This document shows positions 1-64,000 of a stretch of 64,000 bases of DNA, in pieces. A model generated the notes under the pieces. The model did no database searches. It was given only the letters and a program-made list of their open reading frames with translations, and was not told the DNA's origin. Within the stretch, counting starts at the first letter, position 1. Each line of letters begins with the position of its first letter. Source of the stretch: Pseudomonadota bacterium (lineage in GTDB: Bacteria; Pseudomonadota; Alphaproteobacteria; Puniceispirillales; Marisalimonadaceae); assembly GCA_027625145.1 (NCBI GenBank), contig JAQBXK010000001.1, positions 1 through 64,000 of the forward strand. Reading direction: 5' to 3'. The translations under genes were made by a program, and so were the position numbers.

Positions 1-184
1 TTAAAAAATGCATATAATTTAGTAATAAAATATAAAAATGATTAATATTTATGCATTAAATTGATATTTAGAAGAACATTGTTAATTGTTTTTAAGTATT
101 TCATACATATAATTTTTTAATTTTTGCCTATCAAATTATTTTTAACATGTTATTAATTTAATTATTAAATATGAAAGGTAAGTA

Positions 185-910
185 ATGTCCAATTTAGTTT
201 TAACTCATTTAGCGCCTAAAGGTTTTTTGCGTGCAGCTATAAATATGAGTAATTTTTTATTAGTCACAGGAAAAAAATCTAATGGAGACCCAGAGGGAGT
301 TTCTCCTGATATAGCTAAAGCATTAGCTAATGAGTTAGGAGTGGATTTAAAGCTTGTTCCCTTTGATAGACCAGGAGAATTAGCTGATGCTGTTTCTGAA
401 GATGTTTGGGATATAGGTAATATTGCTGTAGAGCCTGAAAGAGCTAAAACTATAACATTTAGTTCACCATACGCATTAATTGAATCAACATGTTTAGTTA
501 GATCAAACTTAAATATTAATTCTTTTAATGAAGTAGATAAACAAGGTGTTAGAATTGCTGTTGCAGAAAGAAGCGCTTATGATCTTTGGTTAACAGATAA
601 TGTTACGAAAGCTGAATTAGTTAGAGCAAAAACTATTGATGGATCATTTGTATTGTTTCAAGATAACAATTATGAAGTTTTGGCAGGTTTAAGGCCTAAG
701 TTAATAGATGAATTAAGCAAGGTTTCTGATTGTAAAATATTGGATGATGCGTTTACTTTTGTCAAACAATGTGTTGGTTTTAAGCCTGGAAATTCTGAAG
801 TTGAAATGTTTATTAATAATTTTATAAAAAAGAATGTTGAAAATGGATTCATTAAGGGATTGTTTGTAAAGTACAATGTTCTGGGTAAATTATCCCTTCC
901 GAATAAATAA
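185..910 (+). CDS. Family 3 solute-binding-like protein without signal peptide
   Basis: The 241-residue protein has the fold signature of family 3 (amino-acid type) periplasmic binding proteins: GVSPDIAKALANELGVDLK near residues 38-56 and DIGNIAVEPERAKTITFSSPY near 76-96. The first residues go straight into the first strand (APKGFLRAAINMS), so there is no signal peptide or lipobox. ATG at 185 follows an AAAGG ribosome-binding site. No ABC permease or ATPase gene lies next to it; an EamA permease follows after 21 bases and may be co-transcribed. Known relatives include periplasmic ligand binders and also cyclohexadienyl-dehydratase-like enzymes built on the same fold. I infer a cytoplasmic ligand-binding or enzymatic role; the ligand is unknown. 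Confidence 0.8.
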   Translation: MSNLVLTHLAPKGFLRAAINMSNFLLVTGKKSNGDPEGVSPDIAKALANELGVDLKLVPFDRPGELADAVSEDVWDIGNIAVEPERAKTITFSSPYALIESTCLVRSNLNINSFNEVDKQGVRIAVAERSAYDLWLTDNVTKAELVRAKTIDGSFVLFQDNNYEVLAGLRPKLIDELSKVSDCKILDDAFTFVKQCVGFKPGNSEVEMFINNFIKKNVENGFIKGLFVKYNVLGKLSLPNK

Positions 911-931
911 TCTTTACAAGATTGGAAATTA

Positions 932-1801
932 ATGAGTAATTTATTACCAGTTTTAGCTGTTTGCTCAACAGTTTTTTTCTGGGGGTCTTCCTTTCCTGTT
1001 ATGTCTTTTCTTTTGGAAAAAGTTGATCCTCTTATTTTAGCAACAGGAAGATTTTCTCTGGCTGCTTTTTTATCATTATTATGGTGTGTTTTTAATTATA
1101 AAAAATTATCTTTTAAAGATTCAGTTAGGTTCTTTATTGCAGGTTTTGTAGGAATATTTTTGTATAATGTATTCTTAAATTATGGACAAAAAGATGTTTC
1201 TGCTGGTGCAAGCAGTTTTATAGTAAATTGCAATCCATTATTTACAGCTCTAATTGGCTTTTTTTTGTTAAAACAAAAGGTTAAAATCATTCATTGGATT
1301 GGCATTATTTTTTGTTTATTTGGTGTTGCAATTATTTCAATTGATCAAGATGGCGGTTTGGAATTAGGAAACGGTGCAAGTTTAATATTAATTGCTGCAA
1401 TATTAACAGCTACGTATTTTCATATTCTAAAACCTCTTGTTTCAAAATATGGTGCATTAACATCAGCGGCATACACGATATTATACGGAACTATTCCTAT
1501 GCTGTTCTGGTTGCCTAAAACTTTTGAATTAATACTTTTATCAACCTTTGACGTGAAGTTAGCTTTTTTATGGTTAGCTGTTTTCCCTACTGCAATTGGT
1601 TACCTAACTTGGACTTATACAGTTGGTCATTTTGGAGCAAATAAAGCTTCATTATTTCTTTATTTAATACCTCCAGTATCTATAATTTTAGATTTTATTT
1701 GGTATAAAAATGAACCGTCTTTGTTTACAATGGTAGGAGGGATAATTATATTAATAAGTGTTTCTGTAACATTGTTTTTACAAAACAAAACTAAAATATA
1801 A
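932..1801 (+). CDS. EamA/DMT-family permease
   Basis: This 289-residue protein is almost entirely hydrophobic, with about ten membrane segments arranged as two EamA repeats. The first repeat contains the typical FWGSSFPVMSFLLEKVDP and LATGRFSLAAFLSLL stretch, and the second begins around residue 150. Members of the drug/metabolite transporter superfamily export or import small metabolites such as amino acids, but substrate cannot be read from sequence. The gene follows the solute-binding-like gene closely in the same direction, so the two are probably one transcript. A second EamA permease, not obviously a recent copy, lies at 58325-59212. Confidence 0.85.
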   Translation: MSNLLPVLAVCSTVFFWGSSFPVMSFLLEKVDPLILATGRFSLAAFLSLLWCVFNYKKLSFKDSVRFFIAGFVGIFLYNVFLNYGQKDVSAGASSFIVNCNPLFTALIGFFLLKQKVKIIHWIGIIFCLFGVAIISIDQDGGLELGNGASLILIAAILTATYFHILKPLVSKYGALTSAAYTILYGTIPMLFWLPKTFELILLSTFDVKLAFLWLAVFPTAIGYLTWTYTVGHFGANKASLFLYLIPPVSIILDFIWYKNEPSLFTMVGGIIILISVSVTLFLQNKTKI

Positions 1802-1824
1802 TTTTAAATTATTAGACTTAAGAG

Positions 1825-1898
1825 TGGAGCGGGTAGAGAGAATCGAACTCTCGTCATTAGCTTGGAAGGCTAAGGTCTTACCACTACACAATACCCGC
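1825..1898 (-). tRNA. tRNA-Gly (anticodon TCC)
   Basis: On the minus strand the acceptor stem GCGGGTA (1892-1898) pairs with TACCCGC (1829-1835). The anticodon arm TTAGC-CTTCCAA-GCTAA places TCC at the anticodon. The T arm contains GAGAGTTCGATTCTCTC and a CCA end is encoded (1825-1827). All four arms fold without mismatches that would suggest a pseudogene. Confidence 0.96.
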
Positions 1899-1986
1899 AT
1901 ATCATTTAATGAAAGGTTTTATACAAACTAATAAGGTAAATGTAAATAACTAACTGATTATTTAAAGATACGTTTTTTAAATAAAA

Positions 1987-3018
1987 TTAATCAATCCAGC
2001 CTAATAAATTTTTCTTAATCAAGTTTTCTAATAATTTAATTGAATATTTATTATCATTTAAGCATGGAATATAGTTAAAATCTTGCCCACCATTTTCAAA
2101 AAACAATTCTCTTGCTTCAACATTTATTTCTTCAAGTGTCTCTAAGCAGTCAGATATAAACCCAGGAGCGATTATGGCAAGATTCTTTGTACCAGTTTTA
2201 GCAAGTTCTATTATGGTTTTGTCAGTATAGGGTTGAAGCCAAGGTTCAGGTCCAAATCTAGATTGGAATGTTACCAAAACTTGATCGTCCGGTAACTTTA
2301 GTTCTTCTTTCAACAGCCTTGCTGTTTTAATGCAATGGCAATGATAAGGGTCTCCAGCTAAAAAGTACCTTTTAGGAATTCCATGAAAAGAAATAATTAG
2401 GACATCTGGTTTTTTATTTTTATTCAAATTATCTTTCACAGTTGATGCTAGGGCTTTTATATATTCTTTTTCATCAAACCATGGAGCTACTGTTCTTAAG
2501 TCTGGTTGCCATCTTTGTTTTAGCATCCACTTAAAAACCACATCTTTGACAGTAGCAGAGGTGCTCGCGGCATATTGAGGATATAATGGGATTAAAATAA
2601 CTTTTTTACAGCCTTGTGACATCATATTGTCTAACACTTTATTGATTGAAGGAACGCCGTATCTCATGGCATAATCAATTATAATATCTTGATCGGATGC
2701 AAAAATTTCTTTTATTTTTTGAGTTTGATTAATTGTGAATTTTCTTAGAGGTGAACCATAATTATTTTTGTCCCAAATTTTTTGATAAGCTTTTCCAGAC
2801 TTTGAAGGCCTGAATGTAAGTATAGGTCCATTAAGTATCAACCACCAGAGAGGCCTAAAAATATCCACTACACGTTTATCCATTAAAAATTCTTTAAGAT
2901 AACGCCTCATTGACCAATAATCTGTTCCTTCGGGTGTTCCAAGATTAACTAGTAGAACACCAATTTTAGATTTTTTAGGAAAAGAAGGATGGTCAGAAGG
3001 TTTTTCAGGTATTGCCAA
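1987..3018 (-). CDS. hemH: Ferrochelatase
   Basis: Ferrochelatase inserts ferrous iron into protoporphyrin IX, the last step of heme synthesis. The 343-residue length is normal for the family. Landmarks are VLLVNLGTPEG at 21-31, the active-site SFHGIP with His212, the following DPYHCHC cysteine pair (227 and 229), FGPEPWLQPYTD near 255-266 and the acidic DCLETLEEI near 290-298 implicated in proton and metal handling. No membrane-anchoring C-terminal helix is apparent. It lies 30 bases downstream of hemA on the same strand, so the first and last enzymes of the heme pathway are likely co-expressed; the intermediate enzymes are outside the window. Confidence 0.97.
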   Translation of the reverse strand: MAIPEKPSDHPSFPKKSKIGVLLVNLGTPEGTDYWSMRRYLKEFLMDKRVVDIFRPLWWLILNGPILTFRPSKSGKAYQKIWDKNNYGSPLRKFTINQTQKIKEIFASDQDIIIDYAMRYGVPSINKVLDNMMSQGCKKVILIPLYPQYAASTSATVKDVVFKWMLKQRWQPDLRTVAPWFDEKEYIKALASTVKDNLNKNKKPDVLIISFHGIPKRYFLAGDPYHCHCIKTARLLKEELKLPDDQVLVTFQSRFGPEPWLQPYTDKTIIELAKTGTKNLAIIAPGFISDCLETLEEINVEARELFFENGGQDFNYIPCLNDNKYSIKLLENLIKKNLLGWID

Positions 3019-3048
3019 TTTATGTCCCTTAAATAATTTTATTAATTA

Positions 3049-4275
3049 TTATGATATTTTTTTATAATCTACTTTTTTTGTTTTTTCAAAAGCGTATTTA
3101 AGAGCAATAGCCAATTCAGAAATCATTTTTTCTGTATGAAGAGGTCCAGGTGTAATTCTTAATCTTTCAGTTCCTTCAGGTACGGTTGGATAATTAATAG
3201 GTTGAATATAGTGCCCAAATTCATTTAACAATATATGGCTTATTTCAGTACATCTCATAGGATCATTTACCATTACAGGAATAATATGCGAACCATTATT
3301 TAAAAATGGAATACCTGCTTTATTTAGATGCTCTTTTAGACAGGCCGTATTTTTTTGTTGCAGCGTTCTTTCTATATTTGATTTTTTTAAATATTTTATT
3401 GATGTTGTAGCTGATTTAGCCAACGCTGGAGGCATTGCGGTAGTAAAAATGAAGCCACTAGCGTAACTTCTAATAGTGTCACAAATTAACTCTGTTGAAG
3501 TAATATATCCTCCCATTATTCCAAAAGCTTTCCCTAGCGTGCCTTGAATAATATCAATTTGGTGATTAAGGTTGAGTTTCTCAGAGACACCTGCTCCTGT
3601 TTCTCCATACATACCAACTGCGTGAACTTCATCTAAGAAAGTAATGGCATTATATTTTTTTGCAATTTTAACAATGCCAGCTATGTCTCCATAATCCCCA
3701 TCCATTGAATAAATAGATTCAAATATAATCAGTTTAGGTTTGTTTTCAGGATAGAGGTTAATCAATTCTTCAAGATGCTTTAAATCATTATGTCTAAAAA
3801 TTTCCTTGTTGGCTTGTGATTTTTTAATGCCGGAAATAATTGAAGCATGATTTTTTTCATCAGAAAATACAATTGCATCTTCTAAAATATCAAGAATTGT
3901 ACTTATAGTTGATTCGTTCGCAACATATCCAGATGAAAAAACCAAAGCTTTTTCCTTTTTATGTAATTTTGCAAGCTCAAGTTCGAGTTCTATAATAGCA
4001 GCGCTATTGCCTGATATATTTCTTGTTCCGCCTGAACCTGTCCCCATTTGTTCAACAGCATTTTTCATTGCAGTTACGACTAAATTATTTTGACTCATTC
4101 CTAAATAATCATTGGAACACCATACAATAATATCAGATTTAGAGGAATTATGTTTCCAAGAAGCGATTGGATGTAAACCATATTTTCTTTCTATTTCATT
4201 GAAAAAACGATATCTACCCTCATATTTAAGTTTATCAATAGATTGTTGAAATTTTTTAGAGTAATCTAAAGTCAT
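3049..4275 (-). CDS. hemA: 5-aminolevulinate synthase
   Basis: This PLP enzyme of the alpha-oxoamine synthase family condenses glycine with succinyl-CoA to 5-aminolevulinate (the Shemin or C4 route), which among bacteria is characteristic of Alphaproteobacteria. Length (408) matches the family. Visible features are the substrate loop GTGSGGTRNISGN at 78-90, the PLP-contacting DEVHAVGMYG at 215-224 and the Schiff-base lysine in GTLGKAFG, Lys249. The C-terminal LRITPGPLHT segment is typical. It leads a hemA-hemH operon. The 248-base region upstream (4276-4523), shared with the divergent dksA, is nearly all A/T and must hold both promoters. Confidence 0.97.
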   Translation of the reverse strand: MTLDYSKKFQQSIDKLKYEGRYRFFNEIERKYGLHPIASWKHNSSKSDIIVWCSNDYLGMSQNNLVVTAMKNAVEQMGTGSGGTRNISGNSAAIIELELELAKLHKKEKALVFSSGYVANESTISTILDILEDAIVFSDEKNHASIISGIKKSQANKEIFRHNDLKHLEELINLYPENKPKLIIFESIYSMDGDYGDIAGIVKIAKKYNAITFLDEVHAVGMYGETGAGVSEKLNLNHQIDIIQGTLGKAFGIMGGYITSTELICDTIRSYASGFIFTTAMPPALAKSATTSIKYLKKSNIERTLQQKNTACLKEHLNKAGIPFLNNGSHIIPVMVNDPMRCTEISHILLNEFGHYIQPINYPTVPEGTERLRITPGPLHTEKMISELAIALKYAFEKTKKVDYKKIS

Positions 4276-4523
4276 TTTTTAGGCTCATATAATATTTTTA
4301 TTTAATAAAATAATGTTAAATTTACAATTTACAAATGTTTTATTAATATAAAGATTCAATTAAGTATATATTATAAATTTAGAAACATATTATTTAAATT
4401 AAATATAATAATATCATATAAAAATTAGTTTTTTTTAAATTCATCCTTGCACTTTTTAAAAGTTTAAATATAAAAACTTAATTAACTTCTTCATTATTTT
4501 TTTTATTAAAGAGGATTTTTAAT

Positions 4524-5018
4524 TTGAATGATTCAGCGGATATAAAATTATCTAAAAATAAATCATTTGTTAACGGTTCAAACAGAGGCGGATTGATGGG
4601 ATCAAGAGTAGTATTACCAGAATCATATACTCCATCTGACGATGAAGAGTTTATGAATAGCAAACAACTAGAGTTTTTTAGACAGTTATTAATGACATGG
4701 AGACTAAAACTTCTTGAGGGAGCGACTGATACAAAAGAAAATCTATTAGAAGAAGGTCTTCAAAGACCTGATATTGCTGACAGAGCACAAGTAGAAACTG
4801 ACGCATCAATAGAATTAAGAACTCGTGATAGAGAAAGAAAATTGATAAGTAAAATTGATGAAGCTTTAAAGAGAATAGACCTAAAAACATATGGTTACTG
4901 TGAAGAAACCGGAGAGCCAATAGGATTAGGTCGACTAAAGGCAAGGCCAATTGCCTCTTTATCTTTGGAAGCTCAAGAGCAACATGAAAAAATGGAAAAA
5001 GCCTATAAAGAAGAATAA
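4524..5018 (+). CDS. dksA: RNA polymerase-binding transcription factor DksA, single-cysteine type
   Basis: DksA binds in the secondary channel of RNA polymerase and works with ppGpp. The 164-residue protein has an N-terminal extension, a coiled coil (about 47-118) with the conserved acidic tip PDIADRAQVE (Asp83 and Asp86), and the C-terminal finger region from YGYCEETGEPI. Only Cys126 remains of the four zinc cysteines; the others are replaced (CEETG, SLEAQ), as is common in alphaproteobacterial DksA. The start is taken as TTG 4524 behind AGAGGA; an ATG at 4528 is out of frame, and the next in-frame ATG (4596) would drop part of the extension. Confidence 0.92.
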   Translation: MNDSADIKLSKNKSFVNGSNRGGLMGSRVVLPESYTPSDDEEFMNSKQLEFFRQLLMTWRLKLLEGATDTKENLLEEGLQRPDIADRAQVETDASIELRTRDRERKLISKIDEALKRIDLKTYGYCEETGEPIGLGRLKARPIASLSLEAQEQHEKMEKAYKEE

Positions 5019-5357
5019 AGTAATATTTTTATATAGATTTTTTTATATAAATGAATGGATATGAAGCTTAAAAACATCTTTTTTTCTAAAAAATCAATTA
5101 AGTATTATGAGATTGACAAAGTTATTAAAAATATCTTTTTATAACTTCTAACAAATAATCATTATTATTTAATTTTCAGGCTTTATGAATAAACTTCCAG
5201 ATATTCATATGTATTGAATTTAATGAGTAAAAAATACATTTTAATTTGTTGTATCTGATATTAGACTTTGTATGTTTCTTAAATAGTTAAGATATTAGTA
5301 AATAATATTATTTAACAAGAGCAAATTAAAATTTGTAGTAGCACATTAAAAATAAAA
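5019..5357. other. Intergenic region between dksA and the recA promoter
   Basis: This is AT-rich DNA with no convincing gene. The longest readable peptide is a 28-codon frame starting at the ATG at 5061, lysine- and isoleucine-rich and without a good ribosome-binding site; I do not call it. No strong terminator hairpin for dksA is visible. The recA control region starts just downstream. Confidence 0.5.
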
Positions 5358-5372
5358 GAACAAAAAGAGAAC
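5358..5372 (+). promoter_or_regulatory. SOS (LexA) box of recA
   Basis: The sequence GAAC-AAAAAGA-GAAC matches exactly the direct-repeat LexA operator GAAC-N7-GAAC known from Alphaproteobacteria. It ends five bases before a TTGACA -35 hexamer, so bound repressor would block recA transcription. A third GAAC occurs at 5387-5390 inside the promoter spacer. lexA itself is not in the window. Confidence 0.85.
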
Positions 5373-5377
5373 ATATC

Positions 5378-5406
5378 TTGACAAAAGAACAAAACATGAA
5401 TAAAGC
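5378..5406 (+). promoter_or_regulatory. recA promoter (sigma-70 type)
   Basis: A perfect TTGACA (5378-5383) is followed, after 17 bases, by TAAAGC (5401-5406) as the best -10 candidate. The recA start is about 50 bases downstream, behind AAAGGAG. The -35 is strong and the -10 weak, which is acceptable for an inducible promoter. The exact -10 is uncertain. Confidence 0.6.
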
Positions 5407-5456
5407 TTTTTAAGTTGAATATATTGTAAGCATGTGTCAGTAAAAGGAGAAAATAA

Positions 5457-6527
5457 ATGAGCGCTGAGGTGGTAAAATTGTCTAGTCAAGATAAAGATAA
5501 AAATGTGGCTTTAGAAGCTGCTATAGGTCAAATTGAAAAAGCTTTTGGAAAAGGTTCGGTTATGAAGTTAGGAACTTCGGGCATGAATTTGGATATACAA
5601 GCAATATCGAGTGGCTCTCTTGGATTAGATGTAGCACTAGGAATTGGAGGGTTCCCAAAAGGTAGAATTGTTGAAATATATGGTCCTGAAAGTTCAGGTA
5701 AGACTACACTAGCTTTACATGCTGTTGCAGAATCTCAAAAAACTGGTGGAACTTGTGCTTTTATTGATGCAGAGCATGCTTTAGATCCTGTTTATGCAAA
5801 AAAATTAGGTGTAAACATAGATGAGCTTTTAATATCTCAGCCAGATGCAGGAGAACAAGCTTTAGAAATAGCAGATACTTTAGTCCGATCAGGTGCTGTA
5901 TCAGTTTTAGTTGTTGATTCAGTGGCCGCATTAGTTCCCAGAGCCGAATTAGAAGGTGATATGGGAGATAGCCATATGGGTCTTCAAGCAAGATTAATGA
6001 GCCAAGCATTAAGAAAATTAACTTCGTCAATATCTAAATCAAATTGTTTAGTGATTTTTATAAATCAAATAAGACAAAAAATAGGTATTATGTTTGGAAA
6101 CCCTGAAACAACATCAGGAGGGAATGCGCTTAAATTTTATGCTTCAGTTAGGTTAGATATAAGAAGGATTGGAGCAATAAAAGATAAAGATGATATAGTT
6201 GGCAATCAAACAAGAGTGAAGGTAGTTAAAAATAAGGTAGCTCCTCCATTTAGAACAGTTGAATTTGATATAATGTATGGTGAAGGAATTTCAAAAAACG
6301 GTGAAATCATTGATTTAGGCGTAGCTGCAGGAATTATTGAAAAATCTGGATCATGGTTTTCGTATAATGAACAAAGAATTGGGCAAGGTAGAGAAAATGC
6401 TAAAAAGTTTCTAGCAGAAAATGTAGAAATAGCAATTGAACTAGAAGAAAAAATAAAAGGGAACTCATTATTGGTTGAGGAGATTTTAATGAATCCTGAA
6501 CAAGCAAATAAAGAAGAAGAAAAGTAA
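5457..6527 (+). CDS. recA: Recombinase A
   Basis: RecA forms filaments on single-stranded DNA, catalyses strand exchange and triggers LexA self-cleavage. The 356-residue protein has the Walker A motif GPESSGKTT at 76-84, the [10 protein letters not shown] segment near 97-106, Walker [11 protein letters not shown] and the loop-2 region [23 protein letters not shown]. The C-terminal tail is acidic ([11 protein letters not shown]), as usual. ATG 5457 is preceded by AAAGGAG. The alphaproteobacterial SOS box upstream indicates DNA-damage induction. A hairpin overlapping the stop codon probably ends transcription before alaS. Confidence 0.99.
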
Positions 6528-6557
6528 ACAAATGTTTTTTGTAGATTTGTTTTTTTC
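6526..6557 (+). terminator. Putative recA terminator
   Basis: AAACAAAT (6526-6533) and ATTTGTTT (6545-6552) form an eight-pair, A/U-rich stem with an 11-base loop, continued by a T-run. It begins within the recA stop codon. The stem is weak, so read-through into alaS is possible. Confidence 0.5.
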
Positions 6558-6603
6558 AATTTTGATGTTATCAAAGTTTAAAATTAGCTATATAGTATGA
6601 AAC

Positions 6604-9276
6604 ATGTCTAATGAAAATAAAACTACAGTAAATTCAATAAGGTCAAGTTTTTTAAATTATTTTGAAAAAAACAACCATAAAATTGTAACTTCAAGTAACC
6701 TTGTTCCTGATAACGATCCAACACTATTATTTACTAATGCTGGAATGGTTCAGTTTAAAAACACTTTTACTGGAATTGATAAAAGAAATTATAATAAAGC
6801 AGTTTCCTCACAGAAATGTTTGAGGGCTGGTGGTAAACATAATGACTTAGAAAATGTTGGCAGAACCGCTAGACATCATACTTTTTTTGAAATGCTTGGA
6901 AATTTTTCTTTTGGAGATTATTTCAAAGAAAAAGCTATCTTTCAGGCATGGGAATTATTGACAAAAGAGTTTTGCATACCAAAAGAAAAATTATTAGTAA
7001 CAATTTATCATACAGACTTAGAATCTGAAATACTTTGGAAAAAAATTTTTGGTCTTCAAAATGATAAAATAATTAAAATTAAAACCAATGATAATTTTTG
7101 GAGTATGGGCGATACGGGGCCTTGTGGCCCATGTTCAGAAATCTTCTATGATCATGGATCAAAGATATACGGTGGACCACCTGGCTCGCTTGAAGAAGAT
7201 GGAGATAGGTTTATTGAGATATGGAATCTAGTTTTCATGCAATATGAACAAATATCAGCTGAAGAACGAATTAATCTTCCAAAGCCAAGCATAGATACAG
7301 GTATGGGACTAGAAAGAATAGCTGCTGTTCTACAAAACACAAACAATAATTACAAAACAGATATGATGAATAACTTAGTTGAGGCTTCAGCAAAAGTAAC
7401 TGGGTTTGATATGAGTGAAAGTAACATAGTTTCTCATAGAGTTATCGCGGATCACTTAAGAGCGATATCATTTCTTATAGCTGAAGGGGTGATGCCTAGT
7501 AATGAAGGTAGAGGGTATGTTTTAAGAAGAATAATGAGAAGAGCAATGAGACATACACATTTATTAGGCTCAACTGATCCTATAATCTTCAAGCTAGTTC
7601 CCTTTTTAATTGATGAAATGTCTGAAGCATTTCCTGAGTTAAAAAATGGACAAAATGTTATTGAAGAAACAATAAAACAAGAAGAATTAAAATTTAAAGA
7701 TACTTTGGACAGAGGGTTGAGTTTATTAAAAGCTGAAGTAGATAAGAAAGTTTCTGGGGGCGTTTTTTCAGGAAACAAAGCATTTGAGTTATATGATACT
7801 TATGGTTTTCCAGTTGATTTAACTGAAGATGTATTAAAGTCATATGGATGGACTGTTGATCATAAGGGTTTTAATTTAGCTATGGATGAACAGAAAAACA
7901 AAGCAAGAAAATCTTGGGCAGGTTCAGGCGATAAAAGCACTAGTGCTAATGTTTTGAAATTATTAGTGAATTTTCCTGCTACTAAATTTTTAGGTTACGA
8001 AAAACATAATATTGAAACAAAAGTAGACCTTATCATTAAGGATCAAACTGTTGTTAAAAAAATTATTTTAGGTGACAAAGCTGAAATTATATTTAATGAA
8101 TCAGTTTTTTATGCTGAGTCAGGCGGGCAAGTTTCTGATATTGGAAATTTAAAAGGTAAAGACTTTGATGCTGAAGTTTTAGGATGCACTAAAATAAAAA
8201 CTGGAGATGATAAAATAATTTTTTTATTTTCAATTGAAGTTCTTAAAGGAGAGCTTAATTTAGGAGATCATGTGTCTCAAGTAATTGATTTAGATAAGAG
8301 GAAGCAAATTTGTTCACATCATTCTGCAACTCATCTACTACATGAAGCTTTAAGACAAAAATTAGGACTTCATGTCGCTCAAAAAGGATCTTTAGTTACT
8401 CATGACAGGCTAAGGTTTGATTTTAGTCATGCAAAACCTATAAATGATGAATCTTTGAAAGAGATTGAAGATTTAGTAAATTATAGAATTTTTTCTAATC
8501 AAGATGTTATTACAAAAATCATGACTCCTTCTGAAGCCTTAAATAAAGGTGCGATTGCTTTATTTGGAGAAAAGTATGGTGATGAAGTAAGAGTAGTATC
8601 AATGGGTAAGTCAATAAATAAAAAGAGAGATGCATGGTCAGTTGAGTTATGCGGTGGAACTCATGTTACAAATACATCTGAAATCTCCTCATTTAAGATT
8701 ATTTCCGAGACTGGAGTTTCTTCAGGAGTAAGGCGTATTGAAGCAATTACTAATATTTCAGCAATAAAATTTTATAATGATGAATTAAATAAAATAAAAT
8801 ATATTTCTAATTTTTTAAAAACTCATCCTTCACAGATAAGTAAAAAAATTAAACAATTAGTTTTAGATAATAAAAAAATAATTAATGAGTTAAATAATCT
8901 TAAAAAGAATAATGTTTTTACAGATGGCAATGTTCCAATTAAAGACACTTTAAACGGTATAATTTTTGAATATAATATATTTGAAGATCTTCCCATTAAA
9001 GATTTAAAAGCATCAGCAGAGAGCTTATTAAAAAATAATCAAAGTGGTATTGTTTGTTTAATAAGTAAGGTTAATAATAAAGCATCTATAGTAATAGCAG
9101 TAGATAAAAAAATTACAGATAAGTATAGTGCAGTAAAAATGGTTAACTTCATTGCAGATTTACTAGGGGGGAAAGGTGGTGGAGGCAGGTCTGACATGGC
9201 TCAATCTGGAGGGTCAATGCCTCATAAAAGTGAAGAAGCTATTAATAAATTAAAAGAATATATTATTGATATTTAA
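6604..9276 (+). CDS. alaS: Alanyl-tRNA synthetase
   Basis: This enzyme charges tRNA-Ala and clears mischarged Ser/Gly-tRNA. All domains of the 890-residue protein are visible. The class II catalytic core has SSNLVPDNDPTLLFTNAGM near 30-48, RTARHHTFFEMLGNFSFGDY and GMGLERI. The editing domain has the HHSATHLLH zinc motif and CGGTHV. The C-terminal DHHA1-type domain ends in the glycine-rich GGKGGGGRSDMAQSGG. Length is as expected for bacterial AlaRS. The recA-alaS order is common in Alphaproteobacteria. Confidence 0.98.
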   Translation: MSNENKTTVNSIRSSFLNYFEKNNHKIVTSSNLVPDNDPTLLFTNAGMVQFKNTFTGIDKRNYNKAVSSQKCLRAGGKHNDLENVGRTARHHTFFEMLGNFSFGDYFKEKAIFQAWELLTKEFCIPKEKLLVTIYHTDLESEILWKKIFGLQNDKIIKIKTNDNFWSMGDTGPCGPCSEIFYDHGSKIYGGPPGSLEEDGDRFIEIWNLVFMQYEQISAEERINLPKPSIDTGMGLERIAAVLQNTNNNYKTDMMNNLVEASAKVTGFDMSESNIVSHRVIADHLRAISFLIAEGVMPSNEGRGYVLRRIMRRAMRHTHLLGSTDPIIFKLVPFLIDEMSEAFPELKNGQNVIEETIKQEELKFKDTLDRGLSLLKAEVDKKVSGGVFSGNKAFELYDTYGFPVDLTEDVLKSYGWTVDHKGFNLAMDEQKNKARKSWAGSGDKSTSANVLKLLVNFPATKFLGYEKHNIETKVDLIIKDQTVVKKIILGDKAEIIFNESVFYAESGGQVSDIGNLKGKDFDAEVLGCTKIKTGDDKIIFLFSIEVLKGELNLGDHVSQVIDLDKRKQICSHHSATHLLHEALRQKLGLHVAQKGSLVTHDRLRFDFSHAKPINDESLKEIEDLVNYRIFSNQDVITKIMTPSEALNKGAIALFGEKYGDEVRVVSMGKSINKKRDAWSVELCGGTHVTNTSEISSFKIISETGVSSGVRRIEAITNISAIKFYNDELNKIKYISNFLKTHPSQISKKIKQLVLDNKKIINELNNLKKNNVFTDGNVPIKDTLNGIIFEYNIFEDLPIKDLKASAESLLKNNQSGIVCLISKVNNKASIVIAVDKKITDKYSAVKMVNFIADLLGGKGGGGRSDMAQSGGSMPHKSEEAINKLKEYIIDI

Positions 9277-9292
9277 TAGGGTGAATTTGTAA

Positions 9293-10471
9293 TTGTTAAA
9301 AAACATTAATAAAGAAATCATTTCATTAAAAGAAACTGAAATTATGGAAGTGGCAAATTTTGGAAGAAAACATGCATTTGAAACTGGTGAAAAAGTATAT
9401 TCGGCTTGGTTTGGAGAAGGTGATACTTCAACTAACAAAATTATTTACGATAAAGCTATAGATTCATTAGTTAAAGGAAAAACATTTTATACTTTCCAAA
9501 ATGGTATGCCTAATCTTCGTTTAGAAATATCTAATTATATGAACGAAATTTTTAAAATTAATACAAAGCCAGATAATCATAGTGTAGTAACCGGTGGTAT
9601 GATGGGGTTGAGGTTAGTTTGTGATTTAATTCTTTCGGATAATGATGAAGTAGTAATAGTAGGTCCTGTATGGCCAAATATAAAATCTTCAGTATTACTT
9701 AAAAAAAGTAAGATTAAAGAGGTTTCTTTAACGTTAGGTAAAAAAGGATGGAACCTAGATTTCCAACTATTATTAAAGTCTATTTCTTCATCAACTAAAA
9801 TGGTATTTATTAATAGTCCTGGAAATCCAACAGGATGGGTAATAACTAGAGATCAACAAAATAAATTATTGAACCATGTTCGTCAAACTGGTTCTTGGTT
9901 GATTTCCGACGAGGTTTATCATCAAATTATTTTTAATGATACAGTCGCTCCAAGTTTTCTTCAAATCTCACTTCCAAATGATCGTCTAATTGTTATAAAC
10001 TCTGCTTCAAAAAGTTTTAATATGACAGGTTGGCGAATAGGATGGTTAACACATCCTGTTGAGCTCGGTGAACATATAGCAAAATTAGTTCAAATAACTA
10101 CTTCTGGAGTGCCTGAGTTTCTTCAAAATGGACTTTTATCAGCACTACATAATTATAAAGTTATAACCAATGAATTGAAGTTAAATTTAATAAAATCTAG
10201 AGATCTTATGTTTGCAAGGCTAAAAACGTGGAGTAGAGTTGAATGCAGTGTTCCTGAAGCTGCTTTTTATGCTTTTTTTAAAGTTAAAGGTATGAGTAAT
10301 TCTCTTGAATTTGCTAAAAAACTCATCGTGGAAACTAAAGTTGGAGTTGCGCCAGGAATTGCCTTTGGAGCATCAGGTGAAGGGCATTTAAGAATATGCT
10401 TTGCAGCTAATGAAGGTTTTATTAATACAATAATGGATAGATTAGAGCCAGTCTTGAATTCGAAGTCATAG
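9293..10471 (+). CDS. Class I/II aminotransferase
   Basis: This is a fold-type I PLP aminotransferase of 392 residues. It has NSPGNPTGW at 174-182, the PLP-binding SDEVYH at 205-210, the Schiff-base lysine in SASKSFNMTGWRIG (Lys240) and a C-terminal LRICFA arginine that would bind the substrate carboxylate. Specificity is not evident; it belongs to the broad aspartate/aromatic aminotransferase group. The start is TTG 9293, behind AGGGTG; an upstream in-frame GTG at 9281 runs into a stop. It lies 16 bases after alaS and may be co-transcribed. A hairpin at its end separates it from the convergent neighbour. Confidence 0.9.
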   Translation: MLKNINKEIISLKETEIMEVANFGRKHAFETGEKVYSAWFGEGDTSTNKIIYDKAIDSLVKGKTFYTFQNGMPNLRLEISNYMNEIFKINTKPDNHSVVTGGMMGLRLVCDLILSDNDEVVIVGPVWPNIKSSVLLKKSKIKEVSLTLGKKGWNLDFQLLLKSISSSTKMVFINSPGNPTGWVITRDQQNKLLNHVRQTGSWLISDEVYHQIIFNDTVAPSFLQISLPNDRLIVINSASKSFNMTGWRIGWLTHPVELGEHIAKLVQITTSGVPEFLQNGLLSALHNYKVITNELKLNLIKSRDLMFARLKTWSRVECSVPEAAFYAFFKVKGMSNSLEFAKKLIVETKVGVAPGIAFGASGEGHLRICFAANEGFINTIMDRLEPVLNSKS

Positions 10472-10497
10472 GTAGGACAAAAGGTGTGACCTACCTA
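10469..10497. terminator. Hairpin between convergent genes
   Basis: TAGGTAGG (10469-10476, including the stop codon) pairs perfectly with CCTACCTA (10490-10497), leaving a 13-base loop. It lies between two convergent genes and is followed on the plus side by a broken T-rich stretch. It is the most stable stem locally and probably acts as a terminator, perhaps in both directions. Confidence 0.55.
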
Positions 10498-10506
10498 TTG
10501 ATTTTA

Positions 10507-11871
10507 TTACCAAGGCTTTATAGAATCTTTTAATTTTTTGTATCCATCAATAAAACCTGGTCTAGGATTTGAGTATATTTCATCAAACTCTTTTAAAACA
10601 TTATTTAACCATGTTTCTAATTCTTTATTATTAGGATTGGCATCCATATAAGCATCTTTAATTAATACAAAATGAATCCTTGGATCATAAGGCTTTTTTG
10701 AACCGCCCATAGATTCATCTCCATCGAGAAGTCTCAATAACATAGCATCAGCAGAACCTAGAGTTTGCTCATGTATAGGAGGACCTTCCATTCTATACAT
10801 TACTGATGTCATATCTCTTCCATTACCAGTTTTATATCCCATTGATTTCCATGCTGAATCAATTGTAACATTACTATTTGTATGCGCTAAAAGTTTTTGT
10901 CCAAAAGCTCTTAGTGGATCTGAAATGTCAGCTAACAAATCTGTTAATCTATCGCCATCTAAGTCAGTAGCTAAAATAATACATTCTTGATTTTCTATTA
11001 AGTCCCAAATTAATAAACCATAATTTGTGTCTGCTATGTGTTGTTCTATTTTACCTGACCAACTTTCCATACCTTTTTTAAAATCAGAAGGTAATAGCGC
11101 TATTATTTTATCAATATTTTCTTTATGTTCTTCATATGCATTAACAGCCCATTTTCGACCGACACTAAATTTTGTTCCTTCAAGCAACCAAATTAGTAAT
11201 CCTGCATTTATACCATCTTCCATTGCTTGAGTAGGTTTGAATGCTACTCTTCCCAATTTCCGAGTATCATTAATCATTTTTAAAAACAAACGACAAGCAT
11301 AAGCCATTTGAATTCCAGGAGTATTCATTTCTGTATGAACGATTCCAGTTTGTTCATTTACTGTAAATTTAGATTTGTCTTGTGAGTAAGGTAAGCAGGG
11401 CATGCACCTTACAACTGTGATAGGGCCATAAGGTCGAACGTTACAAAAAACTCCAGCTTGAGTTCTAAGAGGAGCATTTCCAGACTTTCCCATTACTACT
11501 ACTCTATTGCCTGTTTCGTCAGTTACATATGCATCGCCAGCAGTTGACCATTTAATAGATGTGTTTTCCATGTTTCCAAACCAGCTTAACGCTTCTAGTT
11601 GAGTATCATGTCTGATTTGAGACCACATAGGAACTGCATAGAATGGAAGATTTAAAATATCAGCCGCAGCTATCGTTCCTAATAAAGCATATGCATCGGT
11701 TAGTGAATGGCATATAGGATTAATATTGTTATCATGATTGCCACCTTTCCATACTAGAGCAGCGGGGTAACCTTTAGGTCTTACATCAGTTTCTGAGTAT
11801 AGTGTATTAAGGAGGCCTTTTAAATCGCCTCCTTCAAATTCAGTTTTAGCAATATGCATTAAGTCTAACAT
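10507..11871 (-). CDS. Conserved-looking protein of unknown function (454 aa)
   Basis: I do not recognise this family. The protein has no signal peptide or membrane segment and reads like a compact cytosolic enzyme. It shows runs of Gly/Asp/His-rich motifs (VWKGGNHDNNINPICHSLTDAYALLG near 41-66), a cysteine-rich strand (CNVRPYGPITVVRCMPCLPY near 144-163), a DLDGDRLTDLLADISDP stretch near 308-324 and GPPIHEQTLGSADAMLLRLLDGDES near 373-397. The Asp/His content suggests a metal-dependent active site, which is inference only. It stands alone between a convergent aminotransferase and the LOG gene. Codon use matches its neighbours, so there is no sign of recent transfer. Confidence 0.75.
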   Translation of the reverse strand: MLDLMHIAKTEFEGGDLKGLLNTLYSETDVRPKGYPAALVWKGGNHDNNINPICHSLTDAYALLGTIAAADILNLPFYAVPMWSQIRHDTQLEALSWFGNMENTSIKWSTAGDAYVTDETGNRVVVMGKSGNAPLRTQAGVFCNVRPYGPITVVRCMPCLPYSQDKSKFTVNEQTGIVHTEMNTPGIQMAYACRLFLKMINDTRKLGRVAFKPTQAMEDGINAGLLIWLLEGTKFSVGRKWAVNAYEEHKENIDKIIALLPSDFKKGMESWSGKIEQHIADTNYGLLIWDLIENQECIILATDLDGDRLTDLLADISDPLRAFGQKLLAHTNSNVTIDSAWKSMGYKTGNGRDMTSVMYRMEGPPIHEQTLGSADAMLLRLLDGDESMGGSKKPYDPRIHFVLIKDAYMDANPNNKELETWLNNVLKEFDEIYSNPRPGFIDGYKKLKDSIKPW

Positions 11872-11986
11872 TTATTTCCTCATTTTTTATATAAAATCAT
11901 GGTTTATAAAATAAAAGCATAATTAAAAAAAATATTTACATATACTTTATATATCTTCTAGAAAATATATTATAATTAATCAAATA

Positions 11987-12547
11987 TTAAATGCTCTTTA
12001 AAAATTTTCTTAATGATTGAATGTTTTTTATTTCCTCAAAGTAATTTAAATTTTCAATTTTCATGAATTGTTCATTTATTATATTATTTATTAGTTTAAT
12101 CAAAGGATCCCAGTAACCAGAAAAATTTATAATTCCTACATTTTTATTTTTTATAATATTTAATTGACACCAAGTAAGGACTTCGAAGCATTCATCAAGA
12201 GTTCCTATTCCACCTGGTAATATTAAAAAGGCATCTGACTTACTATACATTAATTGCTTTCTTTCGTGCATAGTTTTGGTAATAATTAATTCTGTATTAA
12301 TTTGATTAGGAAAGTTTGTATTTATTAAATCGTCTTTTATTAGAAGTTCTGGAATGATACCAATTGTTTTTGCTCCAAATGTAATGCTAGATTTAGCAAT
12401 TGCTCCCATGATTCCATTTTCACCTCCTCCAAAAACTATATCAAAATTATTTTCAGCTATAATTTTTCCTATCTTAATGGCTAATTTTTTATGCTCTTTT
12501 TTAATTCCTGAAGAGGAACCTCCAAAAATACAAATTTTTTTTTTCAA
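11987..12547 (-). CDS. LOG-family nucleotide phosphoribohydrolase
   Basis: The 186-residue protein carries the two hallmarks of the LOG (Lonely Guy, TIGR00730) family: GGGENGIMGAIAKSS near 40-54 and PGGIGTLDE near 110-118, preceded by the HERKQLMYSKSDAF helix. Characterised members hydrolyse cytokinin riboside 5'-monophosphates or other purine nucleotides to base plus ribose 5-phosphate. In free-living bacteria the role is probably nucleotide housekeeping. The start ATG follows GAGGTG. It has no operon partner. Confidence 0.88.
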   Translation of the reverse strand: MKKKICIFGGSSSGIKKEHKKLAIKIGKIIAENNFDIVFGGGENGIMGAIAKSSITFGAKTIGIIPELLIKDDLINTNFPNQINTELIITKTMHERKQLMYSKSDAFLILPGGIGTLDECFEVLTWCQLNIIKNKNVGIINFSGYWDPLIKLINNIINEQFMKIENLNYFEEIKNIQSLRKFLKSI

Positions 12548-12653
12548 TTTTCACCTCATATAATTATATTCTCTAAAAAGTAATATCTATTTTTAGAGAT
12601 TTATTTTACTATTTAAATAGTATTTATTTTTTCTAATGTTTTAAAGGGTTTTT

Positions 12654-13670
12654 ATGAAATTATCAAAAGTGATATATTTTCTTTTAGCCGGAGGTATTTT
12701 AGCAAGTTTAGCTCTAATTATTGCTTTATATCAACCTCAAACAACATATCAAGAAGATGTTGTTGTTCCTTTAGTTAAAAAAGAAGATGATGCAAACCCT
12801 ATAGAGACTAAAGTATCTAAAAAACAAGACAGTGAAGTTATTAAATTAGAAGTAATTAGAGTTAGACCAGACGGAAGTTCAGTTATTGCAGGAAAAGGAT
12901 TGCCTAATTCAAAAATAGAAGTAATTTCGGGATCTACAGTAATTGCAACTACACAAAGTGATAATATTGGAGAATTTGTTGCTGTTCCTGATAAGCAACT
13001 AAAAAGCGGAGAGTATTTGCTTGCTTTTCGTCAAACAACTAAAGCTAATAAAATTAGTATTGCGAATGAAGCAGTTGTTATAAATGTTACCGGAGGACCA
13101 AATGATGTTCCAATAGTGGCGATTATAGATAACGAAGGTAAATTAGGTGCTCGAGTAATACAAGCTCCAGGTTTGATTGAAAAAGAAACAAAAAGTAAAG
13201 TTGATAAAGATAATGATATTTCTATAAAAATGTTACCTACAATTTCAATTTTAGCTATCACTTATGATATAAAAGTTGGTCAATTGATCTTATCGGGTAT
13301 TGCCTCAGGAGGAGCACAAGTGAATGCTGGATTTTCTGGTAAAGAAACTTCGTCAACAAAAATTTTAAATAATTCATGGTCTTTAACAATTCCAGGAAAA
13401 TTAATATCTGGAAAACAGAAAGTTTTTGCAGTTATAATAGGTAAAGATGGAAAAGTATTAAGTAAAAATTCAATAAATATAACCGGAAGCATCATTAAAG
13501 ACGCTAACGGAAAAACATTTGTTGTAGTTCAAAAGGGTGATGCACTTTGGAACATAGCCTATAATAGGTTAGGGCTAGGAATTCGTTACACGGATATAGT
13601 TGAACTAAACAAAGAAAAAATTAAAAACCCTAATTTAATTTATCCTAAACAATTATTTATTCTACCTTAA
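12654..13670 (+). CDS. Membrane-anchored Ig-like/LysM protein
   Basis: The 338-residue protein has one N-terminal membrane segment (about residues 4-25), then an acidic linker. Beta-rich Ig-like or carboxypeptidase-regulatory-type repeats follow (for example VRPDGSSVIAGKGLPNSKIEV and a second around 205-260). A C-terminal LysM domain ends it (from TFVVVQKGDALWNIAYNRLG to NLIYPKQLFILP). LysM binds peptidoglycan, so the protein should be tethered in the inner membrane and reach the murein layer. Alphaproteobacterial proteins with this plan are widespread but poorly characterised. A phosphatidyltransferase gene follows 19 bases later, suggesting a shared envelope role. Confidence 0.85.
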   Translation: MKLSKVIYFLLAGGILASLALIIALYQPQTTYQEDVVVPLVKKEDDANPIETKVSKKQDSEVIKLEVIRVRPDGSSVIAGKGLPNSKIEVISGSTVIATTQSDNIGEFVAVPDKQLKSGEYLLAFRQTTKANKISIANEAVVINVTGGPNDVPIVAIIDNEGKLGARVIQAPGLIEKETKSKVDKDNDISIKMLPTISILAITYDIKVGQLILSGIASGGAQVNAGFSGKETSSTKILNNSWSLTIPGKLISGKQKVFAVIIGKDGKVLSKNSINITGSIIKDANGKTFVVVQKGDALWNIAYNRLGLGIRYTDIVELNKEKIKNPNLIYPKQLFILP

Positions 13671-13689
13671 TAAATTAAGGCATTAGATA

Positions 13690-14292
13690 ATGCTTGATAA
13701 AAAAATTAATAATTATTTAGAAAAGTACTTAATTTATATAGCTAGTATTTTATACAAATATAATTGCTCAGCTAACTTTGTTACATTGATAGGTGCTGTA
13801 GTTGGGTTTTTTTGTTTTTTTTGTATTGTTGAAAGTGAATTTTTTTTAGCATTTTTGTTTCTATTATTAAATAGATTTTTTGATGGAATAGATGGAGCGT
13901 TAGCTAGAATAGACGGAGCATCAGATCTAGGTGCATTTTATGACATTATATCTGATTTTGTTTTTTATTCATTATTTCCAATAGGCTTTATTTTTAATAA
14001 TATAGAAAACGCTTTTTCTATATGCTTTTTATTATTAAGTTTTGTATCTACTCAATCGACTTTTTTAGCTTCTGCTTGGATTATAGAAAAAAATAAGACT
14101 TTAGTAAAAAAAAATGAAAAATCTTTCTTTTATATTGGAGGAATCACAGAAGGTTTTGAAACAATAATATTTTTTACATTAATGTTAATTTTCAATGATT
14201 TTGTGTATTTAATATCATATATTTTTGGATTGTTGTGTTGGATCACATGTGTTTTTCGTATTTATTATATTAGAAAAATACTTTTATCATAA
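13690..14292 (+). CDS. CDP-alcohol phosphatidyltransferase family protein
   Basis: This family transfers a phosphatidyl or other phospho-substituent from a CDP-linked donor to an alcohol in the membrane. The catalytic signature is complete: D65-G-I-D68-G69-A-L-A72-R73, then G81, D85 and D89. The spacing between AR and G is seven residues rather than the classical eight, as I recall for a subfamily with a DLGxFxDIxxDFxFY motif. The 200 residues contain about five or six membrane helices. The acceptor alcohol is unknown; PgsA and PssA proper are probably encoded elsewhere. Confidence 0.85.
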   Translation: MLDKKINNYLEKYLIYIASILYKYNCSANFVTLIGAVVGFFCFFCIVESEFFLAFLFLLLNRFFDGIDGALARIDGASDLGAFYDIISDFVFYSLFPIGFIFNNIENAFSICFLLLSFVSTQSTFLASAWIIEKNKTLVKKNEKSFFYIGGITEGFETIIFFTLMLIFNDFVYLISYIFGLLCWITCVFRIYYIRKILLS

Positions 14293-14337
14293 TTTTTAAT
14301 ATTAATTTTCATCTATTCAATGTAAAAATTATTTTTT
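14289..14337 (+). terminator. Possible terminator
   Basis: ATAATTTTT (14289-14297) and AAAAATTAT (14324-14332) can form nine A/U pairs around a long 26-base loop, followed by a T-run. This is weak evidence in such AT-rich DNA. Confidence 0.25.
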
Positions 14338-14399
14338 AAATATATAAAATATATTATAATAATTTATTATAAACTAACTTGAAAAAAGGTTATAAAATA

Positions 14400-14780
14400 A
14401 TGAAAGATCCAATTAATAAACTTACAGATGAACAATATAGAATAACTCAAGAACATGGAACTGAGCTAGCTTTTTCAGGTGCGTATTGGGATAAAAAAGA
14501 TCCTGGAAATTATTTTTGTGTCTGTTGTAATACCAAGGTTTTTTCAAGTGATACAAAGTATGATTCTGGTTCTGGTTGGCCTGCATTTTTTCAACCTGTT
14601 TCTGATGATGTGGTTGAATTGTCAAAAGATAATTCTTTGTTTATGGAAAGAACAGAGGCACATTGTTTTAAATGTAAATCTCATTTAGGTCATGTTTTCC
14701 CTGATGGCCCGAAGCCAACTGGTTTACGTTATTGTATAAATTCGGCATCATTAAATTTTGTAAATACGGGTGATCAATAA
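14400..14780 (+). CDS. msrB: Peptide-methionine (R)-S-oxide reductase
   Basis: MsrB reduces the R epimer of methionine sulfoxide in oxidised proteins. Counting from the ATG at 14400, which follows AAAGGT, the protein is 126 residues. The structural zinc is held by Cys40, Cys43, Cys89 and Cys92. The catalytic cysteine is Cys112 in [19 protein letters not shown] and [10 protein letters not shown] are also family hallmarks. A longer frame from a TTG at 14379 exists but lacks a well-placed ribosome-binding site. The stop codon shares a base with the start of the next gene, so translation is coupled. Confidence 0.97.
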
Positions 14781-15586
14781 TGGATAACTTAATATTAGGC
14801 TCAACTAAAATTTATGGTTGTATAGCTGATCCAATTGAACATGTAAGGGCGCCTTCAATTTTTACCTCTATGTTTAGGCAAAAAAAAATTGATGCTGTTA
14901 TGATACCTATTCATGTAAATGAAGATAGTCTTATTAACGTAATTAATTCTTTAAAATTAATTAAAAATTTCTGTGGATTGACAGTAACTATTCCTCATAA
15001 AACAGAAATTGCTAAAATATGTGATTTTTTAGAACCAGATGCGAATAAAACAAAAGCTGTGAACTGGATTAAATTTGATAAGAATAGAAAGATCATAGGA
15101 AATAACTTTGATGGAAAAGGTTTTGTAAACGGTTTTTTAAACCAAAGCCATGTTTTGGAAAATAAATCGGTCTGTTTATTTGGCACTGGAGGAGCAGGCA
15201 TTGCTATTGCTTATTCTCTAGCAGATGAAAAAATTAAAAAATTGAAATTAATTAATCGTGATATTGATAAGGCAAATAATCTAAAACTAAATATTAATAA
15301 AGTTTATCCTAATTTAAATATTGAAGTCTCATCGTCTTTAGAATATGAACTAAATGATATTGATATAATTATCAATGCTACTAGTTTAGGGTTAAAAAAT
15401 AACGATCCTTTGCCTTTTGATGTTAATAAATCGAAAATAGATTCTATTGTTGCGGATATTATAATGAATCCAATGGATACAGAATTATTAAAAATATCAA
15501 AATCTTTGGGACGCACTATTCATTATGGAAAATATATGATAGAAAGTCAAATTGACTTAGCCGGAAAATTTTTAAATATTTGGTAA
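14780..15586 (+). CDS. Shikimate dehydrogenase-like (AroE-family) oxidoreductase
   Basis: The 268-residue protein has AroE architecture: an N-terminal substrate domain with VTIPHK (catalytic Lys74), Asn95 in KAVNWI, Asp111 in NNFDGKGF, and a Rossmann domain with FGTGGAG at 134-140. The loop that in true AroE reads HSxSP, whose serines bind shikimate, is HVRAP here (21-25), and the usual NTDG is NFDG. The catalytic Lys/Asp pair is kept while the shikimate contacts are lost. It may therefore belong to the AroE-like (RifI/SdhL/quinate-type) groups rather than serve the shikimate pathway. It overlaps msrB by one base and is followed by gcrA. Confidence 0.85.
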   Translation: MDNLILGSTKIYGCIADPIEHVRAPSIFTSMFRQKKIDAVMIPIHVNEDSLINVINSLKLIKNFCGLTVTIPHKTEIAKICDFLEPDANKTKAVNWIKFDKNRKIIGNNFDGKGFVNGFLNQSHVLENKSVCLFGTGGAGIAIAYSLADEKIKKLKLINRDIDKANNLKLNINKVYPNLNIEVSSSLEYELNDIDIIINATSLGLKNNDPLPFDVNKSKIDSIVADIIMNPMDTELLKISKSLGRTIHYGKYMIESQIDLAGKFLNIW

Positions 15587-15604
15587 TTTTTAACAGGATT
15601 TTTA

Positions 15605-16006
15605 ATGGAAAACAAATCAGTTTGGGACAAAGAAAAATTAGATCAGTTATCACAATTATGGGCAGAAGGTTTGCCTATAACAAAAATTGGTCTTGAATTA
15701 GGTGTTACAAGAAATGCTATTGCTGGAAAAGCTCATAGATTAGGTTTACCAAAAAGAGATTCACCAATTTCAAAGTCAGGTGAACCAAGAAAAAATCAAG
15801 TGAAAACAGTTCCTCTAGAAAATCAAAAAGAGTTACCTTTAAAGCTTTTGTTAAGAAATGTTGAATGGTCTAGAAATGCTTGTTGTTGGCCATTTGGTGA
15901 CCCTAAGCTTCCAGGTTTTAAGTTTTGTGGAGTATCGATAGTTCCTGGCCGACCATACTGTGAAGAACATTCTTTATTAGCATACACTAATACTAGAGAA
16001 AGTTGA
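15605..16006 (+). CDS. gcrA: GcrA cell-cycle regulator
   Basis: GcrA is an alphaproteobacterial regulator that binds sigma-70 holoenzyme and stimulates promoters carrying CcrM-methylated GANTC sites. The 133-residue protein has the N-terminal helix-turn-helix (VWDKEKLDQLSQLWAEG, then ITKIGLELGVTRNAIAGKAHRLGLPKR, about 6-51). The C-terminal cysteine-containing motif CCWPFGDP...FCG (about 95-111) and a final PYCEEH complete it. It follows the AroE-like gene by 18 bases. ccrM and ctrA are not in the window. Confidence 0.95.
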   Translation: MENKSVWDKEKLDQLSQLWAEGLPITKIGLELGVTRNAIAGKAHRLGLPKRDSPISKSGEPRKNQVKTVPLENQKELPLKLLLRNVEWSRNACCWPFGDPKLPGFKFCGVSIVPGRPYCEEHSLLAYTNTRES

Positions 16007-16017
16007 ATTAATGTGTC

Positions 16018-18636
16018 ATGAGCTCTTTAACAAAAAAAAGAAAACACTATAAACCATTATTATGGATCCCTGAAAATGTATATTTAGATTTTGTAATTCA
16101 TAAAAATTTTGTTTTTGTGACTTCTATAATTTTATTCAAAAAAAATAATATAAAAGACATTAATAATTTTCAATTAAATTCTACTATAGATTTAAATGGT
16201 GTTAATTTAGAAACTTTATCTTTTGAAGTATCATTAGATAACCAATCTTTTTATGATATTGATATTAATAAATTTTTTATTAATGATGAATTGATATCAA
16301 TTCCAATTTCTGAAGAGGTATCCGAAGTTAGAATTTTGTCAAAAGTTAAGCTTTATCCTACTGACAATTCATCTTTGGAAGGTTTGTATGAATCTAATAA
16401 AATGTTGTGCACTCAATGTGAACCCGAAGGATTTAGAAAAATTACTTGGTTTCCAGACCGTCCTGATTGCTTAACTATTTTTAAAGTTAGAATTGAAGCG
16501 CCATTGTCCTGTAGCACTATTTTATCGAATGGTAATTTAATAGAAAAAGGTATTTTAAAAGATAATAACGGCAATCCAATTAGACATTTTAAAGTTTGGG
16601 ATGATCCTTTTCCTAAACCTTCATACCTTTTTGCTTTAGTTGTTGGGTCTCTAGAAGTAACTTCATCTTCATTTGTTACATCTTCTAACAAAAAAATTAA
16701 TTTAGAAATTTATACAGAAGTTGGAAATAAACATTTAACTTATCATGCTATGAATTGCCTTAAAAAAGCGATGGAGTGGGATGAATTAAAATACGGTCTA
16801 GAGTATGATCTGGAATGTTTTATGATAGTTGCAGTTAGTCATTTCAATATGGGCGCAATGGAAAACAAAGGTTTGAATATATTTAATTCTAAATTTATTT
16901 TAGCAGATTTAAATACAGCAACAGATTTAGACTTAAAAAATATTGAAAGCATAGTTGCACATGAATATTTCCATAACTGGACAGGTAACAGAGTTACTTG
17001 TAGAGACTGGTTTCAATTAACTCTCAAAGAAGGATTAACTGTTTTTAGAGATCAAGAATTTTCTGCTGATATGAATAATGGAGGAGTTAAAAGGATTGAG
17101 GATGTTATGCTCCTTAGATCTGTTCAATTTTCTGAAGACTCTGGTTCTAACAAGCATCCTATTAGACCTGATGAATACCAAGAAATTAATAACTTTTATA
17201 CTCCTACCGTTTATGAAAAGGGTGCCGAAGTTATAAGAATGATTTATAATTATCTTGGGGCAGACCTATATAGAAAAGGTATTGATGCATACTTTGAAAT
17301 GTTTGATGGTAAAGCGGTCACATGTGAAGACTTTCTCGAAGCACTATCAGCAGGCTCTAAAATAGATTTGGATTTGTTTAAAAAATGGTATAGCCACGCA
17401 GGCACACCAGAATTAAATATTCAAAGAGAGCATAATAATAATGGATTAACACTTAATTTTTTTCAATCAATTGATAAAAAAGATAGCTATTTACCTATCC
17501 CTATTACTATTTCATTAATAGACATAAATGGTTATCCAGTTGAATTTAGTATTAATAATTTAAATATGAAGTATGAGCACGTTTTTTTATTGTCTAAAAA
17601 CAAAGATAATATTATTTTATCAGGCTTTAAGAATAAAGTTGTTCCATCATTATTAAGAGGATTTTCTGCACCTGTTAATATAATAACAGATTTAAGTTTT
17701 GAAGAAAATATACATATACTTAAATTTGATAATGACTCTTTTAATAAATGGGAGTCTATACAAAATTTATATATAAGTTCTTTTAAAGATACAGAAAAAA
17801 TAGATTTAATTATTTCCGTTTTAAAGAATTTTTTGATTAAAGAATTATTAAATCCATCTCTTATGGCGTGTTTGTTAGAGTTGCCTTCTAGAACTACATT
17901 AGAAGGTTTGTCTTATATATCTGATCCGATTGATATATTTGAATCAAGACTGCGTTTATCAAAACAAATTGCTTTACGTTTAAAGGATCCTTTTGAACAA
18001 ACTGCTATTAAACTTTTTAATGATAATATAGATGGAAGTGAAAAATATGAACAACGTTCATTATTATCAAAAATTTTAAATTATCTTGTTTTAATACAAA
18101 GTGAAACAGGAATTGAGTTAGCTCAGAGTATAACTTTAAGTGAAAATATGACATTATCGTCAATTGGTTTGAAGTCTTTATGCCAAAATAATAGCGAAAA
18201 CTCTATTAAGCATTTAAATAATTTTTATTCTAAATGGTCTAATAATAGCTTAGTTTTAGAAAAATGGTTTGAGATGATGTCTATACTTAATATTAAAGGT
18301 GAAGGGATTAATTTTATTAAAAAACTTTTATCTCATAATGCTTTTGACTATAAAAGTCCTAATAAATTAAGATCAGTTTTAGGTGTTTTCCAAAGAGAAA
18401 ATGTTTTGTTATTTCATGCAAACGACTCTTCAGGATATAATTTTGTTTCTGAACAAATATGCTTAATTGATTCATTTAACTCACAAGCTGCTGCAAAATT
18501 AGTTTTACCATTGACTAGATTTAATAATTATACAGATGATAGAAAAAAGAAAATGAAAAATTCTTTATCTGAAATTTATAATAAAAAAAAAATATCCTCA
18601 GATTTATCAGAAATAATAGCTAAAGCTTTAAAATAA
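16018..18636 (+). CDS. pepN: Aminopeptidase N (M1 family)
   Basis: This zinc aminopeptidase removes N-terminal residues from peptides in the cytoplasm. The 872-residue protein has the substrate-binding GAMEN motif at 279-283, the zinc site HEYFH at 315-319 and the third ligand Glu338 in TLKEGLT. The downstream tyrosine-containing TVYEKGAEVIRM stretch and the DUF3458-type C-terminal helical region are present. The length fits the proteobacterial PepN subgroup. It starts 11 bases after gcrA and probably shares its transcript. It ends four bases from the convergent helicase gene. Confidence 0.97.
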   Translation: MSSLTKKRKHYKPLLWIPENVYLDFVIHKNFVFVTSIILFKKNNIKDINNFQLNSTIDLNGVNLETLSFEVSLDNQSFYDIDINKFFINDELISIPISEEVSEVRILSKVKLYPTDNSSLEGLYESNKMLCTQCEPEGFRKITWFPDRPDCLTIFKVRIEAPLSCSTILSNGNLIEKGILKDNNGNPIRHFKVWDDPFPKPSYLFALVVGSLEVTSSSFVTSSNKKINLEIYTEVGNKHLTYHAMNCLKKAMEWDELKYGLEYDLECFMIVAVSHFNMGAMENKGLNIFNSKFILADLNTATDLDLKNIESIVAHEYFHNWTGNRVTCRDWFQLTLKEGLTVFRDQEFSADMNNGGVKRIEDVMLLRSVQFSEDSGSNKHPIRPDEYQEINNFYTPTVYEKGAEVIRMIYNYLGADLYRKGIDAYFEMFDGKAVTCEDFLEALSAGSKIDLDLFKKWYSHAGTPELNIQREHNNNGLTLNFFQSIDKKDSYLPIPITISLIDINGYPVEFSINNLNMKYEHVFLLSKNKDNIILSGFKNKVVPSLLRGFSAPVNIITDLSFEENIHILKFDNDSFNKWESIQNLYISSFKDTEKIDLIISVLKNFLIKELLNPSLMACLLELPSRTTLEGLSYISDPIDIFESRLRLSKQIALRLKDPFEQTAIKLFNDNIDGSEKYEQRSLLSKILNYLVLIQSETGIELAQSITLSENMTLSSIGLKSLCQNNSENSIKHLNNFYSKWSNNSLVLEKWFEMMSILNIKGEGINFIKKLLSHNAFDYKSPNKLRSVLGVFQRENVLLFHANDSSGYNFVSEQICLIDSFNSQAAAKLVLPLTRFNNYTDDRKKKMKNSLSEIYNKKKISSDLSEIIAKALK

Positions 18637-18640
18637 TTCC

Positions 18641-19921
18641 CTATTTATTATTTAGGAAAGATGGTATTTGGCCGCTTTCTTTAAAGCTTATAAAATTTTC
18701 AATAGGAGGGATATTTGGATAGTTTTTTTTATTTTTTAACACTTCTTCTTTCAATATATTGTTCTTAATATTAATTATTTTTGGAGTTTTGCTTTCTAAA
18801 GAAATTTCATCAAATTTATATATATTTATACTTTTTTTAATTAATTTCTCTATTAGTGCTAAACTTTTTATTTCATTTTCACTGCAAAGTGTAAAAGCTT
18901 TGCCTGAAAGTCCAGCTCTACCAGTTCTACCAATTCTATGAACATAATCTTCAGGATTATTTGGAACGTCATAGTTAAACACATGACTTAATCCTGCTAT
19001 ATCTAACCCTCTAGCTGCTACATCAGAAGCAACAAGAATTTTTGCTAATCCACTTTTAAATTCTTCTAGGGAATTAATTCTGGCACTTTGGTTCATGTCA
19101 CCATGAAGACAAACAGTGCTAAATTTATTTTTTTTAAGAAATATATTTACTTTATTAATGTCAATTTTTTTATTACAAAAAATTACAGCATTTTTTATTT
19201 TTTCTATATTTAAAATCTTCTTTAAATTACTTAATTTATCTAAATGCGACGTATTAATTAAATAACTTTCTATGTTAGTAGCAGTAGTAGTTTCTGGGTT
19301 AACAGATATTTCTTTAGGGTTAATAACAAAGTTTTTACCAATATGTCTTATCTCATCGGAAAGAGTTGCTGAGAAAAATAAAGTTTGTCTAATTTTTGGA
19401 AGCAGTTTAGTTATCTTTTCAATATCAGGAATAAAGCCCATATCTAGCATTCTGTCCGCTTCGTCAATTACAAGAATTTTAACATCTCTTAATATGACCT
19501 TTCCTCTTTCAATGTGATCAAGAAGTCTTCCAGGGGTGGCTACTAGTACATCAACGCCTTTAGCAAGCTTTCCATCTTGTTCAGAAAATGAAACTCCACC
19601 AATTAGCAGGGCCATCTGTAGTTTTAGATACTTATTAAAAATATTAAAATCTTCAGAAACTTGCATTGCAAGCTCTCTCGTTGGCGCCAGTATTAATGAC
19701 CTAGGCATCCGTGATTTAGATTGTCCAGTACTTAGTATTTCTACTAATGGTAACATAAACGATGCTGTTTTGCCTGTACCAGTTTGGGCACATCCAAGTA
19801 TATCTCTCCCCATCAGAACATGAGGTATTGCTTGTTGTTGTATTTGTGAAGGTGTTTCATAGCCTATTTCTTTAATAGACTTTAAAATTTCTTCACTTAA
19901 CCCTAATGTTTGAAAACTCAA
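18641..19921 (-). CDS. DEAD-box RNA helicase (RhlE-like)
   Basis: The 426-residue protein has the full motif set in order: Q motif GYETPSQIQQQAIP, motif I AQTGTGKT, Ia PTRELAMQ, Ib TPGRLLDH, II DEAD, III SAT, and in the second domain VASDVAARGLDI and HRIGRTGRAG. The short C-terminal tail and RhlE-type core fit ribosome-assembly or cold-related helicases. Precise assignment among RhlE, DeaD and SrmB would need a tree. It lies on the minus strand just downstream of parE in transcription order, 98 bases apart. Confidence 0.93.
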   Translation of the reverse strand: MSFQTLGLSEEILKSIKEIGYETPSQIQQQAIPHVLMGRDILGCAQTGTGKTASFMLPLVEILSTGQSKSRMPRSLILAPTRELAMQVSEDFNIFNKYLKLQMALLIGGVSFSEQDGKLAKGVDVLVATPGRLLDHIERGKVILRDVKILVIDEADRMLDMGFIPDIEKITKLLPKIRQTLFFSATLSDEIRHIGKNFVINPKEISVNPETTTATNIESYLINTSHLDKLSNLKKILNIEKIKNAVIFCNKKIDINKVNIFLKKNKFSTVCLHGDMNQSARINSLEEFKSGLAKILVASDVAARGLDIAGLSHVFNYDVPNNPEDYVHRIGRTGRAGLSGKAFTLCSENEIKSLALIEKLIKKSINIYKFDEISLESKTPKIINIKNNILKEEVLKNKKNYPNIPPIENFISFKESGQIPSFLNNK

Positions 19922-20019
19922 AAAAAATCCTTAAGATATTAAAAATAGAATTATTTATTAGATTGTGAATACTTCATTAAAATTAAATGTCAATTAAAAC
20001 TGCAATAATTAATTATTTA

Positions 20020-21984
20020 TTAAATATCAAAATTATCAATTAAATTGGCATTTTCTTGAATATATTTAAATCTTAACTCTGGCTTTTTCCCCATTAAAAT
20101 ATTTACTAACTCATCAACTAATCTTCTTTCATCAGCTTCGTCTACATCTCTTTTGGGCAATGTCACTTTGAGTAAAGTTCTACTATTGGGGTTCATTGTA
20201 GTTTCTTTTAACTGTGAGGGAGGCATTTCGCCTAATCCTTTAAAACGACTAACAAACCCTTTTCCTGAGAAATTATTTTTAATTATGTTGTTTTTTAATT
20301 CTTCTGTTTGAGCATAAAAAGATTTTCCAGCATGTGTAACTCTATATAGCGGCGGTTGGGCAATAAATAAATTTCCCATTTCTATAATTTTAGGAAAATT
20401 ATTATAAAAAAAAGTTAAAAGTAAAGCTGCAATATGGGCGCCGTCAACATCTGCATCAGTCATTATTATAATTTTATTATATCTTAGGTTTTCTATATCT
20501 TGACTTGAGTTTGAATTTAAACCTAATGCTTGTTTGAGATCATTTAACTCTTGATTTTGAAGCATTTTTTCATTAGAAGCACTTGCTACATTTAAGATTT
20601 TACCTTTTAAGGGTAATACGGCTTGATTTTTTCTATTTCGCGCTTGTTTTGCTGATCCCCCAGCGCTATCTCCTTCAACTATAAATAACTCTGTTTCATC
20701 AAAATTAATACTAGAACAATCAGCTAGTTTTCCTGGTAATCTTATTTTCTTAGTTATACTTTTTCTTGATATGTCTTTTTCTTTTTTTCTTTTTTTTCTT
20801 TCTTCATAAACTTCTATAGTTCTATTAAGAATAGCTTCACCTCTTGAGGCATCAATAGTTAACCAAGTTTCAAATCTATCTTTAATCGCCGTTTCAATTA
20901 ATTTTGTAACTGAAGTGTTTACAAGTTTTTCTTTTGTTTGCCCTTGAAATTGAGGTTCTTTTATAAAAATAGATAAGATTGAACCTGTCGCATTCATTAA
21001 ATCATCATAAGTGAATTCGTTAGATTTTTTAAAACCTTTTATTTCAGCAAAATTTCTTATTCCTTTTATTAAAGCTTGTCTAAATCCTAACTCATGAGTT
21101 CCTCCTAGTGGCGTAGGGACCGTATTACAAAAAGATTCAATAAAGGTTGGTTCGTCTGATGTAAACCATCTGATTGCCCACTGAACTAATTCATTATTAA
21201 TATTAACTTTATCTTCAAATGTTGAGCTAATAAAAAGAGGAGTAGAAATAGTTTTTAATTGAATGTAATCACTTAATCCATTTTTAAAACAAAGCTTTAT
21301 TTCATTTTTAATTGTTGAATTGCCTGAAATTAAAGAAGGATGGCATTTCCAATTAATTTCAACACCTCCAAACAGATATGCCTTATATTCTATAATGTTA
21401 AATAACTTTTCAGGGCTAAATAAATTATTTTCACCAAAAATTTCATCATCAGGTTTAAAAGTTATTGATGTTCCATTTGGTTTTTTTGTTTCACCCAAGA
21501 TTTGTAGATTTGTTGTTGTCTTTCCTCTAGAAAAATCTTGTCTATACATGATTCCAGAACGAATTACTTCTACATTCATAAAAATTGACAATGCGTTTAC
21601 TACTGATGCACCTACTCCATGAAGGCCGCCAGATGTTGTGTAACTTTTGTTAGAAAATTTTCCACCTGAGTGTAAGGTAGTCATTATAACTTCTAATGCA
21701 GATTTTTCTTTGAATTTAGGATGATTATCTATTGGAATGCCTCTTCCGTTATCACTAATACAAAGGGTATTATTCTCCATTAATTCTATGTTAATTTTTG
21801 TAGCGTGCTTTGCAACGACCTCATCCATACAATTGTCAATGATCTCTATCGCTAAGTGATGTAAAGCATTTCTATCTGTACCTCCAATATACATGCCAGG
21901 TCTATGTCTGACAGGTTCAAGTCCTTCTAAAACTTCAATTGCAGATGCAGAGTAATTGTTTTCTTTAAATAAATCTTGTTTCAT
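20020..21984 (-). CDS. parE: DNA topoisomerase IV subunit B
   Basis: ParE with ParC decatenates daughter chromosomes. The 654-residue protein has the GHKL ATPase domain (EGLEPVRHRPGMYIGGTD at 20-37, IIDNCMDEV, DNGRGIP, GGLHGVGASVVNALS). The transducer follows, then the TOPRIM domain with LFIVEGDSAGGSAKQARNR and the metal-binding DADVDGAHI. The segment PLKGKILNVASASNEKML favours ParE over GyrB. Length is right for alphaproteobacterial ParE and shorter than GyrB. parC is not in the window. Confidence 0.95.
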   Translation of the reverse strand: MKQDLFKENNYSASAIEVLEGLEPVRHRPGMYIGGTDRNALHHLAIEIIDNCMDEVVAKHATKINIELMENNTLCISDNGRGIPIDNHPKFKEKSALEVIMTTLHSGGKFSNKSYTTSGGLHGVGASVVNALSIFMNVEVIRSGIMYRQDFSRGKTTTNLQILGETKKPNGTSITFKPDDEIFGENNLFSPEKLFNIIEYKAYLFGGVEINWKCHPSLISGNSTIKNEIKLCFKNGLSDYIQLKTISTPLFISSTFEDKVNINNELVQWAIRWFTSDEPTFIESFCNTVPTPLGGTHELGFRQALIKGIRNFAEIKGFKKSNEFTYDDLMNATGSILSIFIKEPQFQGQTKEKLVNTSVTKLIETAIKDRFETWLTIDASRGEAILNRTIEVYEERKKRKKEKDISRKSITKKIRLPGKLADCSSINFDETELFIVEGDSAGGSAKQARNRKNQAVLPLKGKILNVASASNEKMLQNQELNDLKQALGLNSNSSQDIENLRYNKIIIMTDADVDGAHIAALLLTFFYNNFPKIIEMGNLFIAQPPLYRVTHAGKSFYAQTEELKNNIIKNNFSGKGFVSRFKGLGEMPPSQLKETTMNPNSRTLLKVTLPKRDVDEADERRLVDELVNILMGKKPELRFKYIQENANLIDNFDI

Positions 21985-22062
21985 AATGAAATTAATAACT
22001 ATATGTAGCTTAGGTGTTGAAATATTTTACAATATTTAGTCTTATTTTAGTAATCTGTAAAT

Positions 22063-22096
22063 AAAAAAAACCCAACTTTCTATGTTGGGTTTTTTT
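22063..22096 (-). terminator. Rho-independent terminator of glnBA
   Basis: CCCAAC (22071-22076) and GTTGGG (22084-22089) form a perfect stem with a seven-base loop, flanked by eight A and seven T. Read on the minus strand, it sits 23 bases after the glnA stop as a textbook intrinsic terminator. The symmetry would allow it to work in both directions. Confidence 0.93.
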
Positions 22097-22118
22097 GTAT
22101 TCATGATTTTATATGTGA

Positions 22119-23528
22119 TTAACTAGAATAATACATTTTAAACTCAACAGGATGAGGAGCATGCTCTAACTGAATTACTTCTTCCATTTTTAATTCAATA
22201 TAAGCTTCAATTTGATCTTCAGTGAACACATTGCCTTTTGTTAAAAAAGACATGTCGTTTCTTAAAGCATCTAATGCTTCTCTAAGAGAACTACATACAG
22301 TAGGAATAGTTGCTAGCTCACTTGCAGGCAATTCATATAGATCTTTATCCATTGGTTCACCAGGGTGAATTTTATTTTGGATCCCATCAAGTCCTGCCAT
22401 TAACATAGCTGAAAATGCTAAATAAGGGTTAGCTGTAGCATCAGGAAACCTAACTTCTACTCGTTTTCCATTTGGACTATCTGTATACGGTATTCTACAA
22501 GAAGCAGATCTATTTCTTGCTGAATAAGCTAGAATTACAGGTGCTTCATATCCAGGTATTAGTCTTTTATATGAGTTTGTTGAAGGGTTTGTAAATGCAT
22601 TAAGAGCTTTTGCATGTTTAATAATCCCTCCAATATAAAATAGACACATTTCAGATAATTCAGCGTATTTGTCGCCAGCAAAAAGAGGTTTACCATCTTT
22701 CCAAATTGACTGATGACAGTGCATGCCAGTTCCATTGTCTCCAGCGATTGGTTTAGGCATAAATGTAGCTGTTTGTCCGAAAGAATGAGCTACATTATGT
22801 ACGGCATATTTATATAATTGAACATTATCTGCTGTATCAATTAAAGTTCCAAACATTATGCCTAATTCATGTTGAGAAGGAGCTACTTCGTGATGATGTT
22901 TTTCCATAGGAACGCCCATGTCTACTAAAGAAAGAACCATTTCACTTCTTAAGTCTTGTGCAGAATCAACTGGAGGAACTGGGAAATATCCCCCTTTAAT
23001 TCCGGGTCTATGACCCATATTGCCTTCTTCAAATTTTTTTCCTGAATTGTAAGGTCCTTCAGAAGAATCTATTTTATAAAAAGATGAATTCATTTCAGCT
23101 TCATATTTAACATCATCAAAAACAAAAAATTCTGGTTCAGGACCAAAATAAGCGGTATCTCCAATTCCTAATGAAGTCATATATGTTAAAGCTTGTTTAG
23201 CTGTTGATCTAGGATCTCTATCATAGGGATTCCCAGTCATTGGATCTAGAATGTCACAAAAAATAGATAATGTTGGTTGAGAGAAAAAAGGGTCTACAAT
23301 ACTTCTAGAGCAATCAGGCATAAGTTTCATATCAGATTCATTTATTGCTTTCCAGCCGGCTATTGAAGATCCATCAAACATAAATCCTTCCGCAAGAGTT
23401 TCTTCAGTAATTGTTGACACATGTTGAGATACATGTTGCAATTTACCTCTTGGGTCCGTGAATCTTAAATCCACAAATTGTATTTCTTTTTCTTTTATCA
23501 TATCCATTATTATTTTTGCATCTGACAT
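22119..23528 (-). CDS. glnA: Glutamine synthetase type I
   Basis: This enzyme makes glutamine from glutamate, ammonia and ATP. The 469-residue protein is full-length GSI-beta, with [12 protein letters not shown] near 49-60, [16 protein letters not shown] in the active site, and [10 protein letters not shown]. Tyr398 in [10 protein letters not shown] corresponds to the adenylylation tyrosine, so control by GlnE-type adenylyltransferase is likely. It follows glnB by 22 bases in a standard glnBA operon ending in a strong terminator. Confidence 0.98.
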
Positions 23529-23550
23529 TTCTTAATTACTCCATTTTTTA

Positions 23551-23913
<363 letters not shown>

Positions 23914-24001
23914 TTAATTAATTTTATAGAAATATGAATAAATCTTTTTAATTTGGAGACTAATTTAAAAAAAACGATTAAAAATTAGGCAGATTTAATT
24001 T

Positions 24002-25177
24002 TTAATAAACGGTCTTTATTCTTTCAATAGCTTCTTGAATGGCTTCATTCGAATTTGCGCAGGATAGTCTTATAAATCCTTCTCCATATTCTCCAAAAGA
24101 AGTGCCTGCTACTGTAGCAACTCCAAGATTATCTAAAAGTTCATTTTGAATTATTGTAGAACTTTTATTGGTAGCTTTTATATTAGGAAAACAATAAAAA
24201 GCACCATTAGGTTCTTGGCAATTAAAGCCGTTAATATCATTAAGAGATTTGTACATATAATAAGCTCTTTTTTTAAAAGCGTTATTCATTTCTAAAACAC
24301 ATTCTTGGGGGCCTTGAAGAGCTTCTATAGCAGCGTATTGTGCGCTAGCATTCACGCATGAATGAATGTTAACAGCCAGCTTTTCTGCAATCTCATATAG
24401 CTTAGTAGGAAATATTCCATAACCAAGTCTCCAGCCTGTCATTGCGTATGTTTTAGACCATCCATTTAATATTATTAGTTGGTCTCTAATATTTGGAAAT
24501 GATAACATTGAGGTAAATGGTGTTGAGCCAAAACAAAATTGATCATATATCTCATCGCTCATTAGGATAACATTCGGATATTTTTCTATACCTTTTGCAA
24601 GTTTTTCTAATTCAACTTTTGGAACAACCCCTCCAGTTGGATTCGCAGGGCTATTTATGATAATTAAGCTAGTTTTGTCGTTTATTTTATTAAGTATATC
24701 TTCAGCTGAAAAAGAGAATCCTTTTTTTTCACTAAGTTGATAAGGTACAGCTTTTGCTCCAGAATAATTGATAGCTGATTCGTAAATGGGAAACCCAGGG
24801 TTAGGGTATAAAATTTCTTTGTTTTTCTCCCCCATTAGCATCGCAGCAAAAAAAATTATAACTTTTCCACCAGGAACAATTAATATATTGTCAGGTGAAA
24901 CATTTTGGTTATGTCTTTTAAAGAGATCTTCAGAGACAGCTTCTCTTAATTTAGGTATCCCCGTTGATTGAGTATATCCATGGTGTCCATCTCTTAATGC
25001 TTTAATTCCAGCTTCTACAATATGTTCTGGAGTAGGGAAGTCTGGTTGACCTATTCCTAAATTAATAATCGATTTACCTTCTGAAGCGAGTTTATTAGCT
25101 TTTGCTAAAACAGTAAAAGCAGTTTCAGTGCCTAAGTTGTTATTTCTATTTGCAAAATTATAAATTGTTTTATTCAT
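24002..25177 (-). CDS. Class I/II aminotransferase (aspartate/alanine type)
   Basis: The 391-residue PLP enzyme has LGIGQPDFPTP near 40-50, the GYTQSTGIPKLREA segment, NSPANPTGG at 175-183, SDEIYDQF near 207-214 and Schiff-base Lys242 in GWSKTYAMTGWR. The C-terminal IRLSCA arginine is present. It resembles the group containing aspartate/prephenate and alanine aminotransferases; exact specificity is not visible. It is a different gene from the aminotransferase at 9293, with limited similarity outside the motifs. It is probably monocistronic. Confidence 0.9.
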   Translation of the reverse strand: MNKTIYNFANRNNNLGTETAFTVLAKANKLASEGKSIINLGIGQPDFPTPEHIVEAGIKALRDGHHGYTQSTGIPKLREAVSEDLFKRHNQNVSPDNILIVPGGKVIIFFAAMLMGEKNKEILYPNPGFPIYESAINYSGAKAVPYQLSEKKGFSFSAEDILNKINDKTSLIIINSPANPTGGVVPKVELEKLAKGIEKYPNVILMSDEIYDQFCFGSTPFTSMLSFPNIRDQLIILNGWSKTYAMTGWRLGYGIFPTKLYEIAEKLAVNIHSCVNASAQYAAIEALQGPQECVLEMNNAFKKRAYYMYKSLNDINGFNCQEPNGAFYCFPNIKATNKSSTIIQNELLDNLGVATVAGTSFGEYGEGFIRLSCANSNEAIQEAIERIKTVY

Positions 25178-25203
25178 GTAATAAACCTTGATTAAATTAA
25201 AAT

Positions 25204-25247
25204 TATTAAATAGTTATAGATAAAATATTAAATAGTTATAGATAAAA
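25204..25247. repeat. 22-bp perfect tandem duplication
   Basis: A unit beginning TATTAAATAGTTATAGATAA is present twice with no mismatch, at 25204-25225 and 25226-25247. It lies between the start of the aminotransferase gene and tRNA-His, where both promoters must lie. Two copies only and no spacers, so it is not a CRISPR. Confidence 0.9.
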
Positions 25248-25290
25248 TATATTATTTTTTTATTTTGTGCAGTTTTTTTAATTGTAATAT

Positions 25291-25368
25291 GGCGGGTGTA
25301 GCTCAGTTGGTTAGAGCGCGGGTTTGTGGTACCTGAGGTCGCCGGTTCGAAGCCGGTCACTCGCCCCA
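25291..25368 (+). tRNA. tRNA-His (anticodon GTG)
   Basis: The extra 5' G (G-1, 25291) typical of tRNA-His faces the discriminator C. The acceptor stem GCGGGTG/CACTCGC holds with one G-T pair. The anticodon arm CGGGT-TTGTGGT-ACCTG gives GTG. The T arm is GCCGGTTCGAAGCCGGT and CCA is encoded at 25366-25368. Confidence 0.96.
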
Positions 25369-25456
25369 TATTTATTTCATGTTATTCTGACTTGACCTTT
25401 TGATGTTTCTCGTTTAGCCCTTTATTTAATTATTTGTTGAAAAGATTTAACAAGAT

Positions 25457-25541
25457 GCGGGCGTGGCGGAACTGGTAGACGCGCAAGATTTAGGTTCTTG
25501 TATCGCAAGGTGTGGGGGTTCAAGTCCCTTCGCCCGCACCA
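25457..25541 (+). tRNA. tRNA-Leu (anticodon TAG)
   Basis: The acceptor stem GCGGGCG pairs with CGCCCGC (25531-25537). The anticodon arm CAAGA-TTTAGGT-TCTTG gives TAG. A long variable arm (about TATCGCAAGGTGT) marks a class II tRNA. CCA is encoded. It lies 88 bases after tRNA-His. Confidence 0.96.
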
Positions 25542-25605
25542 AAAAATTTTAAGTTTTCAATTAAGCCTATTTTAAAGGGCATTTTTTTAAAGGTGTATTA
25601 TTAAT

Positions 25606-27084
25606 ATGACGATTACTCAAACTTTATCAGAAGGTTTAAAACGTGAATTTGAAATTGTTATTACAAGTTCACAAATTGATAAATTAGTTAATGATAAGCT
25701 AATTAATATTGCAAAAGAAGCAAAACTTCCTGGATTTAGACCAGGTAAAGTTCCGGTTTCAGTTGTTAAAAACAGATTTGGTAAGCAAGTTCTTGGAGAG
25801 GTTGTTAGAGAATCTATAGATAATGCTACAAAAGAAACAATGGAGAGTAGTAACTTAACAGCCTCGTCTCAACCTAAAATTGAAATTGTTTCTTTTGAAG
25901 AAGGTGAAGATCTAAAGGCAAAATTATCCGTAGAAATAATGCCTGAATTTGAATTGCCTGAATTATCTTCCTTAGAAATCATAAGACCTGTTGTTGAAAT
26001 TAAAACTAAAGATATAGATGAAGCAGTAGAAAAAATAGCTAAAGAGAACATAGGATCAAAGCCTATCAAGAAAAATAGAGCTACAAAAATTGGAGACACA
26101 GTAGTAATTGACTTTTTAGGAAAAGTAGATGGTGTTCCCTTTGAAGGGGGCGATGCAAAAGGCCATAATTTAAAGCTTGGATCAAATTCATTTATTCCAG
26201 GTTTTGAAGATGGCTTAGTGGGCGCAATTAAGGATAAAACAATTTTTGTAAAGGTTACTTTTCCTGAAGATTATCAAGCTAAAAACTTGGCTGGGAAAGA
26301 AGCTGTTTTTGAGACCAAAGTTACAGAAATCAAAGAAGATGCTGATTTAGCAATTGATGATGAATTTGCTAAAACTCTAGGAATGGAAAGTTTAGAGATA
26401 TTAAAAAAAGCTGTTTCTGAGCAAATGAAAAAACAGCATGACGAGGTTAGCCGTCAAAAAGCCAAAAGGGATGTTTTAGATAAATTGGCTGATGCAATTT
26501 CTTTTGAATTGCCTGAAACATTGCAAAAAGAAGAATACGAAAGTGTTTGTAGAGCTATGAATCCAAATGCTAAACCAGATCACGATCATAATCACGATCA
26601 TAATCACGATCACGATCACGATCATGATCATCCGTCTGCTGACAAAGGAATGACCCAAGACGAAAAAGATGATGCATCTGAAATATCTAAAAGAAGAGTT
26701 AGGTTAGGACTTTTGTTGTCAGAAATTGGAAGAAAAAACAACATTAAAGTTGAAGAAGAAGATACAAGAAATGCTATGATGAAGGAAATTCAAAAATATC
26801 CTGGTCAAGAAAAAGAAGTTATGGAGTATTTTAAAAATAATCCTAATGCTCAACAACAATTATCAGGGCCAATATTTGAAGATAAAATAATTGATTTCAT
26901 TTTAGAATTAGCAAAAACTGAAGATAAAGTTGTTTCTATCGAAGAGCTATATAAGCAAGATGAATTAGATTTAATTAAAGAAGCAGAAAAAGCAAAAAAA
27001 TCTAATAAAACAGTAGCTAAAAAGACAACAGAAAAAACAGTTGCAAAAAATAAAAATAAAAAGAAAATTGAAAAAAAGAAATAA
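25606..27084 (+). CDS. tig: Trigger factor with histidine-rich insert
   Basis: Trigger factor is the ribosome-bound chaperone and prolyl isomerase. In the 492-residue protein the N-terminal domain has the ribosome-docking loop GFRPGKVP at 43-50. The FKBP domain spans about 160-245 (GDTVVIDFLGKVDG, FIPGFEDGLVGA), and the helical C-terminal arms follow. An unusual run of alternating Asp/Asn-His, nine histidines at even positions 326-342, is inserted in the C-terminal domain. The last 30 residues are very lysine-rich. It is longer than the roughly 430 of E. coli because of these additions. It leads tig-clpP-clpX-lon. Confidence 0.96.
   Translation: MTITQTLSEGLKREFEIVITSSQIDKLVNDKLINIAKEAKLPGFRPGKVPVSVVKNRFGKQVLGEVVRESIDNATKETMESSNLTASSQPKIEIVSFEEGEDLKAKLSVEIMPEFELPELSSLEIIRPVVEIKTKDIDEAVEKIAKENIGSKPIKKNRATKIGDTVVIDFLGKVDGVPFEGGDAKGHNLKLGSNSFIPGFEDGLVGAIKDKTIFVKVTFPEDYQAKNLAGKEAVFETKVTEIKEDADLAIDDEFAKTLGMESLEILKKAVSEQMKKQHDEVSRQKAKRDVLDKLADAISFELPETLQKEEYESVCRAMNPNAKPDHDHNHDHNHDHDHDHDHPSADKGMTQDEKDDASEISKRRVRLGLLLSEIGRKNNIKVEEEDTRNAMMKEIQKYPGQEKEVMEYFKNNPNAQQQLSGPIFEDKIIDFILELAKTEDKVVSIEELYKQDELDLIKEAEKAKKSNKTVAKKTTEKTVAKNKNKKKIEKKK
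26578..26631 (+). repeat. Hexanucleotide repeat encoding the His-rich run of tig
   Basis: Nine consecutive in-frame units of the form (G/A)AT-CA(C/T) encode Asp/Asn-His pairs. Units are near-identical GATCAC or GATCAT hexamers, a configuration prone to gain or loss of units without frameshift. Confidence 0.9.
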
Positions 27085-27117
27085 TAAATGAAACCTTTTA
27101 TAGGAGTATATTAAAAT

Positions 27118-27762
27118 ATGTATAATCATTTTTCTGATACCAATGCTAATATAAGCGAAAAAAGTGCATTAATTCCTATGGTTGTTGAACAAACAAGTAG
27201 AGGTGAACGATCATATGATATTTATTCAAGATTATTAAAAGAAAGAATAATTTTTTTAGTTGGTCCAATAGATGATAATATTGCATCTGTAGTTTGTGCT
27301 CAATTATTGTTTTTAGAAGCAGAAAATCCAAAAAAAGATATATCAATGTATATTAACTCTCCTGGTGGAGTTGTTACTTCTGGTCTATCCATTTATGATA
27401 CTATGGAATACATAAAGCCTGATGTTTCTACAGTTTGTATTGGACAAGCTGCAAGTATGGGATCGCTTTTGATGACTGCAGGAGCTAAAAATAAAAGATA
27501 TTCTCTTCCTAATGCAAGGATAATGACACATCAACCATCAGGAGGGTTTCAAGGTCAAGCTAGTGACATTGAGATACATGCAAAAGAAATCATTAATTTA
27601 CGTTCAAGGTTAAATGGTATTTATGTTAAACATAGTGGCAAGAAAATTGCACAAATAGAAGCATTAATGGATAGAGATACTTTTTTATCACCTGATGATG
27701 CCGTAAAACTTGGTTTAATTGATGAAGTTGTAAATAAAAGACCTGAAAGTAAAAAAGATTAA
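27118..27762 (+). CDS. clpP: ATP-dependent Clp protease proteolytic subunit
   Basis: ClpP forms the tetradecameric proteolytic chamber fed by ClpX. The 214-residue protein has the catalytic serine Ser113 in GQAASMGS, His138 in [11 protein letters not shown] and the expected aspartate Asp187 in LMDRDTF. The short N-terminal extension before [14 protein letters not shown] is the usual propeptide/axial-loop region. It starts 33 bases after tig and 94 bases before clpX, a common order. Confidence 0.98.
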
Positions 27763-27792
27763 ACATATTCTAAATTTTAAATATTGCATATT

Positions 27793-27811
27793 TATTCTAA
27801 AATATAGAATA
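27793..27811. promoter_or_regulatory. Inverted repeat between clpP and clpX
   Basis: TATTCTA-AAATA-TAGAATA is a perfect seven-base inverted repeat with a five-base centre, 45 bases before the clpX start. It could be an operator or a weak RNA hairpin limiting read-through from clpP; there is no following T-run, so it is not an intrinsic terminator. Confidence 0.35.
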
Positions 27812-27856
27812 ATGATAAATATTAAATATTAGTAAAATTATAAATGAGGTAAAATA

Positions 27857-29125
27857 ATGAATGACCAAAATAGTGGAGGAAAAAATAAAACAACTTTATA
27901 TTGTTCATTCTGTGGAAAAAGTCAGCACGAAGTAAAAAAACTTATTGCTGGTCCTACTGTATTTATTTGTGATGAGTGTGTTGAATTATGTATGGACATA
28001 ATTCGAGAAGAACACAAGTCGAGTGTTACTCAAAATAAAGAAGGTATTCCAACACCTCTAGAAATATGTAAAACCTTAGATGATTATGTAATAGGTCAAT
28101 CTAAGGCTAAGCGAATTTTATCAGTTGCTGTTCATAATCATTATAAAAGGTTATCCCACGCATCTAATATGAACGACATAGAAATATCTAAGTCTAACAT
28201 ACTTTTAGTTGGGCCAACAGGATGCGGGAAAACCTTATTAGCTCAAACTTTAGCAAAAATCTTAGATGTCCCATTTACAATGGCTGATGCCACAACTCTT
28301 ACAGAAGCAGGGTATGTAGGAGAGGACGTAGAAAATATAATTTTAAAACTGTTGCAAGCTGCTGATTATAATGTTGAAAAAGCCCAAAAGGGGATAGTTT
28401 ATATTGATGAAGTTGATAAAATTTCTAGAAAATCTGAAAACCCTTCAATAACTAGGGATGTTAGTGGTGAAGGAGTTCAACAAGCACTGTTGAAAATTAT
28501 GGAAGGCACAGTTGCAGCTGTTCCTCCACAAGGTGGAAGGAAACATCCACAGCAAGAATTTTTACAAGTGGACACTACTAATATTTTATTTATTTGTGGC
28601 GGAGCTTTTGCGGGTTTGGATAAGTTAATATCAAATAGAAATAAAGGTTCATCAATAGGATTTGGTGCAGAAATTCTAAGTAATGAAGACACTTCAACTG
28701 GTAATATTTTGAGTGGTGTAGAGCCTACAGATCTGGTTAAATATGGTCTCATCCCTGAATTCATTGGAAGATTGCCAGTTATAGCAACACTTGAAGATTT
28801 AGATGAGGAAGCTCTGATAACAATTCTTACACAACCAAAAAATGCCCTTATTAAGCAATATCAAAAATTGTTTGAAATGGAAGATACTAAACTTGAATTT
28901 AGAGAAAGTGCTTTAAAAGAGGTAGCTAAAAAAGCTATTAGTTTAAAAACTGGTGCTAGGGGCCTAAGGTCTATTATTGAAAATGTTTTGATGGATACTA
29001 TGTTTGAATTACCCTCAGAGCCTGATATCTCAGAAGTAGTGATAAACGAAGATGTGATTACAAAAGGAAGCAAGCCAATCATAGTTCATTCTAAAAAGAA
29101 AAAAGGCCTTAGCACATCAATATAA
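27857..29125 (+). CDS. clpX: ATP-dependent Clp protease ATP-binding subunit ClpX
   Basis: ClpX unfolds tagged substrates and threads them into ClpP. The 422-residue protein has the N-terminal zinc-binding domain (CSFCGKSQ at 15-22, [10 protein letters not shown]), Walker A GPTGCGKT, Walker [11 protein letters not shown], the pore loop GYVGEDV and the sensor region [11 protein letters not shown] 27857 has GAGGTAA upstream. In Alphaproteobacteria ClpXP degrades cell-cycle proteins such as CtrA, which fits the GcrA-type circuitry of this genome. Confidence 0.98.
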
Positions 29126-29220
29126 ATAAATTTTTAAATTAATTAAAATTAATGACTTGAAGTTTGTTAATATAATATCATTTCTAATATATTATATAAA
29201 ATTGTGAAGGAATATTTGTT

Positions 29221-31611
29221 TTGCCTAAAATTATTTACCCAGTATTACCTTTGAGAGATATTGTTATATTTCCAAATATGATAGCGCCACTTTTTGTTGG
29301 AAGATCTAAATCAATAAATGCACTTGAATCTGTTATGGAGGGTAATAAAGAAATTGTTCTTATTACTCAAAAAAAATCTTCTATTGAGGATCCTATAGAG
29401 AAAGATTTATACAAAACTGGGACCATTGGCAATATTCTACAGTTATTAAAATTACCAGATGGTACTGTTAAAGTTTTAATAGAAGGTAAGCAAAGATGTT
29501 CAATAAATAAAATTTCTACCCTAAATTCTTTTTTAGAAGCTGATATTAATTTAATTAATGAAACTCCTGATCTTAATCAAGATAAAGTTGATTTGATTAA
29601 ATCATTAATTAGTGCGTTTGATGAATATGTAAAACTTAATGGTAAAATTAACGCTGATGTTGTTAACACTATTTTTAAAATAAAAGATCCTAGTATTTTA
29701 ACTGATACAGTAATTAATCACTTGTTGCTAAGCATTGAAGATAAGCAAGATTTTCTTGAGATTTTGGATCCAATTGTAAGGGTTGAAAAGCTTGTTAATA
29801 AAATAGATCTTGAATTAAGTGTGTTGGTCTCGGAAAGAAAAGTGCGTGGACGTGTAAAGCGTCAAATGGAGAAAACGCAACGTGAATATTATTTAAATGA
29901 ACAATTAAAGGCTATTCAAAAAGAATTGGGTTCAAATGAAGATGGTAAAAATGAATTTGATGAAATAGAAGATCAAATTAATAAAGTAGGGCTATCTAAA
30001 GAAGCTAAAGAAAAAGCAAATTCTGAACTAAAAAAATTAAAAAATATGAGCCCAATGAGCGCAGAAGCTACTGTCGTTAGATCTTATATAGATTGGTTAG
30101 TTTCAATACCATGGAAAGAAAAAATAAAAGTTAAAAGTGATATTATCAAGGCAAGAAAAATTTTAGATAGTGATCATTATGGTTTAGATAAGGTTAAAGA
30201 TAGAATTATTGAATTCCTAGCTGTTCAAAAAAGAACTAAAGAAATAAAAGGTCCTATATTATGTTTAGTTGGCCCTCCCGGAGTTGGGAAAACATCTTTA
30301 GGAAAGTCAATCGCAACGGCTACTGGTAGGCAGTATATAAGAATGGCCCTTGGGGGAGTTAGAGATGAGGCTGAGATAAGGGGTCATAGAAGGACATATA
30401 TAGGTTCATTGCCTGGAAAAATCATTCATGGCATGAAAAAAACATCAAGTGTTAATCCTTTATTTTTACTAGATGAAATTGACAAGTTAGGAAATGATTA
30501 TAGAGGTGATCCATCTTCAGCTTTATTAGAAGTATTAGATCCTGAGCAGAATAAAGCTTTCCAAGATCATTATTTAGAGATTGATTATGATTTATCTAAA
30601 GTTTTATTTATCACGACAGCAAATACATTAAATATGCCTCAAGCTTTATTAGATCGAATGGAAATAATTAGACTTGCTGGTTACACTGAAGATGAAAAAT
30701 TAGAAATAGCAAAAAAGCATCTTATTAAAAAACAAATAGATAATTGTAAATTAAAAGCAGATGAGTTTTCTATAACAGATGATGCTGTAAAATTAATAAT
30801 CCAAACTTATACTAGAGAAGCAGGTGTAAGAGGTTTAGAGAGACAATTGTCTAAATTAGCTAGAAAAGTTGTTACTTCAATTGAAAAAAAAGAAGTAACT
30901 TCAGTTTCAATTTCTAAGAATAATTTATCTGATTTTCTTGGCGTTCCTATTTACCAAAGGTTAGAAATTGAAAAGTCTGATCTTGTTGGTATAACAACTG
31001 GTTTAGCTTGGACCGAAGTTGGAGGTGAACTTTTATCCATAGAGGCAGTAAGTGTTAAAGGTAAGGGAAAAGTTTCTGCTACTGGTAAACTTGGTGATGT
31101 AATGAAAGAATCTATTCAAGCTGCAGAATTTTTTATTCGATCAAGGGCATTATCTCTTGGAATTAACCCAGTTGATTTAGAAAAAATTGATATTCATGTT
31201 CATGTCCCAGAGGGAGCCACACCTAAAGATGGTCCTTCAGCAGGAGGGGCTATTGTAACTAGTATAGTATCGGCACTCACTGGAATTAAAGTGAAGAGAA
31301 GCGTTGCAATGACAGGTGAAATTACTCTTCGAGGAAGAGTTTTACCTATTGGAGGATTAAAAGAGAAGTTATTGGCGGCGAAAAGAGGAGGTATTAAAAC
31401 AGTGTTAATTCCAATTGACAACAAAAAAGATTTAGCTGAAATACCTGATAATATAAAAAATGAGTTAAAAATTATACCTGTTACTATGATTGATGAAATA
31501 CTCTCTAATGCCTTAGTAACTAACCCTCTAGATTCACCTTTTATAAAAGAACTTAATGTATGTATTCCTAATGAAATAGTTGTAAAAGATGAAACTAATT
31601 TATCTCATTAA
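29221..31611 (+). CDS. lon: ATP-dependent protease La (Lon)
   Basis: Lon is a cytoplasmic AAA+ serine protease for misfolded and regulatory proteins. The 796-residue length is standard for LonA. The N-terminal substrate domain opens with VLPLRDIVIFPNMIAPLFVGR. The ATPase has GPPGVGKTSLG and LFLLDEIDKL. The protease domain has the Ser-Lys dyad in KDGPSAGGA and, further on, VLPIGGLKEKLLAAKRGG. The start is TTG 29221 behind AAGGAA. It lies 95 bases after clpX and is followed by hup, the usual order. Confidence 0.98.
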   Translation: MPKIIYPVLPLRDIVIFPNMIAPLFVGRSKSINALESVMEGNKEIVLITQKKSSIEDPIEKDLYKTGTIGNILQLLKLPDGTVKVLIEGKQRCSINKISTLNSFLEADINLINETPDLNQDKVDLIKSLISAFDEYVKLNGKINADVVNTIFKIKDPSILTDTVINHLLLSIEDKQDFLEILDPIVRVEKLVNKIDLELSVLVSERKVRGRVKRQMEKTQREYYLNEQLKAIQKELGSNEDGKNEFDEIEDQINKVGLSKEAKEKANSELKKLKNMSPMSAEATVVRSYIDWLVSIPWKEKIKVKSDIIKARKILDSDHYGLDKVKDRIIEFLAVQKRTKEIKGPILCLVGPPGVGKTSLGKSIATATGRQYIRMALGGVRDEAEIRGHRRTYIGSLPGKIIHGMKKTSSVNPLFLLDEIDKLGNDYRGDPSSALLEVLDPEQNKAFQDHYLEIDYDLSKVLFITTANTLNMPQALLDRMEIIRLAGYTEDEKLEIAKKHLIKKQIDNCKLKADEFSITDDAVKLIIQTYTREAGVRGLERQLSKLARKVVTSIEKKEVTSVSISKNNLSDFLGVPIYQRLEIEKSDLVGITTGLAWTEVGGELLSIEAVSVKGKGKVSATGKLGDVMKESIQAAEFFIRSRALSLGINPVDLEKIDIHVHVPEGATPKDGPSAGGAIVTSIVSALTGIKVKRSVAMTGEITLRGRVLPIGGLKEKLLAAKRGGIKTVLIPIDNKKDLAEIPDNIKNELKIIPVTMIDEILSNALVTNPLDSPFIKELNVCIPNEIVVKDETNLSH

Positions 31612-31642
31612 TTAAATATTAATTGTTGTTTAAATTGATTGA

Positions 31643-31657
31643 TTTTTTTTTTTTTTT
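31643..31657. other. 15-base T homopolymer
   Basis: Fifteen consecutive T lie 31 bases after the lon stop, without a stable stem just upstream. It may help end lon transcripts or simply be a slippage-prone tract upstream of hup. The count is also vulnerable to sequencing error. Confidence 0.6.
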
Positions 31658-31690
31658 GCTGGAGTTATTGTTATAAATGAACTATACCAA

Positions 31691-31710
31691 GGTTTATATT
31701 TCCGTAAACC
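31691..31710 (+). promoter_or_regulatory. Hairpin in the hup leader
   Basis: GGTTTA (31691-31696) and TAAACC (31705-31710) make a six-pair stem with an eight-base loop, 24 bases before the hup start codon. It could modulate translation or be a protein-binding palindrome. There is no direct evidence of function. Confidence 0.3.
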
Positions 31711-31734
31711 AATAAAAATTGCTAGGAGTTAAGT

Positions 31735-32010
31735 ATGAATAAAAATGAATTAGTTGCAAGTGTTTCAGAAGCATCAGGTCTATCTAAGGTAGACGCAGGT
31801 AAAGCCGTTGATGGTGTGTTTGAATCAATTACTAGAGCTTTAAAATCAGGTGGCGACGTTCGTATTGTTGGTTTTGGAACTTTTTCTGTTGCTGATCGTG
31901 CTGCTACTACAGGAAGAAATCCAAGAACTGGAGAGGCGATTCAAATTAAAGCTTCTAAACAGCCAAAATTTAAAGCTGGAAGCCCTTTAAAAGAAGCAGT
32001 TAATAGCTAG
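31735..32010 (+). CDS. hup: DNA-binding protein HU
   Basis: HU is the small histone-like protein that bends and compacts DNA. The 91-residue protein has MNKNELVASVSEASGLSK at the start, the body GFGTFSVADRAATTGRNP and the proline-tipped beta arm (PRTGEAIQIKASKQPKFKAG). It sits downstream of lon, a frequent arrangement. ATG 31735 follows TAGGAGT, a strong ribosome-binding site in keeping with high expression, and a clear terminator follows. Confidence 0.97.
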   Translation: MNKNELVASVSEASGLSKVDAGKAVDGVFESITRALKSGGDVRIVGFGTFSVADRAATTGRNPRTGEAIQIKASKQPKFKAGSPLKEAVNS

Positions 32011-32033
32011 ATATATATTTTATAATTTAATAA

Positions 32034-32066
32034 AAGACAGTTTATTTTTAAGCTGTCTTTTTTTTT
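32034..32066. terminator. Terminator of hup, shared with the convergent gene
   Basis: AAAAGACAG (32032-32040) pairs with CTGTCTTTT (32053-32061) around a 12-base loop, followed by a T-run to 32066. It terminates hup on the plus strand. The stop codon of the convergent methyltransferase lies in the loop, and the reverse reading also ends in T residues. Confidence 0.85.
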
Positions 32067-32590
32067 AAACAGCATCTTTGTATTATCATTTTTTTAGGTT
32101 CTTTAATTAATCCATTGAAGTAGCTAATGACATTAAAATCGTTTTCAAAAGTACTAATTAATTCATTTTCTTTTAAAAGATAATTATTATTACTAGGTTT
32201 TCCAAATTTTTCATTACCTTCAGAAAAAGTTTCATATAATAAGTATCCATTTTCATTAACTAAATAAGTTAAATCTTTAATTCTAGGTCTATACAAATAA
32301 TTAGTTACCAAAACTATATCATATTCATTTTTAATTAAAGGCCATTTTTCGTTCGTTTCTAAATCGAAACATATAGCTTTAATATTTTTATAATCTTTAT
32401 AAAAATCAAGTTTATCTTGATCTTTATCAATTGCTGTAATCAGTTTTTTTTCATTTGCTAAGGCAATGCAATGTCTTCCATAACCACTAGCAAAATCTAA
32501 AACTTTAATCCTTTCTTTATTTATTTTAATTTTTTTTATTTGTTTCATTATCCAATCTGATGGTTTTGTATCCATATATAAGTTTTTCAA
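32048..32590 (-). CDS. SAM-dependent methyltransferase (TehB-like class I)
   Basis: The 180-residue protein has the class I methyltransferase motif I VLDFASGYGRH near 29-39, motif II acidic residue in ITAIDKD, and the later DIVLVTNYLYRP and NGYLLYETFSEGNEKFG segments. The last stretch is shared with small TehB/YP-type methyltransferases. The substrate is not evident. It stands alone, with the shared terminator at its end and tRNA-Val upstream in the opposite direction. Confidence 0.85.
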   Translation of the reverse strand: MKNLYMDTKPSDWIMKQIKKIKINKERIKVLDFASGYGRHCIALANEKKLITAIDKDQDKLDFYKDYKNIKAICFDLETNEKWPLIKNEYDIVLVTNYLYRPRIKDLTYLVNENGYLLYETFSEGNEKFGKPSNNNYLLKENELISTFENDFNVISYFNGLIKEPKKMIIQRCCLKKKTA

Positions 32591-32693
32591 TGTATTGTCC
32601 TTCTTATTTATATATTCATATTTTATTCGGTAAAAAAATAATAAAGTTCTTTGTTGTTATTTTATTTAAAATTACGTATAAAACAAACTCAGA

Positions 32694-32769
32694 GGGCGGT
32701 TAGCTCAGTTGGTAGAGCATCTCGTTTACACCGAGAATGTCGGCGGTTCGAGACCGTCACCGCCCACCA
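32694..32769 (+). tRNA. tRNA-Val (anticodon TAC)
   Basis: The acceptor stem GGGCGGT pairs with ACCGCCC (32759-32765). The D arm is AGCTCAGTTGGTAGAGC. The anticodon arm TCTCG-TTTACAC-CGAGA gives TAC. CCA is encoded at 32767-32769. Confidence 0.97.
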
Positions 32770-32852
32770 TTTAAAGAGTATAGAATAAAATAATAGTAGT
32801 GATAATGGTTGCTTTTTATTATGAATGTCCTGTTATAAATAACTTGAAAAAA

Positions 32853-33629
32853 CTAGCCTACAAAAGCTTTTTCTAGCACAAAATCTGCCGGATTATTATT
32901 TGCACCTTCTTTAAAGTTAAGTTTAATTAATATACTTTTTAAATCATTATTTAAACCCATTGATCCACAAAACATAAATTTGTCATCACTTGATATTTTT
33001 TTAATATTTAACCTTTTAAAAATACTTTCATTACTAATTAAGTCAGTAATACGTCCTGTATTTTCATAGTCTTCTCTTGTTGTCGAGTGGAAAGTAATTA
33101 ATTTATTTAAGATAAAGTCTTTTATTAATTCATCACTTGAACATTCATTGATTATACTTTTACTATAATTCAACTCTTTAACTGTTCTACATGTATGAGT
33201 TACAATAACTTTATTATATTTTTCATATGTTTCAGGTTCCTTGATAAGAGAAGCAAAAGGAGCAAAACCAGTGCCAGAAGAAAATAAAAACAATCTTTTT
33301 CCCGGCTTTAAAGCATCAAGAACTAAAGTTCCAGTAGATTTAGGCATTAAAATAATTTCATCATGTATTTGTATATTTTTTAATTCAGATGTAAGAGGAC
33401 CATTTTTTACAATGATTGAGTAAAACTCTAATTCTTCTGACCAACTTGGAGATGCTATTGAATAAGCTCTTAAAATAGGTTTGTTATTTTGACTTGGTAA
33501 GCCAATCATTACAAATTCACCAGATCTAAACTTAAAACTTTTGGGCCTGTTAATACGAAATGAAAATAAATTTTCTGACCAATGCTTAACATAAGTTACT
33601 TTTTGTAAGTTTTGATTAAATTTAGGCAA
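32853..33629 (-). CDS. fpr: Ferredoxin/flavodoxin-NADP(+) reductase
   Basis: This FAD enzyme exchanges electrons between NADPH and ferredoxin or flavodoxin. The 258-residue protein has the FAD motif RAYSIASP near 54-61, the second FAD-contact GPLTSEL near 77-83, the NADP-binding FSSGTGFAPFASL near 116-128 and the C-terminal aromatic-containing FVLEKAFVG tail of bacterial Fpr. It is read toward the tRNA, 24 bases downstream of an epimerase-like gene, so the two may be one transcript. Likely roles are oxidative-stress or iron-sulfur biosynthesis support. Confidence 0.93.
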   Translation of the reverse strand: MPKFNQNLQKVTYVKHWSENLFSFRINRPKSFKFRSGEFVMIGLPSQNNKPILRAYSIASPSWSEELEFYSIIVKNGPLTSELKNIQIHDEIILMPKSTGTLVLDALKPGKRLFLFSSGTGFAPFASLIKEPETYEKYNKVIVTHTCRTVKELNYSKSIINECSSDELIKDFILNKLITFHSTTREDYENTGRITDLISNESIFKRLNIKKISSDDKFMFCGSMGLNNDLKSILIKLNFKEGANNNPADFVLEKAFVG

Positions 33630-33653
33630 TTAGCTTATCCCTTTATGTTTTGT

Positions 33654-34478
33654 TTATTTATTAATTATTTTTTTTGTTAGTTCAAGTAGAGCTGTTTTAT
33701 AATCAGGATATTTATATGAATATTTAAAATGATGTCCAATAATATTGCTTTTTACAATTCTGGATGTTTCGTAGAATGATTTTGCCATTTCAGAAACTTC
33801 ATTTGAATTATATTCAATAATATTTGGCTTTGGTAGATTTAATTTTTTTGCAATATAAGTTATCGTATCTAGATTACTAACAAGATCTTGGTCACTAATA
33901 TTTAAAATTTTATCTTTATGATTGCTAATTATAAAATTTATTATAATTTCAGCTAGATCTTCTACATGAATTCTATTCGGTAAATAGTTTTCTTTTACTG
34001 TTATCTTATTATTATTTTTAAGATAACGCTCAATTGGGTTTCTATTAGGGCCGTAGATACCAGTAATTCTATATATAACTGTTTCTATATTTGCTTTAAT
34101 CCATGAATTTTCTGCATTTAGCCTAACTTGTCCGCGATGATTATTAGGGTTTGGCTTAGTGTCTTCATAAACCGTTCCATTAGCGTATACTGATGTAGCT
34201 GATAAGTAGTTAATTTTGTTTTTATTTAATGTAATTGATTTTGCGTAACTTGCAATTACTGGATCTATTTCATCTTTATCTGGAGGAATTGTAGAAATAA
34301 CAATGTCTTTTTGAAGGATCTTTGAAACTTTTTTATCATCAAAAAAATTTACATATTTAATTTGTGAATTTGATTCTTTTATATTTCTAGAAATAATAGT
34401 TACTAAAAATCCTTTTTCTAATGCCTTTTCAGATAAATATTTACTTGTGTACCCGTTTCCTAAAATTGTTAGTTTCAT
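33654..34478 (-). CDS. NAD-dependent epimerase/dehydratase-like SDR protein
   Basis: The 274-residue protein opens with a Rossmann-type MKLTILGNGYTSKYLSEKALEKG (the pattern GxGxxxxxL rather than GxxGxxG). It then has STIPPDKDEID, the SATSVYANG strand with the extended-SDR tyrosine, and RITGIYGPNRNPIERY. This pattern is seen in the YeeZ-like subgroup of extended SDR proteins, whose substrates are unknown. The canonical YxxxK is not clearly kept (SVYANGTVYEDTKP). The next gene upstream, transcribed the other way, begins with a cobalamin riboswitch. Confidence 0.8.
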   Translation of the reverse strand: MKLTILGNGYTSKYLSEKALEKGFLVTIISRNIKESNSQIKYVNFFDDKKVSKILQKDIVISTIPPDKDEIDPVIASYAKSITLNKNKINYLSATSVYANGTVYEDTKPNPNNHRGQVRLNAENSWIKANIETVIYRITGIYGPNRNPIERYLKNNNKITVKENYLPNRIHVEDLAEIIINFIISNHKDKILNISDQDLVSNLDTITYIAKKLNLPKPNIIEYNSNEVSEMAKSFYETSRIVKSNIIGHHFKYSYKYPDYKTALLELTKKIINK

Positions 34479-34589
34479 GATAATTAAAACTTTTTTTTAT
34501 TTCGAGATAAATATATTTCAAAAAGAAATTATTTTTTTTAATTATACTTGCTTTTTAGTTTCAAATTCAAGTATTATTAGTTTGTTTAT

Positions 34590-34804
34590 GGTGCTTTGAA
34601 TTTTTATTCAAGCTTAAAAGGGAATTTGGTAATTCGTAGTGAATTGTATGCCAAAGCTGTTCCCGCAACTGTAAGTGCTTAGTAAGAGCTAATATGCCAC
34701 TGAATTAATTTAATTTGGGAAGGCAAGCTCAAACATTGAGGCACGAGCCAGGAGACCTGCCATAGATTGTCGCTTTGTCAGCTTCCGGGTTAGAGGATGG
34801 CACG
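34590..34804 (+). promoter_or_regulatory. Cobalamin riboswitch aptamer
   Basis: The conserved core is almost complete. The P1 strands GTGCT (34591-34595) and GGCAC (34799-34803) pair. Between them lie TTAAAAGGGAATTTGGTAA, the CCCGCAACTGTAA segment, TGCCACTG, GGGAAGGC and the B12 box GAGCCAGGAGACCTGCC (34745-34761). The class senses adenosyl- or methylcobalamin and usually turns off downstream expression when B12 is plentiful. Directly downstream are a possible P13-like stem and an attenuator-like hairpin, then the TonB-dependent receptor. Confidence 0.96.
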
Positions 34805-34805
34805 T

Positions 34806-34829
34806 GTTAGAAATCGTCTGGCGACTAAC
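34806..34829 (+). promoter_or_regulatory. Stem after the aptamer (possible P13/kissing-loop arm)
   Basis: GTTAG (34806-34810) and CTAAC (34825-34829), with inner TCG/CGA, form an eight-pair stem with a three-base bulge and TCTGG loop. In cobalamin riboswitches a stem at this place carries the loop that docks with L5 and switches the expression platform. The assignment here is inferred from position. Confidence 0.45.
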
Positions 34830-34834
34830 TTATT

Positions 34835-34860
34835 TGAGAAATTATTCTCATTTATTTTTT
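34835..34860 (+). terminator. Attenuator-like hairpin before btuB-type gene
   Basis: TGAGAA (34835-34840) pairs with TTCTCA (34845-34850) through an ATTA tetraloop, followed by TTTATTTTTT. It ends three bases before the GGAGG ribosome-binding site of the receptor gene. It has the form of an intrinsic terminator controlled by the riboswitch, though the six-pair stem is weak. Confidence 0.55.
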
Positions 34861-34873
34861 GCTGGAGGCATTT

Positions 34874-36673
34874 ATGTATACACGTGCGCTTTTTTTATTT
34901 TTTATTTATATGGTATCTATCCCATCTAATGGGATTACAGAAACCATTCCTGATGATAAATTACTAAGAATTCTTATAACACCTAATCGTTTTCAAACGA
35001 AATTAAACCAAACTGCTTCAAATATCATTGTTATTGATAAGACAGATATTGAAAACTCCAATAGTAATTCATTATCCGAAATTTTAGATTCTCAAGCCGG
35101 AATAAGTTCTGGCAATCAAGGCGGAGTTGGACAAACTTCTTCATATTTCATTCAAGGATTTGAAAAGAAATATGTTTCCATTTTGATTGATGGTGTTAGT
35201 TATGCAGATAACACTGCTACTCAGTCTGAAACATATCTTAATTCTATTTCCTTAGATGAAATTGAAAGAATAGAAATTTTAAAAGGCCCTCAAGGTTCAA
35301 TTTATGGTTCTTCTGCGGCAGGTGGAGTAATTTCTATAATTACAAAAGGTAATTCCAAAAAAGGAATTAATACATCGTTCCAAACAAATTTTGGATCATA
35401 TGGCACTATATCTAGTACGCTTAATACTGGATATTCATCAGAAAAATGGGACTTAAATCTTTCTGTAAATGGAATGCATTCAGATGGATTTTCAGCAAAA
35501 AACTCTGTTGAAGAGGAAGAGAACGACAGTTTTAATTCTACTAAAACTTCATTAAAAGGATCTATTAAAAATGATGATAACCTTAAAGTTTTTGCAACAC
35601 TCAGACAAATTGATAGTAAAACTCAATATGATAACTCATGGACTGCAAATGATTTTAATAAGTTAAGACAAACAGCTGGAAGTATTAAATTTGAGAAAAA
35701 GATAAACAAAATTGATAGTTTTATTCAGCTTGCAAAACAAAGAACTGTTCGTCAATTTGATACATATCAATATTATGGAGATACATTTAATTTTGATTTT
35801 TTAAATCAATATAACATTTCATCTAATCATAATTTAACCATTGGCTTTGAATATGATGATGAAAAGTATAATGATAAAACTTTAAGGGCTGACAAAGATA
35901 GACATTCGTTTGTGACTGGAGTTAACGGTAATTTAAATAACAATTTAGGTTATGACTTTTCTTTACGAAAAGAAAACGATTCTACATATGGTTCTCAAAA
36001 AAGCACTCGAACAGAAGCTTACTATTTATTTAACCCTAGTTTAAGATTAGCTCTTTCTAATTCAACTGGATTCAGAAATCCATCTCTATATGAGACTTTT
36101 GAATCAACATATGGTACGAGAACACTTACTCCAGAAACTACTCAAACAAAAAGGATTACGATTTCTGGTAAAACTAAAATAATCAACGGTGCTTATTCAT
36201 TAAATGCTTACAAAAGTAAAATTTCTAACTTGATATCTGCAGCTTCTGGGACTTATATTTATTATAATGCCGATGGTGACACTAATATTTCTGGTATAGA
36301 AGGTAATATAAAATCAAAATTAGGAAAAAAAGTAGTTTCTAATTTCGGATTTGTAACAACACATAAAAAAACTTCGGACAATAAAAAAAATATATTGCTT
36401 CCTAGATATTCAATTTCAGGATCTTTAAATTATATTTTTAACAAAGATTTTAATTTAAATACTAATTTAAGTTATTCTGAAGGATCATACGATACAAGCA
36501 AAGTGGAGTTGCCAAGTTATACCCTTGTTGGTTTGAAAGCTAATTACAAAATTAATAATAAAACTAAATTTAATTTATCAGTTGTAAATGTTTTTGAAGA
36601 AGATTATGTTGTAAATAGAAATTACAATACTTCAGGTAGAGCAGTTTATTTGGGTTTTAAAACAGATTTCTAG
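34874..36673 (+). CDS. btuB: TonB-dependent receptor, probably for cobalamin
   Basis: The outer-membrane receptor imports its ligand with energy from TonB. ATG 34874 sits five bases after GGAGG; a longer frame from a TTG at 34859 would overlap the hairpin and is not preferred. The 599-residue protein has a signal peptide (about 1-20) and a TonB-box-like LLRILITPNRF. The plug domain includes SLSEILDSQAGIS, ILIDGV and RIEILKGPQGSIYGSSAAGGVISIITK, and a beta-barrel ends in VYLGFKTDF with a terminal phenylalanine. The cobalamin riboswitch in its leader points to B12 as ligand; size is like BtuB. Confidence 0.92.
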   Translation: MYTRALFLFFIYMVSIPSNGITETIPDDKLLRILITPNRFQTKLNQTASNIIVIDKTDIENSNSNSLSEILDSQAGISSGNQGGVGQTSSYFIQGFEKKYVSILIDGVSYADNTATQSETYLNSISLDEIERIEILKGPQGSIYGSSAAGGVISIITKGNSKKGINTSFQTNFGSYGTISSTLNTGYSSEKWDLNLSVNGMHSDGFSAKNSVEEEENDSFNSTKTSLKGSIKNDDNLKVFATLRQIDSKTQYDNSWTANDFNKLRQTAGSIKFEKKINKIDSFIQLAKQRTVRQFDTYQYYGDTFNFDFLNQYNISSNHNLTIGFEYDDEKYNDKTLRADKDRHSFVTGVNGNLNNNLGYDFSLRKENDSTYGSQKSTRTEAYYLFNPSLRLALSNSTGFRNPSLYETFESTYGTRTLTPETTQTKRITISGKTKIINGAYSLNAYKSKISNLISAASGTYIYYNADGDTNISGIEGNIKSKLGKKVVSNFGFVTTHKKTSDNKKNILLPRYSISGSLNYIFNKDFNLNTNLSYSEGSYDTSKVELPSYTLVGLKANYKINNKTKFNLSVVNVFEEDYVVNRNYNTSGRAVYLGFKTDF

Positions 36674-36683
36674 GTAATATTTT

Positions 36684-37199
36684 ATGTATTTTAATAAAAC
36701 AGTTAATAATTTTCTTATTTTTATAGGATGTGTTGGAATAATGTTTTTATTTCGAGTAATTCCACATCCGCCTAATTTTACTCCTGTAATTGCGCTAAGT
36801 CTATATTTACCAATTGTTTTTGGACTATGGTCTATACCTTTTTTTATTTTAGGTTTTGCAGTAACAGATTATTTTATAGAATTTCATAGTTTGTTAATAT
36901 GGACTTGGAGTAGTTTAGCTCTAGTTGGATTATTGTCACAATTAGCAAAAGGAAAATTAACTAGGTTATTACTTGCTTTTACGGGAGCTTTAATTTTCTT
37001 TATAATTTCTAATTTTGGAGTGTGGATAACAAGTTCTTTTTATACTCATGATTTTCAAGGTTTAATGAATTGTTATATTCTAGCTATACCTTTTTTTACT
37101 AATACATTAATTAGCACTATGTTATTTGCAGGATTATGTGAGTTTTTGTTTTCATCAAAGTTCTTTTTTTTAAAGTCATACGTAAGAAAAATTAACTAG
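36684..37199 (+). CDS. DUF6580-like small integral membrane protein, candidate B12 uptake component
   Basis: The 171-residue protein has about five membrane segments and the motif RVIPHPPNFTPVIALSLY near 24-41. Later come SNFGVWITSSFY and CYILAIPFFTNTLIS, which I recognise from the DUF6580/ECF-S-like membrane family. It begins 10 bases after the receptor stop and should be under the same riboswitch. No btuF, btuC or btuD gene is present nearby. I infer that it moves cobalamin or a precursor over the inner membrane, possibly as an ECF-type substrate-binding subunit; this has not been shown by sequence alone. Confidence 0.75.
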   Translation: MYFNKTVNNFLIFIGCVGIMFLFRVIPHPPNFTPVIALSLYLPIVFGLWSIPFFILGFAVTDYFIEFHSLLIWTWSSLALVGLLSQLAKGKLTRLLLAFTGALIFFIISNFGVWITSSFYTHDFQGLMNCYILAIPFFTNTLISTMLFAGLCEFLFSSKFFFLKSYVRKIN

Positions 37200-37302
37200 C
37201 TTAATATATTTTTTAGCAATTTATTAATTTAAGAACTTAATTTATATTCTTTTCTTGACCAAAGCTTTTCCAACCTTTATCAAGTATATTCTATAGTATT
37301 AA

Positions 37303-37379
37303 GGGGGTGTAGCTCAGTTGGTTAGAGCGTCGGCCTGTCACGCCGAAGGTCGCGAGTTCGAGTCTCGTCACTCTCGCCA
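37303..37379 (+). tRNA. tRNA-Asp (anticodon GTC)
   Basis: The acceptor stem GGGGGTG pairs with CACTCTC (37369-37375), allowing two G-T pairs. The anticodon arm TCGGC-CTGTCAC-GCCGA gives GTC. The T arm GCGAGTTCGAGTCTCGT is intact. The discriminator is G and CCA is encoded at 37377-37379. The 241 bases that follow, up to the VOC gene, hold only A/T-rich DNA with no gene I can support. Confidence 0.95.
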
Positions 37380-37620
37380 TTATAATATAATGGTTGTTTA
37401 AATATTAAATAATATAATAGTTACTCCTTTTTATAATAATCTTTAGTTATTTCAAATATTATTTATGAAATTACTTTATTTTAATAATTTTCATTATGAA
37501 AAATATATTTTTATATTGCACAATTTTTAACTTGTTAATTATAATGTAATGATATTCAATTACTGTTTATATTAAGTTTAACAATTAAATTTATAGTTTT
37601 ATTAAATAAGGGATAAATAA

Positions 37621-38028
37621 ATGAAACTTCAGTTACATCATATCAATTTGTCTTCAGATAAAGTTGATCAAATGAATGAATTTTATTTAAAAGTGATGAA
37701 TTTACAAACTGAAACAGAAGGGTTACCTATTTTAGAAAAGAACAAAGGTTACTCTGGAAATGTAGCTTTTGTTTCGGATGGAAAAATTCAAACACATTTA
37801 GCAGAAAAAGATTTAGATGTGTGCTTTAATACTGGGCATAGTATCAATCCTCTTGAAAAAGGACATATTGCTTATAGAACAGATGATTTGAATGCTTTTA
37901 AAAAACATCTAGATAAATTAAAAGTAAAATACTCTGATTGGGGAGAGACAGCTGTAGCTGGATGGAAACAAATTTTCTTTTACGATCCGGATGGAAACGT
38001 AATTGAGGTCCATGAAGTAACAAATTAG
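37621..38028 (+). CDS. VOC-family (glyoxalase/dioxygenase fold) protein
   Basis: The 135-residue protein has a paired vicinal-oxygen-chelate fold. His6/His7 in LQLHHINLSS opens the first module, GHIAYRTDDLNAF is the start of the second, and the final YDPDGNVIEVHEVT carries the likely metal-binding glutamate. These positions match the usual H/H/E metal site. Family members include glyoxalases, dioxygenases and resistance proteins; the substrate here is unknown. It begins a run of plus-strand catabolic and transport genes. Confidence 0.85.
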   Translation: MKLQLHHINLSSDKVDQMNEFYLKVMNLQTETEGLPILEKNKGYSGNVAFVSDGKIQTHLAEKDLDVCFNTGHSINPLEKGHIAYRTDDLNAFKKHLDKLKVKYSDWGETAVAGWKQIFFYDPDGNVIEVHEVTN

Positions 38029-38064
38029 TCAAAAATAATACTTTTTATAATTTAAAAACACAGA

Positions 38065-39246
38065 TTGGTGGCAAAATTGGTTAAGCCTAATATTAATTTA
38101 TTGGCTGTTATAGTAGCAATTCCAGTAATAGGAATGACTATAATATCCCCAGCATTAACTCTTATAAAAGATGAATTAAATATATCTTTCTCAGATACGC
38201 AGTTAGTACTCACACTTTATTTTTTATTCCTAGCCATAGGTCAAATAATTGCAGGTCCTTTTTCAGATAGATATGGTAGAAAGCCGATTTTGTTATTAGG
38301 TGCCTTCATATATTCTTCCTCAGCCTTTGTTGCATGTTTTTCTAATAGTATTGAATTTTTATTGCTCTTAAGATGCATTCAAGGTTTTGGAGCGGCTGCC
38401 TGTTTATCGGTAGGAAGAACTGTTGTTAGTGATTGTTTTGAAAGAGCAGAAGCAGCAAAACAAATGTCAAAAATTACTGCTGTAATGGCAATAATACCAA
38501 TTCTATGTTTTATATTTGGAGGCCTTTTAGCAGAATTTTTTGGCTGGCGTTATAACTTAGCTGCTTTAGGATCTATAAGCTTTATATTGATAATATTTAT
38601 GCTTTGGGTGCTTGAAGAAACGTTGATTAACAAAGCAGAGACTATAGGTTTTTTAAATATGTTCCAAGTCTATAAAAATCTTATAAAAAACTCTTTGTTT
38701 AGATTGTTTACAATAACAACAGCAATGCAGACATCTATGTTTTTTGCAATGAATGGATTTATGCCATATGAATTTTCTAGACAAGGAGTAAGCGTTTCTG
38801 AGTTTGGAATGTGGTTTTCGTTGACTTCAATGGGCTATATTGTTGGAAATATAATAAATGGAAAGTTTGGATCAAAAATTGGATTAGAAAAAATGTGTTT
38901 AATTGGCACTAATTTTTCATTATTCACTGTTTTTCTTATGTTTTTAAATACTTATTTAGGTATCTATGGACCACTTTCATTATCGCTTATATGTGTTTTA
39001 TTCGGGTGCTCAAATGGCTTTACTGTTGCTAACAGTATGACAGGTGCAATAAATTCTTCTAAGCTTAACAAAGGAGCTGCGAGTGGATTGATGGGAGCAT
39101 TTCAAGTTGGCCTTGGAGGGTTAGCTGGTTTTTTAATTATTTATTTTGATGGAGCTCAAGATTTCTATGTGTGTTTATTGGCTTTAGTAATCATGTCTTC
39201 TATTTCAATAATTTCTGCTTTTTTTATTATTGGCAACAAAGATTAA
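38065..39246 (+). CDS. MFS efflux transporter (Bcr/CflA type)
   Basis: The 393-residue membrane protein has twelve predicted helices, the motif A loop GPFSDRYGRKPILL after TM2 and the DHA1 Bcr/CflA signature FLLLLRCIQGFGAAACLSVGRTVVSD around TM4. This group exports drugs or small metabolites such as cysteine-related compounds. The start is either TTG 38065 or GTG 38068; neither has a strong ribosome-binding site. The end is only five bases before the next start, so the pair is probably translated from one mRNA. Confidence 0.88.
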   Translation: MVAKLVKPNINLLAVIVAIPVIGMTIISPALTLIKDELNISFSDTQLVLTLYFLFLAIGQIIAGPFSDRYGRKPILLLGAFIYSSSAFVACFSNSIEFLLLLRCIQGFGAAACLSVGRTVVSDCFERAEAAKQMSKITAVMAIIPILCFIFGGLLAEFFGWRYNLAALGSISFILIIFMLWVLEETLINKAETIGFLNMFQVYKNLIKNSLFRLFTITTAMQTSMFFAMNGFMPYEFSRQGVSVSEFGMWFSLTSMGYIVGNIINGKFGSKIGLEKMCLIGTNFSLFTVFLMFLNTYLGIYGPLSLSLICVLFGCSNGFTVANSMTGAINSSKLNKGAASGLMGAFQVGLGGLAGFLIIYFDGAQDFYVCLLALVIMSSISIISAFFIIGNKD

Positions 39247-39251
39247 TTTAT

Positions 39252-40175
39252 ATGAATAATGATATTGAAATATTAGATTCTCACCATCATTTCTGGGATC
39301 TTAATAAAAACTACTATCCTTTTTTATCTGATAAAGTAGATAAAGATTTTTTTTTAGGAGATTACAGTAAAATTAGAAAAAATTATCTTCCGATTAACTA
39401 TCTTGAAGATTCAATAAATCATACCATCATTGGTACTATTCATTGTGAGGCTGAATGGGATAGAAATGACCAAATTGGTGAAACAAAGTGGTTAAATGAA
39501 TTATCAAAAATAAATAAATTTCCAAATGCAATAGTTGGTCACGCTTGGTTTCATAAAAAAAACTCAGAAGAAGTTATTGCTAAACAAGCAAGCTTTGATT
39601 TAGTTAAAGGAATAAGATCGAAGCCAAATATTAAATTTTCTCCAACTTCCAATGAAGTTTTGAAAGAAGGTTCTATGCAAGACCCAAAATGGAGAGAAGG
39701 TTTAAAATTGTTAGAAAAATATAACCTTAATTATGACCTTAGAATTCCATGTTGGCATTTAGAAGAAGCTGTTCAAATAGTTAGATTGATACCAAACACA
39801 AAAGTCATTATTAATCATGCAGGATTTCCTTGGGATAGAAGTAAGGAAGGTATGGATTTATGGAGATCAGGCATTAAAGCTATGTCAAAAGAACCTAATA
39901 CTTTCATAAAATTATCTGAATTTGGTGTGAAAGATAAAAATTGGGATTTATTACAAAATAGAGATATTATTGTTGAATTAATAGATTTGTTTGGACCAAA
40001 GAGATGTATGTTTGCAAGTAATTTTCCTGTTTCTAGCATTAAAATTTCTTTTAATGACTTGTTTACTAATTTTAAAAACATAGTAAAAAATTATTCAGAA
40101 GAGGATAAAAAATATCTTTTTGCAGAAACTGCAATACAAACTTATAATATTGATAGAAAAAATTTATATAAATAA
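39252..40175 (+). CDS. COG3618-type TIM-barrel amidohydrolase/lactonase
   Basis: The preferred start is ATG 39252; the 27 codons before it in the same frame overlap the MFS gene. The 307-residue protein has the metal-binding SHHHFWDL at 10-17, HAWFHKK, RIPCWHLEEA, and INHAGFPWDR, then FASNFPVSS near the end. These are the marks of amidohydrolase-2 enzymes of the L-fuconolactonase/sugar-lactonase group. In this neighbourhood a galactono- or related lactonase that feeds sugar-acid degradation is the likely role, but the substrate is inference. Confidence 0.88.
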   Translation: MNNDIEILDSHHHFWDLNKNYYPFLSDKVDKDFFLGDYSKIRKNYLPINYLEDSINHTIIGTIHCEAEWDRNDQIGETKWLNELSKINKFPNAIVGHAWFHKKNSEEVIAKQASFDLVKGIRSKPNIKFSPTSNEVLKEGSMQDPKWREGLKLLEKYNLNYDLRIPCWHLEEAVQIVRLIPNTKVIINHAGFPWDRSKEGMDLWRSGIKAMSKEPNTFIKLSEFGVKDKNWDLLQNRDIIVELIDLFGPKRCMFASNFPVSSIKISFNDLFTNFKNIVKNYSEEDKKYLFAETAIQTYNIDRKNLYK

Positions 40176-40267
40176 AAAAATATACTTTTTTTATTTATAA
40201 TTCTTCATTGTTAAAAAAATATTAAATATGTTAATTATCTATTTTGTCAAATTATGGAGGAGATATT

Positions 40268-41368
40268 TTGAATATTAAATACACTAGAGTAGTAGACAAA
40301 CTTCCATCTTTAGTCCCGTTTGTTGGTCCTGAAGCTCAGGAAAGAAGCATGGAAAAGATTTTTAATGCACGAATAGGCGCAAATGAAAGTGTTTTTGGCC
40401 CTTCGTTAAAAGCAATATCTGCAATGGAAAAAGAAATAAATCATACTTGGAAATACGCTGATCCAGAAAATTATGATTTAAAACTAGCTTTGGCTAATAA
40501 GCATAACGTAAACTTTGATAATATAATTGTAGGCGAGGGGATTGATGGTTTATTAGGATATCTAGTAAGATTGCTTGTTGAAAAAGGTGATAACGTAGTA
40601 ACTACTGATGGTGCTTATCCAACTTTTAATTATCATGTTGAAGGTTTTGGCGGGGTTCTTCATAAAATTCCTTTTAAAAATGATACTGAAGATTTGGAAA
40701 AATTATTATCAAAAGCTAAAGAAACATCGGCAAAAATACTATATGTGTCTAATCCCAATAACCCTATGGGGACTATTAACTCAACTCTTTCTATTAAAAA
40801 ATTAATTGATAATTTACCTAAAAAAACTTTGTTATGTTTGGATGAAGCTTATGCAGACTTTGTTTCTTTGGATTTAATTCCAGAAATTTCAACGAACACT
40901 CCAAATGTCATTAGGATGAGGACATTTTCTAAAGCATATGGAATGGCTGGGGCTAGAGTTGGCTATGGAATCGGTGCTAAGGAATTAATTCTAAATTTTG
41001 AAAAAATAAGAAATCATTTTGGAATGTCACGAATTTCACAAGTAGGTGCTTTAGCTTCATTAGAAGACTTCGAATTTATTAATAATGTTGTTCTTAAAGT
41101 AAGATTATCTCTTGAAAAAATAGCTAAAATTGCTGTTTATAATAATTGTAGAGTTCTTCCTTCACATACTAATTTTATTGCTATAGATTGCTGTAAAGAT
41201 GTTGATTTTGCAAAAAGGGTTTTAGATAATTTAATACTTCAAGGTGTCTTCGTTAGGATGCCATATTCAAATCCACAAAATAGATGTATAAGAGTTACTG
41301 CTGGATTAGACGAAGATATAAAATTATTTGAACAAGCTTTTCCAATAGCATTAAAGAAAAGTGAATAA
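40268..41368 (+). CDS. Histidinol-phosphate-aminotransferase-like PLP enzyme
   Basis: The start is taken as TTG 40268, five bases after GGAGGAG; a longer frame from 40244 would include that ribosome-binding site. The 366-residue protein has ARIGANESVFGPS near 34-46, VSNPNNPMGT near 160-169, LDEAYADF near 191-198 and Schiff-base Lys222 in FSKAYGMAGARVGYGIG. The fold is HisC-like. Its place among sugar-acid and aldehyde-oxidation genes suggests a catabolic paralogue rather than the histidine-pathway enzyme. Specificity cannot be assigned. Confidence 0.87.
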   Translation: MNIKYTRVVDKLPSLVPFVGPEAQERSMEKIFNARIGANESVFGPSLKAISAMEKEINHTWKYADPENYDLKLALANKHNVNFDNIIVGEGIDGLLGYLVRLLVEKGDNVVTTDGAYPTFNYHVEGFGGVLHKIPFKNDTEDLEKLLSKAKETSAKILYVSNPNNPMGTINSTLSIKKLIDNLPKKTLLCLDEAYADFVSLDLIPEISTNTPNVIRMRTFSKAYGMAGARVGYGIGAKELILNFEKIRNHFGMSRISQVGALASLEDFEFINNVVLKVRLSLEKIAKIAVYNNCRVLPSHTNFIAIDCCKDVDFAKRVLDNLILQGVFVRMPYSNPQNRCIRVTAGLDEDIKLFEQAFPIALKKSE

Positions 41369-41424
41369 ATAACTATTTAAGTATAAAATTTATATATTAT
41401 AAACTAAATTTAGGGGATTAATAA

Positions 41425-42867
41425 ATGTTACAAGAATATCCAAACACACAGCTTTTTCTCAATGGAGAATGGAGGGATTCTTTATCGAAAGAAACTCTTG
41501 AGATCATCAATCCAGCCACTGAAGAAATCATAGGAAAACTTGCGCATGCAAGAAAAGATGATCTAGATATAGCCTTGAATGCTGCAGATACGGCATTTAA
41601 AGATTGGAAGAATGTTTCAGCTTATGATCGTTCAAAGATACTTCGTAAAGCGGCTGAAATTATTCGTAGTAGAGTTGATAAGATTGCTACTCTTATGACT
41701 TTAGAGCAAGGCAAACCTCTAGCAGAAGCTAAAGGAGAGACTTTAGGGGCAGCTGATTCAATTGATTGGTATGCCGAAGAAGGAAGAAGGGCATATGGAA
41801 GAATTATACCAGCAAGGGCTCAAGGCGTTTATCAGTTTGTATTCAAAGAGCCAGTTGGAGTTGTAGCAGCTTTCACTCCATGGAATTTTCCACTTAATCA
41901 AGTTGTTAAAAAAGTAGCCGCAGCTTTTGCCGCAGGATGTACTGTAATTATAAAAGGACCTGAAGAAACTCCAGCAAGTGTTGCTGAATTAATTAAGGCT
42001 TTTGATGAAGCTGGCATGCCTAAAGGCTCAATAAATCTTGTTTTTGGAATTCCTGCAGAAATTTCTGAGTATTTAATTTCACATCCAATAGTTAGAAAAG
42101 TTACTTTTACAGGATCTACTGCGGTTGGCAAACAATTAGCTTCACTAGCAGGAACGCATATGAAAAGAGCAACAATGGAGCTTGGAGGTCATTCTCCTGC
42201 TATTGTTTGTGCAGATGCAGATGTAAATGTTGCAGTTAAAATTTTAAGCGCAAATAAGTTTAGAAATGCTGGCCAGGTTTGTATATCTCCAACAAGGTTC
42301 TTAGTTCATGAATCTGTATATGATCAATTCGTAGAAGGTTTTGTCAAAAGCGCAGAAAGCTTGAACGTAGGCAATGGACTTGATGAAGGTATAAATATGG
42401 GGCCATTAGCTCATGATAGACGATTAACAGCAATAGAAGGATTTGTTGCTGATGCAGTTGAAAAAGGAGCAAAGATTTTAACTGGTGGCAAAAGAAAAGG
42501 TAATAAAGGTTATTTTTTTGAACCAACTGTTATGACAGATGTTAGTAAAGATTCAAGAATAATGAATGAAGAGCCCTTTGGACCATTAGCTCCAATAAAC
42601 TCTTTTAGCAGTATAGATGAAGTGGTAGAAGAAGCTAATCGCCTTAATTATGGTTTAGCTGCTTATGCATATACTAATTCTGCTAAAACTGCTCAACATT
42701 TAGGTGCAGCAATAGAAAGTGGTCAAGTTTCTATCAATCATCACGGCTTGGGTCTTGTTGACACGCCTTTTGGCGGTGTTAAAGATTCTGGATATGGATC
42801 AGAGGGTGGACCTGAAGGCTTAGATGCTTATTTAACAACTAAGTTGGTATCTCAAACAGGGCTTTAA
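41425..42867 (+). CDS. Aldehyde dehydrogenase (succinate-semialdehyde dehydrogenase type)
   Basis: The 480-residue NAD(P)-dependent enzyme has TPWNFP with the oxyanion-stabilising Asn154, FTGSTAVGK at 228-236 in the cofactor site, general base Glu252 in MELGGHSP and the nucleophile Cys286 in NAGQVC. It is closest in feel to succinate-, glutarate- or 2-oxoglutarate-semialdehyde dehydrogenases. The neighbouring sugar-acid genes favour a semialdehyde arising from that route, but gamma-aminobutyrate use is also possible given the adjacent aminotransferase. A terminator follows. Confidence 0.9.
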   Translation: MLQEYPNTQLFLNGEWRDSLSKETLEIINPATEEIIGKLAHARKDDLDIALNAADTAFKDWKNVSAYDRSKILRKAAEIIRSRVDKIATLMTLEQGKPLAEAKGETLGAADSIDWYAEEGRRAYGRIIPARAQGVYQFVFKEPVGVVAAFTPWNFPLNQVVKKVAAAFAAGCTVIIKGPEETPASVAELIKAFDEAGMPKGSINLVFGIPAEISEYLISHPIVRKVTFTGSTAVGKQLASLAGTHMKRATMELGGHSPAIVCADADVNVAVKILSANKFRNAGQVCISPTRFLVHESVYDQFVEGFVKSAESLNVGNGLDEGINMGPLAHDRRLTAIEGFVADAVEKGAKILTGGKRKGNKGYFFEPTVMTDVSKDSRIMNEEPFGPLAPINSFSSIDEVVEEANRLNYGLAAYAYTNSAKTAQHLGAAIESGQVSINHHGLGLVDTPFGGVKDSGYGSEGGPEGLDAYLTTKLVSQTGL

Positions 42868-42890
42868 ATTTTGAATAAAAAATATTATAA

Positions 42891-42918
42891 AAGCAGCATT
42901 TAAATGCTGCTTTTATTA
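42891..42918 (+). terminator. Terminator after the aldehyde dehydrogenase
   Basis: GCAGCATTT-AAATGCTGC (42893-42910) is a perfect 18-base palindrome flanked by AA and a TTTTATT tail. It forms a stable hairpin 25 bases after the stop and separates the aldehyde dehydrogenase from dgoK. Confidence 0.8.
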
Positions 42919-43088
42919 TTTAAAGCAAATTAAATGAATAATGTTAAATTAAATTTAAATTATGAATTCTTGAAAATTTAAGAACCATGAATAAATTAAG
43001 AAATATCCTAATTTAAATTTTTAATTTGTCTCTTTTAATTATTTATTTAAAATATTAATTGTTTTATTATTTTCATAAAGGTTTAAAT

Positions 43089-43973
43089 ATGGATCCTTGG
43101 ATTGCCGTTGATTGGGGAACCAGTTCTTTTAGAGCATATTTAATTACTAATGATAAAGTGTTAGACCAGATTCATTCCAAAGACGGTATGAAATTTGTTC
43201 AACATGATAATTTTGAAATAACATTTGTAAAATTAATTGAAAAATGGCTTGTTACAAATAAAAAAATTCTAATTTTAGCTAGCGGTATGCTTGGTTCGCG
43301 TCAAGGATGGGCTGAAGCCTCTTATCAAAAAGCCCCTTGTAACTTAGAAAAACTAAAATATATGTCACCATTAATTAAAGATAATAGATTTGAATTAAAA
43401 ATATATTCAGGTGTTTCACAATCAAATCCACCTGATGTAATGAGAGGTGAAGAAACTCAAGTTTCTGGTTTTTTTTCTGACAATACTAATTTTGCAGGTT
43501 CTATATGTTTACCTGGAACTCATAGCAAATGGATAAATGCAAAACAATCTAGAATAGAAAATTTTAAAACCTATATGACAGGAGAATTATTCGAAGTTAT
43601 TTCTCAAAACACAGTTTTAATTCATAGTTTAAATTGTAAGGAAATAGATAAAATAGAATTCATAAAATCAGTTGATTTAATTGTTGAAAAACCTGAAATA
43701 TTTAGTGGTTTGCTTTTTCAATTAAGAGCTGATGATCTTTTAAACAAACAGATGTCTATTATTTCAAGATCTAGGTTGTCCGGATATCTTTTAGGGATAG
43801 AGCTTGCTGATAGTATTAAATACTGGAATAACAAAGATGTTGTTATAATTGGCGATGAAACTTTAATCGAATTGTATGGCGATGCTTTAATGAACAAAGT
43901 ATCATCATTAAGGCAATTCAAATCAGAAGAAATGGTACTTAAAGGACTGACAAATTTTAAAAAATTTTTATAA
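43089..43973 (+). CDS. dgoK: 2-dehydro-3-deoxygalactonokinase
   Basis: DgoK phosphorylates 2-keto-3-deoxygalactonate in the DeLey-Doudoroff galactonate pathway. From ATG 43089, behind AAAGG, the protein has 294 residues; a TTG at 43059 would add ten residues with no support. It opens with the ASKHA-type phosphate-binding AVDWGTSSFRAYL at 6-18 and carries SGMLGSRQGW, GEETQVSGF and CLPGTHSKW, the family signatures. The matching aldolase gene follows after 44 bases. The dehydratase (DgoD) is not in the window. Confidence 0.93.
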   Translation: MDPWIAVDWGTSSFRAYLITNDKVLDQIHSKDGMKFVQHDNFEITFVKLIEKWLVTNKKILILASGMLGSRQGWAEASYQKAPCNLEKLKYMSPLIKDNRFELKIYSGVSQSNPPDVMRGEETQVSGFFSDNTNFAGSICLPGTHSKWINAKQSRIENFKTYMTGELFEVISQNTVLIHSLNCKEIDKIEFIKSVDLIVEKPEIFSGLLFQLRADDLLNKQMSIISRSRLSGYLLGIELADSIKYWNNKDVVIIGDETLIELYGDALMNKVSSLRQFKSEEMVLKGLTNFKKFL

Positions 43974-44017
43974 AAATAAGAATTATTATTATTGTTAAAT
44001 TAACAAAAGGAAGAAAA

Positions 44018-44656
44018 TTGTTTAATAAAATTAATGTGCTTAATCCTTGGCGTCCAATAATTGCTATTTTAAGAGGTATAACTCCTTTAGAAGCTGAAAG
44101 TGTATCGGATGTTTTAATTGAGGCTGGAATAAATATCATTGAAGTACCTTTGAATTCTCCTGAACCATATGAAACAATCAGTAGAATGGTCAAGTTTCAT
44201 GGAGATAGTGCTTTATTTGGTGCTGGCACAGTTTTAAATGAAATTGAAGTATCTAGAATTTCAGATATTGGTGGAAAAATTATAGTTTCACCAAATACAA
44301 ATGATAAAGTCATTAATAAAACTAAAGAATTAAATTTATTAAGTTTTCCTGGTGTCTTTACGGCATCTGAATCTTTTCAAGCCTTAAATTCTGGTGCAGA
44401 TGGATTGAAGTTTTTTCCTGCATCACAACTTATGCCTAATAACTTTAAATCTCTATCTTCTGTTCTGCCAATTAATACTTTTTCATTAGCTGTAGGTGGA
44501 GTTGATGTTCCTAATTTTAAGGAATGGTTAGATGTTGGTATTTCAGGCTTTGGTTTAGGGTCTAATTTATATAAACAAGGAATGATGCTTGATGAAGTAA
44601 AAGAAAATGCTGAATTAATTGTGAAATCATATGATAACGCAATTTTAGAATATTAA
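44018..44656 (+). CDS. dgoA: 2-dehydro-3-deoxy-6-phosphogalactonate aldolase
   Basis: The aldolase splits 2-keto-3-deoxy-6-phosphogalactonate to pyruvate and glyceraldehyde 3-phosphate. The 212-residue protein has Glu42 in IIEVPLNSPEP and the Schiff-base lysine Lys131 in DGLKFFPAS, together with GAGTVL and the phosphate-binding AVGGVDVPN. It is a type I KDPG/KDPGal aldolase; pairing with dgoK indicates the galactonate form. The start is TTG 44018 behind AAGGAAG. The formate dehydrogenase genes follow after 17 bases. Confidence 0.92.
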   Translation: MFNKINVLNPWRPIIAILRGITPLEAESVSDVLIEAGINIIEVPLNSPEPYETISRMVKFHGDSALFGAGTVLNEIEVSRISDIGGKIIVSPNTNDKVINKTKELNLLSFPGVFTASESFQALNSGADGLKFFPASQLMPNNFKSLSSVLPINTFSLAVGGVDVPNFKEWLDVGISGFGLGSNLYKQGMMLDEVKENAELIVKSYDNAILEY

Positions 44657-44673
44657 TTATAAGTTAATAAAGT

Positions 44674-46323
44674 ATGAAACAAAAAACAAATAATAAAGTT
44701 CAAAAAGAAGTTAATATTAATAACTTTGCACAAATTAAATTATTATTAACGTCTCTTGAATTAAGGAGAGATTTATTAATAGAACATCTCCATATAATTC
44801 AAGATCATTTCGGTTATATTTCTGAAGATAGCCTGATGTCATTATCTACTTTGTTAAATTTAAGTATGATAGAAGTTTATGAAGTTGCTACATTTTATGC
44901 ACATTTTGATGTCATTAAAGAAGGTGATAAAATTCCACCAAAAATTACTATTCGTGTTTGTGATTCTTTAACATGCGAAATGTCAGGATCAAATGAATTA
45001 AAAAAAATATTAGAAAATGAGTTTAAAAAAGATGAAGTTAGAGTTTTAAGAGCCCCTTGTATGGGAAGATGTTTCGCAGCACCCACCATAGAAATAGGTC
45101 ATAATCATATTGACTACGCTAATTTAAATAAAGTGCAAGTTGCGATTAAAAATAACGATATTTTTCCTAAAATTCCAAATTATCAAGATTATAATTCACA
45201 CTTAACTTTAGGTGGATACAAAATCTTAAAAGAAATTAGAAGATCAAGTAAATCTAATGATTGGTACAATGATTTAATAAAAGCTGATCTTAGAGGATTA
45301 GGTGGAGCAGGATTTAATACAGCAAAAAAATGGAATTTAGTTTCCTCTGAAAAAGGGTTTAAATACTTAGCAGTTAACGCAGACGAAGGTGAGCCTGGCA
45401 CTTTTAAGGACAGACATTATTTAGAAACTGAACCACATGTTTTTTTAGAAGGAATGTTATTAGCTGCTTACGCAATTAAAGCAAAAAAGTGTTTTATATA
45501 CTTAAGAGATGAGTATCCAGTTATTTTAGAAATTTTAAAAAAAGAAATTTTAACGTTAGAAAAAAATAATATCATTACTAAAAACTATATTGATTTAAGA
45601 CGAGGAGCTGGGGCTTATATTTGTGGTGAAGAAAGTGCTATGATTGAAAGTATTGAGGGTAAAAGAGGATTGCCTCGTCATCGCCCTCCTTATGTAAGTC
45701 AATCAGGGATTTTTGGAAGGCCTACTTTAGTACACAATGTTGAGACATTGTATTGGGTATCTAAAATTTTAACAAATGGACCCAATATTTTTACTAACAT
45801 TGTTAAAAATAATAGAGTTGGGATAAGAAGTTATTCAGTATCAGGTAGAGTTAATAACCCTGGTCTGTATCTCTTGCCATCTGGTTCAACTGTTACTGAT
45901 ATAATAGAAAATGCTGGAGGAATGCTAGATGGGCATATCTTTAAAGCATATCAACCTGGAGGGGCATCGTCTGGCCTTTTGCCTGCATCTCTTAATAATA
46001 TCCCATTAGATTTTGATACTTTAAATGATTATAATACATTTATAGGATCGGCAGCGGTTGTTATCGTATCAGATCAAGATAATATAAAAGACGTAGCCCT
46101 TAATATGATTAAATTCTTTAAATCAGAGAGTTGTGGTCAATGTACTCCGTGTAGAGTTGGATGTGCTAAAGCAGAAATAATAATGAGTAAAAAAGAATGG
46201 GATATCCCTTTGCTTGAAGATTTATGTGAAGTTATGGGGTCTAGTTCAATTTGTGGATTGGGGCAGGCTGCTGTAAATCCAATTTTATCATCTATTAAAT
46301 ATTTTTCAGAAGAACTAAAATAA
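44674..46323 (+). CDS. NAD-dependent formate dehydrogenase, fused gamma-beta (NuoE-NuoF-like) subunit
   Basis: The 549-residue protein joins two subunits that are usually separate. Residues 20-160 are NuoE/FdsG-like, with the 2Fe-2S ligands Cys96, Cys101, Cys129 and Cys133. From about 180 it is NuoF/FdsB-like, with FMN/NAD motifs RGLGGAGF at 207-214 and NADEGEPGTF at 235-244. The 4Fe-4S ligands are Cys487, Cys490, Cys493 and Cys527. It would pass electrons from the FdsA partner to NAD+. ATG 44674 lies after the aldolase gene; its stop is one base from the next ATG. The fusion enforces equal stoichiometry. Confidence 0.93.
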   Translation: MKQKTNNKVQKEVNINNFAQIKLLLTSLELRRDLLIEHLHIIQDHFGYISEDSLMSLSTLLNLSMIEVYEVATFYAHFDVIKEGDKIPPKITIRVCDSLTCEMSGSNELKKILENEFKKDEVRVLRAPCMGRCFAAPTIEIGHNHIDYANLNKVQVAIKNNDIFPKIPNYQDYNSHLTLGGYKILKEIRRSSKSNDWYNDLIKADLRGLGGAGFNTAKKWNLVSSEKGFKYLAVNADEGEPGTFKDRHYLETEPHVFLEGMLLAAYAIKAKKCFIYLRDEYPVILEILKKEILTLEKNNIITKNYIDLRRGAGAYICGEESAMIESIEGKRGLPRHRPPYVSQSGIFGRPTLVHNVETLYWVSKILTNGPNIFTNIVKNNRVGIRSYSVSGRVNNPGLYLLPSGSTVTDIIENAGGMLDGHIFKAYQPGGASSGLLPASLNNIPLDFDTLNDYNTFIGSAAVVIVSDQDNIKDVALNMIKFFKSESCGQCTPCRVGCAKAEIIMSKKEWDIPLLEDLCEVMGSSSICGLGQAAVNPILSSIKYFSEELK

Positions 46324-46324
46324 A

Positions 46325-49081
46325 ATGACTGATCTAATTAGTTTTTATATTAATGATAAAGCAGTTGAAGCTTCTGAAAATGAAACAATATGGGAAGTTG
46401 CTAAACGAGAAGGACACTTTATTCCGCACTTATGTCATAATGATAAGATAGGTTATCAACCTGATGGAAATTGTAGAACTTGTGTTGTTGAAGTGATAGG
46501 AGAGAGGGTTCTATCAGCTTCTTGTATTAGAAAACCTCTAAATGGAATGAGAGTTATAACGAATAATAATAAAGTAGAAAAATCTCAAAAACTAATTTTA
46601 GAACTGTTGTTATCGGACCAACCGAACAAAGAAGAATCTCATAATAAATTCAGTCCTTTTTGGGAAATGATTAATAAAAGAGAAGTGTTTGAAAGTAGAT
46701 TTCCTGAAAAAAATACAAATAAAGCTTTAGTTGTAGATCAAAGTCATCCAGCAATGACGGTTTCTTTAGATTCATGCATACAATGTGGATTATGTGTAAG
46801 GGCATGTCGTGACGTTCAAGTTAATGACGTTTTAGGAATGTCAAGTAGAGGAGAAGATACGTTCCCTGTTTTTGATTTTAACTATGAAATGGGATTAAGT
46901 AGTTGTGTAGGTTGCGGTGAATGCGTCCAAGCTTGTCCAACAGGTGCCATAATGGAAACTAACTTATTAGATATTAATCAAGTTCATACTATTTTTCCAG
47001 ATACTAAAATAAAAAGCTTATGTCCTTTTTGTGGTGTTGGGTGTCAAACAGAAGTCAGTGTCAAAGATAATGAAATTATTGCAGTTAATGGCTGGAATGG
47101 TCCAGCAAATGAAAGTCGATTATGTGTAAAAGGTAGGTTTGGTTATGATTACATCAACAGTAAATCAAGGCTTAAAGAACCTTTAATAAGGATTAATAAA
47201 GCTACAAAGTCTTGGGACTTATCTATAAATGATGTTGATGTTTATAAATATTTTAAAAAAGTTTCTTGGCAAGAGGCAATTGAATATGCATCAAGTGGGT
47301 TTAAAAATATTTTAAAAAACTATCAACCAAACACCTTAGCTGGATTTGGTTCAGCTAAAGGATCTAATGAAGAAGCTTATTTATTTCAAAAATTAATTAG
47401 AACAGCTTTTAAAACTAATAATGTTGATCATTGCACTCGATTATGTCATGCCTCTTCAGTTGCAGCATTGCTCCAGTCAATTGGATCTGCAGCTGTTACG
47501 GCTCCATTTACTGCAGTCAAAGATGCGGATTGTATTATAGTTATTGGCGCTCGACCTGAACAAAACCATCCTGTTGCTGCTTCTTATATAAAGCAGGCTG
47601 TAAAGAATGGATCTCAATTAATAATAATTGATCCAAGAAAACAAAATTTATCTAGATATGCAATTCATCATCTACAATTTAATCCAGGGCAAGACTTAGC
47701 TTTATTAAATGCTATTATATATACAATTATAGATGAAGGATTGGTAAATAAAGACTATATCAAGAACTATACAGATGGTTATGATTTATTAAGAAAACAA
47801 ATTATAAATTTTGATCCATTGGAGATGGAAAAAATATGCGGAATCAAAGCTGATATTATAAGAAAAGTTGCAAGAGCTTATGCCCAATCAAAATCTTCAA
47901 TTATATTTTGGGGGATGGGAATTTCTCAACATATACATGGAACTCAAAATGCTTTTTGTCTTATAAATTTAGCACTAATAACAGGGCAAATTGGAAAAAA
48001 AGGTAGCGGCCTGCATCCATTAAGAGGTCAAAACAATGTTCAAGGAGCATCTGATGCGGGTCTTATCCCAATGTCATTTCCAGATTATAATAAAGTTGAT
48101 ATTAAAGAAAACAGAATTGAAATGGAAAATTTTTGGGATGCTGCTTTAGATCCAAATGAAGGTAAAACTGTTGTCGAAATTATAGAAGATATTTATTCCG
48201 ACAAAATTAAAGGCTTGTATGTACAAGGAGAGAACCCTGCAATGTCTGATCCAGATCAGATTCACACTCGTAAAGCTCTTGCAAAATTAGAACATTTAGT
48301 TGTTCAAGATATTTTTCTTACGGAAACAGCATGGAATGCAGATGTTATCTTTCCTGCATCTGCGCACGCAGAAAAAGATGGTACATATACTAATACGAAC
48401 AGACAGATTCAATTAGGAAGATCATTGGTGGATTTGCCAGGTAATGTAAAGCAAGACTGGTGGATTATAAAAGAAATAGCTAATAGTATGGGGTTGAATT
48501 GGAAATATAACTCTCCAAAAGAAGTGTTTAATGAAATGAAATTGGTTATGCCTTCATTACAAAATATTTCATGGGAAAGACTTGAAAAAGAAGGGTTTGT
48601 TACATATCCAGTTAAAAATGAATATGAATTAGGTCAGGACATATTGTTTAATGAAGGTTTTCCAACAGACAATAAACGCGCTAAAATTATTCCAACTAAT
48701 TTAATAATGCCTAATGAAAAACCTGATCAAGACTATCCTCTAATTTTGTCAACTGGAAGGCTATTAGAACATTGGCATACTGGATCAATGACAAGGAGGT
48801 CTATAAATTTAGATAAACTGGAGCCAAAGCCAATTATCTTTATAAGTTCTCATGACTTAAAAAGATTTAATATTAATATAGATAAAAAAATCAGTGTTCA
48901 AACTAGACGAGGAAAAATTAATATTCAACCCAGGTTAGATAATGATCTTCTTCCTGGGATGCTATTTTTGCCATTCTGTTTTAATGAAGCCGCTGCAAAT
49001 ATATTAACTAATGCTGCTTTGGACCCAATAGGAAAAATTCCTGAATTAAAATTTAGTGCTGCGAAAATTTATCAATCTTAA
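46325..49081 (+). CDS. fdsA: Formate dehydrogenase alpha (molybdopterin) subunit, FdsA type
   Basis: The 918-residue catalytic subunit oxidises formate to CO2. It has an N-terminal NuoG-like 2Fe-2S domain (Cys37, Cys50, Cys53, Cys67), a HxCx2-type linker, and two ferredoxin-like 4Fe-4S motifs (CIQCGLCVRAC and CVGCGECVQAC). The Mo/W-bisMGD domain has its own cluster motif CPFCGVGC. The metal ligand is cysteine, Cys374, followed by the conserved His in RLCHASS; no selenocysteine codon is needed. The C-terminal dinucleotide-binding domain contains LSTGRLLEHWHTGSMTRRS. FdhD, FdsC and FdsD homologues are not adjacent. Confidence 0.94.
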   Translation: MTDLISFYINDKAVEASENETIWEVAKREGHFIPHLCHNDKIGYQPDGNCRTCVVEVIGERVLSASCIRKPLNGMRVITNNNKVEKSQKLILELLLSDQPNKEESHNKFSPFWEMINKREVFESRFPEKNTNKALVVDQSHPAMTVSLDSCIQCGLCVRACRDVQVNDVLGMSSRGEDTFPVFDFNYEMGLSSCVGCGECVQACPTGAIMETNLLDINQVHTIFPDTKIKSLCPFCGVGCQTEVSVKDNEIIAVNGWNGPANESRLCVKGRFGYDYINSKSRLKEPLIRINKATKSWDLSINDVDVYKYFKKVSWQEAIEYASSGFKNILKNYQPNTLAGFGSAKGSNEEAYLFQKLIRTAFKTNNVDHCTRLCHASSVAALLQSIGSAAVTAPFTAVKDADCIIVIGARPEQNHPVAASYIKQAVKNGSQLIIIDPRKQNLSRYAIHHLQFNPGQDLALLNAIIYTIIDEGLVNKDYIKNYTDGYDLLRKQIINFDPLEMEKICGIKADIIRKVARAYAQSKSSIIFWGMGISQHIHGTQNAFCLINLALITGQIGKKGSGLHPLRGQNNVQGASDAGLIPMSFPDYNKVDIKENRIEMENFWDAALDPNEGKTVVEIIEDIYSDKIKGLYVQGENPAMSDPDQIHTRKALAKLEHLVVQDIFLTETAWNADVIFPASAHAEKDGTYTNTNRQIQLGRSLVDLPGNVKQDWWIIKEIANSMGLNWKYNSPKEVFNEMKLVMPSLQNISWERLEKEGFVTYPVKNEYELGQDILFNEGFPTDNKRAKIIPTNLIMPNEKPDQDYPLILSTGRLLEHWHTGSMTRRSINLDKLEPKPIIFISSHDLKRFNINIDKKISVQTRRGKINIQPRLDNDLLPGMLFLPFCFNEAAANILTNAALDPIGKIPELKFSAAKIYQS

Positions 49082-49236
49082 CAATAATATTTATTTATAT
49101 TTTTAAATATTATATGATTTTTATAGAGATATTTAAATTTTTTAAAAATAAAGTATTAGAATAATTTTTATTAATTACGCTGATAGATTTATTTTAAAAG
49201 AAGAAATAATAATGCATTTTATAATATGGATTAATT

Positions 49237-49755
49237 ATGATTAATTTAGATGAAAGTTGGCAGAACCAATTATATGATTCACTAAGAGAAAGTGATGTCT
49301 CTATATTTAGTTATGTTCCTGATGCAGGGCATAAAGTATTGATTGATAGAGCAATAAAAGATAATTCAGTTACTGCTATCCCTTTATCATCAGAGCAAGA
49401 GGGTATAGGTATTGCCGCTGGATCATATTTAGGAGGTTCTAGGTCCGTTTTATTAATGCAAAGTAGTGGTGTAGGCAACTGTATTAACCAACTTTCACTA
49501 ATAAAACATGGCCAATTTCCTTTTCTTACTATTGTAACTATGAGGGGTGAATATGGTGAAGGTAATCCATGGCAATTTGCTATGGGGGAAGCTGTTGAGC
49601 CAACCTTAAATTCTATGGGTGTTAAATGTTTGAGAGTAGAATATCCAAGTGAAGTTATTCCTACTATTCAAGCTGGGCTAACCATGGCTTTTAAGGCTGA
49701 AAGATCTGTAGCAATTTTGTTGTCTCAAAAATTACTTGGTGCAAAATCTTTTTAG
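49237..49755 (+). CDS. Sulfopyruvate decarboxylase-like alpha subunit (ComD type)
   Basis: This is the N-terminal (pyrimidine-binding) half of a TPP-dependent decarboxylase, encoded as its own 172-residue protein. SYVPDAGHKVLIDRA opens it, LSSEQEGIGIAAG near 50-62 holds the TPP-activating glutamate, and MRGEYGEGNPWQFAMG is typical of the sulfopyruvate/phosphonopyruvate decarboxylase group. The beta subunit follows after nine bases. Split subunits match ComDE rather than the usually fused phosphonopyruvate decarboxylase. The physiological substrate is inferred. Confidence 0.85.
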   Translation: MINLDESWQNQLYDSLRESDVSIFSYVPDAGHKVLIDRAIKDNSVTAIPLSSEQEGIGIAAGSYLGGSRSVLLMQSSGVGNCINQLSLIKHGQFPFLTIVTMRGEYGEGNPWQFAMGEAVEPTLNSMGVKCLRVEYPSEVIPTIQAGLTMAFKAERSVAILLSQKLLGAKSF

Positions 49756-49764
49756 GAAATATTT

Positions 49765-50349
49765 ATGGAAAATAAAATTTTACTCGACCGAAAATCAGCT
49801 ATTCCAAAATTATTAGGTGATACAAATAAGTATTTAATTGTTTCTGGTCTTGCTGGTCCAGCTAAAGATATTGGTTTTCTTACAAAAGAAAGCCCTAACA
49901 CTTTTCTTTTTGGTGGTGCAATGGGAGGAGCAATTCCTACAGCATTAGGCTTAGCTTTATCTAGGCCAAAAAATAAAGTCCTATGTGTAACTGGAGATGG
50001 TGATCTCTTAATGTCGTTGGGTTCTTTAGCTACTGTTGGTGTAGTTAAACCGTCAAATTTAATTATTATATGCGTTGATAATTCATTATATCAAGAAACA
50101 GGAGGTCAAAAATCTCATACTGGTTTAGGGGTTGATCTTTCAATTATAGCTCAAGGTTGCGGATTTTCTGTCATTAAAAATATTTATAATGAGAAAGAAT
50201 TAATTGAAGGCTCAGTTCTAGTTGATCAACCCATTGAAGGTCCTGCCTTTATTTTGCTTAAAGTTTCCGAAGCTAAGCCTCCTCAATATTCTAGAAATTG
50301 GTCAGCATCTGAAGCAAAAGTTAATTTTAGAAAAAAAATATTAAATTAA
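49765..50349 (+). CDS. Sulfopyruvate decarboxylase-like beta subunit (ComE type)
   Basis: This is the C-terminal (diphosphate-binding) half of the TPP enzyme, 194 residues. The TPP/Mg motif runs from GDGDLLMSLGSLA to IICVDNSLY (about 73-105). GGAMGGAIPTALGLALSRP precedes it and GGQKSHTG follows. Together with the upstream alpha gene it should decarboxylate sulfopyruvate to sulfoacetaldehyde, or a related 3-substituted pyruvate. No sulfoacetaldehyde acetyltransferase, sulfolactate dehydrogenase or PEP mutase gene is present in the window. Confidence 0.85.
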   Translation: MENKILLDRKSAIPKLLGDTNKYLIVSGLAGPAKDIGFLTKESPNTFLFGGAMGGAIPTALGLALSRPKNKVLCVTGDGDLLMSLGSLATVGVVKPSNLIIICVDNSLYQETGGQKSHTGLGVDLSIIAQGCGFSVIKNIYNEKELIEGSVLVDQPIEGPAFILLKVSEAKPPQYSRNWSASEAKVNFRKKILN

Positions 50350-50359
50350 TAAAAATTAG

Positions 50360-50376
50360 TTTACTTAATTAGTAAA
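50360..50376. promoter_or_regulatory. Putative MarR operator 1
   Basis: TTTACT-TAATT-AGTAAA is a perfect inverted repeat. It sits 61 bases before the marR start and shares the half-site TAGTTTACT with operator 2. The centres of the two are about 30 bases apart, close to three helical turns, so two dimers would bind the same face. Confidence 0.6.
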
Positions 50377-50389
50377 TATGTTAACTACA

Positions 50390-50407
50390 TAGTTTACTAG
50401 GTAACTA
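50390..50407. promoter_or_regulatory. Putative MarR operator 2
   Basis: TAGTTTACTAGGTAACTA is an imperfect palindrome (14 of 18 positions symmetric) 29 bases before the marR start. It begins with the same TAGTTTACT found at operator 1. It lies where a promoter for the marR-emrA-emrB transcript would be. Confidence 0.6.
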
Positions 50408-50436
50408 TATTTTTATATTAATTGAGTTCTATTTAA

Positions 50437-50886
50437 ATGACAGAAAATTTTGAAGAAAATATTGGTTTTCTTATAAATGACGTTGCTCGTTTTCTAAGAG
50501 TTTCATATGACAGAAAGATGGCGACGATTGGCTTAACAAGATCGCAGTGGTTGGTACTAAGTTATCTATATTTTAATGAGGGGATTAACCAATCTGAATT
50601 TGCTTTAATTTTAGATATTGAAAAAGCTCCTTTAAGTAGGTTGTTGTATCGTATGGAAATGAAAGGTTTTATTAACAGAAAATCTGAAGGAGAAGATCGA
50701 AGAATAAAAAATATTTATTTATCAGATTCTATCAAACCATTTATTATTTCTATGAGAGATAAAGCAGCTATTTATAGAAAAGAATCTTTTTCTATTTTAG
50801 ATGTTAAAGAACAAAAAAATCTTAGAGATTTATTACAAAAACTTAAAAAAGATCTATCTACAAAAGCATTAGATAATATTAAATAG
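50437..50886 (+). CDS. MarR-family transcriptional regulator
   Basis: The 149-residue winged-helix protein has LTRSQWLVLSYLYFNEGINQSEFALILDIEKAPLSRLLYRMEMKGFI (about 34-80) as helix-turn-helix, then the wing with EGEDRRIKNIYLS. MarR proteins usually repress their own operon and release it on binding a phenolic or drug-like ligand. It is the first gene of an operon with an EmrA-like and an EmrB-like gene, 13 and then 8 bases apart, so it probably represses that pump through the palindromes just upstream. Confidence 0.93.
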   Translation: MTENFEENIGFLINDVARFLRVSYDRKMATIGLTRSQWLVLSYLYFNEGINQSEFALILDIEKAPLSRLLYRMEMKGFINRKSEGEDRRIKNIYLSDSIKPFIISMRDKAAIYRKESFSILDVKEQKNLRDLLQKLKKDLSTKALDNIK

Positions 50887-50899
50887 GATTTAACTATTA

Positions 50900-52021
50900 A
50901 TGGAAAATATAAAAGAAAAGCCGATTGTGAAAAGTGTAAAGTTATCTTTAGTTAGATTTATAACGTTAATAGTAATTCCTTTAGTAGTTATTTTATTTTC
51001 AATTGGGTTTTATTATAATTCAGGTCGTTATATTAAAACAGAAAACGCTTATGTTAAAGCTCCTATTATATCTATTCAATCTCAAGTATCTGGAATAGTT
51101 GAAAGAATTTACATTAAAAATAACGAAGAGGTCAAAGCTGGTCAAAAACTATTTAAAATTGATACAAAAGCATTAGAGCTGGATCTAGAAGAACAAAAAG
51201 AAAATCTAAATACAATTAAGCAAGAAATTCAAAATAGAAAAGCCAAATTAAATGAAGCGAAAGCAGAAGTCAAAATTGCAGATGAAAGACTAAGATTTTA
51301 TAAATCTGAGTATAAAAGAATTAAGAACCTTGTTGAAAAAGGAGTTGGACTGAGAAGTAAACTTGAAGAAGCTGAATATCAATTAAACTCTTCTAGACAG
51401 CAATTAAGATTAGCTGAACAAAAAAAGAAAACTATTCTTACAACCTTATTTGATGATGAAAATATTAACATTTCTAAACATCCACTTTTTTTACAAAACC
51501 TTACAAAATTCAATAGGATAAAATTAGATATAGCTAGATCTGTTATTTATGCAAATCAGGACGGATTTATTGCCAAGTTGAATATGGAAGTTGGTGAATA
51601 TATGGATGTTGGCGATACTCTTTTTTCTATAGTTGATAAAGAAAGAGCTTGGGTTGAAGTTAATTTAAAAGAAACAGATTTGACAAACATAAAGGTTGGT
51701 CAAACAGCTACTTTTATTGCTGACTCTTATCCAAGTTTAAAATGGAACGCAAAAATAGAAAGCCTTAGCCCTGCAACTGGAGCAGAGTTTTCAATTTTGC
51801 CTCCGCAAAATTCTTCAGGTAATTGGGTTAAAGTTGTTCAAAGAATTCCTGTAAAATTAACTATTGGAGTTTTTGAGCAAAAAATTAATACAATAAAAGA
51901 AAATTTGGATAGTAAAAAATTAAGAGTTGGAATGTCTGTTGCAGTAAGTATAGACACTAATTTTAAAAAAAATATTCCATCTGTATTTAAACCTTTTGTT
52001 TACATAATTAATTTATTTTAG
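50900..52021 (+). CDS. emrA: EmrA-like membrane fusion protein (HlyD family)
   Basis: The 373-residue periplasmic adaptor has one N-terminal membrane helix (about 15-40), then KTENAYVKAPIISIQSQVSGIV and NNEEVKAGQKLFKID of the biotinyl-lipoyl-like domain. A long alpha-helical hairpin rich in Lys/Glu covers about 90-185. The second half of the lipoyl domain (GFIAKLNMEVGEYMDVGDTLFSIV) and a beta-barrel domain follow. It links the EmrB-like pump to an outer-membrane channel, which is not encoded here. Confidence 0.92.
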   Translation: MENIKEKPIVKSVKLSLVRFITLIVIPLVVILFSIGFYYNSGRYIKTENAYVKAPIISIQSQVSGIVERIYIKNNEEVKAGQKLFKIDTKALELDLEEQKENLNTIKQEIQNRKAKLNEAKAEVKIADERLRFYKSEYKRIKNLVEKGVGLRSKLEEAEYQLNSSRQQLRLAEQKKKTILTTLFDDENINISKHPLFLQNLTKFNRIKLDIARSVIYANQDGFIAKLNMEVGEYMDVGDTLFSIVDKERAWVEVNLKETDLTNIKVGQTATFIADSYPSLKWNAKIESLSPATGAEFSILPPQNSSGNWVKVVQRIPVKLTIGVFEQKINTIKENLDSKKLRVGMSVAVSIDTNFKKNIPSVFKPFVYIINLF

Positions 52022-52029
52022 AGAAAAAA

Positions 52030-53529
52030 TTGAACCTTATTGTTTCATCTTCAGATAAATCATTTAAATGGATGATACTGGGTACGGCTACATTTGTTAC
52101 AATGCTTTATGCAATGGCTGTAACAATTGCCTCTATTGCTCTCCCAGATATGAGAGGAGCAATGTCAGCTACTCAAGATCAAATTACTTGGACTATAACT
52201 GGTAATATCGTTGCAACTGCAGTTTTTACTCCTTTTGCTGGTTGGTTAACTACTAGATATCAAATTCGACATATTTTAATTTTTAGTGTTGTAGGTTTTA
52301 TAATTGCATCTTTGCTCTGTGGGTTTTCCCGGTCATTAGAAGAAATAGTAATTGCAAGGGTAGCACAAGGAGCTTTCGGTGCTCCTTTACCTCCGTTATG
52401 TCAAGCTTTAGTCTTAGCTGCATTTCCAATTAAACAAAGATCGATGGCGATGGCTATTTGGGGAATGGGAACAATTTTAGGTCCTGTAATCGCTCCTACT
52501 ATAGGAGGTTATTTAAGTGAAGCACTTAACTGGCGTTGGATATTTTTTACACTTGTACCTTTTGGTGTTTGCGCTCTATTAGCTGTTATTGCAGTTGTTC
52601 CTAAAAAACCAATTTCCAAAGGGTTTTCATTGGATTGGATAGGGTTTATTGCTCTTGCTTGTTGTATTGCTGCTTTACAAATCATGTTTGATCGTGGAGA
52701 GAGAAATAGTTGGTTTGATAGCACAGAGACAATCATAGAGTTTGGAGTTATAATCTTAGGCTTTTATATCTTTATAATTCACAGTTTAACTACAAATAAA
52801 CCTTTTATAAAATTGATTATTTTTAAAGATAGAAATTATACGATAGGCTTGCTTTTAATATTCTTTTTTGGAATGTTAAATTTTGTTCCTATGGTTCTTT
52901 TTCCTACATTACTTCAAGAATTAAGAGGTTATCCTCAAGGTGTTATAGGAATGTTAATGGGAACTAGAGGATTAGGAACATTCATAGGGTTTGCTATAAT
53001 AGCTTTGACAGGTAAGGTCGATCCTAGAATATTAATTTTTTTAGGCTTTAGTATTCAAGGTATTTCAGGGTTATATATGTCTACATTTGATATTAATATG
53101 ACTTTTTCTAATGTAGCTTGGGCTAGCACTATACAAGGTTTAGGAGTGGGACTTACTTGGCCACCTATAAGTGTAATTTGTTTTGCAACCTTATCTGAAA
53201 AATATTTTGGTGAGGCCACAGCAATGTTTCATCTTGTCAGAAATATTGCTTCTAGTTTTTTTATTTCAGTAAGTGTCGCCGTTGTTTTACATATGGGACA
53301 AGTTAATTTTGCAGATATCAGTAGTTTAGTTACGTCTTGGAGTGAAGGTATAAATTTACAAAATTTAAATAATTTAGAATTGATAGATATAGCTAAATTA
53401 ACTAAAGAGACACATAGACAAAGTTTAATGATTGGATATATAAACTCATTTAAGTTGTTTTTTTGGGTTAGCTTTGTTGCTATTCCATTACTTTTTTTTG
53501 TTAAGCTTAAAAGTACGGAAAGTAATTAA
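52030..53529 (+). CDS. emrB: EmrB-like MFS efflux pump (DHA2 family, 14 TMS)
   Basis: The 499-residue protein has about fourteen membrane helices. DHA2 landmarks are TIASIALPDMRGAMSATQDQITW near TM1, GWLTTRYQIRHI (motif A variant), IARVAQGAFGAPLPPLCQAL and the motif C-like GTILGPVIAPTIGGYLSE. It exports hydrophobic or amphipathic compounds with the upstream EmrA-like adaptor. The start is TTG 52030, nine bases after emrA. Expression should follow the MarR regulator. Confidence 0.92.
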   Translation: MNLIVSSSDKSFKWMILGTATFVTMLYAMAVTIASIALPDMRGAMSATQDQITWTITGNIVATAVFTPFAGWLTTRYQIRHILIFSVVGFIIASLLCGFSRSLEEIVIARVAQGAFGAPLPPLCQALVLAAFPIKQRSMAMAIWGMGTILGPVIAPTIGGYLSEALNWRWIFFTLVPFGVCALLAVIAVVPKKPISKGFSLDWIGFIALACCIAALQIMFDRGERNSWFDSTETIIEFGVIILGFYIFIIHSLTTNKPFIKLIIFKDRNYTIGLLLIFFFGMLNFVPMVLFPTLLQELRGYPQGVIGMLMGTRGLGTFIGFAIIALTGKVDPRILIFLGFSIQGISGLYMSTFDINMTFSNVAWASTIQGLGVGLTWPPISVICFATLSEKYFGEATAMFHLVRNIASSFFISVSVAVVLHMGQVNFADISSLVTSWSEGINLQNLNNLELIDIAKLTKETHRQSLMIGYINSFKLFFWVSFVAIPLLFFVKLKSTESN

Positions 53530-53533
53530 TATT

Positions 53534-54454
53534 ATGGTTAAAAAAATATTTTTATTAGATGGAGGTATGGGGCAAGAATTAATTCATAGATCCAAAAAAA
53601 AACCTAACAGCCTATGGTCTGCTAATGTTTTATTAGATGAATATGATTTAGTTGTTGAACTTCATAAAGACTTTATTAAAGCTGGTGCAAATGCAGTTAC
53701 TTTAAATTCTTATGCTATTACACCCTATAGATTAAAAAAACATAATTTAGAAAACATGTTTTTGACGCTTCAACAAAAAGCTATTGCAGCTGCAAAAGAT
53801 GCATTAAATCAAATTGAAACTGATGTAAAAATTAAAATTTTAGGATCACTTCCACCATTAATAGCAAGTTATCAAAAGACAATTGGTTTAGATAAGAATG
53901 AAGCTTTGGAAGCTTATAAAAAAATAGTTGATATCCAAGAAAGACATATAGATGTATTTCTTTGTGAAACGGTTTGTTCAATTGAAGAAGCGTTAATTGT
54001 AAGTGAGGTGGCACTTCAATCTCAAAAACCAGTTTGGTTAAGTTTTTCAGTTGATGAAGATAACGGAGAACTTTTAAGATCTGGAGAAAAATTAAATGAT
54101 GCGCTTAAAGAGTTTGATAAATCAAAAATAGATGCGTTTTTAATCAATTGCTCTCCTCCAGAAGCTATTGAAAAAGCAATCAATATCATGAAATCGTATT
54201 CTAAACCTTTTGGTGCATTAGCTAATGGTTTTGAAACAACTAAACCCCTGTTTCCTGGAGAAAACGTGTCTGTTCTTAAGAAAAGAGATGATTTCAATGA
54301 AATAAAATTTGTTGATTCTGTTATTTCTAACATTGAGAATAATGCATCAATAGTTGGAGGATGCTGTGAAGTAAGTCCAGATTATATTTCTGCTATTCAT
54401 AAAAGAATTTCAAATTTAAATTATACAATAACTAACGAAATTGGAGGTTGTTAA
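53534..54454 (+). CDS. Homocysteine S-methyltransferase family protein
   Basis: From ATG 53534 (the in-frame extension back to 53474 overlaps emrB), the 306-residue protein is a complete Hcy-methyltransferase TIM barrel. It has LLDGGMGQEL at 7-16 and the zinc-binding Cys206 (INCSPP), Cys277 and Cys278 (GGCCEVSP). Such enzymes use S-methylmethionine, betaine or another methyl donor without B12, or in some bacteria act on other thiols. It has no MetH cobalamin domain. It sits four bases after emrB and three before moxR, so is likely co-transcribed. Confidence 0.9.
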   Translation: MVKKIFLLDGGMGQELIHRSKKKPNSLWSANVLLDEYDLVVELHKDFIKAGANAVTLNSYAITPYRLKKHNLENMFLTLQQKAIAAAKDALNQIETDVKIKILGSLPPLIASYQKTIGLDKNEALEAYKKIVDIQERHIDVFLCETVCSIEEALIVSEVALQSQKPVWLSFSVDEDNGELLRSGEKLNDALKEFDKSKIDAFLINCSPPEAIEKAINIMKSYSKPFGALANGFETTKPLFPGENVSVLKKRDDFNEIKFVDSVISNIENNASIVGGCCEVSPDYISAIHKRISNLNYTITNEIGGC

Positions 54455-54457
54455 TTA

Positions 54458-55297
54458 ATGCAATTTAACGGAACAAAAGATTATATTTCAACTGATGATT
54501 TAACTGTTGCTGTAAACGCATCCATTGCATTGGAAAAGCCTTTATTAGTAAAAGGAGAGCCTGGAACAGGTAAAACAGAATTAGCTAGGCAAATATCAGA
54601 AAGTTTAGGTTTAGAAATAATTGAGTGGAATATAAAATCTACAACAAAAGCACAACAGGGTCTTTATGAATATGATGCGGTTAGTCGTTTAAGAGACAGC
54701 CAACTTGGAGATAAAAAAATTGAAAACGTGGCTCACTATATTAAAAAAGGTAAAATATGGAAGGCATTCGAAACAAATGAAAGATCAGTGCTTTTAATAG
54801 ATGAAATTGATAAGGCTGATATTGAATTTCCTAATGATCTTTTGCAAGAGTTGGATAAAATGGAATTCTATGTTTATGAAACAAACGAAATCATTAAAGC
54901 TATAAAGAGGCCAATTGTAATTATTACATCAAACAATGAAAAAGAATTGCCAGAAGCTTTTTTAAGAAGATGTTTTTTTCATTACATTCAATTTCCTGAT
55001 TTGGACACTTTAAAAAAAATAGTAGAGGTTCATTTTCCAAAAATTAAAAAAACTTTATTAGATGCAGCATTAAATAGATTTTTTGAAATTAGAGACGTTC
55101 CAGGAATGAAAAAAAAACCATCAACATCTGAGGCTCTTGATTGGATTAAACTTTTATTAATTGAAGATATTAATCCAATAGAACTAAAAAGTGATGGTAA
55201 AGATTTATTGCCTAAACTTCATGGAGCTTTAATTAAAAATGAACAAGATATTCATCTTTTTGAACGTTTAGCATTTATGGCTAGAGGTAATAGATAG
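54458..55297 (+). CDS. MoxR-type AAA+ ATPase
   Basis: The 279-residue protein has Walker A KGEPGTGKT at 32-40, Walker B VLLIDEIDKAD and the sensor LEAFLRR-like PEAFLRRCFFHY. MoxR ATPases act with VWA-domain proteins to activate or assemble metalloenzymes and complexes. The next gene codes for a CoxE-like VWA protein, four bases downstream, which is the classical pairing (CoxD/CoxE). The client enzyme is not identified. A cytoplasmic location is expected. Confidence 0.92.
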   Translation: MQFNGTKDYISTDDLTVAVNASIALEKPLLVKGEPGTGKTELARQISESLGLEIIEWNIKSTTKAQQGLYEYDAVSRLRDSQLGDKKIENVAHYIKKGKIWKAFETNERSVLLIDEIDKADIEFPNDLLQELDKMEFYVYETNEIIKAIKRPIVIITSNNEKELPEAFLRRCFFHYIQFPDLDTLKKIVEVHFPKIKKTLLDAALNRFFEIRDVPGMKKKPSTSEALDWIKLLLIEDINPIELKSDGKDLLPKLHGALIKNEQDIHLFERLAFMARGNR

Positions 55298-55301
55298 TAG
55301 T

Positions 55302-56489
55302 ATGTTTTTAAATTTTTTTTTAAAATTAAAAGACGCTAGAATACCAGTATCATTAAATGAATTTTTAACATTTATACAAGCTTTAAGTTTAGAGTTCATT
55401 CAATATGATATGAATAAATTTTATTATTTAGCTCGCACGAGTTTAGTGAAAGATGAGAGATTAATTGATAGATTTGATCTTGTATTTAGTCAATATTTTA
55501 AAGGAATAGAAGCTATTGAACTAGATGATATTTTGAAATCATTTGATGTTCCTAAGGAATGGCTTCAAAAGCTTTTAGACAAAAGTTTTTCTAAAGAAGA
55601 AATGGAAGAGATCAAATCTTTAGGTGGTTTTGATAAATTAATTGAGACACTTAAGCAAAGGTTACAAGAGCAAGAAAAACGTCATCAAGGTGGAAGTAAA
55701 TGGATAGGTACAGCTGGAAAATCTCCCTTTGGAGCTTATGGATATAATCCAGAAGGAATTAGAATAGGTCAACACGCAAGAGGTCAGGGGAAAGCTGTAA
55801 AAGTCTGGGATAAACGTACTTTTAGAGATTTTGATGACACTAGAGAGCTTGATACAAGAGGACTTCAAGTTGCATTAAAACGACTAAGGCAATGGGCAAG
55901 AACAGGTGCTGATGAAGAGTTGGATATTGATGAAACTATTGAACAAACTGCTAAAAATGGATATTTAGATATAAAAACAAGGCATGAACGTGAAAATACC
56001 ATAAAAATATTATTGTTTTTAGATGTTGGTGGTTCAATGGATGATTATATAAATAAAGTAGAAAACTTATTTTCAGCTGCCAAAAATGTCTTTAAAAACT
56101 TAAATTTTTTTTATTTTCATAATTGTCTTTATGAAGGTGTATGGAAAAATAATTCAAGGAGGTGGAAAGAACAATTTTCTACTTTAGAAATATTTAGAAC
56201 TTATGGAAAAGAGTACAAATGCATTTTTGTAGGTGATGCTTCTATGAGCCCATATGAAATATTAGTTCCAGGTGGTGCTAATGAACATTTTAACCAAGAA
56301 TCTGGACAAGTTTGGCTTGAAAAAGCCATAACTCAATGGCCGTCAAATTTATGGATTAACCCAATTTTAGAAGAGCATTGGAATTATTCACAATCGACAA
56401 ATATAATTAAAGATATTTTTTCTAATAGAATGGTTCCACTAAGCTTAAAAGGGATTGATGAAGGTACAAAACTTTTATCAAAAAAATAA
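55302..56489 (+). CDS. CoxE-like VWA-domain protein
   Basis: The 395-residue protein belongs to the COG3825/CoxE-like group. A helical N-terminal region opens with ARIPVSLNEFLTF. A basic middle follows (RHQGGSKWIGTAGKSPFGAYGYNPEG), then RTFRDFDDTRELDTRG and a C-terminal VWA domain. Its MIDAS-like loop LDVGGSMDD starts at Asp241; the canonical DxSxS is DxGxS. Downstream ILVPGGANEHFNQESG is a conserved subgroup motif. It follows its MoxR partner by four bases. The pair probably matures a metalloenzyme, inferred from the family. Confidence 0.9.
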   Translation: MFLNFFLKLKDARIPVSLNEFLTFIQALSLEFIQYDMNKFYYLARTSLVKDERLIDRFDLVFSQYFKGIEAIELDDILKSFDVPKEWLQKLLDKSFSKEEMEEIKSLGGFDKLIETLKQRLQEQEKRHQGGSKWIGTAGKSPFGAYGYNPEGIRIGQHARGQGKAVKVWDKRTFRDFDDTRELDTRGLQVALKRLRQWARTGADEELDIDETIEQTAKNGYLDIKTRHERENTIKILLFLDVGGSMDDYINKVENLFSAAKNVFKNLNFFYFHNCLYEGVWKNNSRRWKEQFSTLEIFRTYGKEYKCIFVGDASMSPYEILVPGGANEHFNQESGQVWLEKAITQWPSNLWINPILEEHWNYSQSTNIIKDIFSNRMVPLSLKGIDEGTKLLSKK

Positions 56490-56509
56490 AATCAGAAAGA
56501 ATTTAATAA

Positions 56510-57031
56510 TTGCCAAAAATTGATAAAAATATAATACGTTATGATGAACCTTATCAAACGCCAATTATTCTTCCAGAAAAGAAAGTAATTGCAGACTGGA
56601 TAGATTATAATGGTCATATGAATGTTGCTTATTATACTCTAGTTTTTGATAAATCTTTGGATATCTTTTTAGAAAAAATTCTTGGTATAGGAGAAACTTA
56701 TGCATATGAAAGCAAGCAAGGTCCTTTTGTACTTCAAGCTCATTATCATTATTTAAACGAAATGACTTTAGATGAAAGGTTTAATGTTAGGTTGTTAGTT
56801 GTTGATCATGATCAAAAACGTATGCACTTATGTCTAGATATTTTTTCTAAAGATAAAAAAAAGGTAATAGCTGTTTCTGAAAAAATTTTAATAAATGTTA
56901 ATTTAGATATTCGTAAATCTGAACCTTATCCATTATCTGCATATAAGAAGCTTCAAAAACTAAAAAACACTCATGCTGCATTTGATTTCCCCGAAGTTTT
57001 AGGTAAATCTATTGGATTAAAGAAAAAATAA
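56510..57031 (+). CDS. Hotdog-fold acyl-CoA thioesterase
   Basis: The 173-residue protein has the 4HBT-type active-site segment DWIDYNGHMNVAYYTLVFD near 30-48, with the Asp/Asn-Gly-His core, and HYHYLNEMTLDERF later. The pattern resembles betainyl-CoA thioesterase and YbgC-like enzymes. The start is TTG 56510. It sits 20 bases after the VWA gene and three bases before a large permease. A link to betaine or carnitine degradation is possible, but no other gene of that route is here. Confidence 0.85.
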   Translation: MPKIDKNIIRYDEPYQTPIILPEKKVIADWIDYNGHMNVAYYTLVFDKSLDIFLEKILGIGETYAYESKQGPFVLQAHYHYLNEMTLDERFNVRLLVVDHDQKRMHLCLDIFSKDKKKVIAVSEKILINVNLDIRKSEPYPLSAYKKLQKLKNTHAAFDFPEVLGKSIGLKKK

Positions 57032-57034
57032 ATT

Positions 57035-58342
57035 ATGCTTCTAAAACTAATTTTAACATCGTTTTGTTGGATTGCTGTATTGCCAATTGTATACGGGTTC
57101 CATTTTGGAAACTATTACAATTACTTTATAATTGGCTGTTATATAATTTTATTAATTTTAATGTTAGTTCTATCAAGGCGTGTTACCAAATTAGTTATAT
57201 GTCTTTTGTTAATATCAACTTGGTTAATTCTTCCAGAACTTCCTAATGAAGAAGCTTTATGGAAAGCTGGTAATTTTTTTATAATTTTTTCAGCCTTTCT
57301 TCCTTCTCTTTGGTTATTAAGATCTACAGCCATTACAATGCCTTCTGTAGCAAAGACACAAAAGCTTTTATCTGAATTAACATCAACTAAAATTCTCTCT
57401 GGGTTACAAGTTACATCTCATATTTTAGGTGGTGTTTTAAATATAGGTACATTCCCACTTTTATCTTCAGTAATGCCTAAAAATACAAAAATGAAAATGA
57501 GACAAGCTGCTGGAGAAGCATCTATCAGAGGCATGAATACCGCTGTTTTATGGTCTCCTTTTTTTGTTAGTTTTGCGGTTGGTCAACTTTATCTTCCTAT
57601 TAACTCGGCTTGGATTGGTATTTCCTTCGGCTTGATAGTTGCAATTTTATTTAATTTGATAAGCATGAAGTTATTTATTGGAAATCTAACTTTTCAATAT
57701 CTATTGCAATCTTTGACTTGTGTTAAACCAATATTCTCTAGGTTGTTAATACTGGCAGGATCAGTTTTATTTGTTGGGTATATTTTTAATAAAACAGCTT
57801 TAAGTGCAATTGTTATTGTAATTCCTATTCTAGTGATAATACAAATTATAAGACGACCAGAAACTAGAAATTCAATATTTAAAAACCTTGCTAATTTAAT
57901 GAAAAATTCAGGCGATGAAATGCTTTTAATTTCAGTATCTATGTTTATAGGGTCTTTGTTAAGCGGATCAATAGAAATACAACACTTTATTACAACAAAT
58001 ATTGGAGATGATTTTCCTTTTTGGTTAATGATAATATTTTTACCCATAGTTGTTTGGGTTTTTTCACTATTAGGAGTTCATCCTATTATTACTTCTGCTC
58101 CAATTTTATCATTATTTGGGCCTCTTTTATCTCCGTGGGAAGCAGCATTTTTAATGCAAGCTCATTTAATAGGATGGTGTGCAGGTACAGCTAGTAGCTT
58201 TACTTCTCTTTCAGTTTTAACTACATCTGAAAACTTTAAAATTCCAATTTTAAAGTTGGTGATTGGTCCAAATTTAATAGCTACGGCTGGGTTAGCAATT
58301 TTTGGTTCTGTTTTTTTAATTGTTTTAAATTACTTTTTGTAA
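57035..58342 (+). CDS. Polytopic membrane protein, probable ion or anion transporter
   Basis: The 435-residue protein has about twelve membrane helices with a two-fold look reminiscent of ion-transporter-superfamily permeases. GGVLNIGTFPLLSSVMP near 131-147 may form one re-entrant hairpin, and LLGVHPIITSAPILSLFGP near 347-365 another. I do not recognise a specific family. Fusion-free coupling with the thioesterase (three-base gap) hints at export or import of an acid product. Its 3' end overlaps the convergent EamA gene by 18 bases. Confidence 0.75.
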   Translation: MLLKLILTSFCWIAVLPIVYGFHFGNYYNYFIIGCYIILLILMLVLSRRVTKLVICLLLISTWLILPELPNEEALWKAGNFFIIFSAFLPSLWLLRSTAITMPSVAKTQKLLSELTSTKILSGLQVTSHILGGVLNIGTFPLLSSVMPKNTKMKMRQAAGEASIRGMNTAVLWSPFFVSFAVGQLYLPINSAWIGISFGLIVAILFNLISMKLFIGNLTFQYLLQSLTCVKPIFSRLLILAGSVLFVGYIFNKTALSAIVIVIPILVIIQIIRRPETRNSIFKNLANLMKNSGDEMLLISVSMFIGSLLSGSIEIQHFITTNIGDDFPFWLMIIFLPIVVWVFSLLGVHPIITSAPILSLFGPLLSPWEAAFLMQAHLIGWCAGTASSFTSLSVLTTSENFKIPILKLVIGPNLIATAGLAIFGSVFLIVLNYFL

Positions 58343-59212
58343 CGCATCGTTTGTTATTACTTTTCCAAGTTTATGTTCTCTATAAGCAACATAGCAAACG
58401 CATATCATGATAATTGTTCCCCCTATTATTACAAAAGGATCAACATTTTCATCAAACAAAAAGAAACCAACCATAGAAGCCCATACAAGCTGAAGAAATA
58501 AAATAGGTTGGGTTGTTACCATTGGAGCTAATTTTATAGCTTTAGTCATCGTAATATGGCCAATAGTTGCAATTACAGCTGTAAAAGTTAGAACTAAAAA
58601 CGCTTTTATTGACAATGGTTCCCAAACGTATATTGCTGATGGGAGTAAAAAGATAGTTGTAAATATTGAGAGCATTGCCACTATTTCAGAAGATGATCTT
58701 TCTTTTGATACAATTTTAGCAATTAAATATGAGGCAGTAAAAACAATACTAGCAATTAACATTCCTATTTGACCATTTCCTATTTCTTTGAAGCCAGGTC
58801 TTAAAATAATTAAGGCGCCAATAAATGATATGAAAATGGCACTTAATCTATGCTTATGTAATTTTTCTTTTAAAAAGAGAGATGCCCCAACAGATACAAA
58901 AATGTAAGTTAAAAAACCAATTGCAGTTACTTCTGCAACAGGCATTACCGACATTGCATAAAACCACATAGTTACTCCTAAAGAATGAACTAATCCTCGT
59001 AATATAAATTTATTCATCAAAGTTTTTTCTGGTTTAACTTTAATTAATGTTATTAATGCTGGAGTTAATAGTAATGTACCAATTAGGTATCTTAGAAATG
59101 CCGCTTGAGGAGCAGGCACTTCTCCTTCTAGAAATCTTACAGTAGCTGTAACGCCTACAAAAAGCACCGTTGTTAGAACCATCCATAATATACCAACAAT
59201 AGATTGGTTCAA
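58325..59212 (-). CDS. EamA/DMT-family permease
   Basis: The 295-residue protein has about ten membrane helices in two EamA repeats: FLEGEVPAPQAAFLRYLIGTLLL in the first, and the second from about residue 145. LHKHRLSAIFISFIGALIILRPG is the typical end of the first repeat. The substrate is unknown; S-adenosylmethionine and riboflavin exporters are among relatives. It overlaps the 3' end of the convergent permease gene. The region upstream of its start (59213-59308) is short and A/T-rich. Confidence 0.87.
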   Translation of the reverse strand: MNQSIVGILWMVLTTVLFVGVTATVRFLEGEVPAPQAAFLRYLIGTLLLTPALITLIKVKPEKTLMNKFILRGLVHSLGVTMWFYAMSVMPVAEVTAIGFLTYIFVSVGASLFLKEKLHKHRLSAIFISFIGALIILRPGFKEIGNGQIGMLIASIVFTASYLIAKIVSKERSSSEIVAMLSIFTTIFLLPSAIYVWEPLSIKAFLVLTFTAVIATIGHITMTKAIKLAPMVTTQPILFLQLVWASMVGFFLFDENVDPFVIIGGTIIMICVCYVAYREHKLGKVITNDALQKVI

Positions 59213-59308
59213 TTTTGTATATCCTTTAAATAATTAGTTATCATGTTAAATTAACTAATCAATCATTAACACTTAATTTAATAAATGGATATTTTTTTTA
59301 ATAAAAAA

Positions 59309-60934
59309 TCACATACCTTGATAATTAGGTCCACCACCTCCTTGAGGGGTTACCCAATTAATATTTTGAGTTGGATCTTTAATATCACAAGTTTTACAAT
59401 GAACACAATTTTGTGCATTAATTTGAAGTTCAGGTTTGTTATCATTAATTACTATTTCATATACTCCAGCTGGACAATAACGGGTCTCAGGACTGTCATA
59501 TTTTGCAAGATTAACATCTATAGGAATTTTTTTATCCTTCAATGTAAGATGACAAGGTTGATTTTCTTCATGATTAGTTCCAGAAAAAGATACATTTGTT
59601 AATCTGTCAAAACTGATAATTCCATCAGGTTTTGGGTATTCAATTTTTTTATGATCTTTTTTGTTTTCAACACTAGTATGGTCTGTTCCATGATGATTAA
59701 GTGTCCAAGGTGCTCTTCCTCTAAATACAAAAGTATCAATAGCGCTATAAAACAATGCTCTCCAGAAACCCCACTTAAATGAAGGTCTTATGTTTCTAAC
59801 TTTATATAACTCAGTCCATAACCAACTATTTTTTATGGCATCAGAAAAGTCAGTAATTTCAATTTTATTATCAATATGTTCAAAGATAGAATTTGCAGCT
59901 AAAATTCCAGATTTCATTGCTAGATGTGTCCCTTTTATTTTAGGTACATTCAAAAATCCTGCTTCACACCCAACAAACATTCCACCAGGGAAAGTTAGTT
60001 TTGGTAAAGATTGAATGCCACCTTCATTTAAAGCTCTAGCTCCATAGTTTATTCTTCTTCCACCCTCTAAGTGTTTCTTTATATCTGGATGATGCTTAAA
60101 TCTTTGAAACTCCATATATGGAGACAAATAAGGGTTTTTGTAATCTAGCCCGACAACAAACCCAATAGAAACTTTATTATCGTCAAGATGATATAGAAAA
60201 GATCCTCCGTAAGTATCAGGTTTAAGCGGCCATCCAGTTGTATGAATGATGCTTCCTGGTTTACTCAATTTAGGATCTATTTCCCAAAGTTCTTTAATAC
60301 CTATTCCATAAGTTTGTGGAGCGTTATCTTTATTTAAATTAAATTTTTTCATTAAAGTTTTTCCAAGATGTCCGCGACAACCCTCTGAAAAAACTGTTTG
60401 TTTAGCTCTTAACTCTATACCTTGTTCAAAATTAGGCCCCTTGCTTCCATCTTTTAATATTCCCATATCGCATGTCGCAACGCCTACGACGTTTGAATTT
60501 TCATCATATAAAATTTCGGACGCTGAAAAGCCTGGATAAATTTCTACTTCAAGTGCTTCAGCTTCTTCTGCCAGCCATTTGCAAAAATCACCTAAACTAA
60601 TTATATAATTGCCATCATTATGCATTTGTGGAGGAGTAGGTAGTTGAAAAGACTTGTTTTCTGTTAAGTACATAAATTTATCAGATGTTGCTTTCGTTTT
60701 TATGGGAGAGTTTTTGGTTTGCCAATCTGGGATTAGTTCATCAAGAGCTTTAGTTTCAATAACTGCACCTGATAAAATATGAGCACCAACTTCAGATCCT
60801 TTTTCAATAATGCAAACGGATATTTCTTTATTATTTTTAGAGCTTAATTGCTTTAATTTAATGGCTGTAGAGAGTCCTGCTGGCCCGGCGCCAACAATAA
60901 CAACGTCATATTCCATAATTTCTCTATCAGACAT
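59309..60934 (-). CDS. Electron-transfer flavoprotein:ubiquinone oxidoreductase
   Basis: ETF-QO moves electrons from reduced ETF (fatty-acid, amino-acid and choline-type oxidation) to ubiquinone at the inner membrane. The 541-residue protein has the FAD-binding VVIVGAGPAGLSTAIKL near 11-27, GAHILSGAVIETKAL, the internal FSEGCRGHLG FAD motif and the membrane-facing quinone region. A C-terminal 4Fe-4S domain has CPAG and CVHCKTCDIKDP. Length is standard. ATG 60934 has AGGAATT upstream; Met7 is an alternative start. etfA and etfB are not in the window. Confidence 0.96.
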   Translation of the reverse strand: MSDREIMEYDVVIVGAGPAGLSTAIKLKQLSSKNNKEISVCIIEKGSEVGAHILSGAVIETKALDELIPDWQTKNSPIKTKATSDKFMYLTENKSFQLPTPPQMHNDGNYIISLGDFCKWLAEEAEALEVEIYPGFSASEILYDENSNVVGVATCDMGILKDGSKGPNFEQGIELRAKQTVFSEGCRGHLGKTLMKKFNLNKDNAPQTYGIGIKELWEIDPKLSKPGSIIHTTGWPLKPDTYGGSFLYHLDDNKVSIGFVVGLDYKNPYLSPYMEFQRFKHHPDIKKHLEGGRRINYGARALNEGGIQSLPKLTFPGGMFVGCEAGFLNVPKIKGTHLAMKSGILAANSIFEHIDNKIEITDFSDAIKNSWLWTELYKVRNIRPSFKWGFWRALFYSAIDTFVFRGRAPWTLNHHGTDHTSVENKKDHKKIEYPKPDGIISFDRLTNVSFSGTNHEENQPCHLTLKDKKIPIDVNLAKYDSPETRYCPAGVYEIVINDNKPELQINAQNCVHCKTCDIKDPTQNINWVTPQGGGGPNYQGM

Positions 60935-61057
60935 ATATAATTCCTCAAATTTTTGTTAATATTTAGCAAAAAAAAACATAGAGTTACTAGTATTTTTTTT
61001 AATTTTATTTATATATTAAATAATGATTTATAAATTATTAACATAAAAGGTAAAAAA

Positions 61058-61156
61058 ATGAATCCTGACATAGGAATTATATTATTAATTGCGTATCCTA
61101 TTATTTTAGTTGGAGCTTTAATATTATTTGGAAAATACTCTGTATCTCCTGACTAA
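61058..61156 (+). CDS. Putative 32-aa single-helix membrane protein
   Basis: A small frame starts at ATG 61058 behind AAAAGG. It encodes 32 residues: a short polar start MNPDIG, one hydrophobic helix of about 20 residues containing AYPIILVGALILF, and a polar GKYSVSPD tail. It lies alone, divergent from ETF-QO and 54 bases before the RimK-like gene. The good ribosome-binding site and well-formed helix suggest a real small membrane protein; AT-rich DNA produces such frames by chance too. Function unknown. Confidence 0.5.
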   Translation: MNPDIGIILLIAYPIILVGALILFGKYSVSPD

Positions 61157-61210
61157 TTAGATATATTAATTTAATTTATAACACATTGCATGTCATTATA
61201 ACAAAATAAA

Positions 61211-62665
61211 ATGATAAAAACTCTAATTGTAGTAGACGATAATGTTTTAGATTTAGCTCACTTCGGAGCTAATGTAATTACTTTTAATGCCTATTTAAAA
61301 GATTATCCTCTAAAAAACGAGCCCAAAACTAGAATAATAAATTTATGTGATACTGAATATTACTTAAGTAAGGGATACTATTGTTCTCTTTTAGCCGAAG
61401 CTAGAAATCATATTGCTTTTCCAACGGTTAAAACAATAAACGAGTTACGTTTTAGCAATGAAGAAACAGACACAACAATATTGATATTCAAAGAATTGAA
61501 AGATTTTAAGATCAATAATGATTTTGAAGAATATTTCATATATTTTGGAAAAATTAATGAGCCTAAATTAAAAAAAATTGCAGAAAAATTATTTTTAAGA
61601 CATCCCGCACCTTTGCTTAAAATAACTGTTTTAAAAGATAATAACATAACTAGATTTACTTTAAAGAGGGTTTCATTTTCTACGCTTTCTATAAAAAATA
61701 AAGAAATTTTTCTAACTTGTTTGAAAGAATTCATCAATACAGTCTGGAGAATAGGAGGAGCTAAAAAACAACATCGATGGGAAATGGCAATATTAGTAAA
61801 TCCTTTAGAAAAGAACCCTCCTAGTAATAAAGAGGCTATTTCTAAATTAATAAAAGCAGCAGCAAAACTAGGTATAAATGCCGATGTATTAACTATTGAG
61901 CAATTACAGAATATTTCTCATTATGATGCTTTGTTTATTCGAGAGACTACATCTATTGACCATCATACTTATCGACTTGCAGTAAATGCTGAAAACACTG
62001 GATTAGTTGTATTAGACGATCCTACTTCTATATTAAGATGTTGTAATAAAGTGTATCTTCATGATGCTTTTAGTTATCAAAACATATCTTGCCTAAAAAC
62101 TAAAGTAATAGCAGACAAATCTTCTGAAACAATATCTAACCTTGAAAAAACATTTACTTATCCCATGGTTTTAAAAATGCCTGAAGGTTCTTTTTCTGAT
62201 GGAGTATTTAAAGTTGATAACAAAAAAGATTTAATTGTCCGTTTAATTGAAATATTTAAAACTAGTGCATTAGTTTTAGTGCAAGAATATTTATTTACTG
62301 ATTATGATTGGAGAATTGGGGTGTTAAATGGAAGAGCAATTTTTGCTTGTAAATATAAAATGGCAAATAACCATTGGCAAATTTATAACCATAATGCCAA
62401 ACGTTTTTTTTCAGGTGGCTTTGAAACATTGCCTACATTTGAAGTTCCAAAAATTGTTTTAGAAACGGCTTTAAAATCGTGTAAAATTATTGGGAATGGC
62501 CTTTATGGTGTTGATATAAAACAAGTATCAAACCAAGCTTACGTACTTGAGGTAAATGATAATCCAAATTTAGATAACAAAGTTGAAGATGCTTATCTAG
62601 GAGATGAATTATATATGCAAATAATGGCTGAATTTTGTCGTCGTCTAGAGCTTAGAGGACGTTAG
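61211..62665 (+). CDS. RimK-like ATP-grasp ligase with RLAN domain
   Basis: The 484-residue protein has an N-terminal region of the RimK-like ATP-grasp N-terminal type (LGAN/FNAYLKDYPLKNEPKTRIINLCDTEYYLSKGYY) and a C-terminal ATP-grasp domain. The latter includes YPMVLKMPEGSFSDGVFKV, LVQEYLFTDYDWRIGVL and YGVDIKQVSNQAYVLEVNDNPNL with the metal-binding Glu/Asn residues. ATP-grasp ligases join an acid to an amine or thiol through an acyl phosphate. A GNAT acetyltransferase gene follows four bases later. The pair is frequently seen in marine bacteria, and its product is unknown. Confidence 0.88.
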   Translation: MIKTLIVVDDNVLDLAHFGANVITFNAYLKDYPLKNEPKTRIINLCDTEYYLSKGYYCSLLAEARNHIAFPTVKTINELRFSNEETDTTILIFKELKDFKINNDFEEYFIYFGKINEPKLKKIAEKLFLRHPAPLLKITVLKDNNITRFTLKRVSFSTLSIKNKEIFLTCLKEFINTVWRIGGAKKQHRWEMAILVNPLEKNPPSNKEAISKLIKAAAKLGINADVLTIEQLQNISHYDALFIRETTSIDHHTYRLAVNAENTGLVVLDDPTSILRCCNKVYLHDAFSYQNISCLKTKVIADKSSETISNLEKTFTYPMVLKMPEGSFSDGVFKVDNKKDLIVRLIEIFKTSALVLVQEYLFTDYDWRIGVLNGRAIFACKYKMANNHWQIYNHNAKRFFSGGFETLPTFEVPKIVLETALKSCKIIGNGLYGVDIKQVSNQAYVLEVNDNPNLDNKVEDAYLGDELYMQIMAEFCRRLELRGR

Positions 62666-62669
62666 GAGA

Positions 62670-63122
62670 ATGACTGTAAAAATAAGAAATGCCTCAACTA
62701 AAGACATTTCTTCAATATTATTTATTGAAAATAATTGTTTTTTAAGTGAAAAAATATCCCAAAGACAATTAATTTATTTGTTAACAAAAGGTAAATGTAT
62801 TGTGCTTGTTGGTGAAAAGTATTCGAAAATTGTGAGCTATTGTATATACTTAAAACCTACGCTTCCGAAACCTGCTAGATTATATTCAATTGCTGTATTG
62901 GAAAATTTTAGAGGTAAGGGCATTGCTAAGCAATTAATTACTTATGGTTTAAAAAACATAATTTTACTTGGTTATAATCGTATACGTTTGGAAGTTAGAT
63001 CATCTGAATTGAATGTTCAAAAAATTTATACTCAAATGGGATTTGAAGTTATTTGTAAATTACCAAGTTATTATGAAAACAGTAAAGAAGGCCTGAGAAT
63101 GGAGCTAAATTTAAAAAAATAA
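62670..63122 (+). CDS. GNAT-family N-acetyltransferase
   Basis: The 150-residue protein has the acetyl-CoA-binding motif A RGKGIAKQLITYGL near 90-103 in LYSIAVLENFRGKGIAKQL, and the RLEVRSSELNVQKIYTQMGFE segment of RimI-type GNAT enzymes. It is coupled to the RimK-like gene (start four bases after its stop, behind GGAG). Similar gene pairs often carry a GNAT fused to a C39-type peptidase domain; here only the GNAT part is present. The substrate may be the ligase product, which is inference. Confidence 0.88.
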   Translation: MTVKIRNASTKDISSILFIENNCFLSEKISQRQLIYLLTKGKCIVLVGEKYSKIVSYCIYLKPTLPKPARLYSIAVLENFRGKGIAKQLITYGLKNIILLGYNRIRLEVRSSELNVQKIYTQMGFEVICKLPSYYENSKEGLRMELNLKK

Positions 63123-63147
63123 TTTTTTTAACATATTTTAATACAAT

Positions 63148-63603
63148 TTAATTTGATTGTTGATTAGATGTTTTTTCATTTTTATATTTATTGATTGCTT
63201 TGTTAAATGCATCAAATGGCATGGTAACACATGTATGTCTGTTCGTAATTTCTCTAATTGGTTCAAATACATCTATTTCTATCGGAAATTTTTCTGGTAT
63301 TTTTTGATCTAAATTATTTAACCAATGCCTAAATATTTCTAAAAAGTTTGTATCAGGCAAATCCTTATTTGAAAAAGTTTGTACAACTAAACCAGCTGAT
63401 GCTTCACATAAAGCACATCCTCTAACTATAGCTGAAATTGTTTCTATTTTATTTTGTAAAATCTTTATTCTTACTTTTACCTCATCACCGCACATCGGAT
63501 TTTTCATGTCGTAAGAGCAATTAAAATCTTTAATAGGGGTAGTGATTTTATTTTGATTTGCAAGAGCTAAAATTTTTTCTTGGTATATAGATAGATTGTT
63601 CAA
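63148..63603 (-). CDS. SufU/IscU-like iron-sulfur scaffold protein
   Basis: The 151-residue protein has the scaffold ligands of the IscU/SufU fold: Cys38 and Asp40 in NPMCGD, Cys63 in RGCALCEASAG (with an additional Cys66), and Cys125 in RHTCVTMPFDAF. The last segment replaces the usual RxxCAxLP. The 151 residues are near SufU size. It is transcribed away from the GNAT gene and just after two small genes related in direction. It likely carries nascent Fe-S clusters, perhaps for the enzyme whose CoxG-like gene lies upstream. Confidence 0.87.
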   Translation of the reverse strand: MNNLSIYQEKILALANQNKITTPIKDFNCSYDMKNPMCGDEVKVRIKILQNKIETISAIVRGCALCEASAGLVVQTFSNKDLPDTNFLEIFRHWLNNLDQKIPEKFPIEIDVFEPIREITNRHTCVTMPFDAFNKAINKYKNEKTSNQQSN

Positions 63604-63735
63604 CTATTGATTTACCAATAAAAGAATAACACTTCCAACAGCAATAGCGTAAAAAACATAAATCATTATATGAGTATTATCATAAACGTTTTCTTCCGGT
63701 ATTCCATCAGGTAAATTTCTTTTTTCTTTTTTCAT
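63604..63735 (-). CDS. Putative 43-aa single-helix membrane protein
   Basis: From an ATG at 63735 (minus) behind AAGGA, the frame encodes 43 residues: a charged start KKEKRNLPDGIPEENVY and one hydrophobic helix of about 20 residues (IYVFYAIAVGSVILLL). A 17-residue longer frame exists but lacks a ribosome-binding site. It abuts the SufU-like start with no gap, between it and the CoxG fragment, so it is likely part of the same transcript. No family recognised. Confidence 0.65.
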   Translation of the reverse strand: MKKEKRNLPDGIPEENVYDNTHIMIYVFYAIAVGSVILLLVNQ

Positions 63736-63760
63736 TTTATTATCCTTTTTTATTAATAAA

Positions 63761-64000
63761 TTAAATTTTTTCTTCAATTTTTTCAAATATTTTTACAAAA
63801 TTATCAAAAAACTTTCCTGCTAATTTTTTAGAAGTTGAATCAATTAACCTTGATCCAAGTTGAGCTAACTTGCCACCTATCTTTGCATCTACTTCATAAC
63901 GTAATACTGTATTATTTTCGTCTATTTCTTCTAGCTTTACGTTTGCGCCACCTTTTGCAAAACCTGCTGCACCATCTTTCCCTTCTCCGTAAATCCTATA
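63761..64000 (-). CDS. coxG: CoxG-like SRPBCC protein, 3' part only
   Basis: The minus-strand frame runs in from the window edge and ends at 63761. The 79 residues visible include GEGKDGAAGFAKGGANVKL, LRYEVDAKIGGKLAQLGSRLIDSTSKKLA and an end rich in Phe/Lys, matching the C-terminal half of CO-dehydrogenase-associated CoxG (SRPBCC fold). CoxG helps attach the molybdenum hydroxylase to the membrane in carboxydotrophs. The start and any coxL/coxS/coxM genes would lie beyond 64000. Confidence 0.88.
   Translation of the reverse strand, partial: YRIYGEGKDGAAGFAKGGANVKLEEIDENNTVLRYEVDAKIGGKLAQLGSRLIDSTSKKLAGKFFDNFVKIFEKIEEKI

Follow-up and report, generated by a model that had tools for sequence, protein, structure and literature searches.

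A DUF6580 membrane protein encoded behind a cobalamin riboswitch and a BtuB-like receptor is a candidate solitary corrinoid importer

Introduction

Which protein carries vitamin B12 across the inner membrane when the gene for a B12 receptor is followed by a single small membrane protein gene? This question is raised by the window, a stretch of 64,000 nucleotides from a SAR116-like alphaproteobacterium, in which a cobalamin riboswitch, a gene for a BtuB-like outer-membrane receptor, and a gene for a DUF6580 protein follow one another in one direction, with a gap of only 10 bases between the receptor stop codon and the DUF6580 gene. In other relatives, the same region 3' of the riboswitch is filled by a FecCD permease of the BtuCDF type, whereas the window operon offers one small protein, with no FecCD permease and no ABC gene. 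The original prediction was that this protein is the inner-membrane step of a minimal cobalamin route that replaces BtuCDF. Our analysis suggests that the riboswitch–receptor–DUF6580 unit is quite probably a minimal operon through which a B12 auxotroph takes up the vitamin, with DUF6580 in place of BtuCDF.

Results

The adenosylcobalamin-type cobalamin riboswitch aptamer occupies positions 34,572 to 34,778 of the forward strand, starting 18 bases upstream of the coordinate in the original prediction (34,590). The cmscan match to RF00174 is full length (model positions 1 to 189, B12 box included) and scores 118.7 bits (E = 3.7e-29) against a gathering score of 31.5, confirming the complete aptamer with B12 box that had been claimed. 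A short hairpin at 34,835 to 34,850 on the same strand, followed by a T-rich stretch at 34,851 to 34,860, had been described as attenuator-like. The hairpin and the T-rich stretch are indeed present, and by eye a hairpin stands at the same position before the start codon in all eight leaders compared. However, hairpin strength in most leaders does not exceed that of shuffled sequences, the best score in one leader (L005) went to another hairpin, the fold of the whole leader gave z = -1.0, and a terminator scan of the leaders detected no terminator. As its place is kept but its strength in most leaders is not above that of shuffles and the terminator scan was empty, the hairpin is a weak candidate for a transcription attenuator.

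A Shine-Dalgarno-like GGAGG, read from the sequence at 34,864 to 34,868 (forward strand), precedes the receptor gene, and a similar purine-rich site lies at the matching place in other leaders. We therefore place the receptor start at the ATG at 34,874 rather than at the beginning of the listed open reading frame (34,859 to 36,673), which gives a TonB-dependent outer-membrane receptor of 599 residues encoded at 34,874 to 36,673 on the forward strand. Both the Plug and the TonB barrel domains were matched in Pfam, and among PDB chains the receptor is closest to BtuB of E. coli (E = 1.2e-28, almost full length), in agreement with the btuB-type receptor proposed at the outset. Since the match to NCBIfam TIGR01779 (TonB-B12), although covering nearly the whole length, reaches 275.3 bits and thus stays under the equivalog cut-off of 599.7, we call the receptor BtuB-like only.

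The small polytopic membrane protein predicted 10 bases downstream proved to be a member of DUF6580 (PF20221; 100.2 bits against a Pfam gathering cut-off of 27, E = 1.9e-28), a six-helix inner-membrane protein of 171 residues encoded at 36,684 to 37,199 on the forward strand and our candidate solitary corrinoid importer. No NCBIfam model matches it, and Pfam assigns PF20221 no function; some members presumably carry the NCBI annotation "DUF6580 family putative transport protein."

The genome to which the window belongs (2.27 Mb, 95.7% complete) was searched for the FecCD/BtuC permease and CbiQ/EcfT types of importer, the latter by PF02361; FecCD/BtuC gave 0 matches, and no CbiQ/EcfT was found. 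The only Peripla_BP_2 protein is encoded in isolation on another contig and has no signal peptide by eye. The riboswitch at 34,572 to 34,778 is the single cobalamin riboswitch of the genome. These results favor the original prediction. CbiC was not found in the genome, which makes de novo corrin synthesis unlikely, and the one B12-binding protein encoded is methylmalonyl-CoA mutase.

The arrangement recurs among relatives. Among 151 relatives, 49 bear DUF6580, and in 46 of these RF00174 lies within 8 kb of it; 43 of the 46 DUF6580 genes are 1.9 to 2.2 kb downstream of RF00174 on the same strand, whereas about 0.04 would be expected by chance. In a sample of Pseudomonadota, the riboswitch–btuB–DUF6580 unit was present for 4/4 above-cut-off DUF6580 genes, a count that leaves out two sub-cut-off matches (G303 and G454). 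Likewise, a second riboswitch class, AdoCbl-II, precedes DUF6580 in SAR11 and SAR86-like contigs, including a position upstream of btuB–DUF6580 in five contigs titled Pelagibacteraceae. The association of DUF6580 with B12 riboswitches thus extends to two Rfam families and several phyla. Across the SAR116, SAR11, and SAR86-like genomes, DUF6580 is the only membrane protein encoded directly 3' of the receptor.

Near the riboswitch, the DUF6580 and FecCD arrangements exclude each other: FecCD lies within 12 kb of the riboswitch in 13 relatives, and not one of the 13 carries DUF6580. Full-strength FecCD is missing from 26 of the 30 non-SAR116 genomes with DUF6580, and strong FecCD is encoded elsewhere in the genome in 13 of the 47 relatives that have both the riboswitch and DUF6580 (FecCD counts among relatives use 42 rows of at least 161 bits, with weaker and partial rows left out). 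Such strong FecCD proteins were considered as a rival BtuC and set aside, as in both loci inspected FecCD adjoins DUF1636 and a FUR-family gene, and no riboswitch is present; one of them, L122, belongs to G002, a relative with DUF6580, and the other, L121, for which Pfam names were checked, to G053, a relative lacking it. The genes beside FecCD at both loci also include what we take to be CobW-type genes.

To compare DUF6580 with proteins of known structure, we used AlphaFold models of two members. The window protein was modeled with a pLDDT of 88 and a pTM of 0.82, and both models adopt the six-helix fold of S-components. For both, the top match among solved structures is BtuM, a B12 importer that works alone (Z = 15.1, 2.5 Å over 153 residues for the window model; Z = 14.6, 3.1 Å over 164 residues for the other). 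The TM scores to BtuM (8ovv) are 0.71 and 0.73, compared with about 0.5 for most other S-components. BtuM of Thiobacillus denitrificans (8ovv, 8c7p) is, like DUF6580, a small six-helix inner-membrane protein with the S-component fold, and BtuM and the window protein are also alike in their btuB context and in coming from genomes without EcfT. However, no sequence similarity between BtuM and DUF6580 was detected, and their identity in structural alignments is 13 to 17%. When two family profiles (A2 and A4) were compared with PDB sequences, no chain, BtuM included, was matched at E ≤ 10.

A third profile (A1) gave a sole match at E ≤ 1, the 182-residue chain 6fnp_A of the ECF-CbrT entry, at E = 0.08; the match was lost with A2 and A4, and we discounted it as evidence (A1 and A2 exclude L026 and L029, which contain X). 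CbrT, the S-component of ECF-CbrT (6FNP), resembles DUF6580 in fold class and in the substrate as proposed, but it needs the ECF module for its function (PMC5997447), a module that is absent from E. coli (PMC6072759). That DUF6580 is likewise an S-component dependent on a shared ECF module would fit the fold of the models and the faint 6fnp_A match; with CbiQ/EcfT not found in the window genome and the match gone after a slight change of alignment, we consider this very improbable.

The residues of DUF6580 set it further apart from BtuM. In BtuM, the axial cobalt ligand is the invariant Cys80 of loop L3 (PMC6072759), and DUF6580 has no counterpart, as no conserved cysteine was found in its loop 3 (residues 66 to 70). 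Instead, Cys130 stands at the start of helix 6, being cysteine in 133 of 157 sequences (73/80 riboswitch-linked and 60/77 unlinked) and otherwise mostly serine. It had appeared invariant in the first sequences (36/36) and was considered as a family-wide cobalt ligand, a role that we rejected on the larger set, in which 7 of the 80 linked proteins have it replaced. Arg24, Asn31, Asp62, Trp114, Tyr120, and Gly126 are near-invariant and map to predicted loops and helix ends on one face of the AlphaFold model. The apparent invariance of the peptide IFFIISNF is partly due to selection, as this peptide had served as a search pattern.

The S-component fold is not confined to transporters, being common to MreD and histidine-kinase sensors (PMC11109136), and BtuM itself has decyanation activity (PMC6072759). 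DUF6580 might accordingly be an accessory corrinoid handler, that is an inner-membrane binder, decyanase, or sensor, while another transporter, for example one of the BacA/SbmA type or a novel one encoded elsewhere in the genome, moves the vitamin. This we judge unlikely, given that the window genome has neither a BtuC-type nor an ECF system by our searches, that nothing else among membrane proteins stands directly behind the receptor in the three marine groups, and that DUF6580 occupies the place FecCD takes in other relatives.

The family reaches beyond the riboswitch context. In Bacteroidota, 29 of 87 DUF6580 loci are riboswitch-linked and 58 have no riboswitch nearby; the count comes from 88 DUF6580 rows, with the sub-cut-off G637 excluded and two pieces at G746:C123 taken as one locus, and its RF00174 rows come from the matches listed, nearly all in DUF6580 genomes, while the other 71 loci were Rfam-scanned. 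Moreover, large clades adjoin YceI/DUF4956 or mannose-6-phosphate isomerase-like genes. Because of these 58 loci and these clades, the family may have more than one substrate. Other neighbors are related to B12, including CobT–CobS (L023), BtuF-like proteins, BtuG-like propellers, and a histidine phosphatase from the group to which alpha-ribazole phosphatase belongs. A signal-less BtuF-like protein is encoded directly 3' of DUF6580 in nine distinct Bacteroidota-type loci.

Two further readings were weighed. The cargo could be another compound tied to B12, such as cobalt or a lower-ligand precursor like alpha-ribazole; hupE cobalt transporter genes also stand behind B12 riboswitches in relatives, and one DUF6580 gene (L023) precedes CobT–CobS. 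This is quite improbable, however, as the missing CbiC speaks against corrin synthesis in the window genome, the partner gene codes for a receptor of the BtuB type, whose ligand is the intact vitamin, and the window model is closer to BtuM than to CbiM (5x3x; Z = 11.2). Alternatively, a general membrane protein was once caught behind btuB and then inherited there, so that the operon link is incidental. Many Bacteroidota copies are indeed located elsewhere, and in the tree the window falls into a single cluster with the rows around it, but riboswitch linkage is scattered over that tree, with 17 changes of which at least 7 are forced by well-supported branches, and it occurs with two riboswitch families in distant groups; we regard an incidental link as extremely improbable.

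Discussion

On our best reading, the DUF6580 proteins constitute a second family of corrinoid importers that have the S-component fold and work alone, replacing BtuCDF in B12 auxotrophs. The recurrence of the riboswitch and receptor context, together with a predicted shape that resembles BtuM, makes inner-membrane transport of B12 the probable role of DUF6580. The role assigned to it by the original prediction is supported by the genome absences, the riboswitch linkage, and the BtuM-like fold taken together, from which we infer transport.

In the proposed mechanism, high intracellular adenosylcobalamin would act on the riboswitch to turn the operon off. At low adenosylcobalamin, the TonB-driven BtuB-like receptor would deliver cobalamin into the periplasm, where DUF6580, with the S-component fold of BtuM, would bind the corrinoid at the periplasmic face and move it into the cytoplasm, needing neither the ATPase of BtuCD nor an ECF module. 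The imported cobalamin would then serve methylmalonyl-CoA mutase in the propionyl-CoA pathway. A bolder version, which we hold to be doubtful, is that DUF6580 proteins are widespread ATPase-free solitary importers (SAR116, SAR11, SAR86-like bacteria, Bacteroidota, and others), independent of BtuM in sequence, and that a cytosolic BtuF-like trap makes uptake one-way; the trap, a protein without a signal peptide, would take the corrinoid off DUF6580 on the cytosolic side. The candidate for such a trap in the window genome is a solitary signal-less BtuF-like gene.

A literature search did not find the term "DUF6580" or a function for the family, and an earlier prediction may be contained in the 2003 comparative-genomics study in which BtuM was reportedly predicted. 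The name BtuN is mentioned in passing in two papers.

Whether btuB of SAR11 is regulated by B12 has been left open (PMC9296465), and the AdoCbl-II riboswitches before btuB–DUF6580 in contigs titled Pelagibacteraceae bear on this question. SAR11, SAR86-like, and SAR116 bacteria are among the most abundant in the ocean. If our reading is true, one small gene would cover inner-membrane B12 import in these three groups and in many Bacteroidota, B12 uptake could be predicted from genomic and metagenomic sequences, and DUF6580 would be the second natural example of ATPase-free B12 transport by an S-component fold.

The operon of the window encodes a B12 receptor and DUF6580

The window carries a complete cobalamin riboswitch (RF00174, 34572-34778), followed by the gene of a BtuB-like TonB-dependent receptor, whose start codon is most likely ATG 34874 because a Shine-Dalgarno-like GGAGG occupies 34864-34868. 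After a gap of 10 bases comes DUF6580 (PF20221), a small polytopic membrane protein whose gene ends at 37199, with a tRNA gene downstream at 37303. The nearest PDB match of the receptor is Escherichia coli BtuB, aligned over almost the entire length, and the receptor matches TIGR01779 with a score under the model cut-off. The RF00174, BtuB, and PF20221 matches bear out the original prediction of a cobalamin riboswitch, a btuB-type receptor, and a membrane protein 10 bases on. The attenuator-like hairpin that it also described fared less clearly: a short hairpin upstream of the receptor Shine-Dalgarno sequence keeps its position in eight leaders but is statistically weak. GTCGC on the 3' side of the aptamer (34769-34773) is complementary to GCGAC upstream of the hairpin (34821-34825), both unchanged in 8/8 leaders, and the pair could possibly be part of the switching structure.

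The genome uses B12 and has no BtuCD- or ECF-type importer

The window's genome (2.27 Mb, 83 contigs, 95.7% complete), whose nearest named relatives judged by DUF6580 are SAR116-cluster alphaproteobacteria, holds one cobalamin riboswitch and one DUF6580. Its sole B12-binding domain lies within methylmalonyl-CoA mutase, adjoined by large frames resembling, by eye, propionyl-CoA carboxylase genes; the organism therefore uses adenosylcobalamin. There is no match to CbiC in the 95.7% complete genome, and since this one corrin synthesis marker was not found, the organism is probably unable to make the corrin ring. A SAR116 phylogenomics paper (PMC8547437) places B12 synthesis genes in all genera, which is at odds with the missing CbiC. 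Searching the same 95.7% complete genome for btuC-type and ECF genes returned no match to the FecCD permease or to CbiQ/EcfT, as a route replacing BtuCDF would have it. Judged by the absence of these two families, the genome has a B12 receptor but, for the inner membrane, no recognised importer of either the BtuCD or the ECF type.

A single, solitary Peripla_BP_2 protein (L241, G000:C83:2659-3552; 297 residues, N terminus MKIVSLLPAASEM) has no signal peptide by eye. Its homologue is the gene directly after DUF6580 in 10 Bacteroidota loci, nine of them distinct (L020, L028, L163, L164, L211, and L235-L238); as far as readable, these proteins also have no signal peptide and start with the mature domain. 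Such a signal-less BtuF-like protein might serve as a cytosolic corrinoid acceptor.

DUF6580 follows the riboswitch among SAR116-like relatives

Among 151 genomes (the window's own and 150 relatives), DUF6580 occurs in 49, RF00174 in 106, and FecCD in 100 by any match and 63 above the cut-off. RF00174 lies within 8 kb of DUF6580 in 46 of the 49 DUF6580 genomes, where chance would give about 0.04. In 43 of the 46, DUF6580 is 1.9-2.2 kb downstream on the same strand, and in three, all of one genus, the two are convergent and 2.7 kb apart. The remaining cases are a DUF6580 starting nine bases from a contig end (G038), one at a contig end with a btuB fragment ahead of it (G128), and a short fragment (G126).

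FecCD lies within 12 kb of the riboswitch in 13 genomes, none of which has DUF6580. A strong FecCD is found elsewhere in 13 of the 47 genomes having both riboswitch and DUF6580, which counts against a strict replacement of FecCD by DUF6580. One of these (L122, G002:C22) and a relative without DUF6580 (L121, G053:C3) share the order DUF1636, ABC ATPase, binding protein, and FecCD, adjoined by FUR-family regulator and CobW-type genes; neither locus has a B12 riboswitch, and from these two the cluster probably serves metal uptake. In five loci from relatives that belong to other families within the same taxonomic order (L242, L244, L245, L247, and L251; Pfam names confirmed for L245 only), the riboswitch is upstream of cobW-cobN-like genes, not btuB, with a hupE-like gene ahead of them in 4/5. 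In these relatives it precedes synthesis instead of uptake.

The linkage recurs in distant lineages

An association of DUF6580 with B12 riboswitches in other genomes, which the original prediction proposed as a check, is seen in 19 of 37 loci collected by protein similarity, with RF00174 in 11 and AdoCbl-II (RF01689) in eight. AdoCbl-II precedes btuB-DUF6580 on contigs titled Pelagibacteraceae (L009, L012, L015, L017, and L025; about 1.33-1.53 kb in each) and on gammaproteobacterial contigs (L018, L026, and L034), which we take to be of SAR86 type. RF00174 stands between DUF6580 and a TonB receptor on an Omnitrophota contig (L014), and directly ahead of DUF6580 and then a BtuF-like gene on a Bacteroidetes contig (L020). 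An even sample of the Pseudomonadota (398 genomes) gave DUF6580 matches in six, four above the cut-off, and all four have the riboswitch-btuB-DUF6580 unit. Across 30 non-SAR116 genomes with DUF6580, FecCD is matched in 10 and at full strength in four, and among those whose locus has a riboswitch in only 1/12 (G162, with L020); genome completeness is not given, making absence here indicative only. B12 riboswitches ahead of genes of unknown function are reported in a paper on riboswitches in metagenomes (PMC2211319).

In 198 Bacteroidota genomes around L020, DUF6580 occurs in 82 (81 above the cut-off) and RF00174 in 194. A listed riboswitch lies within 6 kb in 16 of 87 DUF6580 loci, once on the opposite strand, and scanning the other 71 added 13, giving 29/87 against about 0.1 expected; 58 have none in the region scanned, which extended up to 4.5 kb ahead of the gene and 2.5 kb beyond it, or less at contig ends. 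Frequent linked orders are TonB receptor-DUF6580, alone or followed by a BtuF-like and a Sir2 or diphthine-ammonia-ligase-like gene, the latter label coming from similarity to a frame itself named by reading. In L154, L224, and L170, the gene just upstream of DUF6580 encodes a DUF5074 protein or a beta-propeller protein with weak similarity to YncE, recalling BtuG of Bacteroides.

Five genomes (G644, G652, G701, G746, and G765) have one linked and one unlinked copy each, and one unlinked copy (L023) is upstream of CobT-CobS. In one clade, 21 unlinked rows from Balneolaceae and other groups (L185-L209 and neighbours), DUF6580 is flanked by YceI-like genes on one side and DUF4956/HlyD or SDR-like genes on the other, and further unlinked copies are behind a mannose-6-phosphate isomerase-like gene; the YceI-like and isomerase-like identities are our assumption. 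Given these large unlinked groups, some DUF6580 proteins may have a different substrate.

When linkage is mapped onto a FastTree of 157 DUF6580 rows (149 different), it requires 17 changes, at least seven of them forced by well-supported branches; shuffled labels need 52.7 on average, and 0/500 shuffles were as low. The 49 rows around the window (SAR116, SAR11, SAR86-like, and relatives) include 47 linked ones, the others being a btuB-DUF6580 locus with no Rfam match (L031) and a contig-end case (L040). Tree linkage is a lower bound, because some of the loci counted as unlinked are truncated at contig ends.

The predicted fold resembles BtuM

AlphaFold models of the window's DUF6580 (36 sequences; pLDDT 88, pTM 0.82) and of the L020 protein (23 sequences; pLDDT 92.8, pTM 0.87) are not fully independent, as their alignments overlap. 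The window model has six long helices, and its tail is of low confidence. Foldseek ranked S-components at the top for both, with E-values alone not decisive, and gave TM 0.71/0.73 for the L020 model against BtuM. VIA-align placed BtuM first for the window model (Z 15.1, rmsd 2.5 Å, 153 aligned) and the L020 model (Z 14.6, rmsd 3.1 Å, 164 aligned). Other ECF S-components followed, less than 1 Z lower for the window model (BioY 14.3) and 1.2 Z lower for the L020 model; unrelated rows lower down reached Z of about 8 or less. R24, N31, D62, W114, Y120, G126, and F137 are near-invariant across the 157 sequences and map, by helix order in the predicted model, to loops 1, 3, and 5 or close to them, and to adjoining helix ends. 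If the topology is the same, this would be the side where BtuM binds cobalamin. Shared fold alone is no proof of function; fold and operon together point to BtuM-like action. Papers on BtuM (PMC6072759), CbrT (PMC5997447), the S-component fold (PMC11109136), ocean B12 (PMC9296465), and SAR86 (PMC11582366), reviews (PMC8123684 and PMC6977713), and related literature (PMC10378866, PMC8954225, PMC7038796, PMC9004378, and PMC12478193) provide background.

The AdoCbl-II riboswitch before btuB-like genes in Pelagibacteraceae contigs bears on whether SAR11 btuB is regulated by B12. Operon, genome context, linkage, and predicted fold support well, without proving, the original reading that a minimal B12 route most likely relies on DUF6580 for its inner-membrane step. 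DUF6580 would work like BtuM, although it falls outside the BtuM family by sequence and by BtuM's cysteine ligand.
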